A stretch of DNA of 64,000 nucleotides from Owenweeksia sp. (GTDB lineage Bacteria > Bacteroidota > Bacteroidia > Flavobacteriales > Schleiferiaceae). The stretch lies in contig NZNV01000020.1 of assembly GCA_002695025.1 (NCBI GenBank), positions 62,001 through 126,000 on the forward strand, written 5' to 3'. The notes below the pieces were generated by a model that was not told where the DNA came from, made no database searches, and saw nothing but the letters and a program-made list of their open reading frames with translations. Positions 1 to 64,000 of the stretch are shown here, in pieces. Position 1 is the stretch's first letter. Each line of letters opens with the position of its first letter. Position numbers and translations under genes: made by a program.

Positions 1-565
1 GGCTATTCAGAACGCCAAGGCGCAGAACATGCCCAAAGACAATATTGAGAACGCCATCAAAAGGGCTTCCGGCAGTGATGCCGATAATTATGCGGAAGTG
101 TCTTATGAAGGTAAAGGCCCGCACGGGGTGCTGGTTTTTGTGGAGTGTGCTACTGACAATACCACCCGCACTGTGGCTAACGTAAAATCCTATTTCAATA
201 AAGCGGGCGGAGGCGTGGTGCCCAACGGGTCCCTGGAATTTATGTTTGACCGTAAAGCCGTATTTGAATTTGAGAAAACGGACGGTATGGACATCGAGGA
301 AATGGAGCTGGAACTGATTGATGCCGGGCTGGAAGAAATAGAAGAAGAGGATGGCATGGTGTACGTGTATGGCGATTATACCAACTTCGGAAGCCTTTCC
401 AGCGCCCTGGAAGACATGAAGATCGAAGTAAAGAAATCCAACCTGCAACGTTTCCCCACCTCTCCAGTAGAATTTACGGAAGAGCAGTTGGCGGATATCG
501 ACAAGATGATGGACAAGATAGAAGATGATGACGATGTACAGGCTGTATACACCAACATCGCCTGA
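1..565 (+). CDS. yebC: YebC/PmpR-family transcription/translation factor (5' partial)
   Basis: The reading frame is open to the window edge (first complete codon at base 2) and upstream residues AIQNAKAQN match the conserved segment that precedes MPKDNIE in YebC, so the ATG at 29 is internal and the N-terminus with its usual MAGHSKWANIK-type start lies outside the window. What remains covers the second and third domains, including GKGPHGV and the acidic C-terminal half ([16 protein letters not shown]). YebC proteins are cytosolic; family members act as transcription regulators or relieve ribosome stalling. The gene converges stop-to-stop with the DNA glycosylase gene, two bases apart, with no terminator between them. 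The family assignment is firm, the exact role here is not. Confidence 0.95.
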
Positions 566-567
566 TC

Positions 568-1365
568 TTAGGGCTTTAGTTTCTGTTTTTCCGGGACAAT
601 AAAGGTTCCGCGGCCACCCACTCTCAGACTCTCCACTTTGGAGTGGGGGTGATCGGGATGTACAGCTCCTTCTTTGCGGTAGTTTACAAAGAAATCATCC
701 GGGAAATCACCGTAATGCGTGTCTTTACGGATAGCCGTCCTGCAGATCTCAACCGCACTTTTCAGCAGGGTCTTCAGTTCCTTTTCGGTGAGTTTGTTAC
801 AAGGCTCTTCCGGGTGTATACCTACCTCAAAAAGCATTTCATCGGCTATCCAGTTACCGATACCGGCAAAGTGTTTCTGCTCCAGTAAAGCGGCTTTGAT
901 GGGTATTTTGCGGTCCTTCAAGGCCATTACAAAATCATCGGGTTTTATACTAAGCAGGTCTTCCCCCAAAGTATGCGTGCCTTTATATTTTTCCAGGGAA
1001 TCCAGTATCTCGATCTTCCCGAACTTGCGGGAATCCACAAAGGCCAGCCGCGATCCATCTTCAAAATGGATGGCCATCCGTGTGAAGCGAGGCAGGCTGT
1101 ACTGATCCGTAAACACCTCCAGGGAACCGGTCATACCGAAATGGAGGTGTAACCATTTTCCGTTGCTCAGCTGGGCAAACAGGTATTTTCCTATTCTTTC
1201 GGTCTTAATAAAGCTTTGATCCACTAAATTGTTGTAAATTTCCTCCTTAGAACTTTTGTAAACTTTGTCCAGAGGGTCAAGAAACTCAACGTCAGTTACT
1301 TGGAGATCTTTTACTACCTCTTCAAAGTATCCTCTCATCACTTCAACTTCGGGTAACTCGGGCAT
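568..1365 (-). CDS. mutM: Fpg/Nei-family DNA glycosylase with a zinc-less finger
   Basis: This is a base-excision repair enzyme of the Fpg/Nei family (265 residues, normal length). The N-terminus MPELPEVEVM supplies the catalytic proline (P2) and E3; K60 in RIGKYLFAQL corresponds to the conserved lysine of the family; the helix-two-turn-helix segment with GIGNWIADE is present in the second half. The C-terminal finger keeps the DNA-contacting arginine in VGGRGTF (R252), but none of the four zinc-binding cysteines is present: the positions fall in HPDHPHSK and FIVPEKQ. That resembles the zinc-less finger known from NEIL1-type enzymes. It may therefore be Nei-like in substrate choice rather than a true MutM; the symbol is given by family only. 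Confidence 0.85.
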   Translation of the reverse strand: MPELPEVEVMRGYFEEVVKDLQVTDVEFLDPLDKVYKSSKEEIYNNLVDQSFIKTERIGKYLFAQLSNGKWLHLHFGMTGSLEVFTDQYSLPRFTRMAIHFEDGSRLAFVDSRKFGKIEILDSLEKYKGTHTLGEDLLSIKPDDFVMALKDRKIPIKAALLEQKHFAGIGNWIADEMLFEVGIHPEEPCNKLTEKELKTLLKSAVEICRTAIRKDTHYGDFPDDFFVNYRKEGAVHPDHPHSKVESLRVGGRGTFIVPEKQKLKP

Positions 1366-1453
1366 TTTCAGATTTTTAAATTTGGAATTCTCGTAAATTT
1401 TGTTATTATACTAGGTAGGTAAGCAATATAATTCTAATCAGTAAAAACACATA

Positions 1454-1837
1454 ATGTTACAAACAAACGTGGAAACAGGGAAGTATCAAAGCGACATGGA
1501 GAAGGCGGTAAATTTCGTGCTGAACCGTGGCTTTGAGGACATCAAGGCAAGACATGGGGATTATGAAGAGCCAGCTACTCTCAGAATGATGGACCAGGAA
1601 GGCGGTTTTGTTCCGGACATTACGGCTACCAAAAACGGTGGAAAGTATTATTTTGAAATTGCCAATCGCAATGAGGATGCCAGGCAAGTAGTGGGCAAAT
1701 GGAAGCTCATGTCTACACTGGCACGTATGAAAGACGGTGATTTCAGGATATTTGTGCCTTATGGCAGTATGAAGTACACCAATGAAATATTGGAAAAGAA
1801 AAGTATTGAGGCCGAAGTGATCAAGCTGCCCAAGTAA
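1454..1837 (+). CDS. Conserved hypothetical protein, possible PD-(D/E)XK-like fold
   Basis: A 127-residue soluble protein without signal peptide or membrane segment. I do not recognise a named family. The middle contains FVPDITA, then a glycine turn (NGGK) and YYFEIANR, an arrangement like the PD...ExK core of restriction-endonuclease-like folds, except that the final lysine position is alanine or asparagine; a catalytic role is therefore doubtful. It is followed by alternating helix/strand segments (KWKLMSTLARMKDGDFRIFVPYGS), also compatible with that fold. It is transcribed away from the glycosylase gene from an 88-bp AT-rich divergent promoter region and ends at a strong terminator. Function unknown. 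Confidence 0.6.
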   Translation: MLQTNVETGKYQSDMEKAVNFVLNRGFEDIKARHGDYEEPATLRMMDQEGGFVPDITATKNGGKYYFEIANRNEDARQVVGKWKLMSTLARMKDGDFRIFVPYGSMKYTNEILEKKSIEAEVIKLPK

Positions 1838-1865
1838 GATCAGGTCATACATAATTTGTAATTTT

Positions 1866-1890
1866 AGGGGGTTGAAAAACCCCCTTTTTT
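1866..1890 (+). terminator. Rho-independent terminator with GAAA tetraloop
   Basis: An 8-bp perfect stem AGGGGGTT/AACCCCCT closes a GAAA loop and is followed by a run of six T. It ends the transcript of the 127-residue protein. The T run directly abuts the GTG start codon of the next gene at 1891. Confidence 0.9.
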
Positions 1891-3228
1891 GTGTTTGCAG
1901 TAGTTGATGTGGAAACCACCGGAGGACACGCTTCGGGTCATAGAATGACAGAGATTGCCATTGTAATTACCGATGGTGAAAAGGTGGTGGACCGCTATGA
2001 AACCTTGCTCAACCCAGAGCAGCCCATTCCCCTGAACATACAAATCCTGACGGGTATTACGCCCGAAATGGTGGCCGATGCCCCGCTATTTTCGGAAAAG
2101 GCGGAAGAGATCCGTCAATTTCTGGGTGATCATGTTTTTGTGGCCCATAACGTAAACTTTGATTATGCCTTTGTGCAAAATGCCCTGCAGGCGTGTGGCT
2201 TTACCTACCGCCCCAGGCGTTTGTGTACAGTTCGTTATGCACGGAAAATACAGGCGGGGTTAAGGTCGTATTCCCTTAAAAACCTATGTAAGCACTTTGA
2301 ATTGGTGAATGAATCTCCTCACCGCGCCTGGGGTGATGCTACCGTTACGGCTGAGCTGCTTAATCTCTTACTGTCACAAGATGGAAAAGGGGAGTGGGAG
2401 CAGCTGATCAAGAAGAACTCCGGGGAGTTTAACCTGCCCTCCAACCTGCCTTCCGATGAATACCACGGTTTACCCAGCAGTCCGGGGGTGTATTACTTCA
2501 TGGACCAAAGTGGAAAGCCCATCTACATCGGCAAGGCCCGGAATCTCCGTAAGCGTGTGGCCTCGCACTTTATTACCAATAAGGAAACCAGGCGTAGCCA
2601 GGCCTTTAAGCGTGAGATCTTCCATATTGATTATGAAGTCACCGGCAGTGAGTTGCTGGCCATTTTGCTGGAAGATCATGAGATACGCCACCATTGGCCT
2701 AAATACAACCTGGCGCAAAAGAACCCCAAGAAGCGCTTCGGCATTTTCGCTTTCCAGGGCCAAAGCGGTTTATGGTCCTTGGGGATCAACCGCATTACCT
2801 CCCAAAAGGGTTACCTGGAAGAATACTTTTCCTATAACGAGGCCCTGAACCGCATGTATGAACTGGTGCAGGAGTTCCAACTCAATCCTTCCCGCTGTGG
2901 TTTCCCGGAGAGCTACCTCAAAGACAGTCTCACCGAAGAAGAGCACCAGGCTAATTTTGAAAAAATGCGGGACCAGTTACAGGGCAGGGAGGATTGCTTG
3001 ATCATCAAGACCGAGGGCCGTAGCCGGGACGAGGATGGTTTTGCCTACGTGGAGAACGGACGCTTTGCCGGCATCGGTTTTATTCCCCGGGATAACGAGA
3101 TCCGCCATTCAGACGACATCAAAAACTATGTGCGCCAGTTACAAAGCAGTATCACCACCAATGGACTGATCTATAAGATCCTGAGTGAGGGGAAGTACAG
3201 TACCATACGGCTGGAAAGTGTGGTGTGA
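1891..3228 (+). CDS. DEDDh exonuclease fused to GIY-YIG nuclease domain
   Basis: A 445-residue two-nuclease protein. Residues 1-165 are a DnaQ-type 3'-5' exonuclease: DVETTG (ExoI), HNVNFDYAF (ExoII) and HRAWGDA (ExoIII, DEDDh class). Residues about 190-275 are a UvrC-like GIY-YIG endonuclease (PSSPGVYYFMD, then PIYIGKARNLRKRV). The rest is an unassigned C-terminal region. Similar exonuclease/GIY-YIG fusions occur in bacteria as polymerase III epsilon-like proteins linked to nucleotide excision repair; a repair role is inferred. The start is GTG at 1891, chosen because the exonuclease beta strand MFAVVDVETTG begins there and there is no usable upstream codon; it sits immediately after the upstream terminator, so its own promoter must overlap the preceding gene or initiation depends on read-through. 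Confidence 0.9.
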   Translation: MFAVVDVETTGGHASGHRMTEIAIVITDGEKVVDRYETLLNPEQPIPLNIQILTGITPEMVADAPLFSEKAEEIRQFLGDHVFVAHNVNFDYAFVQNALQACGFTYRPRRLCTVRYARKIQAGLRSYSLKNLCKHFELVNESPHRAWGDATVTAELLNLLLSQDGKGEWEQLIKKNSGEFNLPSNLPSDEYHGLPSSPGVYYFMDQSGKPIYIGKARNLRKRVASHFITNKETRRSQAFKREIFHIDYEVTGSELLAILLEDHEIRHHWPKYNLAQKNPKKRFGIFAFQGQSGLWSLGINRITSQKGYLEEYFSYNEALNRMYELVQEFQLNPSRCGFPESYLKDSLTEEEHQANFEKMRDQLQGREDCLIIKTEGRSRDEDGFAYVENGRFAGIGFIPRDNEIRHSDDIKNYVRQLQSSITTNGLIYKILSEGKYSTIRLESVV

Positions 3229-3275
3229 GGTTGGTTGTAAGGTTTTAAAGGTTTAAAGTTGAAGGTTTAAGACTT
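3229..3275 (+). repeat. Keto-rich AAGGTTTAAAGTTG-type intergenic repeat
   Basis: A short run of near-repeats of the form AAGGTTT-AAAGTTG, almost free of C on this strand. Similar runs occur at about 51317, 52428, 54847 and 58332, always in this orientation. It follows the exonuclease gene stop codon directly. Confidence 0.6.
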
Positions 3276-3291
3276 TTGGAAACACTGCTTT

Positions 3292-3310
3292 CGCGCGATT
3301 CTATCACGCG
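3292..3310. repeat. CGCGCGAT palindromic repeat, copy 1 (imperfect)
   Basis: CGCGCGAT-TCT-ATCACGCG, one mismatch in an 8-bp stem. It shares sequence, including the preceding TGCT, with copies at 4882-4900 and 5456-5492. It sits between the exonuclease gene and the AT-rich WG-repeat gene. Confidence 0.65.
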
Positions 3311-3464
3311 TGAGGAGTGGAAGGTGCGTCTTTTAAGTAACAAAGCCTGGTGTAGCACCTTTCTACATACAAATATTTCAGGTTAGTGGGTTACAGTATA
3401 AAAAGATTAAGGGTAGCATTGTGCCTTTGCGTGGTTGCTATGACAGAGCAAGGAGATATTACGT

Positions 3465-4805
3465 TTAGGAGGGATTATCTTTACTTAGAGTATCGGCCTC
3501 TTTTTCACATAAATAGTTTAGTTTATTCTGTACGCGTGAATAATACATCGTAGTATATTTCTTAGCTTTCCCCAATACAAAGATTCGAGGGCTTACTATA
3601 TGGATACTGTCATATTTAGGTTCCACAACAATTCCTCCATCAAGGTTCATTATACCCATCCTATTATTCCTTTTGAAAACAATAAGGTTATGTGCTATTT
3701 TAACTGATTGAACTTGAGGAGAAACTGTTTCTCCTCTGGCGTTCAATACAAAATATTTAGATGTATCACGATAATCTTGCGCCCTAAAAAAACCGTTATC
3801 GAGTTCGCCAATAGATAGGTAGTAAGGTTGTTTTTGTGGTATTTTATTACCTTTTAGATCAATAAAATACCATTTTGATTTTCTAGGTCTTACATAAGCG
3901 ATTCCATATTTATTAAATGGAAAAGCTTTATGAAGGTCTTTAGGTTTTATTTCAAAGTTTCCTTCCTTGTCTATATACCCAAAGTATAAATTTATTGAGT
4001 TTTTGTCATTTCCGGAAAATTCGGTATTGCATTCTATGTGATTATTGGATTGCCCTCGTGTACATTTTATTTTTACTGGGGCCAATCCTTTTGAAAAGTC
4101 TCCCGCCTCAAGAATTTCAAAGTCAAAGACGGAATGCCCTTCTGTATTTATAAATTGGAACTTTCCGCTGATCATTTTAATTCGTGCTCTTTTATCATAG
4201 AAGGGAAATGCTTCTGAATATCCTTCAGGCGGGCTAAATTCTTTTTTTCCATATAAGTTATAATAATGGTATTCCCCAGCATTAGAAACCAGCGCGAGCC
4301 CATCACTAAAGTCATACGCTAAATCCCACATAGGAGGTATTAAAAAGGTAGAATCATCTTTGGTGTAACCATATTTTCCTCCTATGACCTGTACTCTTCG
4401 TACACCTTCATAAAATGGGAAGACTCGCTTTAGCAATACTGCTTCACTGTTTTTGTGTTTCAGGTAGTAAATTTGATTGTTTTCGGTTATAATCGTGTTA
4501 GCTCGTACAGAATCACATGAAATAACTTTGAAAACAGCATCGCGATCCCAACAACTATAACCATTTTTTTTGAGTGAGTCCGTTGCATTTACCAAAAATG
4601 GATAAGTGTTTTTATTTTTTGTAATGGTGGTAATTGACTCGTTTCTGTCAATATGATTTCCTGAATTTTTAATAATTGTATTGTTGGAGTTAAGGTTAAA
4701 TAACGTTATGCTAAGTGGTATACTAACAATTACAATAGACAAAAGAGTGTTTGACTTAATAAACAATATCATCCTGGTGAAGAATGATTTTTTAGGCTCG
4801 GTCAT
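3465..4805 (-). CDS. WG-repeat-like membrane-anchored protein
   Basis: A 446-residue protein with a single N-terminal membrane segment (about residues 12-35, after MTEPKKSFFTRM) and a long extracytoplasmic region built from repeated blocks such as FPFYEGVRRVQVIGGKYGYT, AYDFSDGLALVSNAGEY and GYIDKEGNFEIKP. These are the F.(E/D)G.A.V..nGK(Y/W)G(Y/F)id pattern of WG-containing repeats, which form beta-rich repeats of unknown ligand. The gene is markedly more AT-rich than the housekeeping genes around it and lies between copies of the CGCGCGAT palindrome, which suggests acquisition by transfer. Function unknown. Confidence 0.75.
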   Translation of the reverse strand: MTEPKKSFFTRMILFIKSNTLLSIVIVSIPLSITLFNLNSNNTIIKNSGNHIDRNESITTITKNKNTYPFLVNATDSLKKNGYSCWDRDAVFKVISCDSVRANTIITENNQIYYLKHKNSEAVLLKRVFPFYEGVRRVQVIGGKYGYTKDDSTFLIPPMWDLAYDFSDGLALVSNAGEYHYYNLYGKKEFSPPEGYSEAFPFYDKRARIKMISGKFQFINTEGHSVFDFEILEAGDFSKGLAPVKIKCTRGQSNNHIECNTEFSGNDKNSINLYFGYIDKEGNFEIKPKDLHKAFPFNKYGIAYVRPRKSKWYFIDLKGNKIPQKQPYYLSIGELDNGFFRAQDYRDTSKYFVLNARGETVSPQVQSVKIAHNLIVFKRNNRMGIMNLDGGIVVEPKYDSIHIVSPRIFVLGKAKKYTTMYYSRVQNKLNYLCEKEADTLSKDNPS

Positions 4806-4881
4806 GTTATTGATTTAAAACGGAAAGTTAAGGCATTTAGCTTTTTCAAGCTAGAAGTTATTTTACTCTATTCCCTGCTCC

Positions 4882-4900
4882 CGCGCGATTCTATCGCGCG
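4882..4900. repeat. CGCGCGAT palindromic repeat, copy 2
   Basis: Perfect 8-bp inverted repeat CGCGCGAT-TCT-ATCGCGCG, preceded by GCTCC as in copy 3. It lies between the WG-repeat gene and the DUF3592-like gene. Confidence 0.7.
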
Positions 4901-4935
4901 AAAGTAGACCCCTCAGATCAGGGCGTTTTATTCTT

Positions 4936-5364
4936 TTACTTTGGTGTGGGTAGGGGAAACTTACTTTCCTTCAGTTCAATCAGACTTTCATTGGGATCTT
5001 GGGGAGAAAAGCGGATCACAATAGTACTGTCATTTATATATTTCATCAGGCTTAGGTTTTTAATATGGTTTTCCGCATAGTAGGTCCGATGGTTCACCTG
5101 GTATTTAAAGCGGACCTTGTGGGTGAGTGTAATTTCTGAGGCTCCATCAAAATCCTGGAGCACTGTGCGCAACTCTTCTGTGTCCAGAATAACCCCCTGG
5201 GCCCTTCCTTCTAATTTATATTGTTTTTTAACACGTTGTCCTGTCTGGTAGTTAATAAGCCAATACAAACCGACACTACATACCCCTGAAAAAATAAGAA
5301 CCGTGATAAGGACATCGTATCTGCTCCAGATCAAATGAAGGCGTAATTTATTTTTAAAGTTCAT
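4936..5364 (-). CDS. Small membrane-anchored protein, DUF3592-like
   Basis: A 142-residue protein with one membrane helix near residues 17-36 (DVLITVLIFSGVCSVGLYWL) followed by a small extracytoplasmic domain. The segment VRFKYQVNHRTYYAENHIKN followed by VIRFSPQDPNESLIEL resembles DUF3592-type domains (y.V.G..y......y.p.nP..s). It belongs to the same AT-rich accessory patch as the upstream WG-repeat gene and is flanked on both sides by CGCGCGAT palindromes. Function unknown; the family resemblance is by eye only. Confidence 0.6.
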   Translation of the reverse strand: MNFKNKLRLHLIWSRYDVLITVLIFSGVCSVGLYWLINYQTGQRVKKQYKLEGRAQGVILDTEELRTVLQDFDGASEITLTHKVRFKYQVNHRTYYAENHIKNLSLMKYINDSTIVIRFSPQDPNESLIELKESKFPLPTPK

Positions 5365-5455
5365 CAGGTTATTCAGTATCGCCCAACAAGGTACAAATCA
5401 CTGATATGTAAAACTATTGTGTTATACATAAACCGTGTAGATACCCGTACTCTAA

Positions 5456-5492
5456 CAATGCTCCCGCGCGATTTAATCGCGCGGGAGCATTG
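5456..5492. repeat. CGCGCGAT palindromic repeat, copy 3 (18-bp arms)
   Basis: A perfect 18-bp inverted repeat (arms 5456-5473 and 5475-5492 around a single T) containing CTCCCGCGCGATT. It begins nine bases downstream of the SDR gene stop codon, so it could end that transcript, but there is no T run on either side. It is the longest of three related palindromes within 2.2 kb. Confidence 0.8.
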
Positions 5493-5501
5493 GGTTATTG
5501 G

Positions 5502-6239
5502 CTACCACGGGCTTTCCTCACTCTCGTCCTTGATGTCATTGCTGAAGAACCGGCCGGTAGGCGCATCAGCATCAGTTAGCGTGTGTTTAATAATAAAAGC
5601 CGCAGCACTTTCTACGGTACCGGTTCCCCGGTGATGGTTAAAATCCGTGGCGGTATAGCCTGGGTCAATCGCATTTACCTTAAAGTTCAGGTCTTTCAGT
5701 TCATGGGCCAACACCACCGTAAAGGCGTTTAAGGCCGCTTTGGAAGGTACATAACATACGCCTTTGATATCGTAGTACATCCAACTCGCATCACTTTGCA
5801 TAGTAAGCGAACCAAGTCCGGAGGTAATATTGCTGATCCTGGGGCTATCTGATTTTTTGAGGAGTTCCAGGAAGGTCTGGGTAACACGTATAGCCCCGTA
5901 AAAATTAATGTCAAAGGTTTCCTGGATCTGCTCCATAGGGGTCTCCGAAGCTTTTTGCGGTAAACCGCCCATTACCCCGGCATTATTGATCAAAATATCC
6001 AGTTTGCCGGCTTCTTTCTCAACAATATTCCTTGCCACCTCAATGGCGTCCGGTTTGGTAATATCAATTTCCAGGGCTTTGATATTCTGAAAGCCACTAT
6101 CCTTTAATTCTTTTTCAATTGCTTTCCCTTTTTCAATGTCGCGGCTGCCCAGGTATATGAACACTCCTTTTTTTGAAAGTTGTTTAGCGGTTTCCAATCC
6201 AATGCTTCGGTTGGCCCCGGTAATTAATGCTGATTTCAT
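5502..6239 (-). CDS. Short-chain dehydrogenase/reductase
   Basis: A 245-residue classical SDR. Visible motifs are the dinucleotide-binding TGANRSIG near residue 8, the structural NNAG (LINNAGVMGG), the catalytic serine (NITSG) and the catalytic YVPSK. The closest general type is a carbonyl-reductase-like NAD(P)-dependent enzyme; the substrate cannot be read from sequence. It lies 79 bp downstream of a Crp/Fnr-family regulator on the same strand, and a palindrome of the same type as that upstream of the regulator (TTGTC-N4-GGCAA) sits in the gap, so it is the likely regulatory target. Confidence 0.88.
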   Translation of the reverse strand: MKSALITGANRSIGLETAKQLSKKGVFIYLGSRDIEKGKAIEKELKDSGFQNIKALEIDITKPDAIEVARNIVEKEAGKLDILINNAGVMGGLPQKASETPMEQIQETFDINFYGAIRVTQTFLELLKKSDSPRISNITSGLGSLTMQSDASWMYYDIKGVCYVPSKAALNAFTVVLAHELKDLNFKVNAIDPGYTATDFNHHRGTGTVESAAAFIIKHTLTDADAPTGRFFSNDIKDESEESPW

Positions 6240-6295
6240 TTTTCTCCGTTTTTTTATTCAACGGTGCAAAGTTGACCCGGTCTGAAATGAAATCC

Positions 6296-6311
6296 TTTGT
6301 CATATGGCAAA
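6296..6311. promoter_or_regulatory. Crp/Fnr-type operator upstream of the SDR gene
   Basis: TTTGTCATATGGCAAA, a 16-bp near-palindrome (TTGTC-N4-GGCAA, one mismatch) about 57 bp upstream of the SDR start codon. It matches the perfect palindrome 34 bp upstream of the neighbouring Crp/Fnr gene (6925-6940), so both are probably bound by that regulator. Confidence 0.6.
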
Positions 6312-6318
6312 AAGCCAA

Positions 6319-6891
6319 TTAACGGCTTATGTTTTTGCGTATCCGGCTTAAGGATGATTGGGTGATACCAAGGTAGGAAGCCACGTAGGATAGGGGGATA
6401 CGGTTGACGATTTGCGGGAATTTTTCCAGGAAATTGAGATAGCGTGTGGTGGCATCTTGTTCCACCAGCGGGCTTCTTCTTTCCAGTTTTTGCGATAAAG
6501 CGTTTTGCACAATCTTGTTCACTATATCATCCCAGCCCACAATGGTGTTGGAGAGTTCGTTCCAGCCTTCCCTTGAGAAGACCAGCAGCTTACAGTCCGT
6601 TACTGCCTGAATGTATTCAGAAGCGGCAATATTGGCCTCAAAGTGGCGGTAATCGCACACCAGCTGATTTTCATCAATAAAGTACTTGGTAACTTCCTCA
6701 CCTTTATTATTGTAGTAACAAACCCGCAATATACCTTCCAGGATAAAAGCTACCTGCTGTGGGGTTTTTCCGGCTTCTGAAAAGTATTGATCCTTAGATA
6801 ATTCCAGGTCTGTAAGTTTATGAGAAATGAGCTTGGTTTGTTGTGGGTTCAGGTTACCATACTGTAGAAGGTAATTGATCAGTTGTTCCAT
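6319..6891 (-). CDS. Crp/Fnr-family transcriptional regulator
   Basis: A 190-residue regulator with an N-terminal cyclic-nucleotide-binding-type beta roll (LELSKDQYFSEAGKTPQQVAFILEG, then LRVCYYNNKGEEVTKYF) and a short C-terminal helix-turn-helix (PLSYVASYLGITQSSLSRIRKN). No FNR-type cysteine cluster is visible, so an oxygen-sensing Fe-S role is unlikely; the effector is unknown. Its own promoter carries the palindrome TTTGCCA-TT-TGGCAAA, indicating autoregulation, and a related site lies in front of the following SDR gene. Confidence 0.9.
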   Translation of the reverse strand: MEQLINYLLQYGNLNPQQTKLISHKLTDLELSKDQYFSEAGKTPQQVAFILEGILRVCYYNNKGEEVTKYFIDENQLVCDYRHFEANIAASEYIQAVTDCKLLVFSREGWNELSNTIVGWDDIVNKIVQNALSQKLERRSPLVEQDATTRYLNFLEKFPQIVNRIPLSYVASYLGITQSSLSRIRKNISR

Positions 6892-6895
6892 AAAG

Positions 6896-6903
6896 CAAAA
6901 TTA
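6896..6903 (-). promoter_or_regulatory. Bacteroidota -7 box of the Crp/Fnr gene
   Basis: On the minus strand this reads TAATTTTG, a perfect TAnnTTTG box, only four bases before the ATG. Transcription would start at or very near the start codon, so the message may be leaderless. No convincing TTG -33 element was found at the usual distance. Confidence 0.45.
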
Positions 6904-6924
6904 CCAAAAGCCTCAGCAGGGTTG

Positions 6925-6940
6925 TTTGCCATTTGGCAAA
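6925..6940. promoter_or_regulatory. Crp/Fnr-type operator of the Crp/Fnr gene
   Basis: TTTGCCATTTGGCAAA, a perfect 7-2-7 palindrome that can also be read as TTGCC-N4-GGCAA, the 5-4-5 architecture of Crp/Fnr sites. Located upstream of the regulator gene's -7 box. Confidence 0.65.
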
Positions 6941-7010
6941 AACTCAACTGAACGTAACCGAAAAAGGCAAGGCTCAGGGGTAAAAGACTGGTTGTACAAA
7001 CAGAGGTTTT

Positions 7011-7391
7011 TCAGGAGCACTCATTACAAAAACCCGATATAACCAGGTTGTGAACCTTAGCCACGTAACCTTCGGGTAGAGGGATGGAGAGTTCTCTATC
7101 CAAACACTCCACTGTGCCACATTGAAGACATCGGAAATGGATATGGTTATGAGAATGCACCTGTTTTTTTGCTCCGCAATTGGAGCATATAGCGAAGTAT
7201 TGTTTACCGTCATCACCCACTACACGGTGTACCTTGCCATCTTCACAAAACCGGTTAAGCACCCGGTAAATAGTGGCGCGGTCCACCTTGGAGTCCAGGC
7301 TGGATTGGATCATATCGTGGCTCATGGCGTTTCCGGATGCTTTCAGCAGGTCCAGGATTTCAGTTGTGGATGATGTTGTTCTCCTCTTCAT
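7011..7391 (-). CDS. Fur-family metalloregulator
   Basis: A 126-residue Fur-superfamily repressor: an N-terminal winged helix (VDRATIYRVLNRFCEDGKVH) and a C-terminal metal-binding/dimerisation domain with HSHNHIHFRC, then CLQCG and the terminal CNEC. The cysteine pairs form the structural zinc site and the His-rich motif the sensory site. Whether it senses iron, zinc or peroxide cannot be decided. The start is ATG at 7391; a longer frame from TTG at 7415 would run through the palindromic operator at 7400-7414 and is rejected. It is divergent from a thioredoxin-reductase-like flavoenzyme, with one operator next to each gene. Confidence 0.92.
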   Translation of the reverse strand: MKRRTTSSTTEILDLLKASGNAMSHDMIQSSLDSKVDRATIYRVLNRFCEDGKVHRVVGDDGKQYFAICSNCGAKKQVHSHNHIHFRCLQCGTVECLDRELSIPLPEGYVAKVHNLVISGFCNECS

Positions 7392-7399
7392 AATTTTAC

Positions 7400-7414
7400 T
7401 GCGACACAGTTGCA
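7400..7414. promoter_or_regulatory. Fur-family operator, copy 1
   Basis: TGCGACACAGTTGCA, a near-palindrome (TGCGAC-ACA-GTTGCA), nine bases before the regulator's ATG. Its sequence matches copy 2 except at two positions. Confidence 0.65.
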
Positions 7415-7451
7415 ATATTACAAAACAATATTACATTTGCGAATCATTTAA

Positions 7452-7466
7452 CGCGACACTGTTGCA
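7452..7466. promoter_or_regulatory. Fur-family operator, copy 2
   Basis: CGCGACACTGTTGCA, the second copy of the motif yGCGACACwGTTGCA, centred 52 bp (about five DNA turns) from copy 1 and 14 bp before the flavoenzyme start. Both copies lie within the 89-bp divergent promoter region. Confidence 0.65.
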
Positions 7467-7480
7467 GTAATACTTTCATC

Positions 7481-8389
7481 ATGACAGCCCATAAAAAATT
7501 TGAAGTAATCATTATCGGTGGGAGCTATGCCGGTCTTTCTGCGGCTATGGCTTTAGGACGTTCTCTACGAAGGGTATTGATACTGGATAGTGGTATGCCC
7601 TGTAACCGCCAAACGCCTCATTCACATAATTTCATTACTCAGGATGGTGTAAAACCCGCTGAAATAGCTGAAAAGGCTAAAAAACAAGTGTTGCGTTATG
7701 AAACGGTTGAATTTGTTGAGGAGCTTGCTGTAAGTGGAAAAAAGCATGATGATGGATTCTCGGTCACTACGCAGTCAGGTAAAGAGTTTACCGCTCCGAA
7801 ACTAATTTTTGCCACAGGCATAAGCGATATAATGCCAGACATTAAGGGGTTCTCCGAATGCTGGGGTATTTCAGTAGTACATTGTCCGTATTGCCATGGC
7901 TATGAGTTGCGTGGCCAAAAAACGGGTATACTGGCCAATGCCGACCGGGCTTTTCACCTTGCTCCATTGCTGAAGAATTTAACGGATGACCTTACCATAT
8001 TCACTTCAGGAGAGGAAAGCTTTACAGCTGATCAAATCAAAAAACTAAAAAGTCGCCACATACAGATCCTGGAAAATGAGATCACCGAAATTGAACATAA
8101 GGGTGGGTACATCCAAAATGTGATCTTTAAGGATGGGGGTAAAATGCTTTTGGATGGCCTGTATGCCTCTGTTCCTTTTAGGCAACATACTGACATTCCC
8201 GTTGAGCTGGGCTGCGAGCTTACCGAGCAAGGACATATCAAAACGGATCCTTTTCAAAAGACCACGGTGAACGGGGTTTTTGCCTGTGGAGACAATTCCA
8301 GCATGATGCGTTCGGTAGCCACAGCGGTTTATACCGGGAATATGGCCGGAGCCATGGTGAATAAAGAGCTTTCTGACGAGCAATTCTAA
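7481..8389 (+). CDS. Thioredoxin-reductase-like NAD(P)/FAD oxidoreductase
   Basis: A 302-residue flavoprotein of the thioredoxin reductase fold. It has the FAD-binding VIIIGGSYAGLSAAMALGR at the N-terminus, the redox pair CPYCHG at about residues 133-136, and the second FAD motif GVFACGDNSS near the C-terminus. The redox motif CPYCHG differs from the CATCDG of canonical TrxB, so it may reduce another partner or act as a peroxide- or electrophile-responsive reductase. It is divergent from the Fur-family gene and shares twin operators with it, which suggests repression by that regulator and induction by metal or oxidative stress. Confidence 0.88.
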   Translation: MTAHKKFEVIIIGGSYAGLSAAMALGRSLRRVLILDSGMPCNRQTPHSHNFITQDGVKPAEIAEKAKKQVLRYETVEFVEELAVSGKKHDDGFSVTTQSGKEFTAPKLIFATGISDIMPDIKGFSECWGISVVHCPYCHGYELRGQKTGILANADRAFHLAPLLKNLTDDLTIFTSGEESFTADQIKKLKSRHIQILENEITEIEHKGGYIQNVIFKDGGKMLLDGLYASVPFRQHTDIPVELGCELTEQGHIKTDPFQKTTVNGVFACGDNSSMMRSVATAVYTGNMAGAMVNKELSDEQF

Positions 8390-8497
8390 AAAAGTATTGC
8401 TGATAGAAGTATTTACCACCAACATTCCCAGCCCGGAATAGTATAGGTTACAGCAGGAAGATCCGGCACCACGGGCCTGGGTTAGGACACCCATTTA

Positions 8498-9775
8498 TCA
8501 CTTCTCATTTTTAACTTGTTTTTCAAAGCTACCATAGGTTAATTTTCTCCATAGCCACTCCAGGGGACCTTGCTGAAATTTTCGTAGCCATAGCCAACTT
8601 AAAACTAGCTGAACGGCCCAGATAATTGCAACAACTCCCAATAATGCAAACCTTGAGAATTGGTTAAAGTACGCCATGCCGTAACCGTAGAAAATAAACC
8701 CGAGTAAGATGTTTTGAAAAATGTAATTGCTGAGAGCAGTGCGGCCAACATTGGATATGACCTTGAATCGAATGGATCCTAAATATTTCTGGTATATACC
8801 ATTGAAAAACAGGATATAACCTGCGCCCAGCAGTTCTCTGGGAAAGGTGAAAAGCCACGCCTCCCAGATGTTTAGTATGGGTTCATGATCGTTATAGGTC
8901 CAGTGGAAATAACGGACGTAATTAATGACTAAGCCCACACCCAATATACCCAGGCAAATGATCCAGTAATGCTTCCAAACCCGGTAATCCGTAAATATTC
9001 CGGATCGGAAAAGAATAATTCCCATGATCATCAGCATCAAAGTTGAAAAAAGCAGCCCCTGATAATACAGCAATCCTTTATGGGCCGAGGTGTGCTCATA
9101 GTTTTCCTTAATAGTGACCCAATAGGTTGATTTCGGGGTTTGAATACTGGCGGTATCCGGCTTCTGCGGGCTGGTTATTTCGTTCCAAAAAGCAATGTGC
9201 TTAAGGTCTTCTTCCGTTCTTTGATCTTCGGGGATCGTTAAGGCTGCTTCATTGGCTTGCTGCCACCCTTGTCTTCGTTTGGCCTGCTCGAAAGATCGGG
9301 CCAGCAGCAAAGTGCAGAGCAATACCAGTACAAATACAAGCTGTCGGGTGGTTAAGGACCTGAATGGTATTAATAAAAGCCCACAAATAGCATAGTGGTA
9401 CAATATATCACCGTTCCATATTAAATAGGCATGAACAATACCCATAACAAAAAGCCATAGCATCCTCCGGGCGTATATGTCCATGGCTTTTAACCCGAGA
9501 CCTTTCTTCCGGAGCCGTTCCAGGAATATGTAAAAACCTACCCCAAACAGTAGAGCAAACATGGAATAGAATTTACCCTGGGTCAGGAAATAAACCCAAA
9601 ATCTTGTAGCGTGGTCAACAGGTGTCTCAAAACCATAACGCCCGGGACTCCAGGAGTCGGGATAGGCAAAGTTTTCGGTATTTATAAAGAGAATCCCAAG
9701 TATGGCAATCCCTCTCAAAAAGTCCAAAGAAGGGATACGTTCAGATGACCCTGTAGCATTGATGGAAGAAGACAT
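8498..9775 (-). CDS. DUF418-family multi-pass membrane protein
   Basis: A 425-residue inner-membrane protein with about nine to ten hydrophobic helices. The N-terminal SLDFLRGIAILGILFINTENF is the signature of the YeiB/DUF418 group, related to acyltransferase-3 and heparan N-acetyltransferase-like proteins; the C-terminal half (from about residue 250) matches DUF418 (GRTALSNYIFQN, GPLEWLWRKLTYGSF). An acyl-transfer or transport role has been suggested for relatives but is not established. It stands alone between the flavoenzyme and the DinB-like gene. Confidence 0.88.
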   Translation of the reverse strand: MSSSINATGSSERIPSLDFLRGIAILGILFINTENFAYPDSWSPGRYGFETPVDHATRFWVYFLTQGKFYSMFALLFGVGFYIFLERLRKKGLGLKAMDIYARRMLWLFVMGIVHAYLIWNGDILYHYAICGLLLIPFRSLTTRQLVFVLVLLCTLLLARSFEQAKRRQGWQQANEAALTIPEDQRTEEDLKHIAFWNEITSPQKPDTASIQTPKSTYWVTIKENYEHTSAHKGLLYYQGLLFSTLMLMIMGIILFRSGIFTDYRVWKHYWIICLGILGVGLVINYVRYFHWTYNDHEPILNIWEAWLFTFPRELLGAGYILFFNGIYQKYLGSIRFKVISNVGRTALSNYIFQNILLGFIFYGYGMAYFNQFSRFALLGVVAIIWAVQLVLSWLWLRKFQQGPLEWLWRKLTYGSFEKQVKNEK

Positions 9776-9841
9776 TTTGGAGCTATGATAGGTAACTACG
9801 TGATAATCGAAGGTAATTAAAAGTTATATCCCTAAGCCTTC

Positions 9842-10399
9842 TCATTTCAGGTCATCGGAGAAATGCCCCTGGTGTTTTCCCTTGGCAAATTTCTCCCGGC
9901 TAAATTCAGAGGATCTTCCCTTGGGAATGCTCAGGCTTTTCCAGTCCTTCCCTTTGATCATCCGGCCCACGTAAACTATCTGCCCCACGTGATAGGCATA
10001 ATGCGCCAGTTGCCGGTTTATAGCATCGGGGATAGAGTGCTCCTGGTTCCGGATATAGACTTTAATGTCAAAATTTTCGGGGTTTATGGAGTTCAGCGCT
10101 TCAAACAGGCAGTTCCAACCGTCATTCCACTTCCGGAGCAGCTCATCCTTGGTTTTGAGAACGGGTTCAAACTCCAGCTCCCGGTTTCGCCATTCCTTTT
10201 CCCCATCCGTAACCAGAAAATCAGTCCAGCGGGATTTCATATTTCCCCATAGGTGGTTTACTATTATAGCGATAGAATTGGACTCTTCATTATACTGCCA
10301 AAAGAGGTCATCTTCATTAAGCTGGTCAATGGTTTTTTCTCCAAGCAAGCGGTAATAGTCAAACTGTTTTCTGACGCTATGTAAGTATTCCGATGTCAT
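9842..10399 (-). CDS. DUF1572/DinB-superfamily protein
   Basis: A 185-residue four-helix-bundle protein of the DinB/YfiT superfamily (DUF1572 type). The probable metal ligands are visible: the histidine of IIVNHLWGNMKSRW and the pair in QLAHYAYHVGQIVYVGRM. Relatives bind a divalent metal and some are thiol (including bacillithiol) S-transferases; an association with the bacillithiol enzyme BshC 1.3 kb away is suggestive but only an inference. It is a single-gene unit on the minus strand. Confidence 0.85.
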   Translation of the reverse strand: MTSEYLHSVRKQFDYYRLLGEKTIDQLNEDDLFWQYNEESNSIAIIVNHLWGNMKSRWTDFLVTDGEKEWRNRELEFEPVLKTKDELLRKWNDGWNCLFEALNSINPENFDIKVYIRNQEHSIPDAINRQLAHYAYHVGQIVYVGRMIKGKDWKSLSIPKGRSSEFSREKFAKGKHQGHFSDDLK

Positions 10400-10503
10400 T
10401 GTTGCCTTTGTGTTTGTAGTTGCCCTATTCCTATAGTCACCCTGCGTATTGTGCTAAATTTACGGTGGTTTCTGATATTGCAGAAGCTGTTTTCCACTTT
10501 AAA

Positions 10504-10875
10504 TCATTCCTTCCGGCCGATCCAACCGAGATGTGTGTGCTTGAAATCATCCTTGAATTTCAAGCCATAGCCAAAGATCCGGTCCATGGCAGAATGACCA
10601 AATAGGATTACCCCGGCTAACGTGAGCACGGGGCTCTGAAGTGCAAACCCCAAAAAGAGAACAGCAATAGCTAGCAGCTTATGATGAAAGATATTATAAA
10701 GCCAGGCTCCGGTTTTGGTGTTGAAGGCGTAACCTATCATGGATAAGTCCGGCAGGAGAAGACAGGCAGGGAAGACCCACCAGGCGTAATCCAATTGGTT
10801 GAACAATAAAATGGAGAGTAAAAACTGGCCCAGTTCTTCAAGTTTCAGAAGCGTATTCATTTCTTTGGTCATCAT
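10504..10875 (-). CDS. DUF4260-family membrane protein
   Basis: A 123-residue protein with three or four hydrophobic helices. The segments LLPDLSMIGYAFNTKTGAWLYN, HHKLLAI and GHSAMDRIFGYGLKF are typical of DUF4260. Function unknown in the family. It lies 63 bp downstream of a Crp/Fnr-family gene on the same strand, and a symmetrical Crp/Fnr-type site (TTGAC-N4-GTCAA) sits in its upstream region, overlapping the end of the regulator gene, so it is the probable target of that regulator. Confidence 0.85.
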   Translation of the reverse strand: MMTKEMNTLLKLEELGQFLLSILLFNQLDYAWWVFPACLLLPDLSMIGYAFNTKTGAWLYNIFHHKLLAIAVLFLGFALQSPVLTLAGVILFGHSAMDRIFGYGLKFKDDFKHTHLGWIGRKE

Positions 10876-10927
10876 AACACGATTTGTTTAATGTGATACA
10901 AAGGTCTGAAGCTCCGTTTCGTTATCT

Positions 10928-10943
10928 CTTGACAAAAGTCAAG
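10928..10943. promoter_or_regulatory. Crp/Fnr-type operator upstream of the DUF4260 gene
   Basis: CTTGACAAAAGTCAAG, a perfect 6-4-6 palindrome containing TTGAC-N4-GTCAA, the 5-4-5 layout of Crp/Fnr boxes. It overlaps the last codons of the adjacent Crp/Fnr gene and lies about 53 bp before the DUF4260 start. Confidence 0.6.
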
Positions 10944-11562
10944 AACTTTCAGACTGACGCTTACGGATACGGCTGAAGGTTTCAGCCGTCATTCCCAATA
11001 CGGAGGCGATGTACTGCAGAGGCACCTGATTGAACAGCTCTTTGTTCTGCTGGAAGTACCGCTCATATCTTTCCTCGGCTGTCATAGACAAATGAGTAAA
11101 AACACGGTCTTCCAGCATCGCAAAACACTTTACAATAAATCGTTTTTCAATTTCATTCCATTTGGGAAACTCCTGGCAAAGTTGCCGGTAATTGGCCTTG
11201 CTGATGGTGAGTAATTCTACATCGGTAAAGGCCTGTATATTCCAGCGGTTAGGCTGTTCATAAAAGAAGCCCATCACTTCGGTAACCAGGAAATTTTCCG
11301 TGGAAAGCCATTGGGTGATCTCCTTACTATCCGTCAGAGCATAAATCCTTAATATTCCAGATCGTACAATGCTCAACCGGTCACATATTTTACCGGACTT
11401 CGTAAAAAAATCATTTCTTGAAAGCTTTTCTTCGTAGAAGTAAGAGCGGATCAATGAAAGTTCCTGGGTGTTTAGCTGCCCAAAGTGCTCTTGTATGGTT
11501 TCATCAAATTCCCTCACAGTATGGCAGTTTATCAGCTTTAAAGGTAGAGCAAAAGGGGTCAT
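10939..11562 (-). CDS. Crp/Fnr-family transcriptional regulator
   Basis: A 207-residue regulator with the cyclic-nucleotide-binding-type beta roll (KLSRNDFFTKSGKICDRLSIVRSG, then LRIYALTDSKEITQWL) and C-terminal helix-turn-helix (PLQYIASVLGMTAETFSRIRKR). It is a paralogue of the regulator at 6319-6891, with a similar gene-next-to-target arrangement but a different palindrome downstream. No Fe-S ligand pattern is visible; effector unknown. Confidence 0.9.
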   Translation of the reverse strand: MTPFALPLKLINCHTVREFDETIQEHFGQLNTQELSLIRSYFYEEKLSRNDFFTKSGKICDRLSIVRSGILRIYALTDSKEITQWLSTENFLVTEVMGFFYEQPNRWNIQAFTDVELLTISKANYRQLCQEFPKWNEIEKRFIVKCFAMLEDRVFTHLSMTAEERYERYFQQNKELFNQVPLQYIASVLGMTAETFSRIRKRQSESS

Positions 11563-11601
11563 TAGCTAATCTCTATTAAAACATTTGTACATTCTCATCA
11601 G

Positions 11602-11633
11602 TTGTTGGGCCGTAAGCTCATTTCGTATTTTTG
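11602..11633 (+). promoter_or_regulatory. Bacteroidota-type promoter of bshC
   Basis: TTG at 11605-11607 (or 11602-11604) as -33 element, 18 (or 21) bases, then the perfect -7 box TATTTTTG (11626-11633). The ATG follows after only six bases, so the transcript is probably leaderless or nearly so. Confidence 0.6.
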
Positions 11634-11639
11634 CGCGCT

Positions 11640-13244
11640 ATGGATGACGTTCAGTGTATTTCATACCGGGATACCGGTTACTTTTCAAGTCTTATTTGCG
11701 ATTATCTGGATCAGAAACCCGAGTTGGCACATCTTTACAATCGCTTTCCGGTAATCGAAAACTTCAGGGAACAGATAAAAGAACGCTCAGGGTTCTCAAG
11801 GGAGCTTCGGGAAAAACTCGTTTTACGTCTTAAAGCCCAATACGATCGTCTCCAACCAACTGAAACAGATGATCAAAGGGTTTTTCACCATATAAATTTA
11901 CTTGAAGAGGAAAAGACCTATACCATTACCACGGGTCATCAATTGAATCTATTTACCGGCCCCCTGTATTTCTTTTATAAGATCGTAAGCGTGGTGAACC
12001 TCTGTAAAGAGCTGAAGAAAAAATATCCTGATAACAACTTTGTGCCCGTCCACTGGATGGCTGCCGAAGATCACGACTTTGCCGAGATCAATCATATCAA
12101 TATAGCCGGTGGCAGGTTGCTGTGGGAGCGGGAAGCGGGTGGTCCGGTGGGGCGCCTGGATACGGCTTCCATGGAAACGGTCTTGGAAAGGTTAAAGGAA
12201 CTGACCGGTAAGAGTACTCACGGCAGAGAGTTGGTACAATTATTCAGAAAAGCATACCTGGAGCATGGCAATCTTGCCGATGCCACCCGTTATATGGTTC
12301 ACCATTTTTTTGCTGAGGAAGGTTTGGTGATCGTTGATGGTGACGACAGCCAACTCAAAAGCCTGATGGTTCCTTTCTTTAAACAGGAATTGTTGGAGGA
12401 AGTGACGCTTGGGGAGGTAGAAGGGACCACTCAATGGCTTACAGAGCATTATTTTGAACAGGTACATCCCCGCAACATCAACCTTTTTTACATTAAAGAT
12501 GGCCTTCGGGAGCGGATTGACCGGCAGGGTAAAACCTGGGGTGTTTTGAATACCGGTATCACTTGGACCCGGGAAGAACTGTTAAAGGAACTGGAAGAAT
12601 ACCCGGAGCGATTCAGCCCCAATGCCATATTGCGACCCCTTTATCAGGAAACAATATTGCCCAATCTGGCCTATATAGGTGGGGGCGGGGAGTTGGCCTA
12701 TTGGTTCCAGTTAAAGCAGTTATTTGATAAGGTAGAAGTGCCTTTCCCGATGCTGGTGCTACGGAATTCTGCGCTGATCTATACGCAACGTCAGCAGGAA
12801 AAATTGCAGAAGATGGGACTGCAGGTTAAAGACCTTTTCCAGCCCTTGCACCAGCTTAAGAGCAGGATAGCGGCAGAGAGTGCGCCTATTGACCCCAAGA
12901 TGGAACCTTACCAGGCCAAGCTGCAAAAGATGTTTGACGAATTGGAAGAGGTGGCCCACCTCACCGATAAAAGTATGCTGGGAGCGGTCAATGCCCAGCG
13001 CCAGAAACAACTAAACGGATTGGATAAGCTGCGTAAAAAACTTATCCGGGCCGAGAAGCGCAAGAACAGCGACAAAATGGAGCGGCTGGAACAACTCTAC
13101 CTGGAGCTGTTCCCGAAACAAAGCCTGCAGGAACGCCATGATAATTTTATCCCCTATTACGAGGAGTACGGGGAAAAGTGGTTGCAAAAGTTGCTGTATG
13201 ACCTTGATCCGTTGGATTTCCGTTTCGCACTGCTACGCTTTTGA
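11640..13244 (+). CDS. bshC: Bacillithiol biosynthesis cysteine-adding enzyme BshC
   Basis: A 534-residue protein matching BshC, which joins cysteine to glucosaminyl-malate in the last step of bacillithiol synthesis in the cytosol. Recognisable segments are the N-terminal YFSSLICDYL...FYNRFP-like start, TITTGHQLNLFTGPLYFFYKI, VPVHWMAAEDHDFAEINH, ILRPLYQETILPNLAYIGGGGELAYWFQL, and a C-terminal coiled-coil (about 400-470). The start is ATG 11640, directly after a -7 box; a longer frame from TTG 11631 would begin inside the promoter. BshA and BshB are not in this window. Length is normal for the family. Confidence 0.95.
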   Translation: MDDVQCISYRDTGYFSSLICDYLDQKPELAHLYNRFPVIENFREQIKERSGFSRELREKLVLRLKAQYDRLQPTETDDQRVFHHINLLEEEKTYTITTGHQLNLFTGPLYFFYKIVSVVNLCKELKKKYPDNNFVPVHWMAAEDHDFAEINHINIAGGRLLWEREAGGPVGRLDTASMETVLERLKELTGKSTHGRELVQLFRKAYLEHGNLADATRYMVHHFFAEEGLVIVDGDDSQLKSLMVPFFKQELLEEVTLGEVEGTTQWLTEHYFEQVHPRNINLFYIKDGLRERIDRQGKTWGVLNTGITWTREELLKELEEYPERFSPNAILRPLYQETILPNLAYIGGGGELAYWFQLKQLFDKVEVPFPMLVLRNSALIYTQRQQEKLQKMGLQVKDLFQPLHQLKSRIAAESAPIDPKMEPYQAKLQKMFDELEEVAHLTDKSMLGAVNAQRQKQLNGLDKLRKKLIRAEKRKNSDKMERLEQLYLELFPKQSLQERHDNFIPYYEEYGEKWLQKLLYDLDPLDFRFALLRF

Positions 13245-13345
13245 TCAAGTAGCTGCTCATTATTCTGATTTCCATAGCTGTGCTCTGGAAATGGCATGGA
13301 ATAACATTCTTCTTATCTTCGGGCCTCCAATAACAACAATACCGG

Positions 13346-15415
13346 ATGAAAAAATTGAGTATAACTGTTTTAGCTCTGTCCTTTTTGCTGGGCAGTTGCA
13401 ACAATCAGGGAACGGAAACAACAGACGATAACATGGCCGAAAAAGAATCGCAACACAGTGATTTTGAATGGCAAACTGAACAGTTTGCAGATTTACGCAT
13501 ATTGCGTTACCGCATTGAAGGTTGGGATAATCTTAGCCTGAACCAGAAGAAACTCGCCTACTACCTAACTCAGGCCGGGTTGGCTGGAAGGGATATTACC
13601 TGGGACCAATACTACCGCCATAACCTGGAGATCCGAAGGGCTCTTGAAAACATTGTGCGCCATTACCAGGATAATAAAACTCCGGAAGGTGAGTCCACCA
13701 AAATGGAGAACGAAGAAAAAGCCATGAACGAGTGGGAGCGTTTTATGGTGTACACCAAAAGGGTGTGGTTCAGCAACGGCATTCACCACCATTACTCCAA
13801 TGTAAAGCTGAAGCCCGGCTTCAGTGAGGCTTATCTGGATAAGCTGTTGGCCGAAAGCGGAGCACAATTGAGTCCGGAAGCCAAAGCGGTGATCTTTAAC
13901 GACCAGGATACCAAAAAGGTGAATAAAGCGGATGGCGTAGACCTGCTGCTTACATCTGCGGTAAACTTTTACGATCCGGATATAACCCAGGCCGAGGCCG
14001 AGGCATTCTACAAGAAAATGATCAAGCCCAATGAAAAGGAACCCATCAGCTACGGGTTAAACTCTAAGCTGGTACGCACCGCCAACGGTATTGAAGAACG
14101 TAAATGGCATGCGGACGGTATGTATGGCCCCGCCATACAGGAGATCATTAAGTGGCTGGAAAAAGCCAAAGGCGTGGCTGAAAACGATCAGCAGGCTAAA
14201 GCCCTTGGTCTTCTGATCGAGTACTACAGGACCGGTGATCTTAAAACCTGGGATGCGTATAACATTGCCTGGGTAAATGATACCACCAGCGACATTGACT
14301 ATATCAACTCTTTTATTGAGGTGTACGATGATCCGCTGGGTTATAAAGCTACCTACGAAACCGTAGTGCAGGTGAAAGACCTGGATGCCAGTCAGAAAAT
14401 GAAAGTGATCAGTGACAATATCCAGTTCTTTGAAGACAACTCACCCATCCAGGATGAGCATAAAAAACCCAACGTAGTAGGTGTATCCTACAAGATGATC
14501 AATGTTGTAGGAGAGGCTGGTGCCACCACGCCATCTACCCCCATTGGTGTAAACCTGCCCAATGCTAACTGGATACGCGCGGCCCACGGTTCCAAATCAG
14601 TGAGTCTCGCCAACATTGAGAATGCATACGAGCATGCTAAGGGTGCAGGCTTCCTGGAAGAGTTTACCTTTAGCAAAGAGGAGTTGGAGCGTGCCAAGAA
14701 ATACAGCGATATAAGTGGAAAGATGCACACCGCATTGCACGAAGTGGTAGGCCACGCCAGTGGTCGTTTGAACGAGGGAGTAGGTACTCCCAAGGAAACC
14801 CTGAAGAACTATGCTTCTACTTTGGAAGAAGGTCGTGCCGATCTTGTAGCCCTGTACTATATCATGGATCCCAAACTTATGGAGCTTGGACTTATTGACA
14901 CCCTGGCGGTGGGAATGGCTGAATACGATGGTTACATCCGCAACGGTATGATGCTGCAATTGCGTAGGTTGGAAGTAGGTGATGACATCGAAGAAGACCA
15001 CATGCGTAACCGTCAGCTGGTAGCCGCATGGGCGTATGACATGGGTAAGGAAGCCAATGTTATTGAGAAGAAAAACCTGAATGGCAAGACTTATTTTGTG
15101 ATCAACGATTACCAGAAGCTGCGCGATATCTTCGGTCAGCAGTTGCGCGAGATCCAGCGTATCAAGTCAGAAGGTGATTTTGAAGCTGGCCGCAAACTGG
15201 TGGAAACTTACGGTGTAAAGGTAGATCCTGTATTACACAAGGAAGTGCTGGATCGTGCTGCCCAGTTCAAGATCGCACCTTATGCTGGTTTTATCCAGCC
15301 CGAATTGAAACCCGTGATAGAAGGGGATAGCATCAAGGATATTGAGGTAGAATACCCTAAGGATTTTACCGAGCAAATGCTGAAATATGCTGAAAAGCAT
15401 TCTTTCCTGAAGTAG
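13346..15415 (+). CDS. Exported dipeptidyl peptidase III (M49) lipoprotein
   Basis: A 689-residue zinc metallopeptidase of family M49. Motifs are HEVVGH (the HExxxGH zinc site, about residue 468) and EEGRADL (the EExxAD third-ligand motif). M49 enzymes release dipeptides from the N-termini of peptides. The N-terminus MKKLSITVLALSFLLGSCNN is a lipoprotein signal with cysteine at residue 18, so the enzyme is probably anchored outside the cytoplasm, unlike cytosolic DPP III. A weak -7 box (TATCTTCG, 13314-13321) precedes it, and a strong terminator follows at 15441-15472; monocistronic. Confidence 0.92.
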   Translation: MKKLSITVLALSFLLGSCNNQGTETTDDNMAEKESQHSDFEWQTEQFADLRILRYRIEGWDNLSLNQKKLAYYLTQAGLAGRDITWDQYYRHNLEIRRALENIVRHYQDNKTPEGESTKMENEEKAMNEWERFMVYTKRVWFSNGIHHHYSNVKLKPGFSEAYLDKLLAESGAQLSPEAKAVIFNDQDTKKVNKADGVDLLLTSAVNFYDPDITQAEAEAFYKKMIKPNEKEPISYGLNSKLVRTANGIEERKWHADGMYGPAIQEIIKWLEKAKGVAENDQQAKALGLLIEYYRTGDLKTWDAYNIAWVNDTTSDIDYINSFIEVYDDPLGYKATYETVVQVKDLDASQKMKVISDNIQFFEDNSPIQDEHKKPNVVGVSYKMINVVGEAGATTPSTPIGVNLPNANWIRAAHGSKSVSLANIENAYEHAKGAGFLEEFTFSKEELERAKKYSDISGKMHTALHEVVGHASGRLNEGVGTPKETLKNYASTLEEGRADLVALYYIMDPKLMELGLIDTLAVGMAEYDGYIRNGMMLQLRRLEVGDDIEEDHMRNRQLVAAWAYDMGKEANVIEKKNLNGKTYFVINDYQKLRDIFGQQLREIQRIKSEGDFEAGRKLVETYGVKVDPVLHKEVLDRAAQFKIAPYAGFIQPELKPVIEGDSIKDIEVEYPKDFTEQMLKYAEKHSFLK

Positions 15416-15440
15416 ATCTTAGGAATTTTAAGATACGGGA

Positions 15441-15472
15441 CCCATCATTCCACCCGGAATGGTGGGTTTTTT
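15441..15472 (+). terminator. Rho-independent terminator after the M49 peptidase
   Basis: An 11-bp stem CCCATCATTCC/GGAATGGTGGG (one G-T pair) with loop ACCC followed by six T. It separates the peptidase from the convergent di-haem peroxidase gene. Confidence 0.9.
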
Positions 15473-15480
15473 AATGCTGT

Positions 15481-16536
15481 TTAACGAAGGACAGATGGAT
15501 CGGAAAGTTCCGTGTGTTGTGTGTATTCCTCGTCCGTAAGCGTAGTAAGGAATAGCACCAGGTCAGCCTTTTCTTCTTCTGAAAAGTGCATGGGAGCAAG
15601 GGAAGGGTCCAGGTTGGTAGTGGCTTGTATCCCTTCCGAATAGTGGTTAATCACCTCCTGCAGACTTTCAAAGCGTCCATCGTGCATATAAGGTGTGGAA
15701 AGGGCCACATTACGGAGCGAAGGTACTTTGAATTTACCATGATCCTCTTCCTTCAGGGTAATGCGCGCCCGCCCAGCATCTTCTGAATAGATATCCAGTC
15801 CGTTGTTGCGGTAGCTGAAATCCGAAGTAAGGGCTCCGGTGTGGCAATGGGCACAATTGATCTTAAAGAGTTCGTAACCTCGTTGCTCTGCGGGTGAAAG
15901 AATGGCTTTATCCTGTAAAAAACGGTCAAATTTACTGTTGGCGGAAACCATCATGGACATGAACTGCGCCAGGGAATACAGGAAGTGTTTGCTGGTGATG
16001 CTATCGCTGCCAAAAGCTTTTTCAAATAGTGCCGGATAATCAGGATGCTGTTGCAGTTTTTGCAGTACCTGGGCCAGATCCTCATGCATTTCCAGCGTAT
16101 CGGTAATCGGGGCCAGGGGCATCACTTCAATATGATTGACACCACCGTCAGCCATAAAAGCCGGGTACCAGGCCAGGTTGGCCAAGGCGGGGGAGTTGCG
16201 CATGCCCGGGCGGTTATCCACCCCGATACTAAATGCCTTTCCCTGATCGGAAAACCCAGCCGATTGGTGATGACAGGATCCGCATGATACTTTTCCATTG
16301 GCGGAAAGCAACGGCTCGTAAAACAACTTGCGTCCCAGCTCAAAGCCTTCCCTGGTGAGGGGGTTATTTTCAAAATTGTATACCGGCTCAGGAAAGTGCG
16401 CGGGTTTTTGGAAGGTAATAGTTTCAGGACCGGCAAAAGAGATCTGATCCTTTTTACAACCCCAGGCCATAATGAAGATACCTGCTGAAAGCAGCAGGTA
16501 TCTTTGGATAGTTATGTGGCCGGGAGCAAAGCTCAT
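15481..16536 (-). CDS. MbnH/MauG-type di-haem cytochrome c peroxidase family protein
   Basis: A 351-residue protein with two CXXCH haem-binding motifs, CGSCH at residues 85-89 and CAHCH near residue 231, typical of the bacterial di-haem peroxidase/MauG group. A lipobox (IMAWGCKK, cysteine 27) suggests an outer- or inner-membrane lipoprotein facing the periplasm. It directly follows the MbnP gene (5 bp gap), the pairing known as MbnP/MbnH, in which MbnH oxidises a tryptophan of MbnP to kynurenine to create a copper site. Alternatives are a generic cytochrome c peroxidase, but the neighbour makes the MbnH role more likely. Confidence 0.88.
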   Translation of the reverse strand: MSFAPGHITIQRYLLLSAGIFIMAWGCKKDQISFAGPETITFQKPAHFPEPVYNFENNPLTREGFELGRKLFYEPLLSANGKVSCGSCHHQSAGFSDQGKAFSIGVDNRPGMRNSPALANLAWYPAFMADGGVNHIEVMPLAPITDTLEMHEDLAQVLQKLQQHPDYPALFEKAFGSDSITSKHFLYSLAQFMSMMVSANSKFDRFLQDKAILSPAEQRGYELFKINCAHCHTGALTSDFSYRNNGLDIYSEDAGRARITLKEEDHGKFKVPSLRNVALSTPYMHDGRFESLQEVINHYSEGIQATTNLDPSLAPMHFSEEEKADLVLFLTTLTDEEYTQHTELSDPSVLR

Positions 16537-16541
16537 TTTAC

Positions 16542-17309
16542 TTAGTGGGTATGTGACAAGCTGAAAGCAGCTTTAAAGTTATGTGCCATGTGTACGGCCA
16601 TTTGTCCGGGCATGTGAATACCGTTCAGGTCAGCAATTTTAATTTTGGTACTTCCGTCAAAAGCCTTGTTCAGGTCCACCTCAAAATGCAACTGTGGGGT
16701 ACCGGTTCCGTTGATCTTCAGTGTATGGTCAGCCATGCTGTGTGTATTGGTGGTAATAGCATTGTTGGCTCCTGCAAAACCGCCCACGTGGTAGGCAAAA
16801 CTGTTACTGGTGGAGGCTGAAGAGTACCCCTCTATCTTAAAGAAGATGTAGCCGTTATTCCAACTCCAGAACATATTGTTAGCCGGATCAAGAGCACCTT
16901 CCTGGGTACCGGAAACATTATGAAGACTGTCCACCCCTATCATATAGCTAATGCTTTGGTATTCACCCACCGGTACATCCGCAAAAGAGAGCTTCATGGT
17001 AGCAGCATCATCTCCTTCCACCAAGTGGTAGCTGTTTTCCTCTGTCCATACGGTACCATCTGCTTTTTCCAGCTTTACATTGGAAATGTAATAGCGCACC
17101 TTGCTTAATTCCAGTTTTTCACCCAGACTGCTGGTATATTCCTGATTCAGAGTAAAAGGATCTCCGTTAAAGTTATGGGAAAACTCCATGGTAAATTTAC
17201 CGGTAGTGGGTGTGGGGTCGGTATCCTTGTCGTGATCCTTTTTGCAGGAAGTAGCTATAAATAAGGAGAACGATATGAGAAGGAAACCTATTTGTGTTAA
17301 ATTTTTCAT
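16542..17309 (-). CDS. MbnP-family (metallo-mystery pair) lipoprotein
   Basis: A 255-residue exported lipoprotein (FLIATSCKK-type signal: SLFIATSCKK) followed by a low-complexity linker (DHDKDTDPTPTTG) and an MbnP-type beta-sandwich. Conserved family features are LSKVRYYISNVKL, MFWSWNNGYIFFKIEG with the tryptophans available for oxidation, FAYHVGGF and a His-rich C-terminus (HMPGQMAVHMAHNF, ending LSHTH). Family members bind copper, and the partner MbnH gene follows at once. No methanobactin or TonB copper uptake genes are visible here. A 24-bp palindrome lies 18 bp upstream of the start. Confidence 0.88.
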   Translation of the reverse strand: MKNLTQIGFLLISFSLFIATSCKKDHDKDTDPTPTTGKFTMEFSHNFNGDPFTLNQEYTSSLGEKLELSKVRYYISNVKLEKADGTVWTEENSYHLVEGDDAATMKLSFADVPVGEYQSISYMIGVDSLHNVSGTQEGALDPANNMFWSWNNGYIFFKIEGYSSASTSNSFAYHVGGFAGANNAITTNTHSMADHTLKINGTGTPQLHFEVDLNKAFDGSTKIKIADLNGIHMPGQMAVHMAHNFKAAFSLSHTH

Positions 17310-17327
17310 ACGGCTTTATAAGTTTAC

Positions 17328-17351
17328 GTAATCTACTCATGAGAAGATTAC
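17328..17351. promoter_or_regulatory. 24-bp palindrome upstream of mbnP
   Basis: GTAATCT-A-CTCATGAG-A-AGATTAC: an almost complete palindrome (one A/A mismatch pair) beginning 18 bp before the MbnP start codon and 54 bp after the upstream Cys-rich gene. It has no T run, so an operator for a metal-responsive regulator is as likely as an RNA hairpin. Confidence 0.5.
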
Positions 17352-17405
17352 ATCATGTTTTTTAATTTGAAAATCAGATAATTGTAATTAGATAAGGCTC
17401 AAAAA

Positions 17406-17789
17406 TCATGCCTGGAAGCTTGGCGGGCGAAAGATATTTCCAATGAAAGGATCATCCAGTTTTTCGTCCAACTGAATTAGAGGTTTGGCGTTTTTAATAA
17501 GCTGTAAAACAGGCTTATCCGCAAAACGGGAGGGGAGCAGGAAGCTGGCCAGTTTAAAGCTCATGATCTCAACGGGAACATCCTTTTTGACAGGCTTATG
17601 TTCTGTGAGTTTCAGCTTTTTCATGAATATACAGGTACCTCCGCAATGGAGTTCGGGCTTATCCCGGTTTTCACAAAGGTTTTCGGAAATATAGGCTTGG
17701 TTGGCAATGAAGTTAATGGTTACTCCCATCTTTAGAGCTAGCGGGAAAACCAGGGCACTAAGCAAGCCAATTGAAACCAGGGACTTCAT
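17406..17789 (-). CDS. Small exported Cys-containing protein upstream of mbnP
   Basis: A 127-residue protein with a hydrophobic N-terminal segment (VSIGLLSALVFPLALKMGV) and a short motif NLCENRDKPELHCGGTCIFMKKL. The C-x-N...C-x-G-x-C arrangement followed by KKL is a recurring pattern in small Bacteroidota proteins of unknown function and could bind a metal; that is inference. The gene is on the same strand and upstream of mbnP-mbnH (96-bp gap), so it may belong to the same metal-related unit. Confidence 0.7.
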   Translation of the reverse strand: MKSLVSIGLLSALVFPLALKMGVTINFIANQAYISENLCENRDKPELHCGGTCIFMKKLKLTEHKPVKKDVPVEIMSFKLASFLLPSRFADKPVLQLIKNAKPLIQLDEKLDDPFIGNIFRPPSFQA

Positions 17790-17872
17790 ATTTTACAAAA
17801 ATACAAGGAAATATTGGTAAAGCATAGGGAATAATCAATAACCACTTAGTTAGCGATGCATGCTGCTTATCT

Positions 17873-17880
17873 TAAATTTG
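17873..17880 (+). promoter_or_regulatory. -7 box of the thioesterase gene
   Basis: TAAATTTG, a perfect TAnnTTTG box, 20 bp before the ATG at 17901. Its position supports that start over an upstream in-frame ATG at 17856. Confidence 0.5.
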
Positions 17881-17900
17881 CACGAAAACACGTATATCTG

Positions 17901-18341
17901 ATGAAAGAGTTTACCCGAAAAATACAACTGCGCTGGAGCGACATGGATCCTAATTTTCATATCCGCCACTCGGTGTATTACGATCTTGGAGCTAAGCTGC
18001 GTATGGATTTTTTAATGGGAAACGGGCTTACGCCTGCCGTTATGACCCAATATAACTTCGGCCCTATATTATTCCGTGAAGAGGCTTTGTTTAAAAGGGA
18101 GGTCCGTTATGGTGATGAGTTGGTTATGGACGTAAAGCTGAGCCGGCTGAAGAAAGATTATTCGCGTTTTGGCATGCGTCACTACCTGATGCGGGGAGAG
18201 GAACTTTGTGCAGTGCTTAATGTAGAAGGCGCTTTTATAGATACACAGAAGCGTAGGATCACTGCTCCGCCACAGGTGGGTTCTGAACTGATAGAGGCGA
18301 TGCCGAGGACCGAGGATTTTACCTACTATGATCAGGAATAA
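17901..18341 (+). CDS. 4HBT-superfamily acyl-CoA thioesterase
   Basis: A 146-residue single-hotdog protein: TRKIQLRWSDMDPNFHIRHSVYYDLGAKLRM carries the W-x-D-x-D-x-x-x-H pattern of the 4-hydroxybenzoyl-CoA thioesterase superfamily, followed by the central beta sheet (ILFREEALFKREVRYGDELVMDVKL). It probably hydrolyses an acyl-CoA thioester in the cytosol; the substrate is not evident. The ATG at 17901 is preferred because a -7 box lies between it and the upstream in-frame ATG. It ends at a terminator shared with the convergent T9SS-cargo gene. Confidence 0.85.
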   Translation: MKEFTRKIQLRWSDMDPNFHIRHSVYYDLGAKLRMDFLMGNGLTPAVMTQYNFGPILFREEALFKREVRYGDELVMDVKLSRLKKDYSRFGMRHYLMRGEELCAVLNVEGAFIDTQKRRITAPPQVGSELIEAMPRTEDFTYYDQE

Positions 18342-18346
18342 AAACT

Positions 18347-18376
18347 AAAAAGCCCCGGGGTACACCGGGGCTTTTT
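18347..18376. terminator. Bidirectional terminator
   Basis: Stem AAAAAGCCCCGG/CCGGGGCTTTTT around a 6-base loop, with A run on one side and T run on the other, so it can end both the thioesterase transcript and the convergent T9SS-cargo transcript. Confidence 0.9.
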
Positions 18377-18397
18377 CTGTGCTTTCCAATGAACTCC

Positions 18398-19426
18398 TTA
18401 CAGTTTATGGAAGGGCAAGGTTTGCTGATGTGTGCCGTTGGAGAGTACCAACATATACAAACCGGGTTGCAGTTTATCCACTTCCAACTGCCCTTCAAAA
18501 TCACCGTTCATTAAGACCTGACCATTAAGTGATACCACTTTGAACTGATCAAAGGTATCCGCATTCTCTACTTGTAAAGTATGTATTACGGGATTAGGAT
18601 AAAGGCTTAGCATCCTTCCGTTTTCTTCTGGTAAGCTTAAGTTTGTATGCTGGCGTTGGAAATAATACCAATTGTCCTCCAGCTCAAAGGAACGGGTAGT
18701 TTCATCGTATGAATTTTTGTGTATGATAATGATTTCCCTCTGGTTGTTATAGGTGAAGTTGTAAAGTTCGGTGGTGTCAGCATTACCCATGCTATACACT
18801 ATTAAATAGGAATCAGTAAGCTGATTCCCGGAATAATAGTTAATAACATTCAGATTTTCACCATCAAAAATATTGGACCCTATCAGGCTGTCCACACGGG
18901 TTCCGGTATAGTAAAATTCATAACCGCCAATATTCGTCAGATTACCGTTGCCGGAAATATCCGCAATAAGGCCAATATTGCTCAAGGTGTTGTTAGAATT
19001 GTAATTAAGACGGAATTTTTGGTCAAGGGAATAACCTGATCCATTGTAAGAATACTGTATCACAGCAGTATCACGGGCGCTGGCGTTGTTTTGAAAAACA
19101 TATTTTTGAGCGGCTTGAAATCCACCGTTCGTTTCATAATAGGTGATGATTACGGTACTGTCCGAATACCGATTGCCCTCGTATTTGGTTACAAGTGCAT
19201 TGTTTTCATAAGTTCTGGCCGAGTCATAGTGACTATTGTTGAATAACCACATGCTTACGGTGGATTCTGGCATGAAGGCACTTCCGGTATCCGTTGAAAA
19301 TACGATGGAGTCATACTCCATAATATCGGGCCAAAGGCTTTTAAAGAACAAGCGGCTAAAGGGATCTTTCTGGCCAAAGGCGTTCACAGTAAGGCTAATT
19401 AGAATAAGTAGGGCAATTCTTTTCAT
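18398..19426 (-). CDS. Secreted protein with type IX secretion C-terminal sorting domain
   Basis: A 342-residue exported protein. The N-terminus MKRIALLILISLTVNAFGQ is a Sec signal peptide. The body is Asn/Ser/Tyr-rich beta strands with YSYNGSGYSLDQKFRLNY-like repeats. The last 75 residues are a type A T9SS sorting domain: LSLYPNPVIHTLQVEN, then VVSLNGQVLMNG, LEVDKLQPGLYMLVLSNG and a basic end. It should be carried across the outer membrane by the type IX secretion system and attached to the surface or released. The function of the passenger region is unknown. Confidence 0.9.
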   Translation of the reverse strand: MKRIALLILISLTVNAFGQKDPFSRLFFKSLWPDIMEYDSIVFSTDTGSAFMPESTVSMWLFNNSHYDSARTYENNALVTKYEGNRYSDSTVIITYYETNGGFQAAQKYVFQNNASARDTAVIQYSYNGSGYSLDQKFRLNYNSNNTLSNIGLIADISGNGNLTNIGGYEFYYTGTRVDSLIGSNIFDGENLNVINYYSGNQLTDSYLIVYSMGNADTTELYNFTYNNQREIIIIHKNSYDETTRSFELEDNWYYFQRQHTNLSLPEENGRMLSLYPNPVIHTLQVENADTFDQFKVVSLNGQVLMNGDFEGQLEVDKLQPGLYMLVLSNGTHQQTLPFHKL

Positions 19427-19590
19427 TTTAGTAAAGAGTTTAATTTTTTATATAGACTCCCAAAAAAGCCCTTTGGTTAGGCCCACGATAAAAAAATTAA
19501 AATAAGTGCACCCCCCATTTTTTTAAATGAGTTTAATGAGTCATCCGATACCCCGGGATATGCGTGGGTTTAACCTAAACTCAATCCCGC

Positions 19591-19622
19591 TTGGTCAGGC
19601 AATACAAAGTACCCTATCTTTG
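19591..19622 (+). promoter_or_regulatory. Bacteroidota-type promoter of fabG
   Basis: TTG at 19591-19593, 21 bases, then the perfect -7 box TATCTTTG at 19615-19622, 18 bp before the ATG at 19641. Confidence 0.65.
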
Positions 19623-19640
19623 GCCTAAATTGAACCGTAA

Positions 19641-20387
19641 ATGAAATTACTCGAAGGAAAAACAGCTATTATCACCGGTGCTTCCAAGGGCATTGGTAAA
19701 GGTATTGCCGAGGTTTTTGCTCAGCATGGGGCCAACGTGGCATTCACCTATTTATCATCTGTAGAACAGGCCGAAGCCTTTGAAAAGGAACTGAGTGCTT
19801 CCGGTGTAAAGGTTAAAGGCTATCGTAGTGATGCTTCGGATTATGCCTCTGCCGAACAATTGGTGGTTGATGTTTTGAAAGACTTTGAAACCATTGATAT
19901 AGTAGTGAACAATGCGGGTGTAACCCGAGACAATCTCCTGATGCGCATGAGCGAGGAGGACTTCGATAAAGTAGTACAGATCAACCTGAAGTCGGTTTTT
20001 AACCTGACCAAAACGGTACAACGCACCATGCTGAAACAGCGTAAAGGCTCCATTATAAATATCAGCTCTGTAGTGGGTGTTAAGGGTAATGCCGGGCAAT
20101 CCAACTATGCTGCTTCCAAAGCCGGTATTATTGGTTTTACCAAATCCATTGCCCTGGAACTGGGCTCCCGTAATATCCGCTGCAACGCCATTGCTCCCGG
20201 TTTTATTGAAACCGAAATGACCGGAAAACTGGATGAAGCAACCGTACAGGGCTGGCGCGATGCCATTCCGCTGAAAAGAGGCGGTACTCCGGAGGATGTG
20301 GCCAATGCCTGTTTATTCCTGGCTTCGGACCTTTCTGCTTATGTTACCGGACAAACACTTAATGTAGACGGTGGCATGCTCACCTGA
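19641..20387 (+). CDS. fabG: 3-oxoacyl-ACP reductase FabG
   Basis: A 248-residue SDR that reduces 3-oxoacyl-ACP with NADPH in fatty-acid elongation. Motifs: TGASKGIGKGIAE, NNAGVTRDNLLMRM (characteristic of FabG), INISSVVG with the catalytic serine, and YAASKAG. The C-terminus YVTGQTLNVDGGML is standard. Length and motifs are fully normal. It has its own promoter and precedes, with a 26-bp gap, the large membrane protein at 20414. It could also supply the keto-reduction step that is missing from the acyl/polyketide cluster at 47685-50479. Confidence 0.95.
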   Translation: MKLLEGKTAIITGASKGIGKGIAEVFAQHGANVAFTYLSSVEQAEAFEKELSASGVKVKGYRSDASDYASAEQLVVDVLKDFETIDIVVNNAGVTRDNLLMRMSEEDFDKVVQINLKSVFNLTKTVQRTMLKQRKGSIINISSVVGVKGNAGQSNYAASKAGIIGFTKSIALELGSRNIRCNAIAPGFIETEMTGKLDEATVQGWRDAIPLKRGGTPEDVANACLFLASDLSAYVTGQTLNVDGGMLT

Positions 20388-20413
20388 TAATCTTTAAAGC
20401 TCAGGCTTAACTT

Positions 20414-22462
20414 TTGACATCCAGCTTCTATTTTGAAATTTCCCCCTGGTGGATCGTGCCTATACTTCTTGGAGTATCAGGAGCGGTATGGGTGTTTTAT
20501 TTCAGTTCGCGTGAATTTGAAAAGAGCCAGCGTTGGGCTCTGGCTGCATTACGCTTTTTAACCCTCTTTGTGATTGCAATATTATTGCTGGCTCCGCTTC
20601 TGAAGTCCAGTGAAAGGGTGGATGAGAAACCATTGCTATTATGGCTGGAAGATCATTCATCTTCTGTGATTTCCCTGCCGGATTCCCAGGAAGTCCGCAA
20701 TTTCCTGAAAAATGAACTTCCGGGCATAGCTGACGAACTGGAGGATAAGTATGAACTGCGTAAACTTGATTTTTCAACATCACTGCATGAACATCAGCCG
20801 GACTCTTTCCCCGGCCTGCAAACCGATATAGCTACAGCCGTACAGGCTGTGCGTCAGCGATATTACAATCAAAATGTTGGCGGGTTGGTGTTGGTATCGG
20901 ACGGTATCTATAACCGGGGTATTAACCCGGTATACGAAGCAGAGAGCAGTCCCTTTCCCGTGTTTACTTTAGGGCTGGGAGATACTACCGTTAAACAGGA
21001 TCTGTTCATCGAAAAGCTGGTCCACAATGAGCTTACCTATCTCAACAACCAGTTCCCTTTGGAAATAAACCTCCGTGCCCGGAAAATGGACGGCAGAAGC
21101 TATTCCCTGAATGTTACGGATAGCCGGGGAAAGTCCGTTTTTTCAAAAGCAGGAACAGTAAGTGGAGAGAATTTCTTTGAAAAGGTGGAAACCTACCTGC
21201 CTGCCGTAGAAGTTGGAGTGCAACGTTATACAGTAAGCGTAGATGCTGGCGTGGAAGAACAAATGTCCAATAACCGCCAGACCTTTTCCATTGAGGTGAT
21301 CGATAACCGGAAAAAAATAAGGATTGCAGGTAGCAGTCCCCATCCGGATATGGCCGCCATAGCTACAGCCTTGGATAAGCTGGAGAAATACGAAGTGGAG
21401 AGTGGGCTATGGGGAGCCTTTAGCCCTCAGGATAAGGAGCCTGATCTGTATATTTTATTTGGACCGAGAGCAGATATGCTGGAGGCGATCGGTAAAAAAC
21501 CCTATTGGCTAATTGACCTTCCCTCTTCGGATAAGGCTGCTTTTGGTCGTAGGAGTGGTGTACAACCCGGCACCGGAGCCATTGAACAGGTAAGGGTGGT
21601 GCCTGAGCGGGGCTTCAGCCTTTTTAACCTGAGTAACGAAAGCAGTGACTTCTTAAAGAACCTTCCGCCCCTGCAGATACCTTACGGACGTATTCAGCCC
21701 GGAGGAGGCAGCCAGGCTTTCCTCTACAAAAAAGTCGGCCAGGTGGAAACACAGGAACCTATATGGTTTTTCAGGACTGAAGATCAGCAGCGTTCATCGG
21801 TATTACTGGCCAATGGCCTTTGGGAGTGGCGTATGTATGACTATCGTCAGAATAATTCCTTTGAGAACTTTGATGAGCTGATCGCACAAACCGTCCAATA
21901 TCTTACGGCTCGTACCGAGGATCAACGCTTTGTGGTGGAGGCAGAATCCCGCTACAACAATCGCGAATCCATAGTAATGACAGCCCGCTTGTACAATCTG
22001 TCGCTGGAGCTGGACAATAGTCCTGAAGTAGAAATGAGCATCCGCTCCGATGAAGGAAAGGAGTATCAGTTCAACTTCAGTAAAACCACCAATGCCTATC
22101 GGCTGAATGCCGGAAGTTTGCCTCCGGGTAGCTATACCTGGACGGCTACTACTCAATTGGGAGAGGACCAGTTTTCGCGTTCAGGAGCCTTTGCCGTGGA
22201 AATGATCAGGGTAGAGCAGGCCGACCTTGTAGCGCGCCATGAGGTGCTCAGGGCCATATCACGCGAAAGCGGAGGTAAGTTCTACAATCGCCAACAGGCC
22301 AAAGAGATGATGGCCGATCTTATGGAAAATTCATCGGCTAAGGGTATCCAACGATTGAAAACATCCATTAGCTCATTACTCAATAAGAAGCTGTTATTCT
22401 TTATCTTACTGATCTTTTTGACGGCTGAATGGGGCTTGCGCAAATATTTTGGTAAATACTAA
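20414..22462 (+). CDS. Membrane protein with extracytoplasmic VWA-like region
   Basis: A 682-residue protein with two N-terminal membrane helices (about 12-30 and 42-62), a large exported region and a C-terminal membrane helix (LLFFILLIFLTAEWGLRKYF). Residues about 70-190 (LLLWLEDHSSSV, GLVLVSDGIYNRG, FTLGLGD) look like a von Willebrand factor A-type fold seen in Bacteroidota BatA-like and glutamine-amidotransferase-like membrane proteins; the metal-binding DxSxS is replaced by EDHSSS. The start is TTG at 20414, chosen because the membrane region begins there and no ATG is close. Function unknown. Confidence 0.75.
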   Translation: MTSSFYFEISPWWIVPILLGVSGAVWVFYFSSREFEKSQRWALAALRFLTLFVIAILLLAPLLKSSERVDEKPLLLWLEDHSSSVISLPDSQEVRNFLKNELPGIADELEDKYELRKLDFSTSLHEHQPDSFPGLQTDIATAVQAVRQRYYNQNVGGLVLVSDGIYNRGINPVYEAESSPFPVFTLGLGDTTVKQDLFIEKLVHNELTYLNNQFPLEINLRARKMDGRSYSLNVTDSRGKSVFSKAGTVSGENFFEKVETYLPAVEVGVQRYTVSVDAGVEEQMSNNRQTFSIEVIDNRKKIRIAGSSPHPDMAAIATALDKLEKYEVESGLWGAFSPQDKEPDLYILFGPRADMLEAIGKKPYWLIDLPSSDKAAFGRRSGVQPGTGAIEQVRVVPERGFSLFNLSNESSDFLKNLPPLQIPYGRIQPGGGSQAFLYKKVGQVETQEPIWFFRTEDQQRSSVLLANGLWEWRMYDYRQNNSFENFDELIAQTVQYLTARTEDQRFVVEAESRYNNRESIVMTARLYNLSLELDNSPEVEMSIRSDEGKEYQFNFSKTTNAYRLNAGSLPPGSYTWTATTQLGEDQFSRSGAFAVEMIRVEQADLVARHEVLRAISRESGGKFYNRQQAKEMMADLMENSSAKGIQRLKTSISSLLNKKLLFFILLIFLTAEWGLRKYFGKY

Positions 22463-22472
22463 ATCGAACAAT

Positions 22473-23288
22473 ATGAATCAACGTAGAACAGGGATCATCG
22501 TGGTAGCCTTTGTAATTCTTTTGGGGATTATCCTGGCCTGGAGTGCCCTCACCTATACCATTAACCCTGGTGAAAAAGGGCTTGTTTTTAGAAAATTCCA
22601 GGGAGGGTTGGATAAGGAAACCGTGTATGGACAGGGTTTTCACATCAAATGGCCCTGGGACAATGTATACATCTACGATGTAAAGATCCGCGAGGCGGTA
22701 AGTGCCATGGAAGTACTTTCCAAGAACGGGCTTACCATCAAAGCTGAACTTTCCTATCGCTATAAACCGGTGGATGAGGAGATCGGCTACCTGCATGATG
22801 AGATCGGTCCCGACTACCACGATCGTATTATCGTGCCCGAAATACGCTCGGCCACAAGAGAGGTGATCGGTAAATATTTGCCGGACGAACTGTATTCCAC
22901 CAAGCGGGAATCCATCCAGGACGAGATATTCCAGCGTACCTCCAAAGCTTTAAAAGAGAAAAATATAGTACTGGATGCGGTATTGATACGTGATATCCAG
23001 TTGCCTCCCAAGTTAAAGGCTGCCATTGAGCGCAAGCTGGAGCAGGAGCAAGCCTCGCTGGAATATGAATTTAAGTTGGCCCGTGCCCAGAAGGAAGCAC
23101 AACGTATGAAAATTGAAGCCCAGGGTAAAGCAGAGGCTTACAACATTATCAGTTCCGCCCTTACGGATAAGATCCTTAGAGAAAAAGGTATTGAAGCCAC
23201 ACTTAAACTAGCCGAATCGAACAACTCCAAAGTGGTTGTGGTTGGTAGTGGTAAGGATGGCTTGCCCATCATCTTAGGCGATAAATAA
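22473..23288 (+). CDS. Prohibitin/SPFH-domain membrane protein
   Basis: A 271-residue prohibitin-type protein: an N-terminal membrane helix (TGIIVVAFVILLGIILAW), then an SPFH domain (YTINPGEKGLVFRKFQGG, YGQGFHIKWPWDNVYIYDVKI) and a charged coiled coil (about 190-235) rich in E, A and Q. Such proteins assemble into membrane scaffolds and often modulate proteases such as FtsH. ATG 22473 is preferred over a TTG at 22449 that lies inside the preceding gene. It is probably co-transcribed with the upstream membrane protein (10-bp gap). Confidence 0.9.
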   Translation: MNQRRTGIIVVAFVILLGIILAWSALTYTINPGEKGLVFRKFQGGLDKETVYGQGFHIKWPWDNVYIYDVKIREAVSAMEVLSKNGLTIKAELSYRYKPVDEEIGYLHDEIGPDYHDRIIVPEIRSATREVIGKYLPDELYSTKRESIQDEIFQRTSKALKEKNIVLDAVLIRDIQLPPKLKAAIERKLEQEQASLEYEFKLARAQKEAQRMKIEAQGKAEAYNIISSALTDKILREKGIEATLKLAESNNSKVVVVGSGKDGLPIILGDK

Positions 23289-23313
23289 CAACCTCAAAAA
23301 CATCTCAGACTTT

Positions 23314-24780
23314 ATGAGTACCTCCAATGTACGTCAGCTTGAACCCCAGGCATTATGGAATAATTTTGAAGATCTCAATGCCGTTCCCCGGCCTTCCAAA
23401 AAAGAAGAAAAGGTAATAGCCTTCATAGAAAATTTTGCCCAGGGCCTCAACCTGGATTATACCGTGGATAAGGTGGGTAATGTGATTATCCGCAAACCGG
23501 CAACGCCCGGAATGGAAAACCGCAGGCCCGTTGTTATGCAGGCGCATCTGGATATGGTACATCAAAAGAACGGGGATACGGATTTTGATTTTGACACGCA
23601 GGGTATACAATCCTACGTGGAAGGTGATTGGGTAAAAGCAAAAGGAACTACCCTTGGAGCCGATAATGGAATGGGTGTGGCGGCTATTTTGACCGTTCTG
23701 CAGTCGCAGGATATTGCCCACCCAGCGTTGGAAGCTTTGTTTACCATTGACGAGGAATCCGGTATGACCGGAGCCCATAACCTGCAGCCTGGTCTTTTGA
23801 AAGGAGAGATCCTGATGAACCTGGATACGGAAGATGATGATGAATTGAGTGTGGGTTGTGCCGGGGGCATTGATATAAACATCAACTGGACCTATGCTCA
23901 GCAGGAGCTAGAGGGCAATTATACCGGTATGGAATTATCGGTACGCGGACTTTTTGGTGGACATTCCGGTATGGACATCATTTACGGCCGTGGCAATGCG
24001 AATAAGATCATGAACCGCCTGCTGTGGGGCATGGGTGAATTGCATGGTGCCCGTATCCATTCTATTGACGGTGGCGGCCTTCGTAATGCGATACCCCGCG
24101 AATCTACCGCAGTATTGGCTGTTCCGGTTGATCATGTGGATGATGTAAAACAACATTGGGATGAATTGAATAAAACTTTGCAGTCTGAATTTGCTACTAC
24201 TGACCCTAAGCTCCATATCAGCTATAAGGAATGCCCCGCTCCTGATAAAGTAATGGCTGCGGAGCAGCAGGCACAACTGATTAACGCTATACAAGCGTGC
24301 CATGACGGTATTAAACGTATGAGTCCTGATGTGGATGACCTGGTGGAAACCTCTAATAACATAGCCAGGGTAGAGGTGCAACACGGAGAAGCACATATTC
24401 AGTGCCTTACACGTAGCGACCGCGAATCAGGGAAAATGGATATGGCTTATTCAGTTTCCTCACCCTTCAGCCTTATCGGGGCTACGATAGAGCTAAGTGG
24501 TTCCTATCCCGGCTGGAAACTGGATCCCAACTCACCCATGCTGGGTATAATGAAAAACCTGTACATGGAAATGTTTGAGGAGGAACCCAGGGTAATAGCC
24601 TGCCATGCAGGCCTGGAGTGTGGATTGCTTGGGAAGCCTTACCCCAACCTGGAGATGATCAGTTTCGGGCCTACCATCCGGCATCCTCATTCTCCTGACG
24701 AGAAGGTGAGTATACCATCGGTACAGAAATTTTGGAAATACCTGAAGGAGGCCTTAGTACGGGTACCCGAAAAGGCCTAG
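23314..24780 (+). CDS. pepD: Aminoacyl-histidine dipeptidase (PepD, M20)
   Basis: A 488-residue cytosolic metallodipeptidase of the M20C/PepD family, which hydrolyses X-His and other dipeptides. Visible motifs: VVMQAHLDMVHQK (zinc ligand His and catalytic Asp), GADNGMGVAA (bridging Asp), TIDEESGMTGA (catalytic and ligand Glu), LNLDTED (ligand Asp) and a C-terminal CHAGLECGL with the last ligand His. Family length is normal. It follows the prohibitin gene after 25 bp and may share its transcript. Confidence 0.95.
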   Translation: MSTSNVRQLEPQALWNNFEDLNAVPRPSKKEEKVIAFIENFAQGLNLDYTVDKVGNVIIRKPATPGMENRRPVVMQAHLDMVHQKNGDTDFDFDTQGIQSYVEGDWVKAKGTTLGADNGMGVAAILTVLQSQDIAHPALEALFTIDEESGMTGAHNLQPGLLKGEILMNLDTEDDDELSVGCAGGIDININWTYAQQELEGNYTGMELSVRGLFGGHSGMDIIYGRGNANKIMNRLLWGMGELHGARIHSIDGGGLRNAIPRESTAVLAVPVDHVDDVKQHWDELNKTLQSEFATTDPKLHISYKECPAPDKVMAAEQQAQLINAIQACHDGIKRMSPDVDDLVETSNNIARVEVQHGEAHIQCLTRSDRESGKMDMAYSVSSPFSLIGATIELSGSYPGWKLDPNSPMLGIMKNLYMEMFEEEPRVIACHAGLECGLLGKPYPNLEMISFGPTIRHPHSPDEKVSIPSVQKFWKYLKEALVRVPEKA

Positions 24781-24829
24781 CCATTTCACGGAATCTGCGT
24801 AACTTCAGCACCTCTTTTAACTCCTTATC

Positions 24830-25696
24830 TTGACTTCTACAGACACTATAAAACTAATAGAGTGCCCGCGTGATGCTATGCAGGGCATTAAGGAATACAT
24901 ACCTACCGCGCAAAAGATAGACTATATCAATGCGCTCCTCAAGGTAGGTTTTGATACCATTGATTTTGGCTCCTTTGTATCACCCAAGGCTATACCGCAA
25001 TTGCGGGATACGGCCACGGTGGTGAGGGGGCTGGACCTGAGCAGGACACAAAGTAAATTGCTTGCCATTGTAGCCAACACGCGTGGAGCCAAGGAAGCTG
25101 CAGCTTTTGATGAGATCACCTACCTGGGCTATCCCTTCTCCATTTCCGAGATCTTCCAGAAACGGAATACCAACCATACCATCCAGGAATCACTGGGTAT
25201 ACTGGATAATATCCTGGATATATGTGACCAAAACGCTAAGCAGCTGGTGGTGTACATTTCCATGGGATTCGGAAACCCTTATCGCGAGCCCTGGGATGTG
25301 AATGTGGTGGAACGCTGGTGTGAGAAACTGGTGGGTAAGGGGGTAAAGATCCTATCCCTTTCGGATACTATAGGTACTTCCAATCCGGAGAGTATCACTT
25401 ACTTGTTTTCCAATCTTATACCTGCCTTCCCTGGAGTGGAGTTTGGTGCTCATTTGCATACCACCCCGGATTCATGGCGCGAAAAAGTAATGGCCGCCTA
25501 TGAGAGTGGATGCCGCAGGTTTGACGGTGCTATCAAAGGTTATGGAGGTTGCCCTATGACCAATGATGAACTGGTGGGTAATATGCCTATGGAGAAGTTG
25601 CTGAGCTTTGTACAGGATCGTAAGGTGCCTCATCAACTGAATACCCTGGCTTTTGAGAGTGCCTACAATAAGGCCTTGCAAACGTTTCCTGTTTAA
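24830..25696 (+). CDS. Hydroxymethylglutaryl-CoA lyase family protein
   Basis: A 288-residue TIM-barrel lyase of the DRE-TIM family. IKLIECPRDAMQGIKEYIP at the N-terminus replaces the DR-x-x-x-Q motif region of HMG-CoA lyase, EFGAHLHTTPDSW holds the metal-ligand histidines, and YGGCPMTNDELVGN contains the catalytic-loop cysteine. It should cleave HMG-CoA to acetoacetate and acetyl-CoA, in leucine breakdown. The start is TTG at 24830 because the first beta strand begins there; the next Met is inside the active-site motif. The stop overlaps the stop of the convergent metalloprotease-like gene. Confidence 0.88.
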   Translation: MTSTDTIKLIECPRDAMQGIKEYIPTAQKIDYINALLKVGFDTIDFGSFVSPKAIPQLRDTATVVRGLDLSRTQSKLLAIVANTRGAKEAAAFDEITYLGYPFSISEIFQKRNTNHTIQESLGILDNILDICDQNAKQLVVYISMGFGNPYREPWDVNVVERWCEKLVGKGVKILSLSDTIGTSNPESITYLFSNLIPAFPGVEFGAHLHTTPDSWREKVMAAYESGCRRFDGAIKGYGGCPMTNDELVGNMPMEKLLSFVQDRKVPHQLNTLAFESAYNKALQTFPV

Positions 25697-26286
25697 CGGG
25701 GGTCAAAAATATTCACATCGTCCATGCGGAGCTCTTCTTTTTCTTCGCCTTCCACCATCATAAGGACTTCATCGGCAGACATGTAATACTTCCGGATCCG
25801 GGCCTTGTATTTATCCGATAAGTTTGATTTTTCCAGGATATATTCCTTGGTAGCCAATATCTGATCGGACATGCCGTACTCAATGGCAAAGAGATCTGCT
25901 CTGCGCTCCGCACCCATGCGGTAGTTGGATGAAGCCAGATAAAGCAGTCCGTATTTGAGCATTCCAAAAAAACCGTGGCGTAAGTAATCCATTAGATGGC
26001 CCATTTCGTGGGCCAGCCATCCGTAAAGTACTTCATCGTCCAGCTCTTCCAGCTTTATATGGTTAGGCAGTTGTACGCTGTTGTTCATTTCTATTTTATA
26101 TCGCCTGTTGTGTTTTCCTCCCAGAAAAGTGCTTAAAACAGGTTGGGCACGCATGGTTGTCTTTTTGAGCCTGCGTTGCACCAGATCTATCTTTTTGTCC
26201 TGAAGAGGCTTATAGTGAGATAGTACTTTGAGGAAGATCTTCTTGACGCGGGGATCGTCAACGTTTTTAAACCGGATTGTACTCAT
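25693..26286 (-). CDS. Putative zinc metalloprotease (HExxH)
   Basis: A 197-residue protein with LAHEMGHLMDYLRHG (HExxH) and, about 40 residues on, MGAERRADLFAIEYG, an E-x-x-A-D third-ligand motif: a gluzincin-like core as in M48 and related small peptidases. A hydrophobic stretch (FFGMLKYGLLYLASS) separates the motifs. No signal peptide is visible, so it may act in the cytosol. The start is ATG at 26286; an alternative GTG at 26322 would add 12 residues. Substrate unknown. Confidence 0.75.
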   Translation of the reverse strand: MSTIRFKNVDDPRVKKIFLKVLSHYKPLQDKKIDLVQRRLKKTTMRAQPVLSTFLGGKHNRRYKIEMNNSVQLPNHIKLEELDDEVLYGWLAHEMGHLMDYLRHGFFGMLKYGLLYLASSNYRMGAERRADLFAIEYGMSDQILATKEYILEKSNLSDKYKARIRKYYMSADEVLMMVEGEEKEELRMDDVNIFDPR

Positions 26287-26394
26287 ATTCTTTATAAACG
26301 GGCATTCTTCAAGGTAGTTCACTGCCAGGTATTTTCCTTCAGTCTGAAACCATAGGAATGGAATACTGCGTAGGTATAGCCATAATAAGCGTAT

Positions 26395-26544
26395 ATGAAT
26401 CTTCGGGAAGTCATTGAAATTAGTTTATCGGTAAAGGATTTTATGGAGAAGGATGCACAGTCCTATCCCCGGGTGAAGCACTTATATCCCCATAGCTATG
26501 AACCGGAAAGACGGGTATCCAGGATCAAAGTGCAATGCCGTTGA
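26395..26544 (+). CDS. Possible 49-residue small protein
   Basis: An ATG-to-TGA frame of 49 codons in the gap between the metalloprotease-like gene and the next lipoprotein. The sequence begins MNLREVIEISLSVKDFMEKD and ends in a basic, Arg/Lys-rich tail (PERRVSRIKVQCR). Nothing is recognised and there is no clear ribosome-binding site, so this is a candidate only. Confidence 0.3.
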   Translation: MNLREVIEISLSVKDFMEKDAQSYPRVKHLYPHSYEPERRVSRIKVQCR

Positions 26545-26600
26545 ACCTTTTTAATAAAGGCGTAGTTATATAGAGTATTAATACCTAAACAGATAACACA

Positions 26601-26849
26601 ATGAAGTCTATTAAATTTTTATTTGCCGCTTTGATAGCCGGATTCGCTTTCACGGCATGTAATTCAGGTGAGCCCAAGGATAATGCATCCGATACTATCA
26701 TTATTGATGACGATAGTCCGGAGCCCGCAGCTACTGAAACCACAACACAAGAAGATGAAGGAAGTAGCATTGGTTTTGATGTAAATACCGATGAAGATGG
26801 TAATGTTTCCGGAGGAGTAGAAGGAGATATTGACCTGGATAAAAAGTAA
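26601..26849 (+). CDS. Small acidic lipoprotein
   Basis: An 82-residue lipoprotein: signal MKSIKFLFAALIAGFAFTAC with cysteine at residue 20, then a very acidic, Thr/Asp/Glu-rich mature part (DDDSPEPAATETTTQEDEG and DEDGNVSGGVEGDIDLDKK) without predicted fold. It is followed by a perfect palindromic terminator, so it is a complete single-gene unit. Function unknown; an unstructured acidic surface tether is possible. Confidence 0.85.
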   Translation: MKSIKFLFAALIAGFAFTACNSGEPKDNASDTIIIDDDSPEPAATETTTQEDEGSSIGFDVNTDEDGNVSGGVEGDIDLDKK

Positions 26850-26873
26850 GATATGCGTTTGCATAGTATAAAT

Positions 26874-26900
26874 AAAGCCATGTGATCACATGGCTTTTTT
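26874..26900 (+). terminator. Rho-independent terminator after the small lipoprotein
   Basis: A 24-bp perfect palindrome (AAAGCCATGTGA and its complement) followed by T to 26900. It lies 26 bp upstream of the next start codon. Confidence 0.9.
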
Positions 26901-26925
26901 GTTTCACTAAAAAAATTGGAGAAAG

Positions 26926-27570
26926 ATGAAAGTACTCGTAATAGGAGCTCATGGAAAAGTAGGCAGGAAGATTACCGATAAGCTCAATAAACACAATCAC
27001 CAGGTAGTGGCTATGGTGCGTGATGAATCGCAAAAAGCCGCCATGCAAAAACTAGGCGCCACGCCTGTATTGGCTGACCTGGAGGGAGATATATCCCATG
27101 CCTTTAAGGATAAGCTGGATGCCGTGATCTTTACAGCCGGGAGCGGTGGTAATACCGGTAAGGATAAAACGATAACCGTTGACTTACAAGGTGCCCGTAA
27201 AAGCATTGATGAAGCGGTAAAACATAAGGTGCCCCGTTATATTATGATCAGTGCGCTGGGTGCCAATAATGCCGATGAGATGCCGGATGATATGCGCCAT
27301 TATTTTGTTGCTAAATCCGAAGCGGATCAGTACCTGGTACAAAGTGAACTGGACTATACCATATTGCGACCAGGCAGGCTCACTGATGAAGGAGGTACCG
27401 GTAGCGTGAATGCTGCGGAAAGCCTGGAAGATTATGAAGACCGTACGATAAGCCGTGACGATGTGGCTACGGCCGCGGTGCTCATGCTGGACCGCTCTAA
27501 TACTCATAAGAAGGTGGTGGAATTGCTTAACGGCAAAACCCCGGTTAAGGACGCGCTGGCAGCAATTTAA
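26926..27570 (+). CDS. NAD(P)-binding atypical SDR (NmrA/YwnB-like)
   Basis: A 214-residue Rossmann protein: MKVLVIGAHGKVGRKITDKL is the glycine-rich nucleotide site, followed by AVIFTAGSG, RYIMISALGANN and YTILRPGRLTDE, the pattern of SDR_a5-type proteins related to divinyl-chlorophyllide reductase and flavin reductase families. It lacks a classical catalytic YxxxK in the usual place (FVAKSEAD is the nearest). Probably a redox-sensing or reductase protein; substrate unknown. A GGAG stretch precedes the ATG. Confidence 0.85.
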   Translation: MKVLVIGAHGKVGRKITDKLNKHNHQVVAMVRDESQKAAMQKLGATPVLADLEGDISHAFKDKLDAVIFTAGSGGNTGKDKTITVDLQGARKSIDEAVKHKVPRYIMISALGANNADEMPDDMRHYFVAKSEADQYLVQSELDYTILRPGRLTDEGGTGSVNAAESLEDYEDRTISRDDVATAAVLMLDRSNTHKKVVELLNGKTPVKDALAAI

Positions 27571-27634
27571 GCCAGTGCATTGTTCCTAATGGTGCGTTTC
27601 GGATATTTGAGGCTTTAATTTTTGCCCGTATCCC

Positions 27635-28120
27635 ATGTTCCAAAAACTGACCATTACCCAATTTCCGCCTGCAAAACCGTTGATGATATGGGACGGTAAT
27701 TGTGGATTTTGTCGATATTGGGTTACACGCTGGCAAAAGATTACCGGAGACCGCGTGGACTATCAACCCTACCAGGAAGCTTCGGAGAGGGTTCCGGATA
27801 TTGCGTTACATCATTTTAAGCAAGCCAGCCGGTTAATAGAGCCGGACGGTAGTATCTTTTCGGGACCGCGCTCCGCATACCGTACTTTTACCTACGGCAG
27901 TTCCTGGGGGTTCTTGGATAAATGGTACGCCCAATACGGTTGGTTCCGGAAAATGAGCGACTGGCTGTATATGCGTATTGCAAAGAACCGCTCTTTGCTG
28001 TTCAGGCTAACCAAACTCATGTTTGGAGGCGATCCTGAAAATACCAAACCCTTTTGGGTAATTTACCTGGCATTGATCGTGTATTTCATATACATTTCCC
28101 TGGTTGGGTTACCTTTATAA
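27635..28120 (+). CDS. DCC-family (DUF393) thiol-disulfide oxidoreductase-like protein
   Basis: A 161-residue protein of the DUF393/DCC family, named after the motif visible here as MIWDGNCGFCRYWVTRW (D-x-x-C-x-x-C). The rest shows IEPDGSIFSGPRSAYRTF and a C-terminal hydrophobic segment (FWVIYLALIVYFIYISLVGLPL) that can anchor it in the membrane. The family is annotated as putative thiol-disulfide oxidoreductases from its CxxC. It is followed after 17 bp by an outer-membrane protein gene. Confidence 0.88.
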   Translation: MFQKLTITQFPPAKPLMIWDGNCGFCRYWVTRWQKITGDRVDYQPYQEASERVPDIALHHFKQASRLIEPDGSIFSGPRSAYRTFTYGSSWGFLDKWYAQYGWFRKMSDWLYMRIAKNRSLLFRLTKLMFGGDPENTKPFWVIYLALIVYFIYISLVGLPL

Positions 28121-28137
28121 GTCTTAACTTAAAGGTT

Positions 28138-28926
28138 ATGAGATCAATGACAAGCCGGCTTCTTATAATCACATCTGTATGTTTGGTGAATGCGTTGCCA
28201 TTGCATGCTCAGCAAAGCCTGCTTGTTTCACCGGAGTTCAACGTCAGTGCTGATGCTCATGCCGGGGTAGGCTTCATGATCTTTACCACCACCGGTTTAG
28301 ATCCCATCCTTCAAAAGCATTACGAAGAAACCCGGTTGGGTCTGGATGCCGGAATGAGCTTGCAGTTTCGCCTCAGTAATAATTTCAGGCTGGGAGTAAG
28401 CGGCAGTTATTTCTCTTCCGGTCATACCACCGATGGGGTGGCTATAACGGTAAACAATAAAACCAGCAAGGTGACGTACTCTGGTGAGCTTACGGATGAA
28501 CTGGAGGTAATATTTGGAGGGGTGAGCGGAGTTTACCGACTGGCCGATCAGGGGTCGATAAAATTTGATGTAGTCTATTCATTGGGAGCTACTTTCTTTA
28601 CCAATAACGGTATTTTTATAGTAGATACCTTTAGGGTCAGGGCCAATTCCTTTGCCTATCAATTCGGGTTCAATGTGGATATCAATCTTTCGGAACACAT
28701 GTCTATGATAATGGGATTATCGTATATGAATTCAGTGGCCCATACCGTTGATTTCAGGAACTATACCGGCAAACTTCCTCAGTTAGCGGTTGATTCCTGG
28801 GATCTCAGGCGGTTTAATCTGGGCGTGGGCCTGCGTTATTATTTCTGGAAACGCAAGGAAGGCCGGTCACGGCCAGGAAGAACACCAGATCCTGACGATG
28901 ATTATGTTCCGGATCGTTTTAAATAA
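28138..28926 (+). CDS. Outer-membrane beta-barrel protein
   Basis: A 262-residue exported protein. The signal peptide begins MRSMTSRLLIITSVCLV and ends ALPLHAQ. Alternating amphipathic strands (LGVSGSYFSS, GVSGVYRLADQGSIKFDVVYSL, FNVDINLSEHMSMIMGLSY) end with RRFNLGVGLRYYFWKR, a porin-like barrel pattern. The last 25 residues (RSRPGRTPDPDDDYVPDRFK) form a non-barrel tail. ATG 28138 is chosen because the signal peptide starts there; the longer frame from 28054 overlaps the previous gene. Function unknown. Confidence 0.75.
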   Translation: MRSMTSRLLIITSVCLVNALPLHAQQSLLVSPEFNVSADAHAGVGFMIFTTTGLDPILQKHYEETRLGLDAGMSLQFRLSNNFRLGVSGSYFSSGHTTDGVAITVNNKTSKVTYSGELTDELEVIFGGVSGVYRLADQGSIKFDVVYSLGATFFTNNGIFIVDTFRVRANSFAYQFGFNVDINLSEHMSMIMGLSYMNSVAHTVDFRNYTGKLPQLAVDSWDLRRFNLGVGLRYYFWKRKEGRSRPGRTPDPDDDYVPDRFK

Positions 28927-29437
28927 GCAGCTCTAGTGCTTTAAGTGTTTTCCGGCCCCTGGAGAGAAAAGCCTTGGGCGCATGCTCCATATTCTCCTCA
29001 ATCACCATCTGTAATTCTGGAGCCAGTTCCTGTACTTTCGTAACGATCCGCAGAGCGGTGGTCATGGCAAAAACCCGGATGGCCGGTGGGCGGCCTGGAT
29101 TTGTTACTTCCTGGATGGCCAGGTCAAACAGCAGCCCCTGGTATTCAGTGGGAACATCGGTTTTTTGAAGCACCCGGTAGATGTTGCGGGTTAGTGCAGG
29201 GTGCCGGGCATTTTGCAATACCGGCAGAAGGTTTGGCAAATGTGGTAATATGAGTTCGGGTTTGTACTCTCCAACCATACCTATGGACCAGGCCGCCCGC
29301 TGAGCCAGCAATTCATCATCACCCAAAAACAGATCCATTAAAACTTTAAAGTCTTCCGGGCGTTGTAACACCTGCTCAGCAATTAAATTTGCGTTTTCTT
29401 TAGAATGAGCCTTTAGTAATTGAACCCTAATATCCAT
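28919..29437 (-). CDS. HEAT/ARM-repeat-like protein
   Basis: A 172-residue all-helical protein. Segments such as LLAQRAAWSIGMVGEYKPELILPHLPNLLPVLQ, ALTRNIYRVLQKTD and AIRVFAMTTALRIVTKVQELAPEL have the A/L-rich paired-helix pattern of HEAT or ARM repeats, generally used for protein binding. No signal peptide. It overlaps the end of the convergent barrel gene by 8 bp. Partner unknown. Confidence 0.8.
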   Translation of the reverse strand: MDIRVQLLKAHSKENANLIAEQVLQRPEDFKVLMDLFLGDDELLAQRAAWSIGMVGEYKPELILPHLPNLLPVLQNARHPALTRNIYRVLQKTDVPTEYQGLLFDLAIQEVTNPGRPPAIRVFAMTTALRIVTKVQELAPELQMVIEENMEHAPKAFLSRGRKTLKALELLI

Positions 29438-29483
29438 ACAGCGCTTTTTTGATGGTTCTACCGCGTGAAGTTGGTAAAAAACT

Positions 29484-30341
29484 ATGAGTCCAAATTATTC
29501 AACCCCGGTAAAAAGAATTGCTCAGGCCGGCCTGATAAGCAAGGGTATCGTGTATTTCATCTTTGGAGTTCTTATCCTTATGGCTGTATTCAGCCATGGC
29601 AATGAGCCTGTACAACTCTTCGCTATCCTTAAATATATCATTAACCTTGGCTGGCTGGGCCGTTTAGTGGTTATTCTTTTGACCATTGGTCTCTTTTGCT
29701 ATTCTCTTTGGAAGTTCTTTCAGATGGTTTTTAATACCGAAGGATATAAAAAAGACCTGCACGGGTACTTTATACGCATCACCTGGCTGGGACCTTTTAT
29801 CTTTTACATGGTGCTGGGTGGTCACTCTACCGTGCAGTTGTACCGGTACTATGCAGGCTCCTTTGCCTACGGTAATACCAACAGCAGCTTACAAAGTTTT
29901 ATGTATGAGCAGGGTGGGAGCTGGTTTATTGTATTCCTGGCCGCTACTTTTTTTCTCAACGCCTGTTCTCTTTTTTACCTGGGCTTTACTGGAAAGTATA
30001 CGCTGATGCTTACCGGTCAGCGTTTTTATGACAACAGCCCACGTTTTGCCCGTATTACCGGTTTCCTGGGATATGTAATGTATGGATTCGCCCTGTTGAT
30101 CATAGCCTTCCTCTTTGCGGCAGCCTTATATTATTCCGACCCTTCCATGGCCCAGGGGGGAGAGAGTATGTTTGATTTCCTAAAAAGTAAATCATACGGT
30201 GTTTTCATGTTGATGGCTATTGCCACCGGTACTATGTGTTATGGCTTTTACTTTTTTGTAGCCTCCTTTTACCGCTGGCAGGAGGATAAGCCCTCTAATC
30301 AGTCTTCTTCCAGTGATAATTCGATCAATACCGGGAAGTGA
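29484..30341 (+). CDS. DUF1206-family membrane protein
   Basis: A 285-residue membrane protein with six hydrophobic helices arranged as three pairs. Repeated starts such as RIAQAGLISKGIVYFIFGVL and TGFLGYVMYGFALLIIAFLF are the signature of DUF1206, a tandem-repeat membrane family of unknown function. The 3' end overlaps the convergent endonuclease-like gene by 43 bp. Confidence 0.85.
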   Translation: MSPNYSTPVKRIAQAGLISKGIVYFIFGVLILMAVFSHGNEPVQLFAILKYIINLGWLGRLVVILLTIGLFCYSLWKFFQMVFNTEGYKKDLHGYFIRITWLGPFIFYMVLGGHSTVQLYRYYAGSFAYGNTNSSLQSFMYEQGGSWFIVFLAATFFLNACSLFYLGFTGKYTLMLTGQRFYDNSPRFARITGFLGYVMYGFALLIIAFLFAAALYYSDPSMAQGGESMFDFLKSKSYGVFMLMAIATGTMCYGFYFFVASFYRWQEDKPSNQSSSSDNSINTGK

Positions 30342-31273
30342 TCTGAACCAATACTGCGCAGCCTCCTCATTTTCAGGAGCCTGAAATGGCGTGAACAGAA
30401 TACATGATCCAGAGGCCAGCGCATCAGAATGTTGCGCGCATTGAAAGTAGAAAAGATACCCCGGCCCTTGCGCGGGTCCTTGAGTCCGGATACCCTTAGA
30501 AAACGGTCTGTAGTATAGCTCCAGGCCACATCGTTGAGATCACCCACTACAATAATAGGGCGTGTTTCCTGCTCACATTCGCGGGCTACCATCAACAATT
30601 CTGCATCCCGTTCGGTAGAATAGGGGTTTTCAGTAGGAGAGGGGGGCTCCGGGTGCAATCCGTAAAAACGTATCTGTTTACCCTTTTCCGAATAAATAAA
30701 AGCCTTTACACTGGGTATATCCTCTTCCACCAGGTATCTCAGTTCACAATCTTCTATCCTCAGGCGGGTATACAGCAACATACCATAGGTATTGTCCAGC
30801 GGCAGGCAAAGCGGTTGTTCGTAGTCCTTTTCTATTTCACGCATACCCTCTTTCCAGGCCTGGTCTGTCTCTACCAACAGCACCAGGTCCGGCTGGTGAC
30901 GTTTAATATGCCTCACCAGTTTGTGATACTGCTTATTAGGCTGATATACATTGGAGATGAGCAGTTTAATCGGGTCGCTTGCTTTTTTTCTGCGTATACC
31001 TTTCAGAGCTTTTGGGGCCAGTGGGGTAAAGGGGAATATGAGGTACAATAAATGCACTATGGCCATTATATGCAACCCCATTAGACTAATGTTTACAAGG
31101 GTATGTGGTAGTAGCCAATAGACGCTGATCAGCAGTACACCGAAGAGGACCAGCTTCTGAAGGCGTGGAAATTCAAATATCCGGAAAGTCCAGTGATCCT
31201 TGCGGAACAGGGGCAATATCACCGTGGTGATCATGAATGCCGAAAAGAAGTAAATGATAATGCGTGTAACCAC
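30299..31273 (-). CDS. Membrane-anchored endonuclease/exonuclease/phosphatase-family protein
   Basis: A protein with three N-terminal membrane helices (VVTRIIIYFFSAFMITTVIL; LVLFGVLLISVYWLLPHTLV; MAIVHLLYLIFPF) and a C-terminal EEP-family catalytic domain from about residue 105: ISNVYQPN, PDLVLLVETD, GMLLYTRL, IVVGDLNDVAWS and SIGSDHFPVLIEL, which hold the metal and catalytic residues (Glu, Asp-Asn, Asp-His). Relatives cleave phosphodiesters or phosphoesters; the substrate is unknown. The frame extends to an ATG at 31471, but that would run through the divergent helicase promoter, so I place the start at GTG 31273 (324 residues) with moderate certainty. Confidence 0.8.
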   Translation of the reverse strand: MVTRIIIYFFSAFMITTVILPLFRKDHWTFRIFEFPRLQKLVLFGVLLISVYWLLPHTLVNISLMGLHIMAIVHLLYLIFPFTPLAPKALKGIRRKKASDPIKLLISNVYQPNKQYHKLVRHIKRHQPDLVLLVETDQAWKEGMREIEKDYEQPLCLPLDNTYGMLLYTRLRIEDCELRYLVEEDIPSVKAFIYSEKGKQIRFYGLHPEPPSPTENPYSTERDAELLMVARECEQETRPIIVVGDLNDVAWSYTTDRFLRVSGLKDPRKGRGIFSTFNARNILMRWPLDHVFCSRHFRLLKMRRLRSIGSDHFPVLIELSLEED

Positions 31274-31440
31274 CCCGGGTATTGTTGATTGGCGTTGAAT
31301 GGAATTACTTTCTGCGTTAAGATAATTTCTCCAGGCCGGTTTTGTTTCACCAGGACCATATTTTTTTTCAATGCCAGTGATCAGTCCTTTTTTATTTCTG
31401 AAAAACAAGGACTTAATATCTGAGAACACAAAACTTAATG

Positions 31441-31448
31441 TATCTTCG
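31441..31448 (+). promoter_or_regulatory. Probable -7 box of the DEAD-box helicase gene
   Basis: TATCTTCG, one change from TAnnTTTG, 24 bp before the TTG start at 31473. No TTG -33 element is evident, so confidence is modest. Confidence 0.35.
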
Positions 31449-31472
31449 CGCCCTAATTTTAAGTACTTCATT

Positions 31473-33182
31473 TTGAACGATTTTAAGGCCCTTGGCCTGT
31501 CTCATGGTGTTCTTACTGCTCTTGAAAGTATGGGCTTTGAGCAACCAACTCCTATCCAGGAACAAACCATACCCATTTTATTAGCAGATCAAAGCGATTT
31601 TATCGGACTAGCCCAGACCGGAACGGGAAAAACCGCGGCCTTCGGACTTCCTTTAATGGAACTCCTGGAATTTGATGACCGCAATACCCAGGCTCTTATT
31701 TTGGCACCTACCCGCGAGCTGGCCCAGCAAATTGCCAGCCAGCTGGATTCATTTTCACAGAACCTTGGCAAGCTTAAAACGGTGTGCGTATACGGTGGTG
31801 CCAGCATTTCCACACAGATCAGCCAGCTGAAGCGCGGTGCCCAGATCATCGTGGCCACCCCCGGCCGCCTTATCGACCTGGCAGAACGCAAAGCCGTACA
31901 CCTGGATCAGCTCCGTTACCTTATACTGGATGAGGCTGATGAAATGTTGAACATGGGCTTTAAGGAAGCATTGGACCAGATACTCTCCTTTACTCCTGAA
32001 GATAAGCTTACCTGGCTCTTTTCGGCCACTATGCCGGCCGAAATACGGAGGATCGTAAAAAGCTATATGCACGATCCTAAGGAGGTTAAAGTGAATGTGG
32101 CCCAACGCGTGAATGAAAATATTGATCACCAGTTTGTGATCACCAAAGCTTCTGAGAAACCGGCTGTACTGAAGCGTTTCCTGGACTTTGATATGGACCT
32201 GTACGGAGTGATCTTTTGCCGCACCAAACGGGATACCCAAAGCCTGGCTGAAATACTGGTAGAGGCAGGGTATCCTGCTGAGCCATTGCACGGTGACCTT
32301 TCACAGGCGCAACGGGATGCGGTGATGAAACGCTTCCGTTCCGGTATGCTCCGTGTATTGGTAGCTACAGATGTAGCCGCGCGCGGTATTGATGTAAATA
32401 ATCTTACCCACGTTATTCACTATGCCCTACCCAATGATGCGGAATATTATACCCACCGCAGCGGACGTACCGCACGGGCGGGCCGCACCGGTATATCCCT
32501 TTCGTTGATCACCAAGGCGGACAGGCGTAAGATCAGCTACCTGGAGAGTAAGTTAGGCATCACTTTTAACAAGGCGCATATTCCTAACATGGAGGAGATC
32601 AGTGCCAACCGTATAGCCCGTTGGGCGGAAAGCCTGGCTTCTTTTGAAGCCGATTTCAAACTGCCTAAAGAAGCGATAAATCAGGCATACGCTCACCTTG
32701 CCGATTTTTCCCGTGAAGAGCTTATTGAAAAACTGGTTGGCCGCGAACTCAGTCATCTTAAGGATGAACCGGTAAAGATCGAGAACCAGGATTTTGACGA
32801 AAGCAGTGACCGGGGCAGCCGGAGCCGTAGGGATGGAGACGAGAATATGGTACGTTTCTTTATTGGTGTTGGTCTGATGGATCAATTCAATAAAGGTAAA
32901 CTGTTGCGCCTTATATGTGACCACAGTAAACTCACCAGTAAGGATATAGGCAGGATCAGCCTGCAGCGTATGCATTCCTATTTTGATGTAGAGGCCGATT
33001 CAGTAGCTAAAGCAGATGCCATCAAGAGCCTCGAACTGGATGGACGTAATGTGCGTGTAAACCGTGATGATGACAATAAAGCCAGAGTGGGTGGAAAATC
33101 TGGCGGTGGCGGTAAAAAGAAGCGTAAGGATAATTTCCGCAGTTCCCCCCGTTCCGGCAAGGGAAAGAAAAAACGTTATTAG
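31473..33182 (+). CDS. deaD: DEAD-box RNA helicase with DbpA-type RNA-binding domain (CsdA/DeaD-like)
   Basis: A 569-residue helicase. Core motifs in order: Q motif (GFEQPTPIQEQTIP), AQTGTGKT, PTRELAQQ, LDEADEMLNMGF, SATMP, HGDLSQAQRD, ATDVAARGIDV and HRSGRTARAGRTG. A DbpA-like RRM follows (MVRFFIGVGLMDQFNKGKLL ... LQRMHSYFDVEA), and then a basic Gly/Lys-rich tail. It should remodel RNA or ribosome-assembly structures, often in cold adaptation. The start is TTG at 31473 (LNDFKALGLSHGVL): the upstream in-frame ATG at 31371 would put 34 non-conserved residues across the promoter. A stable hairpin follows the stop. Confidence 0.92.
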   Translation: MNDFKALGLSHGVLTALESMGFEQPTPIQEQTIPILLADQSDFIGLAQTGTGKTAAFGLPLMELLEFDDRNTQALILAPTRELAQQIASQLDSFSQNLGKLKTVCVYGGASISTQISQLKRGAQIIVATPGRLIDLAERKAVHLDQLRYLILDEADEMLNMGFKEALDQILSFTPEDKLTWLFSATMPAEIRRIVKSYMHDPKEVKVNVAQRVNENIDHQFVITKASEKPAVLKRFLDFDMDLYGVIFCRTKRDTQSLAEILVEAGYPAEPLHGDLSQAQRDAVMKRFRSGMLRVLVATDVAARGIDVNNLTHVIHYALPNDAEYYTHRSGRTARAGRTGISLSLITKADRRKISYLESKLGITFNKAHIPNMEEISANRIARWAESLASFEADFKLPKEAINQAYAHLADFSREELIEKLVGRELSHLKDEPVKIENQDFDESSDRGSRSRRDGDENMVRFFIGVGLMDQFNKGKLLRLICDHSKLTSKDIGRISLQRMHSYFDVEADSVAKADAIKSLELDGRNVRVNRDDDNKARVGGKSGGGGKKKRKDNFRSSPRSGKGKKKRY

Positions 33183-33190
33183 GAAAGTGA

Positions 33191-33217
33191 GGGAAGATGA
33201 ATTTTTTTCATCTTCCC
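33191..33217 (+). terminator. Hairpin after the helicase gene
   Basis: A perfect 11-bp stem GGGAAGATGAA/TTCATCTTCCC with a TTTTT loop, eight bases after the helicase stop. There is no T run after the stem, so termination is likely but not canonical. Confidence 0.6.
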
Positions 33218-33276
33218 ATTGAACATTTCGGACTGCGCAGCTATTATTCAGGTATAATACCTAAAATTCTGCTGTC

Positions 33277-33426
33277 ATGAAGAAAATGTCTGTACTCAAG
33301 ATCAAGAAGAAAGAATTCCGCACCCAGAGTTTTACTTCATCGCAGTTCTTTGCGGTGCTGAATTTCAATGAAAGTCAGCGCAGTCTTTTCCAATCGGACC
33401 TGGGAATGCCCGATAACCTCCAATAG
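33277..33426 (+). CDS. Possible 49-residue small protein
   Basis: An ATG-to-TAG frame of 49 codons between the helicase hairpin and the TraB-like gene. It begins MKKMSVLKIKKKEFRTQSF and ends LFQSDLGMPDNLQ: a basic N-terminus followed by an aromatic/Ser-rich middle (TSSQFFAVLNFNESQRSLF). It ends two bases from the convergent gene's stop codon, the spacing expected of a real gene. No family recognised. Confidence 0.45.
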   Translation: MKKMSVLKIKKKEFRTQSFTSSQFFAVLNFNESQRSLFQSDLGMPDNLQ

Positions 33427-33428
33427 GT

Positions 33429-36400
33429 TTAACGCCAGCGGTTTTTCTTGAGATCTACGTAACGTTCGCGATCATCAACAGCTATAATTTTTAAGGCGTC
33501 CTTAATAATGGCTTCCACATTATCCGTTTCCGGGTGGAAAGCCTCACCGGTGCCATTCATGCGGTCATCCGTGGTAAGTTCCTGCTGATCATCCACCACT
33601 ACATAGGCCAGTTTCCACAGGTCATCATTTTTATCCGATTTAAACTGGAAAAAATAGGCTTTTCCTTCTGAGTCCTTGTGCAGCGTTTCCCGGGCGGTAA
33701 TAAAGGCTATGGTATCGTAATTCCGGTAATTGGCGTTTTGGACAATGGATCGCGCCAATTGATCCTGCGTTAGGTATTTAGGGTCTAAATGCTCCAGTTC
33801 ATCCCTGTCCGCGAGAAAATCATACACATTCATTAAAACCCGTACATCGGAAGCTGCATAATTCCAAAGGCTGTCAGGAATAGGTACAGCCCCGTACAGT
33901 ATCTGCATCTGTTCAAAAAGTACCGAGCGGTTCCGTATCCTTAGCACTTCCCGATAATGCTCCTGTACCTCCGTTTTACGGGCAAAGGGCAACAATAAAG
34001 TATTATACCGCGCCAGGTAAACATTTAGTTTACGCGTATTATCGGTTTCTTCGGAAGAGCGCTGTTTCTTCAGTTGCACCTTGGCTCTGCGGAGTATGGT
34101 CCGGTAGCGGGATTTGTACACCGAGGATTTTATGTGATCTTTTTCTACCAGCCCGGCCAGTACATCGTAAACGCCATCACGGTAATCCTCAAAATCGGCA
34201 AGTTCCAGCAATTCCGGGAAAAGTGGTCGCGCCAGTTCTACCGAATCCTCCAGTTTGCGGATAAGGCTGTTGCTGGTGTAGCTATTGTTGCTGAAAGGTG
34301 TTTCATTGAGCAGTAATTTCTTGAAGGTTTTCAGGGCATCCCGGTCCTCAAACGCTATCAGGGTTTCCAGTATAGCAAATTGATAGGCGGAGGAATCTGT
34401 ATAGCGTTCATACAACCGGGCCAGGTAATCGATATTATCCTCACCGCCTGATTCGGCCAGTGTACTGATCATCTCCAGGCGGTTTTCACGGTCAAATACC
34501 GGATCCGTGTAATGATCTATAATGGCTTGTATACCTTGGGCATCTGATTCTTTAAAAGTGACTTTACCAATGGAGGTACTGGATTCGTATACCAGTGAGC
34601 TGTCATGACTGTACAGGTTGGCAAAAAAACGTCCGGCCTGCCGGTGAAGAATGGAATGGCCCAATACCGTATCCGGAGAAGGCCGGAAGGAGGCAAAGGC
34701 CTGATCCAGGAAAAGTGAGGAATAGCCAAGCGTATCGGTAAGCCCGATGAGCGTGTAAAGCGCACCGTTCTCAATAATGGTCTTTACGCGGAGAGCCCGT
34801 GTACTGTTGGTATCCGTATACCATTGTTCCCTGCCTTCGGTAAAGTAGCTGGTATCGCGCACTTCAGAAAACAACAAACTGTCTTTAATCAGGATAAGGT
34901 CTTTCCGCGCTGTTGCTTCACTAAAAAAGGGATTGATGAAGTATGCCAGGGGATCATGTTCTTTCCAAAATTCTTCCGGGCTTTCATAGGAGGCCAGGCG
35001 ATGTATCCTCTGGACGCTCACCTTTAACTGTTCACCGGTTTGTTCACAGGTAAGTATCCGGTTGTCGATCTTTTCTTCAAAATCCGTTTGTTTCAACTCC
35101 TCTCGTACCCCGAGCATCTGCAGGAAAGACAGGTTGTTATTGATGGGCATGGGACTAAGCATGCTGTAATGCAGGTTGGTGTCTGTTCTTTCCGTAAAAT
35201 CTGCAGAATACCGAAGGGGGCGGAATTGGAAAGAACGAAAGAACTTTTGCCGCTCGCTCTCCGATGGATGACTGGTAAAGAGCGCTATGTAGTGAGGGCC
35301 TTGTATATGCAACTCCCCGTAATAGGTAGTGCCTTTGGGTGAATGGAACCGAAAGGCTGAAGCAGGATGCTTATAACGGTCCAGCAGGTAAAGGGTATCC
35401 ACTTCAAAGAGCTCATCTTCTTCCAGGTTTTCAATGAGGTACTTCAGCTCAAAGTCATCCTCTTCTATATAGCTGAAATCATGGTATTGACGGTGAGCCA
35501 CGGCAAAGTGATTGGATTCCTCGTCCATGGCTTCGGCCCAGTAGGTTTCGTAAGGGTTGTAGTAGATGCTGCGGTACCTTTCCGAGCGGTGCAAAAGAGG
35601 TAAGCTGACTTTAAATCCGCCATAAGCCGGCTGAAAAACAACTGAGGTATCACGCGCGGTTCCCAGCGAAAGCTGCTCGAAGAAAGCCGAGGCCTGCGCG
35701 GATTTAACAAACTCCTTAACCCCTCCGGCTTTAAAGATGAGTATTTCCAAAGGAGTGAATATAATTCGGTAATGTTGCCAGTCGCCCTGTTTGGTAGTAT
35801 TCAGGATATCAATACCGGGGTAACCAGATACGGTGATAGGAGTGTTGGAAACGATCTTGCCGGGAATATTCTCAAACAATAAACTATCCACCTTGGCGGC
35901 ATAAAAACCGGCATCTTTTCCATAAAAAGGAGCTGCGGTATTGATCCTGCGTAAGGAGTAGTAAGCCCCGTTGGCCATATCGGCAAAAAGGTATTCCTGG
36001 TAATTCCCGGAAACCAGTTTACTCATTGGCCCGGGCACACGGGTTTGTATAAAACCATCGTCTGATCGGAAATCCTGCAACTGATGTTCAAAGATCAGGG
36101 CATCGGTTTTTTCCTTTTCATCAATGCTTTTGCTGGTAATGACCCTCTCTTCGGGAGTTACCGTATAGCCACGCTGGCGCAACAGGTTGATCACGCCCAT
36201 ATTACCCGGAAGGTGAGCGGCACCCACCCCGGTGAACAAAGTTCCCAACTGCATCAGTGAATCCATGCCATGGGCCATGATCTCATTCCGGATATTCAGC
36301 ATATTCTCCCGGTAATAGCGGCTGGTGTACAGGCTGGAAACTATGGTATCCAGCAAATCCAGATCGCCCTTACGGTACGCGTCTTCCTGCAGTTCTTCCC

Positions 36401-37016
36401 AGCTCTGAAAATCTCCCAGCAGCTTCAGGGCTTGCCTCTCAGAAAGGGGTTTGGCATCCTTATCAAAACGGTTGGAGAGTAAAACGGAACGAAAGGAGTC
36501 TTCAAAATCTTCCAGGGCCACCACCTTTTTGCCCTTTTTCTTTCCGCTTTGGTATATGAACAGATCCAGGAAGGTGCCTTCCTCAAAATTCTCCCCATTG
36601 GCACTAAAGCGCCACAACATATTGTTCAGCATATCCTGGTCCTGTGCCAGGTAGTATTCCAACTCACTTTGTAGGGGCTGTTTGGGCACAAAGGAGGTAT
36701 ACAGGGGGTAAGAGGATCTGTTGTTCATCATACTCATCCGGAAATAATCCTGCATGAGTTGCGAACGGGCAATATCCTGGATCCAGAATTCAGGATTGGT
36801 TTCCAGTGCCACTACATCCGCCTGGTCCAATGCTTCAAAAAATGTTTCACTGAGGTGAAAAGCTACACGGTTGCTAACGTGCATGGTGCCGTACAGGTAG
36901 GAGGGTTTTTCCAGTCCGTTACCGGATATTTTCCAGAGTAATCCCTGGTATTTTTTCTGACTGTAGGCAGTAAGGCTAAAAAGAAACAGGATAAGGGCAA
37001 GGCCGTAAGATCGCAT
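33429..37016 (-). CDS. TraB/GumN-family protein with a very long C-terminal extension
   Basis: A 1195-residue exported protein. After the signal peptide (RSYGLALILFLFSLTAYSQ), residues about 20-290 form a TraB/GumN domain: LLWKISGNGLEKPSYLYGTMH, VVALETNPEFW and FTGVGAAHLPGNMGVINLLRQRGY, including the paired GxH-type histidines proposed to bind metal (TIKI/TraB erythromycin-esterase-like superfamily). Ordinary members end near there; this one continues for about 900 residues with beta-rich duplicated regions and a helical repeat part at about 850-1000 (YLARLYERYTDSSAYQFAI, FAILETLIAFEDRDALKTFK). The start is ATG 37016, where the signal peptide begins. Role unknown, probably periplasmic. Confidence 0.82.
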   Translation of the reverse strand: MRSYGLALILFLFSLTAYSQKKYQGLLWKISGNGLEKPSYLYGTMHVSNRVAFHLSETFFEALDQADVVALETNPEFWIQDIARSQLMQDYFRMSMMNNRSSYPLYTSFVPKQPLQSELEYYLAQDQDMLNNMLWRFSANGENFEEGTFLDLFIYQSGKKKGKKVVALEDFEDSFRSVLLSNRFDKDAKPLSERQALKLLGDFQSWEELQEDAYRKGDLDLLDTIVSSLYTSRYYRENMLNIRNEIMAHGMDSLMQLGTLFTGVGAAHLPGNMGVINLLRQRGYTVTPEERVITSKSIDEKEKTDALIFEHQLQDFRSDDGFIQTRVPGPMSKLVSGNYQEYLFADMANGAYYSLRRINTAAPFYGKDAGFYAAKVDSLLFENIPGKIVSNTPITVSGYPGIDILNTTKQGDWQHYRIIFTPLEILIFKAGGVKEFVKSAQASAFFEQLSLGTARDTSVVFQPAYGGFKVSLPLLHRSERYRSIYYNPYETYWAEAMDEESNHFAVAHRQYHDFSYIEEDDFELKYLIENLEEDELFEVDTLYLLDRYKHPASAFRFHSPKGTTYYGELHIQGPHYIALFTSHPSESERQKFFRSFQFRPLRYSADFTERTDTNLHYSMLSPMPINNNLSFLQMLGVREELKQTDFEEKIDNRILTCEQTGEQLKVSVQRIHRLASYESPEEFWKEHDPLAYFINPFFSEATARKDLILIKDSLLFSEVRDTSYFTEGREQWYTDTNSTRALRVKTIIENGALYTLIGLTDTLGYSSLFLDQAFASFRPSPDTVLGHSILHRQAGRFFANLYSHDSSLVYESSTSIGKVTFKESDAQGIQAIIDHYTDPVFDRENRLEMISTLAESGGEDNIDYLARLYERYTDSSAYQFAILETLIAFEDRDALKTFKKLLLNETPFSNNSYTSNSLIRKLEDSVELARPLFPELLELADFEDYRDGVYDVLAGLVEKDHIKSSVYKSRYRTILRRAKVQLKKQRSSEETDNTRKLNVYLARYNTLLLPFARKTEVQEHYREVLRIRNRSVLFEQMQILYGAVPIPDSLWNYAASDVRVLMNVYDFLADRDELEHLDPKYLTQDQLARSIVQNANYRNYDTIAFITARETLHKDSEGKAYFFQFKSDKNDDLWKLAYVVVDDQQELTTDDRMNGTGEAFHPETDNVEAIIKDALKIIAVDDRERYVDLKKNRWR

Positions 37017-37101
37017 AAGTTTAATTGGAAAAGAAGGGTGCAAGAAACACAATATTACATTACAGGAAATGAGAATTGTTGAAAAGTGCCGGTTTTCCGT
37101 A

Positions 37102-37554
37102 TTAATAGGTATCCTCAATTTGAATGGTCTCATTATTCAGTTGCAGCTGGTTACCGCTTTGTTTCCCCAATAGCAAATTTCCCAGGGGTGAGGCCGGGGA
37201 TAATACAAAGCAATCCTTATCCATAATGGATAAGCTGCCAAATGCTATGGCAATAAGGTAATAGCCTTTATTGGTTTTAACGAGGCTACCCATACGAATA
37301 TTGACCGAAGGGCTTGAAAAATCGATCCTTTTCAGGGTTTGCTGTTGCTGGATGATCTGGTTAAGCCTGCCACTCAGTTTTTCCAGTTCCAGGTGGGTCA
37401 TGGCACGTCCCGTCTCGTACTTATCACCTGCGGTACTTTTGGTGTCGGATAAGAGGGCTTCCTTCAGCTGTTGCACTTCAGCTTCCAACTCACCTCTTCG
37501 CATGTCTATCGTATTCTGCAGAAGTTGCACCACTTCTTTTTTAAACCCTTCCAT
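37102..37554 (-). CDS. GreA/GreB-like protein A
   Basis: A 150-residue protein with an N-terminal helical hairpin (about 1-75; VVQLLQNTIDMRRGELEAEV, tip DTKSTAGDKYETG) and a C-terminal FKBP-like domain ending SPASPLGNLLLGKQSGNQLQLNN, the organisation of transcript-cleavage factors GreA/GreB. The tip keeps Asp and Glu, which in GreA reach into the RNA polymerase active site. It is shorter in the C-terminal domain than GreA, so action on RNA polymerase is inferred. ATG 37554 is preferred; a longer frame to 37674 runs into the divergent paralogue. Its mate at 37635 is transcribed in the opposite direction. Confidence 0.72.
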   Translation of the reverse strand: MEGFKKEVVQLLQNTIDMRRGELEAEVQQLKEALLSDTKSTAGDKYETGRAMTHLELEKLSGRLNQIIQQQQTLKRIDFSSPSVNIRMGSLVKTNKGYYLIAIAFGSLSIMDKDCFVLSPASPLGNLLLGKQSGNQLQLNNETIQIEDTY

Positions 37555-37634
37555 GGTACCAAAGTAATCATTGCCCGCGGGCTTTAAACAATCATCCCTG
37601 TACTCAGTTGGCTTAAGAAATAAAAGATGTAAAA

Positions 37635-39748
<2,114 letters not shown>

Positions 39749-39810
39749 CAGAGAATAAACCGTTTAAGGGGTTAATCCAACTTCTTTTTTGGATTCCTGG
39801 TTTATGGAAA

Positions 39811-39848
39811 ATAAAAACGGGGATACCCTAACCTGCAGGTATCCCCGT
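39811..39848 (-). terminator. Orphan minus-strand terminator
   Basis: On the minus strand an 11-bp perfect stem ACGGGGATACC/GGTATCCCCGT with a 10-base loop, followed by TTTTATTTT. No coding region ends here on that strand: the nearest minus-strand gene upstream ends at 40342 and has its own terminator. It suggests a short unannotated minus-strand transcript. Confidence 0.65.
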
Positions 39849-39849
39849 C

Positions 39850-40290
39850 CACTCTGAACCCTAACCTCTGTCAGGAATTGTTATGTTTTTTGGTGCCACA
39901 CTGGCAACTTAACCAACTGATAATTTAAGTGTAAGAAATCACTCTACTTACGGAAACTGAATACGGATAGTAATTTGAATAATGCCGCATAAAATAGCCA
40001 ATAATAAAGTAATGCTTTTGCAATCTTCAATCAATAATTGTCGAAAAGTAATGAATGACTCATTTCACTCAAAAATATTTTCTCCATAGTTTTGAGGTAT
40101 ATCTATTTTTGTTTTAATTATTTGATTTTTAAAACATTAATATCTTCTATGAATTGTATTTTTCTATAGATCAGCTTAGGTCTGATGAATGAAAGAAAAT
40201 TGCGTAATTTTCTATATAGGATTTTGCTGATAGTGAAAATTTGTGCTTTATATTTTAAAAGTCATTTTAACCAAATTTCAAAATTCTCCA
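39850..40290. other. AT-rich non-coding interval
   Basis: About 440 bp without a convincing reading frame on either strand, rich in A and T. A minus-strand TATTTTTG box can be read at 40070-40077, upstream of the orphan terminator, which would give a transcript of roughly 230-250 bases. No known RNA family was recognised. Confidence 0.4.
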
Positions 40291-40291
40291 T

Positions 40292-40320
40292 AAAAAAAGG
40301 CAGACTAAAAGCCTGCCTTT
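40292..40320 (-). terminator. Terminator of the Cys-rich protein gene
   Basis: On the minus strand an 8-bp stem AAAGGCAG/CTGCCTTT with a 9-base loop, continuing into a run of T (TTTTTTTA). It lies 22 bp after the stop codon of the gene at 40342. Confidence 0.8.
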
Positions 40321-40341
40321 CATAAAAGAAGAGTTTTCTTC

Positions 40342-40767
40342 TTACGGATTGATATGCACATCTGTGGGCGACACAAAAATAACGGTATAAATACCGCACT
40401 GGGCATCGCAATGTTTACCCTGGGCTCTCATGGGGTAAGGTGCACAAGGATCATTGGGAGCGGAAACATTTACCGGGGTAAAAGCAGCAGGGCAAGGCTG
40501 ACAATTGGCATCAGCGGCTATTACCTGTACATTACACCATACCAGGTGAGGCGCGCCACAAGGAGGAATAGGTACAGTGGCACCAGGGGCTACACATACA
40601 ATAGCCGTGGAGCAGGGGTTGATGCATCCGGGTTCAACGGCTACCGCTCTCACCAGGTAGTGACAACTGGTGTTGTTGGTAATGTTTACGGGGGCAGGTT
40701 GAGCAAAGGCCACCACACCGGCCAGCATAAAGGCCAGGGTAAGAAGAGTTTTCTTTACTTGGTTCAT
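40342..40767 (-). CDS. Secreted Cys-rich protein, copy 1
   Basis: A 141-residue exported protein. The signal peptide starts MNQVKKTLLTLAFMLAG and ends VAFAQ. The mature part contains a dozen cysteines in a fixed pattern: NITNNTSCHYLVRAVAVEPGC, PC, VCVAPG, PPCG, VWCNVQV, ANCQPCP, NDPCAPYP and HCDAQCG. It is a clear paralogue of the gene at 40976, and the even number of cysteines suggests disulfide bonding outside the cell. ATG 40767 is chosen because the signal peptide begins there. No family or function recognised. Confidence 0.78.
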   Translation of the reverse strand: MNQVKKTLLTLAFMLAGVVAFAQPAPVNITNNTSCHYLVRAVAVEPGCINPCSTAIVCVAPGATVPIPPCGAPHLVWCNVQVIAADANCQPCPAAFTPVNVSAPNDPCAPYPMRAQGKHCDAQCGIYTVIFVSPTDVHINP

Positions 40768-40975
40768 GATAATTGGTTTTAAAAGATTAAACAAAAAACA
40801 GGATCAACACCGTGTTGGTCCATATCGTAGAGCCCGGCTTGGATAGAGATCCGTTTTAAATAACCGGGAAGGGTCCTTAACAGCAGGGTAATTACCTGTA
40901 TTCCTGTTGTTCCGGGAAGTAGCCCGGCTTACATAATGGTAAAGAGCCTGTGAAGATCAGGAGAGTACTTTAACT

Positions 40976-41398
40976 TTAAGGGTTGATGACCAGGTTGTAA
41001 GGGTCGTTGTAATGCACTTGAAAATGTTCACACTCACAATGTAAGCCACTGTCATCATGTGGGTACGATGAACACGGGTCTCCTGGTGCAGCTACGGTAA
41101 CAGGTGGAAAATCATCACCCGGGCAAGGCTGACAATTTCCATCGGCTGGAGTGACTCTTACATTACACCAAACGTATGCATCAATGAAGGAACAGGGATT
41201 GATTTGTACCGTAGAGTTGGGTGGCACACATAAGGTACTGGTAATACAAGGGCTTTGGCAATCATTTTGAATGGCCACCGCCCTGACCAGGAAATAGCAA
41301 TCGGTATTATTGTGTACGTCTATGGGCGCGCTTTGGGCAATTGCAATCCCATAGCTTGCAAATAAAAGAAGAGTGAATAGGGGTTTACAGATTTTCAT
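40976..41398 (-). CDS. Secreted Cys-rich protein, copy 2
   Basis: A 140-residue exported paralogue of the downstream gene. The signal peptide starts MKICKPLFTLLLFAS and ends IAIAQ; the mature part repeats the same cysteine frame: DVHNNTDCYFLVRAVAIQNDC, PC, LCVPPN, NPCS, VWCNVRV, GNCQPCP, GDPCSSYP and HCECEHF. Both end in the sequence INP. The 208-bp gap to copy 1 contains no obvious terminator, so the two may be co-transcribed. Function unknown. Confidence 0.78.
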   Translation of the reverse strand: MKICKPLFTLLLFASYGIAIAQSAPIDVHNNTDCYFLVRAVAIQNDCQSPCITSTLCVPPNSTVQINPCSFIDAYVWCNVRVTPADGNCQPCPGDDFPPVTVAAPGDPCSSYPHDDSGLHCECEHFQVHYNDPYNLVINP

Positions 41399-41649
41399 GA
41401 TTCTTGGATTAAGTAAGAGTAGTAAGATTTTATAAATGGACATATCAACAATGGCAAAATGTGGGTCATAAATTCATATTTACCAACATGATAACAACAA
41501 ACATCTCTACCTTAAAAGAAAGAGAGTGATAATGTCAAAAAGGCATTATAGATCAGATATCAGAATATTACAATACTATGCAAGAACAAATAAACAGGTT
41601 AAGGGCACGTGCTATTTGTTATTAGGTGCGGTCTCTTAGGGAAGAAATG

Positions 41650-41829
41650 CTATTCCTGAGGGATGTTTTCCGCTGAGCCTTTGATAAACCGGTTGAGTTT
41701 TGCCGAAAGTAAAAGCCGCACTGGTTGAGTAGTATAGGCTGTTCCTGAAAGGTAATGCTGTAAGTAAAGGGGTGAGAAAGGTAAAAAGCTGCCCGATCGC
41801 ACGTCTTTCAGGAGTTTCAGAGGTTTCAT
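41650..41829 (-). CDS. Possible 59-residue basic protein upstream of the polyketide locus
   Basis: A minus-strand ATG-to-TAG frame of 59 codons, starting MKPLKLLKDVRSGSFLPFSP and continuing YLQHYLSGTAYTTQPVRLLL with a basic end. It is divergent from the FAD oxidoreductase gene and fills part of an otherwise empty 517-bp gap. The sequence looks protein-like but has no recognised family or clear ribosome-binding site. Confidence 0.35.
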   Translation of the reverse strand: MKPLKLLKDVRSGSFLPFSPLYLQHYLSGTAYTTQPVRLLLSAKLNRFIKGSAENIPQE

Positions 41830-41915
41830 AAATTGGTTCTAATCAATTGGCTTGTACGAATTTACTTAAAAAAATATAATATATCTTAAATGTTTGAAAA
41901 CTAATTATAAGAAGG

Positions 41916-43055
41916 TTGAAGCGGTTTAAATCTAAAGAAAAATGTATAATTATAGGCGGAGGTTTAGCGGGATTAATTAGTAGTATAGACCTTAAGCAGA
42001 GAGGGTATGAAGTTGAGCTTATCGAAAAAAGAAGATATCCCTTTCACCGGGTATGTGGAGAATTCATCTCTAATGAAGTAAGGCCCTACCTGTTTTCTTT
42101 GGGCATATTTCCTCATGAGATCAATTATGTGAATATTGACCAATTTATCTTAAGCTCCGAAACGGGCCGTTTTGCCCAATGCCGTATGCAGATGGGAGGG
42201 TTGGGAATAAGCCGCTATTCCCTGGATCATTTCCTATATACCAAGGCCCTTCAAAACGGAGTCCTTTTTACCGAAGCCACGGTAGAAGAAGTAGTTTTTG
42301 AAGATTCGCATTTTAAGGTTCGCCTGGCCAATTCCGAAGAAAGGCAAGCGGCCCTGGTGATAGGGGCTTTTGGTAAGCGCTCTGCACTGGACAAACGCCT
42401 TAACAGGGCCTTTATGAAAGAGCGTTCGGCTTATATGGGCATTAAATGGCATATGTATGCCGAGCTTCCGGCAAATACCGTTGCTCTTCATCATTTCCGG
42501 GGAGGTTATGCCGGACTGTCAAGAGTGGAGGAGGGAAAGGTTAATTTCTGCTACCTGACCACGGGTGACGTTTTTCGCCAGTATCGGGATATTGATGATA
42601 TGGAAGCCGGTTTATTGCGCAAAAACCCTCATCTGGATGATTTCCTTTCCTCTGCCACGCGTGCTTTTGAGAAGCCTGAAGTAATCAGCCAGGTGAGTTT
42701 TGCTGCCAAAGCAGCCGTAGAGGAACATATCCTGATGTGTGGGGATGCGGCCGGGCTGATACACCCTCTGTGCGGTAACGGTATGGCCATGGCTATTCAC
42801 AGTGCTATGCTTGCCTGTAGTGAAGCCGATCGGTTCTTAAGCGGTAAAGTTTCGCGCCTGGAAATGGAACGGGCCTATTCGCGGCAATGGAAAAAGGCCT
42901 TTCACACCCGTCTCACCTTTGGTAAATATGCCCAAAAACTGATGGAGTCGCCCCCATTGTTTGCAGGAGCAATTCGCCTGGCTACTGCGTCTCCTTACTT
43001 GCTTAAAAAAGCTGTAGGTTTATCCCATGGCAAGCCTTTACTTCAGAGAGCGTAG
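41916..43055 (+). CDS. FAD-dependent oxidoreductase/monooxygenase of the polyketide locus
   Basis: A 379-residue flavoprotein of the geranylgeranyl-reductase/aromatic-hydroxylase type: CIIIGGGLAGLISSIDLKQRG is the FAD beta-alpha-beta motif, then PFHRVCGEFISNEV, and the second FAD motif LMCGDAAGLIHPLCGNGMAM. In the Streptomyces srs operon a flavoprotein hydroxylase (SrsC) oxidises alkylresorcinols; by position this is the equivalent candidate. The start is TTG at 41916 with AAGAAGG just upstream; no ATG is suitable. It overlaps the methyltransferase gene by 29 bp, indicating translational coupling. Confidence 0.88.
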   Translation: MKRFKSKEKCIIIGGGLAGLISSIDLKQRGYEVELIEKRRYPFHRVCGEFISNEVRPYLFSLGIFPHEINYVNIDQFILSSETGRFAQCRMQMGGLGISRYSLDHFLYTKALQNGVLFTEATVEEVVFEDSHFKVRLANSEERQAALVIGAFGKRSALDKRLNRAFMKERSAYMGIKWHMYAELPANTVALHHFRGGYAGLSRVEEGKVNFCYLTTGDVFRQYRDIDDMEAGLLRKNPHLDDFLSSATRAFEKPEVISQVSFAAKAAVEEHILMCGDAAGLIHPLCGNGMAMAIHSAMLACSEADRFLSGKVSRLEMERAYSRQWKKAFHTRLTFGKYAQKLMESPPLFAGAIRLATASPYLLKKAVGLSHGKPLLQRA

Positions 43056-43740
43056 TTCGGAAAAAGAGATCCTGGATGATTTTAACCTGAAGGATAACGA
43101 CCTATCCCAAAACCTGAAGGAACTGGAGCGGGTCAATACACTTTTAGGAGGGTATGCTCCGGTGCTGGCAATGCTGGAACGTATAAAACCCGAATTGCAG
43201 AAAAGGCCCCTGGTACGTATAACGGATGTGGGTTGTGGGGGAGGTGACGTATTGCGCAGGGTACACCACTGGTGCCAAAAAAACAGGATAAACGCCAGGC
43301 TTATCGGCCTGGATGGCAATCTGCATGTGGTAGAACTGGCCCGCGAATTTTCCCATACGTACTCTGGTATAGATTGGCAAGTAGTGAACGTTTTTTCACC
43401 GGAATTCGGGGATCATACTGCGGACGTATTCATGTTCAATTTGTTTCTGCATCATTTTCAGGAGGAGGAGATCGTAGCCCTTTTAAAAAAATGCCGCACA
43501 GGTTGTAGGTTTTTGATCATCAATGATCTGCAGCGCAGCAGGCTGGCCTACCAGCTTTTCCGGCTGGCTTCGCGGGTGTTTCGGTTTTCCTATATCAGCA
43601 GGCATGATGGTAAACTTTCCATCCGTAAAAGTTTTACTAAAGGTGACTGGGTCCGTATGCTGCAGGAAGCCGGCATCAGCCGTTACCGTATAAAATGGCA
43701 ATGGGCTTTCCGTTACAGCGTGCTGATCACTTTTAGCTAA
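43027..43740 (+). CDS. Class I SAM-dependent methyltransferase
   Basis: A 237-residue methyltransferase. TDVGCGGGDVLRR is the SAM-binding motif I, LIGLDGNLHVVELAREF motif II, and FMFNLFLHHFQEEEI the post-II strand. The C-terminal part (from about 165) is helical and basic and may bind a hydrophobic substrate. It starts inside the FAD enzyme gene and ends five bases before the type III PKS gene, so it belongs to the same operon; O- or C-methylation of the polyketide product is the probable role, as for SrsB. Confidence 0.88.
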   Translation: MASLYFRERSSEKEILDDFNLKDNDLSQNLKELERVNTLLGGYAPVLAMLERIKPELQKRPLVRITDVGCGGGDVLRRVHHWCQKNRINARLIGLDGNLHVVELAREFSHTYSGIDWQVVNVFSPEFGDHTADVFMFNLFLHHFQEEEIVALLKKCRTGCRFLIINDLQRSRLAYQLFRLASRVFRFSYISRHDGKLSIRKSFTKGDWVRMLQEAGISRYRIKWQWAFRYSVLITFS

Positions 43741-43745
43741 ACCCC

Positions 43746-44804
43746 ATGAAACACACCAAGATACTCACTACCGCCAAAGCCTTGCCTCCACATTGCCGCT
43801 CTACCACTGAGATACTGCCTTTTGTGGAAGCCTGGATGGAAGGGCAGGAAAAACGTTTTCAGGAGAAAGTACTGCGCATCTTTAAATATGCCCAGGTAGA
43901 TAAGCGCTATTCCATCATGTCTCCGGAAGAGGTATTTACCCGTACTTCCTTTGAAGAAAAAAATGCACTGTACAGTGAACGAATGACGGACCTGGCCGAA
44001 GAGGCGCTCACCAAAGCTCTTGATCAGGCCGGTTTACAGCCACACCAGATAGACTATATCATTACTACCAGTTGTACGGGTATCATGATCCCTTCGGTGG
44101 ATGCCTATCTCATTAACCGTTTAAAAATGCGGCAGGATATCATACGCCTGCCGGTAACCGAAATGGGTTGTGCTGGTGGTACTTCGGCCCTCATTTATGC
44201 CCATAATCTCTTACAGGCCCAAGCAGGAAAGCGGGCGGCCGTCATTGCCCTGGAATCACCTACCAGTACCTTTCAACACACCGATTTTTCAATGACCAAC
44301 GTGGTTAGTGCCGCTATTTTTGGTGACGGAGTGGCGTGTACCCTCTTAGGGCCTGATGACGAAAAGGTACTGCCCGTAATCCGGGATGCCGGCATGTACC
44401 ATTTTTTTGATGAACTTCACATGATGGGTTTTAAGCTCACCAATAATGGTTTGCAGATGGTTCTGGACCCTTCCGTGCCCGAGAAAATTGAAGAGCATTT
44501 TGAAAGCATTCTTTTCCCTTTTCTGCATAGGAACAACCTGCAAATTGAGGACGTGGAGCATTTTATTTTTCATCCGGGAGGCAAAAAGATCGTAAAGATG
44601 GTGGAAGAGTTGCTCCACACCCTGGGAAAGAATATTGACGTTACCCGTGAGGTATTAAGGTTATATGGGAATATGTCCAGCGCAACGGTATTGTACGTGC
44701 TGGAAGAATACCTCCATCGGTCTATTCCCAAAGGAGATAAAGGCCTTATGCTCAGTTTTGGTCCCGGCTTTTCTGCCCAGCGTTTATTGCTGGAATGGCA
44801 ATGA
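43746..44804 (+). CDS. Type III polyketide synthase
   Basis: A 352-residue chalcone-synthase-family enzyme. The catalytic triad is visible: cysteine in TEMGCAGGTSALIYA, histidine in HFIFHPGGKKIVKM, asparagine in LYGNMSSATVLYVLEEYL. FGDGVACTLLG and the C-terminal GLMLSFGPGFSAQRLL are also typical. It condenses an acyl starter with malonyl-CoA units and cyclises the product to resorcinols, pyrones or phloroglucinols. It is in an operon with an FAD enzyme and a methyltransferase, as in srs-type phenolic-lipid pathways, and is followed downstream by a dedicated acyl-carrier set. The starter unit cannot be predicted by eye. Confidence 0.95.
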   Translation: MKHTKILTTAKALPPHCRSTTEILPFVEAWMEGQEKRFQEKVLRIFKYAQVDKRYSIMSPEEVFTRTSFEEKNALYSERMTDLAEEALTKALDQAGLQPHQIDYIITTSCTGIMIPSVDAYLINRLKMRQDIIRLPVTEMGCAGGTSALIYAHNLLQAQAGKRAAVIALESPTSTFQHTDFSMTNVVSAAIFGDGVACTLLGPDDEKVLPVIRDAGMYHFFDELHMMGFKLTNNGLQMVLDPSVPEKIEEHFESILFPFLHRNNLQIEDVEHFIFHPGGKKIVKMVEELLHTLGKNIDVTREVLRLYGNMSSATVLYVLEEYLHRSIPKGDKGLMLSFGPGFSAQRLLLEWQ

Positions 44805-44844
44805 CTTACCCATTTTTGCAAATTATGTGTAAGAATAATCTGTA

Positions 44845-44852
44845 TATCTTTG
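44845..44852 (+). promoter_or_regulatory. -7 box upstream of the STAS-like/kinase pair
   Basis: TATCTTTG, a perfect TAnnTTTG box. A possible TTTG -33 element lies 25 bases upstream (44816-44819), slightly far. It gives the signalling pair, and perhaps the downstream genes, a promoter separate from the PKS operon, with a leader of about 110 bases. Confidence 0.45.
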
Positions 44853-44969
44853 TAAGATGAATGGAATTTTGATTAAGTTTAGTTAATTCATTAGTTCAAT
44901 AAGTACAGTCAGTTAAAGTCTTACGGTAGGCAAGGCTTTAATTAGAGATAACTGGTTTAAGCCAATACA

Positions 44970-45374
44970 ATGACGAATAAGGAATCTGGTTCCGGGGAAA
45001 TCCGCGTGGACGATGCTCCGGGCGGCCCAATAATCATGAAGGATCAGATAATACGAATAAAGGTTGATCAGAAAAGTGAATATACTCTGGATAACGCCCG
45101 TGCTGTAGTAAGTATAGTGGACCGGTTACGTGAAGGATTGCGTCTACCCTTATTAGTAGATTTTTCTGATGTCCATTTTTTAAGCCGCCCGGTGAGGGAG
45201 TATTATTCTTCGGAGGAAGTATCGCAAAAAGTAAGTTCCTTAGCTATAATCAGTTCTTCAACCATCGGAAAGGTAATAGGCAATTTTTTTGTGGGTATAA
45301 ACCGGCCTCTTGTACCTACCCGTTTTATGACCAATGAAGAGGAGGCTATAGCCTGGTTGAAGGAATACTTATAA
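44970..45374 (+). CDS. STAS/SpoIIAA-like small protein
   Basis: A 134-residue protein. The core IIRIKVDQKSEYTLDNARAV, LPLLVDFSDVHFLSRPVREYY, LAIISSSTIGKVIGNFFVG and TNEEEAIAWLKEYL has the strand-helix order of SpoIIAA/STAS-like proteins common in Bacteroidota beside PAS-domain kinases. It lacks the usual DSSG phosphorylation motif. It ends six bases before the histidine kinase gene, so the two are co-translated or co-transcribed; a role in tuning the kinase is inferred. Confidence 0.65.
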   Translation: MTNKESGSGEIRVDDAPGGPIIMKDQIIRIKVDQKSEYTLDNARAVVSIVDRLREGLRLPLLVDFSDVHFLSRPVREYYSSEEVSQKVSSLAIISSSTIGKVIGNFFVGINRPLVPTRFMTNEEEAIAWLKEYL

Positions 45375-45380
45375 TTCAGC

Positions 45381-47636
45381 ATGAACTCTGACGACACAGC
45401 CAATCAGCAGCTGGACCATATCCTGAATATCCTTCTGGAGTATGGTAAGGGTAATTTTTCGGTACGCACCACCATACCGGATTCAGATGATACCCTAAAC
45501 GCTGTTTTGGTTGGTTTGAATATGTTGGGAGAGGAGCTGGAATATTACCGGCAGGAAGACAGGCGTAAAAATCAATTGCTACGGGATGTCTTTGAGAATA
45601 CGGATGAAATCATCTATGCCCTGGATATTGAAGGCACTGACCTGAGCAATGCCCGTTTTCTTTTTAGTAGCAATCAGGTTTCCAGATTATTGGGCTATGA
45701 AGAAGAAGACCTTAAGAAAGGTTTTGGGGTTTGGAGTAAGGCCATACATCCGCAGGATTTTAATACGTATCGCAACCATATTCATGAAGCCCTTAAAGGA
45801 AAAGCGGTTTCCTGTGATTACCGTATGCGCAAAAAGAACAACGGTGAATATATATGGGTGTCGGACCGCCTGTGGTCACAGGATGCAGGTAACGGAAGGA
45901 CCCATATTTATGGAGCTGCACGCGATATAACCCAACGGAAAAACCAGGAAGAGTATACCCGGAGAACCCTTGCCGAGATAAAAACCATTGATTCCATATA
46001 CCAGGCTGCGGTAAAAGGTGGTGATACCCTTGAAATACTACACCTGCTAAGTGATGGTATCAAAAAACTGGTGGATGTTACAGCTTCACGGGTGTTTACG
46101 TATAATCCTAAGACAGACACACTTGAAATGAAGGCGCAAAGGCTGTCTGCTAAACACCAGGAGGGCCTGATGATGTTTCTGGGTAAGGTTAGCGTCAGTA
46201 GTATAGTACCCATTGTAGAGCCTGGCAGTAGGTTTCATAATATCCTGGAAAAGCGTAAAATGGTTTTTGCCACCGACCCGAAGGAGATTATAGAGCTGAT
46301 GAAGGACCATACCAAGGTGCCCGCTTTCAGGGCCGTGGCCGCTCCGGCCCGTAAACTTCTTGGCATTAAAACATTTTCTGTACTCCCAATTGCCAACAAG
46401 GAGCGGGTTTTTGGGATGCTTACCTGTGTGGCAAACCGGGAGTTGAGCTTACCGGAGCAGGGCCTGGTGGTGCGGTTGGTGAATCACGCAGCCTTTACGC
46501 TGGCGCGCATAAGAGCAGACGAGGAACTGAGGGAACAAAAAAAATTCTCCGAAAGCATTTTGAACACCTTACCGGTTGATATAGCTGTGTTTGATAAAGA
46601 TCACCGGTACCGCTTTGTAAATCCTAAAGCCATTCAGAATCAGGAAATTCGTGATTGGATCATTGGTAAGGATGATTTTGAATACGTGGCTAAACGCGGG
46701 CATCCTAAAAGCCTGGCCCAAAAGCGCAGAGAACACTTTGTAAAAGCGGTGCATTCAGGCAAACCGCATGGGTGGATCGATGAATACCAAAAAGAGGACG
46801 GTAGCAAGCAATATATCATGCGTGAGTTATACCCGTACTTTGATGAGAACAATGAGCTACAAAGCGTATTTGGCCACGGGGTGGATATTACCAGTCTTAA
46901 GAATGCTGAACTTGAGAAGGAACAGCTGCTGAAGGAACTGGGGCAGCGGGTAAATGAACTGATGCAGTTCAACTCTGTGGTATCCCATCACTTAAGAGCC
47001 CCGGTAGCTACTTTAATGGGACTTTGCAATCTTATAGAAATGAAGCCCTCTGAGGAGGATGTCCATGAAATTATGGAGGGCGTAAAAGTCACTTCAGAGG
47101 CTTTGGACCATGTGCTGCGTGACCTGAATATGGTGTTGGCTACCAAATCAAACATTAACCAGAGAGTTGATAAAATAGATCTGCGGGAGATTGTACGATT
47201 GGTGCGCAATGAGCTTGAACTACAAATAAGCAGTGCCAATGCCACAGTAAAACTGGTAGACAACCCAGACCTGAAACCCTTTTATTCTATTTCCAGTTAT
47301 CTACAGAGTATTATCTATATCCTGGTTTCCAACGCTATAAAATACCGGAGGCAGGATGTAGATCCGGTAGTTAAGGTTGTAGCTCACCAGAAGGAAAGCG
47401 AGGTAGAGATAGAGGTGATTGATAATGGTTTAGGTATTGACCTGAAACGTTATGGTGATGAGATCTTTGGCTTTTACAAGCGTTTCCACAATCATGTGCA
47501 GGGGCGTGGCCTGGGCTTATACCTGGCTAAGGCACAGGTAGAAACCCTTGGTGGACAGATACGGGTACAGAGCAACCTGGGCACAGGTAGTATGTTCAGT
47601 ATTGTGCTCCCGAACCAGGCTGGTGAAAAGGTTTGA
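45381..47636 (+). CDS. PAS-GAF-PAS sensor histidine kinase
   Basis: A 751-residue soluble sensor kinase with no membrane segment. Residues about 55-185 are a PAS/PAC domain (VFENTDEIIYALDIEG ... DYRMRKKNNGEYIWVSDRLW), about 190-385 a GAF domain, about 390-510 a second PAS domain (ESILNTLPVDIAVFDKDHRY). The dimerisation helix carries SHHLRAPVATLMGL with the likely phospho-acceptor His536. The ATPase domain has SNAIKYR, DNGLGID and GRGLGLYLAK. No response regulator is adjacent, so the target is elsewhere or the output is indirect. It lies between the PKS genes and the fatty-acid-like genes, with only 48 bp to the next gene. Confidence 0.92.
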   Translation: MNSDDTANQQLDHILNILLEYGKGNFSVRTTIPDSDDTLNAVLVGLNMLGEELEYYRQEDRRKNQLLRDVFENTDEIIYALDIEGTDLSNARFLFSSNQVSRLLGYEEEDLKKGFGVWSKAIHPQDFNTYRNHIHEALKGKAVSCDYRMRKKNNGEYIWVSDRLWSQDAGNGRTHIYGAARDITQRKNQEEYTRRTLAEIKTIDSIYQAAVKGGDTLEILHLLSDGIKKLVDVTASRVFTYNPKTDTLEMKAQRLSAKHQEGLMMFLGKVSVSSIVPIVEPGSRFHNILEKRKMVFATDPKEIIELMKDHTKVPAFRAVAAPARKLLGIKTFSVLPIANKERVFGMLTCVANRELSLPEQGLVVRLVNHAAFTLARIRADEELREQKKFSESILNTLPVDIAVFDKDHRYRFVNPKAIQNQEIRDWIIGKDDFEYVAKRGHPKSLAQKRREHFVKAVHSGKPHGWIDEYQKEDGSKQYIMRELYPYFDENNELQSVFGHGVDITSLKNAELEKEQLLKELGQRVNELMQFNSVVSHHLRAPVATLMGLCNLIEMKPSEEDVHEIMEGVKVTSEALDHVLRDLNMVLATKSNINQRVDKIDLREIVRLVRNELELQISSANATVKLVDNPDLKPFYSISSYLQSIIYILVSNAIKYRRQDVDPVVKVVAHQKESEVEIEVIDNGLGIDLKRYGDEIFGFYKRFHNHVQGRGLGLYLAKAQVETLGGQIRVQSNLGTGSMFSIVLPNQAGEKV

Positions 47637-47684
47637 TATCCTTCAAATTTTCGCGTTCTTGCCTGGAAATAATTCCCTGATTTT

Positions 47685-48509
47685 ATGAAGCCTCTAGCTA
47701 TCATTTTAGGAGCCAGCAGCGGCATGGGTATGGCCACAGCTTTAAAACTGGCCCGTGAGGGGTTTAACCTTTGTGTGTTGTACCGGGAGCGGAGGCAGCA
47801 GGCCCGGGAAGCGGAAGAGGCTTTTGACCGGTTAAGGTCTCAGGGCTGCAAGATACTATCGTACAACAAAGATGCTTTGGATGCCCAAAGCAGGGAGGAG
47901 GTGATGCAACAATTGCTGGAGCAGGGGGTGAAAGTATCGCTCTTGCTGCATTCCATTGCCCGTGGAAACCTCAAACTGATGGTGCCCTACCGTTCAGGTG
48001 ACCATCATTCCAAAACTTCAGCAGAACTTGAGCGTTTATTTGCAGATGAAACGCATTTTTTACAAGGTGAGGATTTCCAGCTTACCACCGAGGCTATGGC
48101 CCTGAGCTTTTACCATTGGGTAAAAGCCCTGCACGCTAAAAACCTGTTTGAAAAGGAGGCCATGACACTGGCACTTACCAGTGAGGGTAGTAAAAAAGCC
48201 TGGCGTAATTATGCCGCAGTATCGGTGGCCAAGGCCGCCCTGGAAGCCGTGGCCCGTTCCATAGCCCTTGAATTTGCTCCTTATGGCATACGCTGTAATA
48301 TCCTTCAACCGGGTGTAACCGATACCCGCGCATTGCACTATATAAAAGGTTATCCATTGATCAGGGAGCAGAGCCTGGACCGCAATCCTTTTGGGCGCCT
48401 TACAACCCCGGAGGATGTGGCGGATGTAGTATACCTGATGAGCCGCAAGGAGGCACAGTGGATCAACGGGGCCATTATTCCGGTTGACGGAGGAGAATCT
48501 ATAGCCTGA
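47685..48509 (+). CDS. Enoyl-ACP reductase-like SDR
   Basis: A 274-residue SDR. The nucleotide motif is GASSGMGMATALKLA, followed by LLLHSIARG, which resembles the VHSIA segment of FabI. The catalytic motif is Y-x6-K (YAAVSVAK), the spacing of enoyl-ACP reductases FabI/FabL rather than the Y-x3-K of FabG. The C-terminus INGAIIPVDGG is standard. It therefore probably reduces the enoyl intermediate in a dedicated acyl-chain pathway. Its stop overlaps the start of the dehydratase gene. Confidence 0.85.
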   Translation: MKPLAIILGASSGMGMATALKLAREGFNLCVLYRERRQQAREAEEAFDRLRSQGCKILSYNKDALDAQSREEVMQQLLEQGVKVSLLLHSIARGNLKLMVPYRSGDHHSKTSAELERLFADETHFLQGEDFQLTTEAMALSFYHWVKALHAKNLFEKEAMTLALTSEGSKKAWRNYAAVSVAKAALEAVARSIALEFAPYGIRCNILQPGVTDTRALHYIKGYPLIREQSLDRNPFGRLTTPEDVADVVYLMSRKEAQWINGAIIPVDGGESIA

Positions 48510-48949
48510 TGACGGACTTTACACACATATTGGATCAATTACCTTACGATCAGCCTTTTCTTTTTGTAGACAAGCTGCATACCCTTACGGAAGAAGGGGC
48601 GGAGGGAGCATATACCTTTACGCAAAACGCTGATTTTTACCGTGGCCACTTTAAGGATAACCCGATAACCCCGGGTGTGATCCTTACGGAGTGTATGGCA
48701 CAGATAGGACTGGTGTGCCTGGGTTTGTTCCTGCTGGAGCAAGCCGGCCTGAAACCTTCACCACTACGCATAGCATTCACGGAGTCTCACGTGAATTTCC
48801 ATAAACCGGTATTTCCCGGAGAAACCGTGCGGGTGCGATCCGAAAAGGTCTATTGGCGTATGGGGAAGTTAAAGTGCAGGGTGATCATGTATAATGCACG
48901 GGAAGAAAAAGTATGCAGCGGTGAATTAAGCGGGATAATACGATCATGA
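48509..48949 (+). CDS. FabZ-like 3-hydroxyacyl-ACP dehydratase
   Basis: A 146-residue hotdog protein. YRGHFKDNPITPGVILTECM holds the catalytic histidine and, 14 residues later, the glutamate, in the pattern HF..P..PGV...E of FabZ. PYDQPFLFVDKL at the N-terminus also matches. It should dehydrate 3-hydroxyacyl-ACP. It overlaps both neighbours by a few bases (TGATG-type and ATGA junctions), so it is translationally coupled in the ER-DH-KS-ACP set. Confidence 0.9.
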   Translation: MTDFTHILDQLPYDQPFLFVDKLHTLTEEGAEGAYTFTQNADFYRGHFKDNPITPGVILTECMAQIGLVCLGLFLLEQAGLKPSPLRIAFTESHVNFHKPVFPGETVRVRSEKVYWRMGKLKCRVIMYNAREEKVCSGELSGIIRS

Positions 48950-50244
48950 AACAAAGAGTGGTTATTACCGGATTAGGCGTGGTGGCACCTGGTGGTGTGG
49001 GAGTTACCGAGTTCAGGGAGGCCCTGGAGCAGGGACGTTCGGGGATTGAACATCTCGCGGAACTGGAAGAACTGGACTTTCGCTGCCAGTTGGGTGGTGT
49101 ACCCAGGCTCACCGATGAACTGTTGAAAAGCAACTTTTCAGAACTGGAACGTAAGCGCCTTACCGCCAAGGGGGTGATCTACGGCATTATAGCCGGCCTG
49201 GAAGCCTGGAAAGATGCCGGGCTGCCGTTTCCGGCCAGCACCGAGGCTGAACCTCATTGGGATTACGGCTGTATTTTCGGTACCGGCATGAGTGGCGTGA
49301 ATACGCTGCGTGATGCCATCTACAAAACTGATGACAAGAAGGTGCGAAAACTGGGTACTACGGTGGTAGAGCAAACCATGCCCAGTGGTATCAGCGCCTT
49401 TTTAGGTGGCCGCTTAGGTTTGGGTAATTGGGTTACCTCCAATTCATCGGCCTGTAGTACGGGTACTGAGTCGGTGATCATGGCTTTTGAGCGTATCCGG
49501 GATGGCAAAGCCTCTATACTACTGGCGGGTAGTTGCGATGCCGATGGTCCGCACGTATGGGGAGGCTTTGATTCCATGCGGGTATTGACCTATCGCCATA
49601 ATGAGGAACCTGAAAAAGCTTCCAGGCCCATGAGCGCTACCGCATCCGGCTTTGTGCCGGGTAGCGGAGGAGGAGCATTGGTTCTGGAAAGCCTGGACTC
49701 TGCCCTGCAAAGGGGAGCGTCTATTTACGGGGAGGTGATAGGCGGTTATACCAATTCAGGGGGACAACGCGGTACCGGTACTATGACCGCTCCTAACTCC
49801 CAGGGTACCCAGCGTTGTATACAAGGGGCCTTGCAGGACGCTGGCATTACTTCCCAGGATATTGATCTGATCTCAGGACATCTTACCTCTACCATGGGCG
49901 ATGTGCTGGAGGTGAGGAACTGGAGTGAAGCCTTGCACCGTTCCGGTACCGGTTTCCCCATGATCAACTCGGTAAAATCCATTACCGGGCATTGCCTGAG
50001 TGCGGCCGGGTCTATTGAGTGTGTGGCGGCCCTGTTGCAATTGAAGCATCAGTTTGTACATGCTTCCCTGAACTGTGAAGACCTGCATCCTGAGATTGCT
50101 GCCTGCATTGACGAAAACCGGGTGGTACGAAAGACGGAATCCCATAAAATCAATATTATTGCGAAATCCAGCTTTGGCTTTGGCGATGTAAACAGTTGTG
50201 TCCTATTTAAAAAATATCCTACTCATGAACCGAACGGAAATTGA
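48946..50244 (+). CDS. Beta-ketoacyl-ACP synthase (FabF-like)
   Basis: A 432-residue condensing enzyme. The nucleophile is in SNSSACSTGTESVI, the first histidine in ISGHLTSTMGDV (normally AHGTST.GD), the second in SVKSITGHCLSAAGSIE, and IIAKSSFGFGDVNS is the C-terminal loop. All three catalytic residues are present but the first His motif is unusual (SGHLTSTMGD). It elongates an acyl chain, probably with the acyl carrier protein encoded next, whose start lies 20 bp inside this gene. A specialised rather than housekeeping FabF is likely. Confidence 0.9.
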   Translation: MKQRVVITGLGVVAPGGVGVTEFREALEQGRSGIEHLAELEELDFRCQLGGVPRLTDELLKSNFSELERKRLTAKGVIYGIIAGLEAWKDAGLPFPASTEAEPHWDYGCIFGTGMSGVNTLRDAIYKTDDKKVRKLGTTVVEQTMPSGISAFLGGRLGLGNWVTSNSSACSTGTESVIMAFERIRDGKASILLAGSCDADGPHVWGGFDSMRVLTYRHNEEPEKASRPMSATASGFVPGSGGGALVLESLDSALQRGASIYGEVIGGYTNSGGQRGTGTMTAPNSQGTQRCIQGALQDAGITSQDIDLISGHLTSTMGDVLEVRNWSEALHRSGTGFPMINSVKSITGHCLSAAGSIECVAALLQLKHQFVHASLNCEDLHPEIAACIDENRVVRKTESHKINIIAKSSFGFGDVNSCVLFKKYPTHEPNGN

Positions 50245-50479
50245 AGAAAAACTGAAAGAGATCATACGCCCCTATGTACAAAATGAAGAGGCCTTTCAGA
50301 ATATGACGGCTGATACGGATATGCTACGGGATCTACAGATCAATTCTGCGCACCTGGTAGACATCATCCTGGATATGGAGGAAGAGTTTGATATTGAGAT
50401 TGACGATACTACGGCTGAGAAAATGCTGACCGTTGGCGAGGCTATTGATATTACCGAAAAGCTTAGCCAGCAGGAATAA
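50225..50479 (+). CDS. Dedicated acyl carrier protein
   Basis: An 84-residue acidic four-helix protein. The phosphopantetheine attachment serine is in LQINSAHLVDIILDMEEEF, where the usual DSLDxVE reads NSAHLVD. The frame extends to an ATG at 50198, but the ATG at 50225 gives the normal ACP length and start. It overlaps the ketosynthase gene and closes the operon; it probably holds the growing chain made by the adjacent enzymes and may deliver it to the type III PKS. Confidence 0.88.
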   Translation: MNRTEIEEKLKEIIRPYVQNEEAFQNMTADTDMLRDLQINSAHLVDIILDMEEEFDIEIDDTTAEKMLTVGEAIDITEKLSQQE

Positions 50480-50480
50480 G

Positions 50481-51308
50481 CTAAACTAAACGGATACCAT
50501 CCTCACCAATGGTGATGCGTTTTTCCTTGTAAAGCCCACCAATGGCTTTTTTAAAGGTCTTTTTACTCATCTCCAGCCTGCGGGTGATCTCGGCAGGATC
50601 GCTTTTATCGTGCAGGGGGAGAAAGCCGTTGTTTTTAGCCAACACCTGCAGTATTTTCTGTGCGTTGGGTTCAATACTACCGTAACCCTGTTTTTCCAGG
50701 CTCAGGTCTATCTTACCATCTTCACGTACTTTTTTCACAAAGCCTCTCATACGTTTACCGGGGGTAATCCGCTTGAATAATTCATTGGAATAAATCAATC
50801 CCAGGTAGCGGTTATCAATAATGGCGTTGAAGCCCAGATCGGTGGGACGGACAATCAGCAGATCCACTTCCTGATCAGTTTTCAGGTCAATTTCTTCTTT
50901 CTCAGTATAGTCCTCAACTCTCGAAGAAGCCACCAGGCGCCCGCTCATTTCGTCCAGGTACATATACACCACGTAGGAGTTTCCCTCCTGCATGCGTTTT
51001 TCCTGTTCGGCAAAAGGCACAAAGAGGTCTTTTTCGAGACCCCAATCTAAAAAGGCACCGTGTGAAGAGGTATGTCTTACCAGAAGGTAGGCGTAATTAC
51101 CCTCGGTTACTTTGGGTTTGAGGGTGGTCGCCACAGGTCTTTCTTCACCGTCCAGGTATACGAACACTTCCATTTCCTGGCCAATTTCAAAGTGGTCAGG
51201 CACGTATTTATTGGGAAGCAGTACTTCGTTTTCTTCCTGATCCTGTAAGTAAATGCCATGATCGGTTTTTCGGGTAATACCAAGGGTGTTGTATTTTCCT
51301 AATTCCAC
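50481..51308 (-). CDS. cvfB: CvfB/YitL-family S1 RNA-binding protein
   Basis: A 275-residue protein with tandem S1-like OB domains (residues 1-65, 70-135, 145-215; for example HGIYLQDQEENEVLLP, GAFLDWGLEKDLFVP, RMRGFVKKVREDGKIDLSL) and a C-terminal winged helix (EITRRLEMSKKTFKKAIGGL). This is the layout of CvfB, an RNA-binding regulator of virulence genes in staphylococci; a general RNA-related role is likely here. The start is GTG at 51308, since the first OB strand begins there. It converges with the ACP gene, with stops 1-2 bases apart. Confidence 0.9.
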   Translation of the reverse strand: MELGKYNTLGITRKTDHGIYLQDQEENEVLLPNKYVPDHFEIGQEMEVFVYLDGEERPVATTLKPKVTEGNYAYLLVRHTSSHGAFLDWGLEKDLFVPFAEQEKRMQEGNSYVVYMYLDEMSGRLVASSRVEDYTEKEEIDLKTDQEVDLLIVRPTDLGFNAIIDNRYLGLIYSNELFKRITPGKRMRGFVKKVREDGKIDLSLEKQGYGSIEPNAQKILQVLAKNNGFLPLHDKSDPAEITRRLEMSKKTFKKAIGGLYKEKRITIGEDGIRLV

Positions 51309-51316
51309 AGGAAGAG

Positions 51317-51350
51317 TTTTAATGTTGAAGGTTCAAAGTTCAAAGTTGGA
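51317..51350 (+). repeat. Keto-rich AAGTTGAAGGTT-type repeat
   Basis: Near-repeats of AAGGTTCAAAGTT between two divergent genes (CvfB and the lipoprotein). Same orientation as the other copies in this window. Confidence 0.5.
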
Positions 51351-51399
51351 AACAACAAAGTTAGGGATATTAAAGTAGCTGTTGTTTTACATTCGCATT

Positions 51400-52455
51400 A
51401 TGCTTAAACCCATAATTATAAGCCTCATTCTCCTGGTAGCAGGCTGTGCCCCAGCCGTGGAGCATACTAAAGATGATGTTGAAGCCCGCAGGGAAGGGCA
51501 AAAAGAGGCGGTTAATCCAACTTCTACCGGGGTGTTGCCTACTGATACGTTAGAGCGCCATGCACTGGCTACTTTTGACACTAACGGACCCTATGCCTGG
51601 TATCAGCCGGCTTGTATACAGGTCAACGCCCAAACCCGTGCCATTCTCTTTTTTGATCCGCATGGTGATGGTGCCCATCCTTTACGCCTGTATCGCCATC
51701 TGGCCGATGAATTCGGAATGGTACTGATGGGGTCCAATGAATCCGAAAACGGGATGAGCATGGAACAGATCCTGCCGCACGTAAGAGAAATGCTGCTTGC
51801 TGCGGAGAAGGCGGGGATCCGAAAGGAGCAGGTGACCTTCTGCGGTTTTAGTGGCGGGGCCAAAGTAGCGTTGTATACGGCCAATAGTATTCCGGGTATC
51901 ACCAAGGTTATCTATTGCGGAGCTTCTTTGAATATTCCCCTGCGCAGTGATCTTGCATTACTGGGTTTTGCCGGTCGCCTGGATATGAATTATACGGATA
52001 TGGTACAGTTTGAATGGTACCTGCAGAGTCAGCCACAAGAACATTATTTGGTGGAGTGGGAGGGTGACCACCGTTTCCCGGATGCCGAGGTGTTTCGTGA
52101 TGGTTTTCGCTTTGCTACGGCTAAGCCACTTAATCTGGCTGGTAAAGAGATCACCATCACCCCAAACGAAGTTCGGGAAGAACAGCAGAAAAAACAGTAT
52201 CTCTACAATGCTCTGTTGCAGGAGGACCTGGGCTGGTGGCAGCAAACCGTACAAAAGATGAAAGCCAGCCCTACGCCCATGGATCAACGTTTGCTCGGCT
52301 TTATTTCGCTGGCCTGCTACTCCCTGGGCAATCGTGCGGCCCAACAAAGGAATACGGCTCTTTTAGAAAAGATCATTCCCGTTTACCGCGCGGTAGACCT
52401 GGAAAGTGAAGGGCCGGGGGAGTTGGTTGCAAAGTTGGAAGGTTTAAAGATGTAA
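51400..52455 (+). CDS. Lipoprotein with alpha/beta-hydrolase-like fold
   Basis: A 351-residue lipoprotein (LILLVAGCAPA, cysteine about residue 16). From about residue 75, ARAILFFDPHGDGAHPLRLYRHLADE (oxyanion region) and VTFCGFSGGAKVALYTANSI (nucleophile elbow G-F-S-G-G) indicate an alpha/beta hydrolase; EGDHRFPDAEVF may hold the catalytic acid/histidine. A helical C-terminal part follows. Probably a periplasmic esterase or peptidase-like enzyme. Its last codons (VAKLEGLKM) are written in the keto-rich repeat that continues past the stop. The ATG at 51400 is used in place of an upstream TTG. Confidence 0.75.
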   Translation: MLKPIIISLILLVAGCAPAVEHTKDDVEARREGQKEAVNPTSTGVLPTDTLERHALATFDTNGPYAWYQPACIQVNAQTRAILFFDPHGDGAHPLRLYRHLADEFGMVLMGSNESENGMSMEQILPHVREMLLAAEKAGIRKEQVTFCGFSGGAKVALYTANSIPGITKVIYCGASLNIPLRSDLALLGFAGRLDMNYTDMVQFEWYLQSQPQEHYLVEWEGDHRFPDAEVFRDGFRFATAKPLNLAGKEITITPNEVREEQQKKQYLYNALLQEDLGWWQQTVQKMKASPTPMDQRLLGFISLACYSLGNRAAQQRNTALLEKIIPVYRAVDLESEGPGELVAKLEGLKM

Positions 52456-52516
52456 GGTTGTAAAGTTTTAAAGTTTGAAGGTTATAAGGTTTTAAAGTTG
52501 CAAGGCTGTAAGGTGA
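52428..52516 (+). repeat. Keto-rich repeat continuing from a gene end
   Basis: Runs of AAGGTTGTAAAGTTTTAAAG-type sequence that begin inside the last nine codons of the hydrolase-like lipoprotein gene and go on for 60 bp past its stop. Confidence 0.6.
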
Positions 52517-52588
52517 CAAAATTTTGCGGGTCACTACGTGTGTGAGCCTCTTTAAGTGTCCTAGTTATGAACCCCAATAACATAGATT

Positions 52589-52687
52589 ATGGAAACTATA
52601 AAGAAAAACCTGGTACTGATGATCCCTTTGTTTATGATCATTACCATTGTGCTGATAGCCCTACACGTGAAAGCCATCTACGCTTAA
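52589..52687 (+). CDS. 32-residue single-helix membrane microprotein
   Basis: An ATG-to-TAA frame of 32 codons: METIKKNLVLMIPLFMIITI followed by VLIALHVKAIYA. After a short basic start it is one hydrophobic helix of about 20 residues. The stop overlaps the stop of the convergent tex gene by four bases, as for other real convergent pairs in this window. Function unknown; it could be a membrane-embedded regulator or a small subunit. Confidence 0.55.
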   Translation: METIKKNLVLMIPLFMIITIVLIALHVKAIYA

Positions 52688-54813
52688 GCCTCCTTCATGC
52701 TCAGTTGTATGCGCTTACGGGCTATATCCACTTCCAGTACTTTTACCTGTACTTCCTGGTTGAGACGTACGATCTCGTTGGGATCACTTACAAAGCGATC
52801 CGCCAGTTGGGAGATGTGTACCAGTCCGTCCTGCTTGGCGCCTACATCTACAAAGGCTCCGAACCTGGTGATATTGGTCACCAGTCCCGGCAGTATCATA
52901 CCTTCCTTCAGGTCTTCCACCTTGCGGATGTTGGGGTCAAATGAAAATACTTTGACCTTGCCACGCGGATCGCGGCCTACCTTGGCCAGTTCCTCCACAA
53001 TGTCCTTTAAGGTGGGCAAACCGGTCTGATCCGTCACGTAATTATTTAGGGTGATCTTTTGCAGGCTTTCCCTGGAGCCGATCAACCTTTCCACCGGCAC
53101 CCCCATATCTTTGGCCATCCGCTTTACTACGGTATAGCTCTCCGGGTGTACGGCAGAATTATCCAGCGGGTTATCCCCATCCGGAATACGGAGAAAACCG
53201 GCTGCCTGCTCATAAGCTTTGGGGCCTAAGCCTTTTACATTCAGCAGTTCCTTCCGGTTTTGGAAAGCACCGTTCTCTGCCCGGTGTTCCACTATGGTTT
53301 CCGCCAGTTTGGGCCCTAATCCGGAAATGTAATTCAGCAGGTGCTTACTGGCGGTATTGAGATTAACGCCCACCTGGTTCACCACGCTTTCCACTACGGT
53401 ATCCAGGCTCTTCTTCAACTGGTTCTGGTCCACATCGTGCTGGTATTGGCCTACGCCAATGGACTTCGGATCAATCTTCACCAGCTCGGCCAAGGGGTCC
53501 ATCAACCTGCGGCCAATGGATACTGCTCCGCGTACGGTTACATCGTAGGTGGGGAATTCCTCCCGCGCTACTTTGGATGCGGAGTATACGGAAGCTCCGG
53601 CCTCGTTCACCATGAATACGGTGACGTCTTTTTTGAGGCGCAAACGCTTTTGAATGAAATCCTCGGTTTCCCGGCCGGCCGTACCGTTGCCAATAGCGAT
53701 GGTCTCTACTTTATAGGCTTCCACGAGATTGCTGATCTTGGCGGCTGCCTTGCCGCCTTCGGACTGTGGCGGGTGGGGATAAATATTTTCGTTGTGCAGC
53801 AGGTTGCCCTGTTCATCCAGACACACCACTTTACAGCCGGTACGGAAACCGGGATCAATGGCCAGGATGCGTTTGGGGCCGAGGGGAGGGGTGAGCAGGA
53901 GCTGCCGGAGGTTCTCGGCAAATACGGCAATAGCTTCGGTATCGGCTTTTTCCTTGCTGCTGTTGCGGAATTCTGTTTCTATGGAGGGGGCCAGCAGGCG
54001 TTTGTAGGCATCCTTCACCGCCATTTTCACTTGTTCGGCTGCCTCGTTGCGGCCTTTTACAAAAATGCGTTCCAACTGATCCAGGGCCTTCTCTTCCGGG
54101 GGAGCTATGGAAACGCGGATGATACCTTCCTCTTCGGCACGCCTCAGCGCCAGCATCCGGTGGCTGGGAATACGTTTTAAGGCTTCGGAAAATTTAAAAT
54201 AGTCGCTGTACTTGGCGCCTTCCTCTTCTTTTCCTTTTACGAGTTTGGAGGTGATGGTGGCTTCCCGCTCAAAAAGCCTGCGGACGGTATTCCGGGCGTA
54301 GGCGCGCTCGTTGATCCATTCGGCCATAATATCGCGGGCTCCGGCCAGGGCTTCTTCAGCATCTGCAACTTCTGCAGAGGTAAAGCGTTCGGCAAAGCTG
54401 TATACATCGGTAAGGTCCTGCTTCATCAGGGTGCCGGCCAGGGGCTCGAGACCTTTTTCGCGGGCCACACTGGCGCGGGTCTTACGCTTGGGCTTATAGG
54501 GCAGGTATATATCTTCCAGCTCGGTAGCGGACCAGGTGTTGCTGATCTTTTCTTCCAGTTCAGCGGTCAGCTGCCCCTGTTCGCGGATACTCTCCAAAAT
54601 GGATTGCCTGCGCTTCAGCAGCTCCTGTAAGCGTTGGTAAGCTTCCTTTACATTTCCCACTTGTACTTCATCCAGGCTGCCGGTCATTTCCTTGCGATAG
54701 CGGGAAATAAAAGGCACGGTGGCACCTTCATCCAGCAGGGTTAAGGTGTTTTGTACGGAGCGGGAGGGGAGGTTGAGTTGTTTAGAGAGTATGGGTATGA
54801 GTTGTGCGGACAT
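52684..54813 (-). CDS. tex: Tex-family RNA-binding protein
   Basis: A 709-residue protein matching Tex, a widespread transcription-associated factor. N-terminal helical part (VPFISRYRKEMTGSLDEVQV, IYLPYKPKRKTRASVAREKG), YqgF/RuvX-like nuclease fold (ILAIDPGFRTGCKVVCLDEQG), helix-hairpin-helix pair (GLGPKLAETIVEHRAENGAF; VKGLGPKAYEQAAGFLRI) and a C-terminal S1 domain (GLVTNITRFGAFVDVGAKQDGLVHISQL). ATG 54813 is preferred over an upstream TTG-type start at 54834. Single gene, no unusual features. Confidence 0.96.
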   Translation of the reverse strand: MSAQLIPILSKQLNLPSRSVQNTLTLLDEGATVPFISRYRKEMTGSLDEVQVGNVKEAYQRLQELLKRRQSILESIREQGQLTAELEEKISNTWSATELEDIYLPYKPKRKTRASVAREKGLEPLAGTLMKQDLTDVYSFAERFTSAEVADAEEALAGARDIMAEWINERAYARNTVRRLFEREATITSKLVKGKEEEGAKYSDYFKFSEALKRIPSHRMLALRRAEEEGIIRVSIAPPEEKALDQLERIFVKGRNEAAEQVKMAVKDAYKRLLAPSIETEFRNSSKEKADTEAIAVFAENLRQLLLTPPLGPKRILAIDPGFRTGCKVVCLDEQGNLLHNENIYPHPPQSEGGKAAAKISNLVEAYKVETIAIGNGTAGRETEDFIQKRLRLKKDVTVFMVNEAGASVYSASKVAREEFPTYDVTVRGAVSIGRRLMDPLAELVKIDPKSIGVGQYQHDVDQNQLKKSLDTVVESVVNQVGVNLNTASKHLLNYISGLGPKLAETIVEHRAENGAFQNRKELLNVKGLGPKAYEQAAGFLRIPDGDNPLDNSAVHPESYTVVKRMAKDMGVPVERLIGSRESLQKITLNNYVTDQTGLPTLKDIVEELAKVGRDPRGKVKVFSFDPNIRKVEDLKEGMILPGLVTNITRFGAFVDVGAKQDGLVHISQLADRFVSDPNEIVRLNQEVQVKVLEVDIARKRIQLSMKEA

Positions 54814-54846
54814 GGTTTTGTTTCTGGGCCGCAAAGGTAGGGTAGT

Positions 54847-55170
54847 GTTTTAAGGTTTTAAAGTTGAAGGTTTAAGGTTGAAAGTTGGTGGTTCTAAGGT
54901 CTTCGATACATCACGCCTGTGGCGTGACACTCAGACTGACAGTTGGTTTTATTGAGGGGGGTATTTGGTTGAAGGTTTTTGGTTTGAGTTACTTTATGCG
55001 GGGCAATGTTGTAAAAGTTGCAAGGTTTTAAAGTTGTAAGGGGGGGAGGGTTGAAAGTTTAAGGTTGAGGGTTTTGAGTTATTTCATTTGGGAGGTGAGT
55101 TAGGGATGGGTTGTAAAGTTGTAAGGTTTTAAGGGGAGGGTTAAAAGTTCAAGGTTCTAAGTTGAAGGTG
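54847..55170 (+). repeat. Extended keto-rich repeat tract
   Basis: A 320-bp interval with many near-copies of AAGGTTTTAAAGTTGTAAGG and similar words, almost without C on this strand, interrupted by one CTCAGACTGAC element. The longest such tract in the window, directly upstream of tex. Confidence 0.65.
54911..54946. repeat. TCACGCC-TGT-GGCGTGA hairpin with CAGACTGAC tail, copy 1
   Basis: A perfect 7-bp inverted repeat (TCACGCC/GGCGTGA) followed by CACTCAGACTGACAGTTGG. The part from GGCGTGA onward recurs at 55190-55215 with four changes. Confidence 0.55.
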
Positions 55171-55427
55171 TTTCATGCCTAATGCAGTTGGCGTGATATT
55201 CAGACTGACGGATGGGTTTCTATAGTGTTATGTACGCTTTATCCATGCTTTATCTACGGAGTATCTACGCCTTTGATACGTATCAAGCTCGTGGCAACCT
55301 CCTGTTAAACCCGTGTTAAAGGCTCGTCAATTGAAAACTATGGGGAACGATGGGCATAGGTTTATAACGGCCCGGTTCTTATGCTGGTATGCGGATGCGA
55401 GGGTAAAGGGTGCCAGGTTTTGGGGCT
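55171..55427. other. Non-coding interval with CAGACTGAC element copy 2 and an FNR-like palindrome
   Basis: No convincing reading frame. At 55190-55215 the second copy GGCGTGATATTCAGACTGAC occurs, without the left hairpin arm. At 55273-55286 there is TTGATACGTATCAA, identical in form to an FNR box (TTGAT-N4-ATCAA), but no start codon is near it. The remainder is unremarkable. Confidence 0.4.
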
Positions 55428-55943
55428 TTAGTTTTTTATTTCAAATTCAGTCTCAAATTGCGCCATAAGCTCCCTGTCATTCAGGAAATTCTTCACTGTC
55501 CCAAATATTTTATAATTCCCTTGCTGGAGTGAATCAAAGTAGATTCTACCACAAGAATAGCGCGGACGGAAATGATAGTTTAGGCATACCTTTGCTTCAT
55601 CTCTGTAACAAGAATCTATTACCACATAGTTGTCCTCTAACCGAGAAAACATCGGAGACTCTAATGAAAAAGAAGCCATCTCTGAGCTTATAATTGAATC
55701 TCTTGTCCAGGCTTGAGCTCCAAACCAACAGGTAATGTTGCTGGCGTGAAACGAATTCATAAGCCATAAAACATCTGATTTTAAAGTAACTAATTGAAGC
55801 TTTATAAGAGTTTTTTGATAGGTGCTTTCAGGATTGTCAACAAGATAATTTTTAAAATCGATCCCATGATCAAATTTGGATAGTAAATTTTGAATGCTAT
55901 CTAAAGTACTGTTGTAAAGTCCTTCAATCTCGTTCGCTCCCAT
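55428..55943 (-). CDS. Small hypothetical protein, weakly GldM-N-like
   Basis: A 171-residue protein without a clear signal peptide. It begins with a helical region (LDSIQNLLSKFDHGID; TLIKLQLVTLKSDVLWLMNS) and continues with strands (MFSRLEDNYVVID, DEAKVCLNYHF, GNYKIFGTVKNF, QFETEFEIKN). The order helix-KLQ..+.DVL, then NYVV......EA.V.L, then G.V....... FE.EF.V resembles the first periplasmic domains of the gliding/T9SS protein GldM. This is weak by-eye similarity. It is AT-rich and lies seven bases after a small lipoprotein gene, in the same accessory run. Confidence 0.5.
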   Translation of the reverse strand: MGANEIEGLYNSTLDSIQNLLSKFDHGIDFKNYLVDNPESTYQKTLIKLQLVTLKSDVLWLMNSFHASNITCWFGAQAWTRDSIISSEMASFSLESPMFSRLEDNYVVIDSCYRDEAKVCLNYHFRPRYSCGRIYFDSLQQGNYKIFGTVKNFLNDRELMAQFETEFEIKN

Positions 55944-55950
55944 GTTCGAA

Positions 55951-56205
55951 TTAGATATTTTTATTTACACATTTATCCATCAGGTTAATAACTTTAAACG
56001 CAGTATTCCATTGAATTTTTAATCGATCTGGACTCTCCACGTAATTGGCGGATAACATTGAATACTGGTACCCGGCTGTTTTCTCCTGTCGTAATATTGC
56101 TTGGTTACTCAATTCCAATATAGAGTCAATGGCATTTTTTCGTTGAGAATCGCATGATAAAATCAACAAGATAATTACCATCAAAGCACTTAATAGTCTC
56201 GTCAT
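55951..56205 (-). CDS. Small lipoprotein
   Basis: An 84-residue lipoprotein: signal MTRLLSALMVIILLILSC with cysteine at residue 18, and a helical mature part (KNAIDSILELSNQAILRQEK) without recognised domain. ATG 56205 is chosen because the lipobox follows directly; the longer frame to 56280 has an extra non-conserved stretch. It begins 19 bp after a G-TTAGCAT boundary that resembles an integron cassette start and precedes the GldM-N-like gene by seven bases, so the two form one unit. Confidence 0.6.
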   Translation of the reverse strand: MTRLLSALMVIILLILSCDSQRKNAIDSILELSNQAILRQEKTAGYQYSMLSANYVESPDRLKIQWNTAFKVINLMDKCVNKNI

Positions 56206-56368
56206 GTCTTCAATTAATGCTAACGGTATGGCTACGAAATATAGGGCAATTAGAAGCAGCCTGCCTGTTCGCAGAGACAAAGCTTGCTAAAAACACGAAA
56301 TTTGAAGAAACAACTGACCGCCCTATGTTTTATACCCATTATTGCCGCATCGTGCTTTTTTAGTTTTT
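56206..56368 (-). other. attC-like inter-gene segment, copy 2
   Basis: Read on the minus strand, it starts after the lipoprotein gene (56369) with GCACGAT, contains inverted arms ATAGGGC...GCCCTAT and GGGTAT...ATACC, and ends CCGTTAGCAT just before the next start codon. The layout (R''-like box, imperfect hairpin, GTT box) is like an integron attC site, but the first box departs from RYYYAAC, so this is tentative. Confidence 0.4.
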
Positions 56369-56773
56369 TCATTCGGTCAAAAAGTCAAGCTCTCCTTGGT
56401 CAATTCCTTTGATGTACTGTTCCGGATTACCTTTTTTGTCTGTAAATGCTATAACAACTCCATTTGCACTTTTTGTGTAGATTAGTCTGAAGTCGCCCTG
56501 CGAAACGTAAATGTCACCAATGTGGGAAGCTGGACTTGACTGCCAACCGTTCAAATTGTTTTTTACAAAGTTGACAAGCTTAATCCACTTTTCAGAATTC
56601 ACCTTAATCTCTTCGGTTTCATTAGAACTAAGTCCTGTTTCAAGATCGACTGTCCTAATTGTGAAAGAGAACGGAGATTTTTGGTCAATAACATCATTTA
56701 ATTCCAAGTCGGTTTGGCAACTTGTCATTGCTAAACTTAAAATCAAAGTTATTATCGGAATTATCTGTTTCAT
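56369..56773 (-). CDS. Lipoprotein of unknown function
   Basis: A 134-residue lipoprotein (signal MKQIIPIITLILSLAMTSC, cysteine about residue 19). The mature part, FTIRTVDLETGLSSNETEEI, GDIYVSQGDFRLIYTKSANG and VIAFTDKKGNPEQYIKGI, is beta-rich and not recognised. ATG 56773 has an A-rich upstream region; an alternative ATG at 56788 begins immediately after the GTTGTGCGTC cassette-like border. AT-rich compared with the core genes. Confidence 0.65.
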   Translation of the reverse strand: MKQIIPIITLILSLAMTSCQTDLELNDVIDQKSPFSFTIRTVDLETGLSSNETEEIKVNSEKWIKLVNFVKNNLNGWQSSPASHIGDIYVSQGDFRLIYTKSANGVVIAFTDKKGNPEQYIKGIDQGELDFLTE

Positions 56774-56788
56774 TGTCTTTTTTCGCAT

Positions 56789-56922
56789 GACGCACAACGG
56801 TTTTAATAAACGCAGAGCGGCTTCGTCCGTGTTGTTGTAAAGAAACGAAAGGTTTCTCTGTCCACCGTAAAGCTATTGCCGGAGCGGGGTTAAAGCCGAC
56901 TTGAGTTTATTTTTTGTTGGGC
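56789..56922 (-). other. attC-like inter-gene segment, copy 1
   Basis: Read on the minus strand from the stop of the MORN-like gene: TGAGCCCAAC (containing RYYYAAC-type GCCCAAC), then arms AGTCGGCTT ... GACGAAGCCG that can pair as CGGCTT/AAGCCG, a 45-base loop region, and GTTGTGCGTC just before the next start codon. The first box matches the start border of the same gene (GTTGGGCTCA at 57489-57498), the property expected of an integron cassette. The last box (GTTGTGC) deviates from GTTRRRY at one base. Confidence 0.45.
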
Positions 56923-56925
56923 TCA
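56916..56925. repeat. Cassette-border inverted repeat, left
   Basis: GTTGGGCTCA, perfect inverted complement of TGAGCCCAAC at 57489-57498. The pair flanks the MORN-like gene; the stop codon TGA is part of this box on the minus strand. Confidence 0.65.
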
Positions 56926-57483
56926 GTTATTTTTTTCTTTTCCATCAGGCCATAGATAGTACCACTTTCCCTTTTTTCTCCCTTTCTTGTATTTACCTAT
57001 TTCTTTGAGGTTTCCGTTTTCATAATAAGTGACCCAAAGCCCATGAGGAATAGACTCATGATAAAAGCGGCTGATGGATGTCCAAGACATTGTCGATTTG
57101 ATCTGTCCATTTTGATAATAACTTCTTGTCTTAGTCCAATGAGTTGGAATCAACCAAGCGACCGGAGATTCTGAGTCAATTGAGTCAGGTAGGAATGTCC
57201 TTAGATTGAATTCAGTTATGGATTTTAAATAAAATAGCGAGTCCATGGATTCAAGCATTACCGTATCACCTGATAATCTCCACTGTCCAGAGTCAATCGG
57301 ACTAATAATGCGATATCGAATAGAGGATAAAATGAAAGTCTTGTTAGGTCGAAGGTCTAAGCATCCACCAATTCTTTCTGTTGCTCCTGTTTGATATGTG
57401 TAATATCCTAAAATGGTGTCTTGAGATAAAACAGGTCGTACCAGTAGAATTAGGTTAATGAGTATGAATATTGTCGATTTCAT
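56923..57483 (-). CDS. Exported MORN-repeat-like protein
   Basis: A 186-residue exported protein. Signal peptide MKSTIFILINLILLVRPVLS; a beta-rich middle (GYYTYQTGATERIGGCLDLR, FILSSIRYRIISPIDSGQWR); then MORN-like repeats at the C-terminus: TKTRSYYQNGQIKSTMSW, PHGLWVTYYENGNLKEIGKY and KGKWYYLWPDGK. Such repeats occur in YwqK-type proteins and many Bacteroidota surface proteins of unknown role. The coding region is bracketed by a 10-bp inverted repeat, consistent with a mobile cassette. Confidence 0.8.
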   Translation of the reverse strand: MKSTIFILINLILLVRPVLSQDTILGYYTYQTGATERIGGCLDLRPNKTFILSSIRYRIISPIDSGQWRLSGDTVMLESMDSLFYLKSITEFNLRTFLPDSIDSESPVAWLIPTHWTKTRSYYQNGQIKSTMSWTSISRFYHESIPHGLWVTYYENGNLKEIGKYKKGRKKGKWYYLWPDGKEKNN

Positions 57484-57488
57484 TTAAT

Positions 57489-57498
57489 TGAGCCCAAC
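57489..57498. repeat. Cassette-border inverted repeat, right
   Basis: TGAGCCCAAC (minus strand GTTGGGCTCA, a perfect GTTRRRY box), five bases upstream of the MORN-like gene's ATG. With one mismatch the repeat extends to 13 bp (GTTGGGCTCArTT). Confidence 0.65.
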
Positions 57499-57716
57499 GA
57501 TTGTATATAGTGCAATGAACTATATATTCCTATATTGAGATGCCATTCAAGTTGTTGTTTTTCAAATTTTAACAACGCTAAATTGAGTCTAAAGGATCTT
57601 TACTATCCTCAGAAGTGTGTGGGTTGTGCCGTATGGTTGAGCAAGGACTAAAATAATGATAAATAAAACTCATCCAGGAAAGAGGAGCTTTTTAATCGTA
57701 CAAAACGCACTACAAG

Positions 57717-58295
57717 CTAGCGCTGGGATCCTTCCGGGTTTTCGGTTTGCTCTTCCTCACTTTCCAGCAGGTAGTCCATATCCTTACCACCGCCCAGTAA
57801 ATTGGCCAGGTCTACAATGGTCTGGTACAGCAGTACAATTACAAAGATCATCATACCGCCCACCAATGAGGAAGCCCCCAAAGTAACGTAATAGGCTATC
57901 TTGTAATACTTACTACTTAAGTCGTCACTATTGGAAATGGGGAAGTTAAGCAGTAAGAAAAGCAACATGCCGGCTATAAAGGTTGCGGTGGTGAAAAAAG
58001 CCACCTGCTTGATGCGCTTGTAAAAATTGGCATCAAATTTCTTTTTGTGGTTGTTGACAAAACCAATCACCGTAAACAACAAGGCCAGTATGGTGGCGGA
58101 GCCCAGGATTACGGTATTGCAAAAGGTATTGATGCGGGTGAGGCTATCCTGTAGCATGTTTTTGGCTTCAAAACCCGACACCATACCTACAATATAGGTA
58201 GTAGCCAGGCCTATCAAAGCGGCAGAGGCGCCCCATAAAAATGGAAGCCGGCTGCGTTTAAATACGTTGGACAGGTTTATTCCGAAGATCTTCAT
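57717..58295 (-). CDS. Four-helix membrane protein of unknown function
   Basis: A 192-residue membrane protein with four hydrophobic helices (about 18-40, 55-80, 95-115, 130-160): FLWGASAALIGLATTYIVGM, VILGSATILALLFTVIGFV, VAFFTTATFIAGMLLFLLL and YYVTLGASSLVGGMMIFVIV. It ends with an acidic cytoplasmic tail (ESEEEQTENPEGSQR). GC content and codon use return to the core-genome level here, which marks the end of the AT-rich accessory run. No family recognised. Confidence 0.7.
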   Translation of the reverse strand: MKIFGINLSNVFKRSRLPFLWGASAALIGLATTYIVGMVSGFEAKNMLQDSLTRINTFCNTVILGSATILALLFTVIGFVNNHKKKFDANFYKRIKQVAFFTTATFIAGMLLFLLLNFPISNSDDLSSKYYKIAYYVTLGASSLVGGMMIFVIVLLYQTIVDLANLLGGGKDMDYLLESEEEQTENPEGSQR

Positions 58296-58331
58296 ACCTA
58301 GTAGGAACGGATAAGATGCTGTGTGGTTTAA

Positions 58332-58370
58332 AATGGTTCAAGGATGAAGGTTGAAAGTTCAAGGCTGAGA
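58332..58370 (+). repeat. Keto-rich repeat, small copy
   Basis: A short run (GGTTCAAGGATGAAGGTTGA) between two minus-strand genes, same orientation as the others. Confidence 0.4.
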
Positions 58371-58373
58371 ATG

Positions 58374-59009
58374 TCAGTGGATCTCAAAATCAAGGGTTCC
58401 CAGGTTTACATATTCCTGGTAGTAATTCATCCCTATAATGTCGTAATAAAGAATACGATCACCGGGCTTTAAATTCTTGATCAAGCTTTTACTTTCATCG
58501 GTCAGGCTTGCGCCCGGGTTGAATTCATGACCTATCCATTCATTATTCCGGGTGGCCAGTATCTTAAATTCCCGGATGGGTAATGTTATCCCGCAACCTA
58601 CAAGGTAATATTGCGTGTTTTCCAGTTCGAGAGAGCCTCTTAAGATCAAATCACGCCTCATTTTACCTGAGGTTTTATGGTAAAGGTGCGGTTCCGGATC
58701 TTTAATCCTGGATACGCTGTACTTCCGGCTGTCTAAAAACAAGGAGTCGCCATTGTGGATAAGATAGAAGGTCAGGACGAGCAGCCCTTCTTTTTCGGGA
58801 ATGACCTCCAGCCTGCAACTGTCTTTTTCAAAAGTTCCGTTGGAACAATGCACGGTTATTTCCGGACATGCTACTCCTGAAGTTCCCATCTTTAAGGAAT
58901 TCCGTACCCCTGCATAGAGCGTTCTTTGGTCCAGGTTTTCCAGAGTGATGTTCTGGCCTTGTGCATACAGGGCGGTAAGGAGACAAAAACAATGTACCAG
59001 GAACTTCAT
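58374..59009 (-). CDS. Exported protein resembling the GldM C-terminal domains
   Basis: A 211-residue exported protein. Signal peptide MKFLVHCFCLLTALYAQGQ. The mature part follows the pattern of the last two periplasmic domains of GldM: NLDQRTLYAGVRNSLKMGTS (GldM: v.n.lyrGv.NpI.v), VIPEKEGLLVLTFYLIHNG, SVSRIKDPEPHLYHKTSGKM (GldM: .k.iPdP......g), FKILATRN, and NLKPGDRILYYDIIGMN...LGTLDFEI. It lacks the GldM N-terminal membrane helix and coil. GldM forms the T9SS motor rod; this may be a GldM-derived surface or periplasmic partner. By-eye assignment. Confidence 0.6.
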   Translation of the reverse strand: MKFLVHCFCLLTALYAQGQNITLENLDQRTLYAGVRNSLKMGTSGVACPEITVHCSNGTFEKDSCRLEVIPEKEGLLVLTFYLIHNGDSLFLDSRKYSVSRIKDPEPHLYHKTSGKMRRDLILRGSLELENTQYYLVGCGITLPIREFKILATRNNEWIGHEFNPGASLTDESKSLIKNLKPGDRILYYDIIGMNYYQEYVNLGTLDFEIH

Positions 59010-59090
59010 GGTTAACTTTTGGGCTAAATAAAATAAAGGCTGTGGCTAGAGTCAGGATCTTCGGTTTGGGACAAGGAAATAGATTTGGCT

Positions 59091-59471
59091 CTATTCCTTC
59101 CTGGTTGAAAGGCTTATATCAACCGCTCCTCCAAGGGCACAGGAAAACATATAAGCCACATAATTCCCGTCTTCCAAGTCAGTAATGTCAAATGTAGGAG
59201 GACAGCCGTTTACCTTTATGTTCAATTGCCTTATTGGTACTTCTTCATTTTGCCGGGTTAGCGTTACAGCAGTGGAGGTACCTCCGCAGGGCATGATTAA
59301 CATAATCCTTTTATTGGGGCTGCGGACAATTTGCACGGTATCACATTTACCTTGCCCTGTTTCACAGTTTTCCCAAAGCTGCCGGTCAATCGTGAACTTC
59401 TCTATGTTGGTCTGTCCTTTTAAAGTGTATGTTGCTGATAGGGCTATTATAAATCCGAAGAATACTTTCAT
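59091..59471 (-). CDS. Small exported protein, disulfide-type
   Basis: A 126-residue exported protein (signal MKVFFGFIIALSATYTLKGQ). The mature part has cysteines in WENCETGQGKCD, IMPCGG, VNGCPP and MFSCALGG and ends in beta strands (NYVAYMFSCALGGAVDISL). The N-terminal section of the longer frame (to 59507) is not a signal peptide, so ATG 59471 is used. It follows the same orientation as the surrounding exported-protein genes. Function unknown. Confidence 0.7.
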   Translation of the reverse strand: MKVFFGFIIALSATYTLKGQTNIEKFTIDRQLWENCETGQGKCDTVQIVRSPNKRIMLIMPCGGTSTAVTLTRQNEEVPIRQLNIKVNGCPPTFDITDLEDGNYVAYMFSCALGGAVDISLSTRKE

Positions 59472-59615
59472 TGCACATGATCTTAATGTTAAACCTAAGT
59501 ACCTCATTGTTTTTTAACGAAACTGTTGATGAACTAATTTTACGGAGAATGCTTTTGCCTTCCGAGAAACAATCCCCGCTCCCCAAAGGTTAACCCCCTG
59601 TAATCCATCCTTGCA

Positions 59616-61259
59616 ATGAAACTAAGTCACCTGCGCCAGTACCAAAAGCTGGCTTCTTTCCTGTATAAATACGGCACCAGCGACCTGGTAAAACATTCCG
59701 GCCTTACCGATGCCCTGGATTTTGAGCCGGAAGAAAAGGAGGCTGTACTTGATGTGAAGCCGGAGGAGCTGGTGCAGGATATCAAGGATATGGGGCCGGC
59801 CTTTATTAAGTTTGGTCAGTTGCTTTCCACCCGTCCTGACCTTTTGCCTGCGCCTTTTATCAAAGCGTTGGAACACCTGCAGGACGATATAGAGCCCTTT
59901 TCGTACGAAGAGGCGGAAGAACTGGTGCAGGAAGAATTGGGAGAGCGTATTTCCAAGGCCTTTCACTATTTTGAGGAGGAGCCTTTGGCCGCGGCTTCCC
60001 TGGGACAGGTGCATAGAGCGCAGTTGCGCAGTGGGGTAGAAGTGGTGGTAAAGATACAGCGGCCCGGTATCCGTAAACGGGTGATGGAAGACCTGGAAGT
60101 GCTGGAAACGGCTGCCGGTTTCCTGGAACGGAATACCAGCTTTGGCAGTCGCTTTGAGTTGGTTCGGCTGGTGGAAAACTTCCGCAAGACTTTACTGCGG
60201 GAGCTGGATTATACCAAGGAAGCGGAGTATATGCGTATGCTGCAACGCAACCTGGTGGAGTTTGACCACATTGTGGTTCCCATGGCGGTTGGAGATTATA
60301 CGAGCAGCCGGGTGCTCACCATGGAGTACCTGCCGGGGAAAAAGATCACCGCTATTTCCGGGATAACTAAAACCGAATTGGACGGGGACACCTTGGCCGA
60401 TGAACTTTTCCGCGCCTATTTAAAACAGATAGTGGTGGATGGCTTTATGCACGCTGATCCGCATCCCGGCAATATCCACCTGATGCCGGATGGCCGCCTG
60501 GCGTTGCTGGACGTAGGTATGGTAGCCTTTATCAGTGAAAGCATGCGCCAGAAGTACCTTCAGCTGCTGTTGGCCTTAAGTGAGGCCAAGAGCGATAAAG
60601 TGGTGCAGTTGCTTATTGATATGAGCAAACAAAAGGAAAACACCAACGTAAGCGGTTTCCGGGACAGTATTAGTGATCTGGTGCAGCAAAACCGCAATGT
60701 GACCATGCAAAGCCTGCAAACCGGGCGGATACTATTCGCTATCATCCAGGCGGCCGGGGAGAATGGTTATTTACTACCGGTTGAATTAAGCCTGGTAGCC
60801 AAGGCCCTGCTTAACCTGGACCAGGTATCCAAAACGCTCGCCCCGGATTTTGCCCCCAACAAAGCTATCCGTAAACACGCCATGGACATTATGCGCAGGC
60901 ATATGTGGAGCGAACTGGCGCCCGAGAATTTCTTTGACAGCGTATTGGAGAGCAAGAGGCTGATCGAAACCCTGCCTGAAAGGCTGAACAAGATCCTGCA
61001 TAAAGCCTCTGAAAATGAGTTGCGGTTTAAGATCGATGCCTTTGACGAGCGCCACATGATGGTGGGCTTGCAGAAAATTGCCAACCGCATCACCATGGGT
61101 TTGATCCTGGCGGCATTAGTGGTAGGCAGCGCCCTGCTGATGCGGGTACCTACCAGTTTCACCATCTTCGGTTACCCGGGCCTGGCCATAGTTTGTTTTC
61201 TGCTGGCGGTGGTAGGGGCCCTGTGGTTGCTCATCCGTACGGTACTCAGTGATGAGTAA
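59616..61259 (+). CDS. AarF/ABC1/UbiB-family kinase-like protein
   Basis: A 547-residue atypical kinase of the UbiB family. The family-specific KxGQ segment is FIKFGQLLSTRPDLLP; the Ala-rich loop is LAAASLGQVHRAQL; VVVKIQRPG carries the ATP-site lysine; HADPHPGNIHL and ALLDVGMVAF are the catalytic-loop and DFG-like motifs. Two C-terminal membrane helices (LILAALVVGSALLM; IVCFLLAVVGALWLLI) anchor it. Members help ubiquinone or lipid homeostasis; a quinone link with the polyketide locus is possible but unproven. Monocistronic. Confidence 0.93.
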   Translation: MKLSHLRQYQKLASFLYKYGTSDLVKHSGLTDALDFEPEEKEAVLDVKPEELVQDIKDMGPAFIKFGQLLSTRPDLLPAPFIKALEHLQDDIEPFSYEEAEELVQEELGERISKAFHYFEEEPLAAASLGQVHRAQLRSGVEVVVKIQRPGIRKRVMEDLEVLETAAGFLERNTSFGSRFELVRLVENFRKTLLRELDYTKEAEYMRMLQRNLVEFDHIVVPMAVGDYTSSRVLTMEYLPGKKITAISGITKTELDGDTLADELFRAYLKQIVVDGFMHADPHPGNIHLMPDGRLALLDVGMVAFISESMRQKYLQLLLALSEAKSDKVVQLLIDMSKQKENTNVSGFRDSISDLVQQNRNVTMQSLQTGRILFAIIQAAGENGYLLPVELSLVAKALLNLDQVSKTLAPDFAPNKAIRKHAMDIMRRHMWSELAPENFFDSVLESKRLIETLPERLNKILHKASENELRFKIDAFDERHMMVGLQKIANRITMGLILAALVVGSALLMRVPTSFTIFGYPGLAIVCFLLAVVGALWLLIRTVLSDE

Positions 61260-61310
61260 AGTACGCTTTCCTGAGGTTGTGGATTATTCAAAATAACCGT
61301 CCTGCGCAGA

Positions 61311-61344
61311 GGGAAAGTCGGGTGGCTTTGGTGCCGACTTTTCC
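61311..61344. other. Hairpin between UbiB-like kinase and outer-membrane gene
   Basis: An 11-bp stem GGGAAAGTCGG/CCGACTTTTCC (one G-T pair) with a 12-base loop. No T run follows, so it is either a weak terminator or another structure. Confidence 0.4.
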
Positions 61345-61389
61345 TGGTAAACGTTGGCCCGGCTCTAAGCTATAACAGCTTAGCCGCTG

Positions 61390-61397
61390 TATATTTG
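61390..61397 (+). promoter_or_regulatory. -7 box of the outer-membrane protein/CotH unit
   Basis: TATATTTG, a perfect TAnnTTTG box, eight bases before the ATG at 61406; the leader is very short. A -33 TTG at the standard distance was not found. Confidence 0.5.
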
Positions 61398-61405
61398 CAG
61401 GTGCT

Positions 61406-61981
61406 ATGTTTAAAATTGTACTCCAATTCCTGATCCTTATCCCTTTGCTGGCAAGCCCTAGCCTGTTGCGGGGCCAGGCGGATATTGAAGTGGAAGCAGG
61501 CCTGTTGGGAGCTTTTAACGCAAAGCAAACGGAAATATGGGGGCGTACGGTACACAGTGATCCCTCGCTGGGGATGTACGCTAAAACCGGCTTTTCCTGG
61601 TATTTTGAGGAACTGAAACTGCAAGCAGCGGTTTTGGCGGGCTACCATTTTTTGGAGCTGAATGGCGAGGGGGAAGACCTTACTTACTCCGGAACCACGC
61701 ACAGGATAAGCTTCTCCACCGGTTTAAGATATTGGCTTGTAAAGGAATGGGGCCTGGGTACCTTCCTGGATATAGAGAACAACCGCGACCTGGAGGAATG
61801 GCGCACCTCTACAAATGACCTTCTGAGGTATTCACTGTCGGTAAACGTTTTATACCGGCTTCATGCCAGCCTAAAGCTGGTGGCGGGTTACCGGGCTCCC
61901 TTTTACCCCAGGAACGAAGCATACTTTTTGTACAACCCGGCACAGCAAGTATGGGTGGGCCTTAATTACGGATTCTTATGA
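61406..61981 (+). CDS. Small outer-membrane beta-barrel-like protein
   Basis: A 191-residue exported protein. Signal peptide MFKIVLQFLILIPLLASPS ending LLRGQ. The mature part alternates amphipathic strands: DIEVEAGLLGAFNA, GMYAKTGFSWYF, LQAAVLAGYHFLEL, ISFSTGLRYWL, LGTFLDIENN, LSVNVLYRLH, LKLVAGYRAPF and a final VWVGLNYGFL with terminal aromatic motif, like an eight-stranded barrel. It overlaps the CotH gene by four bases (ATGA), so the two are translationally coupled; a role in surface assembly with CotH is possible. Confidence 0.75.
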   Translation: MFKIVLQFLILIPLLASPSLLRGQADIEVEAGLLGAFNAKQTEIWGRTVHSDPSLGMYAKTGFSWYFEELKLQAAVLAGYHFLELNGEGEDLTYSGTTHRISFSTGLRYWLVKEWGLGTFLDIENNRDLEEWRTSTNDLLRYSLSVNVLYRLHASLKLVAGYRAPFYPRNEAYFLYNPAQQVWVGLNYGFL

Positions 61982-63198
61982 AATTAAGAAGCGGGATATA
62001 TGCACTTGCTGCAATCACGTTGCTGATGTTGGGCTGTACGAAGGTCAGCATTGTAGAAGAGCTTCCGGATACAGCAAAGCTTACCCCTTTAACCATCAGC
62101 ACGGATCTGCCGGTGGTAAACCTAAGCATGCCCAGGGATTCATTTGACGTATTGTACGAAAAGTACCTGGATAAGATCCGGTATAAGGGACGCTTTACCT
62201 ACTATTCCAGGGTGGGGGCAGCACCGGGTCCTGTTGACCTGGACTGCCTCGTGGATATCCGCGGGCGTACTTCTTCCAAATACCCGCTTAAATCATTGGG
62301 AATAGAGTTTGATGGGCCCGTGGACAACGTAAAATGGAGGATGCTGGAGCCGGAGGCTATCTTGCCAGGGGATAACCTGGGGACTTTGAAAAATCTGCGC
62401 TTGCGCAATTCCGGTAATGATTTTGGGCATACCATGCTGAAAGACCTGGTGTATACGCGCTTTATTGTGGATATGGGCTTAGACCTGGAATTGCGGTATG
62501 GCACACCGGTGCAGGTTTTTGTCAATGAACAGTATTACGGCTTGCTGAACCTTCGCACAGAAAATGACCGTCAGGCGCTGGGGAACCTTTTTCAGGTAGA
62601 TACTTCGGCCCTGGTCATCATGAAAATGGATGGAGATAATGGTAACCTGGAACCCGAGGAAGGCGATCCGTTGCCGGCTGTTGCCTTCCGGCAGGCCTTG
62701 TTGGCCAAGGATGCCGGAACCCTAAAATCCATGTTGGATATGGATAACTTCCTGGATTATATCATCTTTGAAGATTATATTGGCAATGATGACTGGCCGG
62801 ATAACAACGTAAGTGCCTACAGTATACACGGAGAGCCATTTCGCTTTTTCGTATACGATCTGGATTACGCGGCCTTCAGGACCAAGAATGCTATTTTGCC
62901 CGAGATGGAGTTCAGGGACGATGATGTATCACGGATCTACCAGTTGCTCATACAAGACGAGGAGTTTGTGGATAAACTGGAAAAACGGCAAAAGGAATTG
63001 TACAGCTTGTTTTCGCCTCAGCGGTTTAATATCTTACTGCAGCAGGCCAGTGAGCAGATAGAAAATGATATACGGTATACGATCTCCAAATACCATGAGC
63101 CTTCCAGTACCTTGCAGTGGCAACTGAATCTTGAGGGCTTAAAACGGGATTTTGAACGTAGGGACCATTATATGCGGGAGAAATACGGTATGGATTAA
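61978..63198 (+). CDS. CotH-family lipoprotein
   Basis: A 406-residue lipoprotein (LLMLGCTKV lipobox) of the CotH kinase-like family, which phosphorylates proteins in Bacillus spores. VVNLSMPRDSFDVLYEKY, LDCLVDIRGRTSSKYPLKSL (GR.S...KK.y-like segment), LKNLRLRNSGND, YGTPVQVFVNEQYYGLLNLRT, NDDWPDNNVSAYSI and FRFFVYDLDYA (the D-x-D metal/ATP motif) are all present. Exact activity on the cell surface is unknown. Coupled to the preceding outer-membrane protein gene. Confidence 0.9.
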   Translation: MKLRSGIYALAAITLLMLGCTKVSIVEELPDTAKLTPLTISTDLPVVNLSMPRDSFDVLYEKYLDKIRYKGRFTYYSRVGAAPGPVDLDCLVDIRGRTSSKYPLKSLGIEFDGPVDNVKWRMLEPEAILPGDNLGTLKNLRLRNSGNDFGHTMLKDLVYTRFIVDMGLDLELRYGTPVQVFVNEQYYGLLNLRTENDRQALGNLFQVDTSALVIMKMDGDNGNLEPEEGDPLPAVAFRQALLAKDAGTLKSMLDMDNFLDYIIFEDYIGNDDWPDNNVSAYSIHGEPFRFFVYDLDYAAFRTKNAILPEMEFRDDDVSRIYQLLIQDEEFVDKLEKRQKELYSLFSPQRFNILLQQASEQIENDIRYTISKYHEPSSTLQWQLNLEGLKRDFERRDHYMREKYGMD

Positions 63199-63209
63199 TA
63201 CAGGTAATT

Positions 63210-64000
63210 ATGGACGATTATATTTCTGAACCTATAGATAAGCCGTCTAAAAAGCTCAAGATAATGGCTATTGAGCTGATGATGGAAAACTATGATCAGC
63301 TGGTTTACCACACGGTGGGTTTTGCCAAGCGGATACTGGATAACCTGAAAAGGATAGGGGAGCATGAAAAGCTTACCGAAAGTGAGATGTGCCAGCTGGA
63401 AGCAGCGCTTTGGCTGTATACCACGGCCTTTAGCCGGGTTGACGCTTCCGATGCTTCCAAAGAGGCCATAGCCGGGCAGCAAAGGATGTTTGTAGAGGAA
63501 TTTGGCAAGCCAGACCTGCGCAAAGCGGGCTACCACGAAAATGAGATAGAAGCCATAACCAGCGCCATTATGGGTATGCATGATCATAATCGCGCTCCTT
63601 CCTCTAAATTACAGAGCATTTTAAGAGATGCGCTGATCATGGACTTTTTGGGTAAACACGCTAAGGACCGCCTGGCAAAATTCTACCAGGAAGCCATACT
63701 GAACAACGCCAGCTTAAGCCTCAGCGACTTTTACAGCATTATCATTGATTTCCTGGCTGCCTATGAGCCATCCAGTTCCTATTCTGTCCAGCATATCAAA
63801 CCTGGCCTGGATGCTTTGATCCTTTCCCTGGAGAAGGAGCAGAAGAGATTTAGGAAAAAGAAGGACCTGCTGTTGAAAAAAGAGCTGGGTGTGGATGAGG
63901 AAGAGTTGAAAATGCTGCGCAAAAACCTGAGCTCACTGAAGGGCCGCGATGCGCGCGGTATACAAACCTTGTTCCGCACCACTTCGCATAACCACTATAC
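63210..64000 (+). CDS. Pycsar-effector-like protein with degenerate HD domain (3' partial)
   Basis: An open frame from ATG 63210 to the window end (263 residues, no stop). Residues about 15-155 align with an HD-type helical domain: NYDQLVYHTVGFAKRILDNL and LEAALWLYTTAFSRVDASDA, where the usual FHD of the HD motif reads LYTTAF, and DALIMDFLGK replaces the DAD motif. The C-terminal part, ELKMLRKNLSSLKGRDARGI and QTLFRTTSHNHYT, matches the start of the two-helix membrane module of Pycsar-type effectors (DUF5706). No cyclase gene is visible next to it. It is probably the common Bacteroidota housekeeping relative rather than a defence pair; that is inference. Confidence 0.6.
   Translation, partial: MDDYISEPIDKPSKKLKIMAIELMMENYDQLVYHTVGFAKRILDNLKRIGEHEKLTESEMCQLEAALWLYTTAFSRVDASDASKEAIAGQQRMFVEEFGKPDLRKAGYHENEIEAITSAIMGMHDHNRAPSSKLQSILRDALIMDFLGKHAKDRLAKFYQEAILNNASLSLSDFYSIIIDFLAAYEPSSSYSVQHIKPGLDALILSLEKEQKRFRKKKDLLLKKELGVDEEELKMLRKNLSSLKGRDARGIQTLFRTTSHNHY

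Follow-up and report, generated by a model that had tools for sequence, protein, structure and literature searches.

A conserved Bacteroidota gene cluster pairs a type III polyketide synthase with a discrete acyl carrier module and probably makes a phenolic lipid

The window (the whole stretch of 64,000 nucleotides analysed here, from a 4.46-Mb Bacteroidota genome assigned to Owenweeksia sp.) contains a group of seven open reading frames between positions 41916 and 50479, all on the + strand. In order, they encode an FAD-dependent oxidoreductase, a SAM-dependent methyltransferase (MT), a type III polyketide synthase (PKS), an enoyl-ACP reductase (ER), a dehydratase (DH), a ketosynthase (KS), and an acyl carrier protein (ACP). 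An earlier note had listed these genes from the sequence; all were recovered at those positions, and each family was supported by Pfam and NCBIfam profile searches. Most of the proteins score well under the NCBIfam equivalog cut-offs of primary fatty-acid enzymes, as is expected for specialised paralogs. The first two genes overlap by 29 bp, and the MT gene is followed by the PKS gene after a gap of 5 bp. For the last four genes, the earlier note gave overlaps of 3 to 20 bp, which is close to the 1 bp (ER/DH), 4 bp (DH/KS), and 20 or 47 bp (KS/ACP, depending on the ACP start codon) that we measured. Matches to the Bacteroidetes TAnnTTTG promoter were no commoner than chance in a scan of the locus.

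The FAD enzyme (41916..43055, with an uncertain TTG start codon) belongs to the aromatic hydroxylase/GG-reductase superfamily. It matches PF01494 with 36 bits, above the cut-off, while its best NCBIfam matches, the GG-reductase subfamily and QhpG, stay below theirs. The structure closest to its AlphaFold model (pLDDT 86) in a Foldseek search was 3-hydroxybenzoate 6-hydroxylase (4bk1), a likeness that fits hydroxylation of a ring to a hydroquinone, within a fold class that is broad; a probable ring hydroxylase is therefore how we annotate it. A halogenase was also considered and rejected: the halogenase profile matches were weak, inspection by eye showed no WxWxIP motif, and a hydroxylase gave the best structural match. 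The MT (43027..43740) is a Methyltransf_25 protein (PF13649, 41 bits) of the PRK06202-like type (NF004851, 135 bits versus a cut-off of 243), for which no solved structure related by sequence was found. The PKS (43746..44804) is recognized by PF00195 and PF02797 with 73.7 and 78 bits (cut-off 27), and its C142-H276-N309 triad is invariant in 75 sequences. Its best NCBIfam match, DpgA (NF042429), does not pass the cut-off (141.7 versus 425). Among solved structures, a sequence comparison places Pks11 nearest, while the predicted model is closest in fold to CylI and Pks11. Pks11 is an acyl-primed alkylpyrone maker and CylI a resorcinol maker, and with its nearest solved relatives split in this way, the ring formed here could be either a pyrone or a resorcinol.

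The second group of genes encodes discrete proteins of the type II fatty-acid kind. The ER (47685..48509) is a short-chain dehydrogenase/reductase of the FabL/FabI type (PF13561, 147 bits), whose best NCBIfam match, FabL (NF005975), is not passed (133.9 versus 328). The Y-x6-K motif reported for it earlier is present as Y176-x6-K183, with no variation at either the tyrosine or the lysine among 54 sequences. The FabZ-like DH (48509..48949; PF07977, 52 bits) carries H47 and E61, invariant in 75 sequences, and the FabF-like KS (48946..50244; PF00109/PF02801) has the catalytic residues C170, H312, and H349, invariant in relatives. The sole other FabF-type KS in this genome, presumed to be the primary FabF, is only 31% identical to the cluster KS, which is thus not the primary enzyme. 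The discrete ACP starts at 50225 (ATG) or 50198 (GTG) and ends at 50479; it scores 47.9 bits against TIGR00517, under the equivalog cut-off of 70.45, and weakly against PF00550. Its phosphopantetheine serine, S50 when numbered from the GTG start, is invariant in 70 sequences.

Between the two groups, positions 44970-47636 are filled by genes for a DUF7793/SpoIIAA-like protein (44970..45374; PF25056, 86.5 bits) and a PAS-HisKA-HATPase sensor histidine kinase recognized by its domain profiles (45381..47636), both on the + strand. The separation of the two halves by 3 kb on the same strand, as described in the earlier note, is real in the window (2.9 kb) but absent from relatives, and in a genome of the same genus, the PKS and ER genes are only 18 bp apart. 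The pair was found at no other related locus examined. No ortholog of the kinase was detected in five genomes of the same genus or family, and elsewhere the best match was 32% identical. A repeat scan of the inserted stretch gave short, imperfect two-copy matches only and no clear insertion scar. The gap is a private insertion that lies outside the system, and a conserved role for the pair is ruled out, as no other genome has it at this locus. The uninterrupted arrangement in relatives, including the 18-bp gap within the genus, indicates that both halves form one ancestral operon-like unit.

A scan of a GTDB species collection yielded 34 loci, all of them in Bacteroidota (Flavobacteriia, Chitinophaga, and Pedobacter). 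Chitinophaga arvensicola and Flavobacterium gillisiae are among the carriers of the cluster. When 396 evenly sampled Bacteroidota genomes were searched, 34 contained a member of the PKS clade (>460 bits; the next best score was 210), and the KS (>484 bits) was present in exactly the same 34, adjoining the PKS on the same strand. The two halves are therefore not found apart in most relatives, the outcome that would have spoken against the functional link proposed earlier. Adding further loci from the family to which the window belongs brought the analysis to 74 distinct PKS loci. The genes, where present, are always colinear as FAD-MT-PKS-(ER)-DH-KS-ACP, an order without exception across the 74 loci and constant far beyond chance, and most gene pairs overlap or sit at most 60 bp apart. 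Quick trees of the PKS, KS, FAD enzyme, and MT had 15 to 19 of 34 splits in common and no strongly supported conflict. Around 20 other Bacteroidota type III PKSs, the only homolog of the FAD enzyme, the MT, or the module was one unlinked SDR. Plasmid-borne relatives of the FAD enzyme in Bernardetia and Hymenobacter lie in different gene contexts.

The KS was absent at four PKS loci, three of which are contigs ending in or just past ER or DH. The true exception is L015, from a metagenome bin, which has FAD-MT-PKS-ER and no DH-KS-ACP within the next 9 kb. The ER is missing more often, at 24 of the 74 loci, and a search of 14 ER-less genomes found no similar ER anywhere in them; these come mostly from one large genus and a Pedobacter-like genus. 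Flavobacterium species among the named loci likewise lack it. The earlier note had treated ER-DH-KS-ACP as one set; the order is kept, but the cluster can do without the ER, and lineages without it either borrow the primary enoyl reductase or make unsaturated tails.

The conserved set holds discrete type II proteins only, with no type I fatty-acid synthase (FAS) adjoining the PKS, and it includes no ketoreductase, loading enzyme, thioesterase, or acyl-CoA ligase, in agreement with the earlier observation that a ketoreductase and loading enzymes are missing. It has a single KS, whereas aryl polyene and flexirubin clusters are recognized by more than one ketosynthase together with aryl starter loading.

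One further gene does accompany the cluster in most relatives: at 62 of the 74 loci, a 4'-phosphopantetheinyl transferase (PPTase; PF01648) lies downstream of the ACP. Such an activating enzyme right beside a dedicated ACP is an argument for a functional carrier. In the genus of the window, the locus has no PPTase, and none was found in the window's genome by the PF01648 model or a protein query, which leaves activation of the ACP in this genome unexplained. Taken together, the co-occurrence, fixed order, congruent trees, and clustered PPTase strongly support a functional link between the two halves.

The best pointer to what the module does comes from its occurrence elsewhere. A related KS (48-51% identical) was found in just five more of the 396 genomes. 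In two of these (L073 and L074), an ER-DH-KS-ACP-PPTase set is divergent from genes for DarB (634.8 and 614.7 bits, NCBIfam cut-off 550) and a DarA-like protein, the latter named by resemblance alone, with no match in the profile library. In the other three, a sister (ER)-DH-KS-ACP set lies beside GNAT-like and glycosyltransferase-like genes, with neither ring former nearby. DarB and type III PKSs represent distinct routes to a resorcinol-type ring. That a single acyl module accompanies both of them points, if indirectly, to acyl supply for ring formers, and the sister module beside DarB ties the module to resorcinol rings. The module is portable, and looks like a portable acyl-ACP supplier. 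Rooting of the KS tree was poor, with the primary FabF too distant, and the tree does not decide which of the two pairings is older. More tentatively, and at somewhat less than even odds, such a module (KS-ACP-DH, an optional ER, and its own PPTase) might pass chains straight from its private ACP to its partner in resorcinol-ring formation, be that a type III PKS or DarAB, and a lineage that gained or lost the ER would thereby change from one kind of tail to the other, saturated or polyene.

In a thin sampling of other phyla, homologs were also found outside Bacteroidota. Plasmids of Sphingomonadaceae (L121 and L123) carry ACP-KS-PKS-(MT)-FAD operons without DH or ER, with identities to the window's proteins of 27-31% (FAD), 29-36% (MT), 26-28% (PKS), and 27-28% (KS). 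This KS is less like the cluster KS than the primary FabF of the window's genome is (31%). In Methylobacterium, a PKS-MT-FAD trio, homologous at 26-30%, occurs without KS or ACP. From these comparisons, the trio for ring tailoring appears to be ancient, and, judging from two cases, it seems to have acquired a discrete KS and ACP on more than one occasion, with the Sphingomonadaceae operons looking like a separate recruitment. The combination of KS, ACP, PKS, MT, and FAD enzyme is hence not unique to this cluster, as had been supposed, although the Sphingomonadaceae version uses a different KS. No product of those operons was found in the literature searched, which was limited to open-access papers.

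Several characterized systems resemble parts of the cluster. The earlier note had compared it with the srs operon and the Azotobacter system and held that it differs from both; this stands for those two, but KS and ACP genes beside a type III PKS also occur in Sphingomonadaceae. The trio is more like the hidABC, Planctomycetota, and alphaproteobacterial trios than like srs. In gene content, it matches the hidABC operon (hierridin B, cyanobacteria) and the three-gene alkylresorcinol operon of Planctomycetota, which likewise combine an MT and an oxidoreductase with a type III PKS and yield alkylresorcinols with a methylated or hydroxylated ring (PMC8086630, PMC10896814). Their gene order differs (MT-oxidoreductase-PKS rather than FAD-MT-PKS), and they are described without the dedicated KS, DH, ER, ACP, or PPTase present here. 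The Planctomycetota trio makes alkylresorcinols, and when its MT was co-expressed with the oxidoreductase, the product was methylated once (PMC10896814). In the Azotobacter ars system, as summarized in PMC6274091, a type I FAS feeds ACP-bound chains to ArsB and ArsC (Miyanaga 2008). Both cases have clustered fatty-acid machinery supplying a type III PKS, but ars uses a multidomain type I FAS, whereas the proteins here are discrete, and ketoreduction and malonyl loading would be borrowed. Cylindrocyclophane biosynthesis (CylB, CylD-CylH, and CylI) likewise proceeds from a free ACP through chain extension to a resorcinol formed by a type III PKS, CylI, which accepts an ACP-bound chain and is closest in fold to the PKS model here; its starter, however, is a fatty acid that is loaded and then lengthened by type I PKSs (PMC8086630). 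Germicidin synthase and SCO7671 also accept acyl-ACP starters (PMC6274091). In the DarAB dialkylresorcinol loci, represented next to the sister module in L073 and L074, DarB and DarA form the ring in place of a type III PKS. The feeding of type III PKSs by acyl-ACP is already known as a principle; the open-access literature searched yielded no example of a conserved type II module made of discrete proteins and equipped with a PPTase of its own.

On this evidence, the locus is probably a phenolic-lipid cluster, for an alkylresorcinol, alkylpyrone, or alkylquinone, with its own acyl-supply line. The KS would condense malonyl units onto a primer on the cluster's own ACP, while primary metabolism would lend FabG for ketoreduction and FabD for malonyl loading. 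The FabZ-like DH would dehydrate the intermediates and the ER, where present, would reduce them to give a saturated chain; in lineages without ER, the chain would stay unsaturated or be reduced by a borrowed primary enoyl reductase. The acyl-ACP would then load C142 of the PKS, for which there is precedent in other organisms, followed by malonyl extension and cyclisation. Finally, the MT would methylate and the FAD enzyme hydroxylate the ring, so that the end product would be a methylated lipid of the hydroquinone or quinone type. In most relatives, the clustered PPTase would activate the ACP. The identity of the parts, their catalytic residues, the co-inheritance, and the portability of the module are observed; the product, the chain length, and a direct hand-over from ACP to PKS rather than through acyl-CoA are inferred. 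Counting against this pathway are L015 without DH-KS-ACP, the loci without ER, the missing PPTase in the window's genome, and the three module sets without a ring former.

Type III PKSs commonly take CoA starters, and descriptions of the hid-type and Planctomycetota trios mention no KS or ACP of their own (PMC8086630, PMC10896814). The PKS could accordingly use acyl-CoA or primary acyl-ACP, while the KS, DH, ER, and ACP make an unusual fatty acid that, after its release, reaches the PKS only indirectly. We consider this improbable, as the conserved set has neither a thioesterase nor an acyl-CoA ligase and the module is strictly co-inherited with the PKS, one to one. The flow might also run in reverse, with the PKS making an aromatic starter (e.g., dihydroxyphenyl-acyl) that is loaded onto the ACP and extended by KS, DH, and ER, much as an aryl starter is lengthened by a KS-DH-ACP set in the making of aryl polyenes. 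DpgA, the best NCBIfam match of the PKS, does make an aromatic acyl-CoA, but the score of 141.7 is far under the cut-off of 425, the conserved set has no CoA ligase or loading enzyme, the sister module sits in DarB loci, where the ring former consumes acyl chains, and the nearest solved PKSs are acyl-primed, making this direction unlikely as well. That two unrelated operons became neighbours by accident, split by a two-gene regulator, as the 2.9-kb break in the window might suggest, is refuted by the absence of the break in relatives (18 bp in the same genus) and the presence of both halves together in 34 of 34 genomes.

The core idea of the earlier note, a discrete acyl module serving a type III PKS, thus survives the test set for its refutation and gains independent support. 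Type III PKS clusters make up about 9% of predicted clusters in Flavobacteriaceae, for which no product is given in the available part of that survey (PMC7440613), and none was found for the Bacteroidota cluster in the open-access literature searched. If the model of an ACP-fed PKS is true, a common class of Bacteroidota lipids awaits identification, and the cluster would offer a simple, soluble system for the docking of a discrete ACP to a type III PKS. The lineages with and without ER, in turn, form a natural experiment on tail saturation.

The acyl module of the cluster (ER-DH-KS-ACP) also has sister modules at other loci. In L073 and L074, ER-DH-KS-ACP-PPTase genes, the last encoding a phosphopantetheinyl transferase, are divergent from those for DarB and a DarA-like protein. 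Each may possibly represent a dialkylresorcinol locus carrying its own acyl module. ABC-transporter-like genes lie close to this region. In 3 other loci (L075, L076, and L077), the (ER)-DH-KS-ACP set is accompanied by a gene whose product is GNAT-like and by one for a membrane protein resembling glycosyltransferases, and no ring former was found near the set; these sets may belong to a different lipid pathway. A gene resembling serine palmitoyltransferase is situated approximately 5 kb from the set in L075.

Outside Bacteroidota, plasmids of Novosphingobium and Sphingobium (L121, L123, and L124) carry operons combining ACP-KS-type III PKS genes with methyltransferase and FAD enzyme genes. No product of such operons was found in the literature searched.

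Genes for small GreA/GreB C-terminal-like proteins closely precede the FAD enzyme gene in L018 and about 20 related loci, and lie 4 to 5 kb upstream of it in the window (37102-37674, minus strand; 37635-38099, plus strand); they may be linked to it or be neighbours by chance. A tandem pair of minus-strand genes (40342-40794 and 40976-41443), oriented opposite to the cluster and lying shortly upstream of it, encodes small, cysteine-rich, apparently secreted paralogs (46.7% identity across 152 residues).

Neither a PF01648 search nor a PPTase protein query detected a PPTase in the whole genomes of the window's own organism and a congener (G000 and G408). Every bacterium is expected to need this enzyme, and that of these genomes is probably a divergent member of the family.
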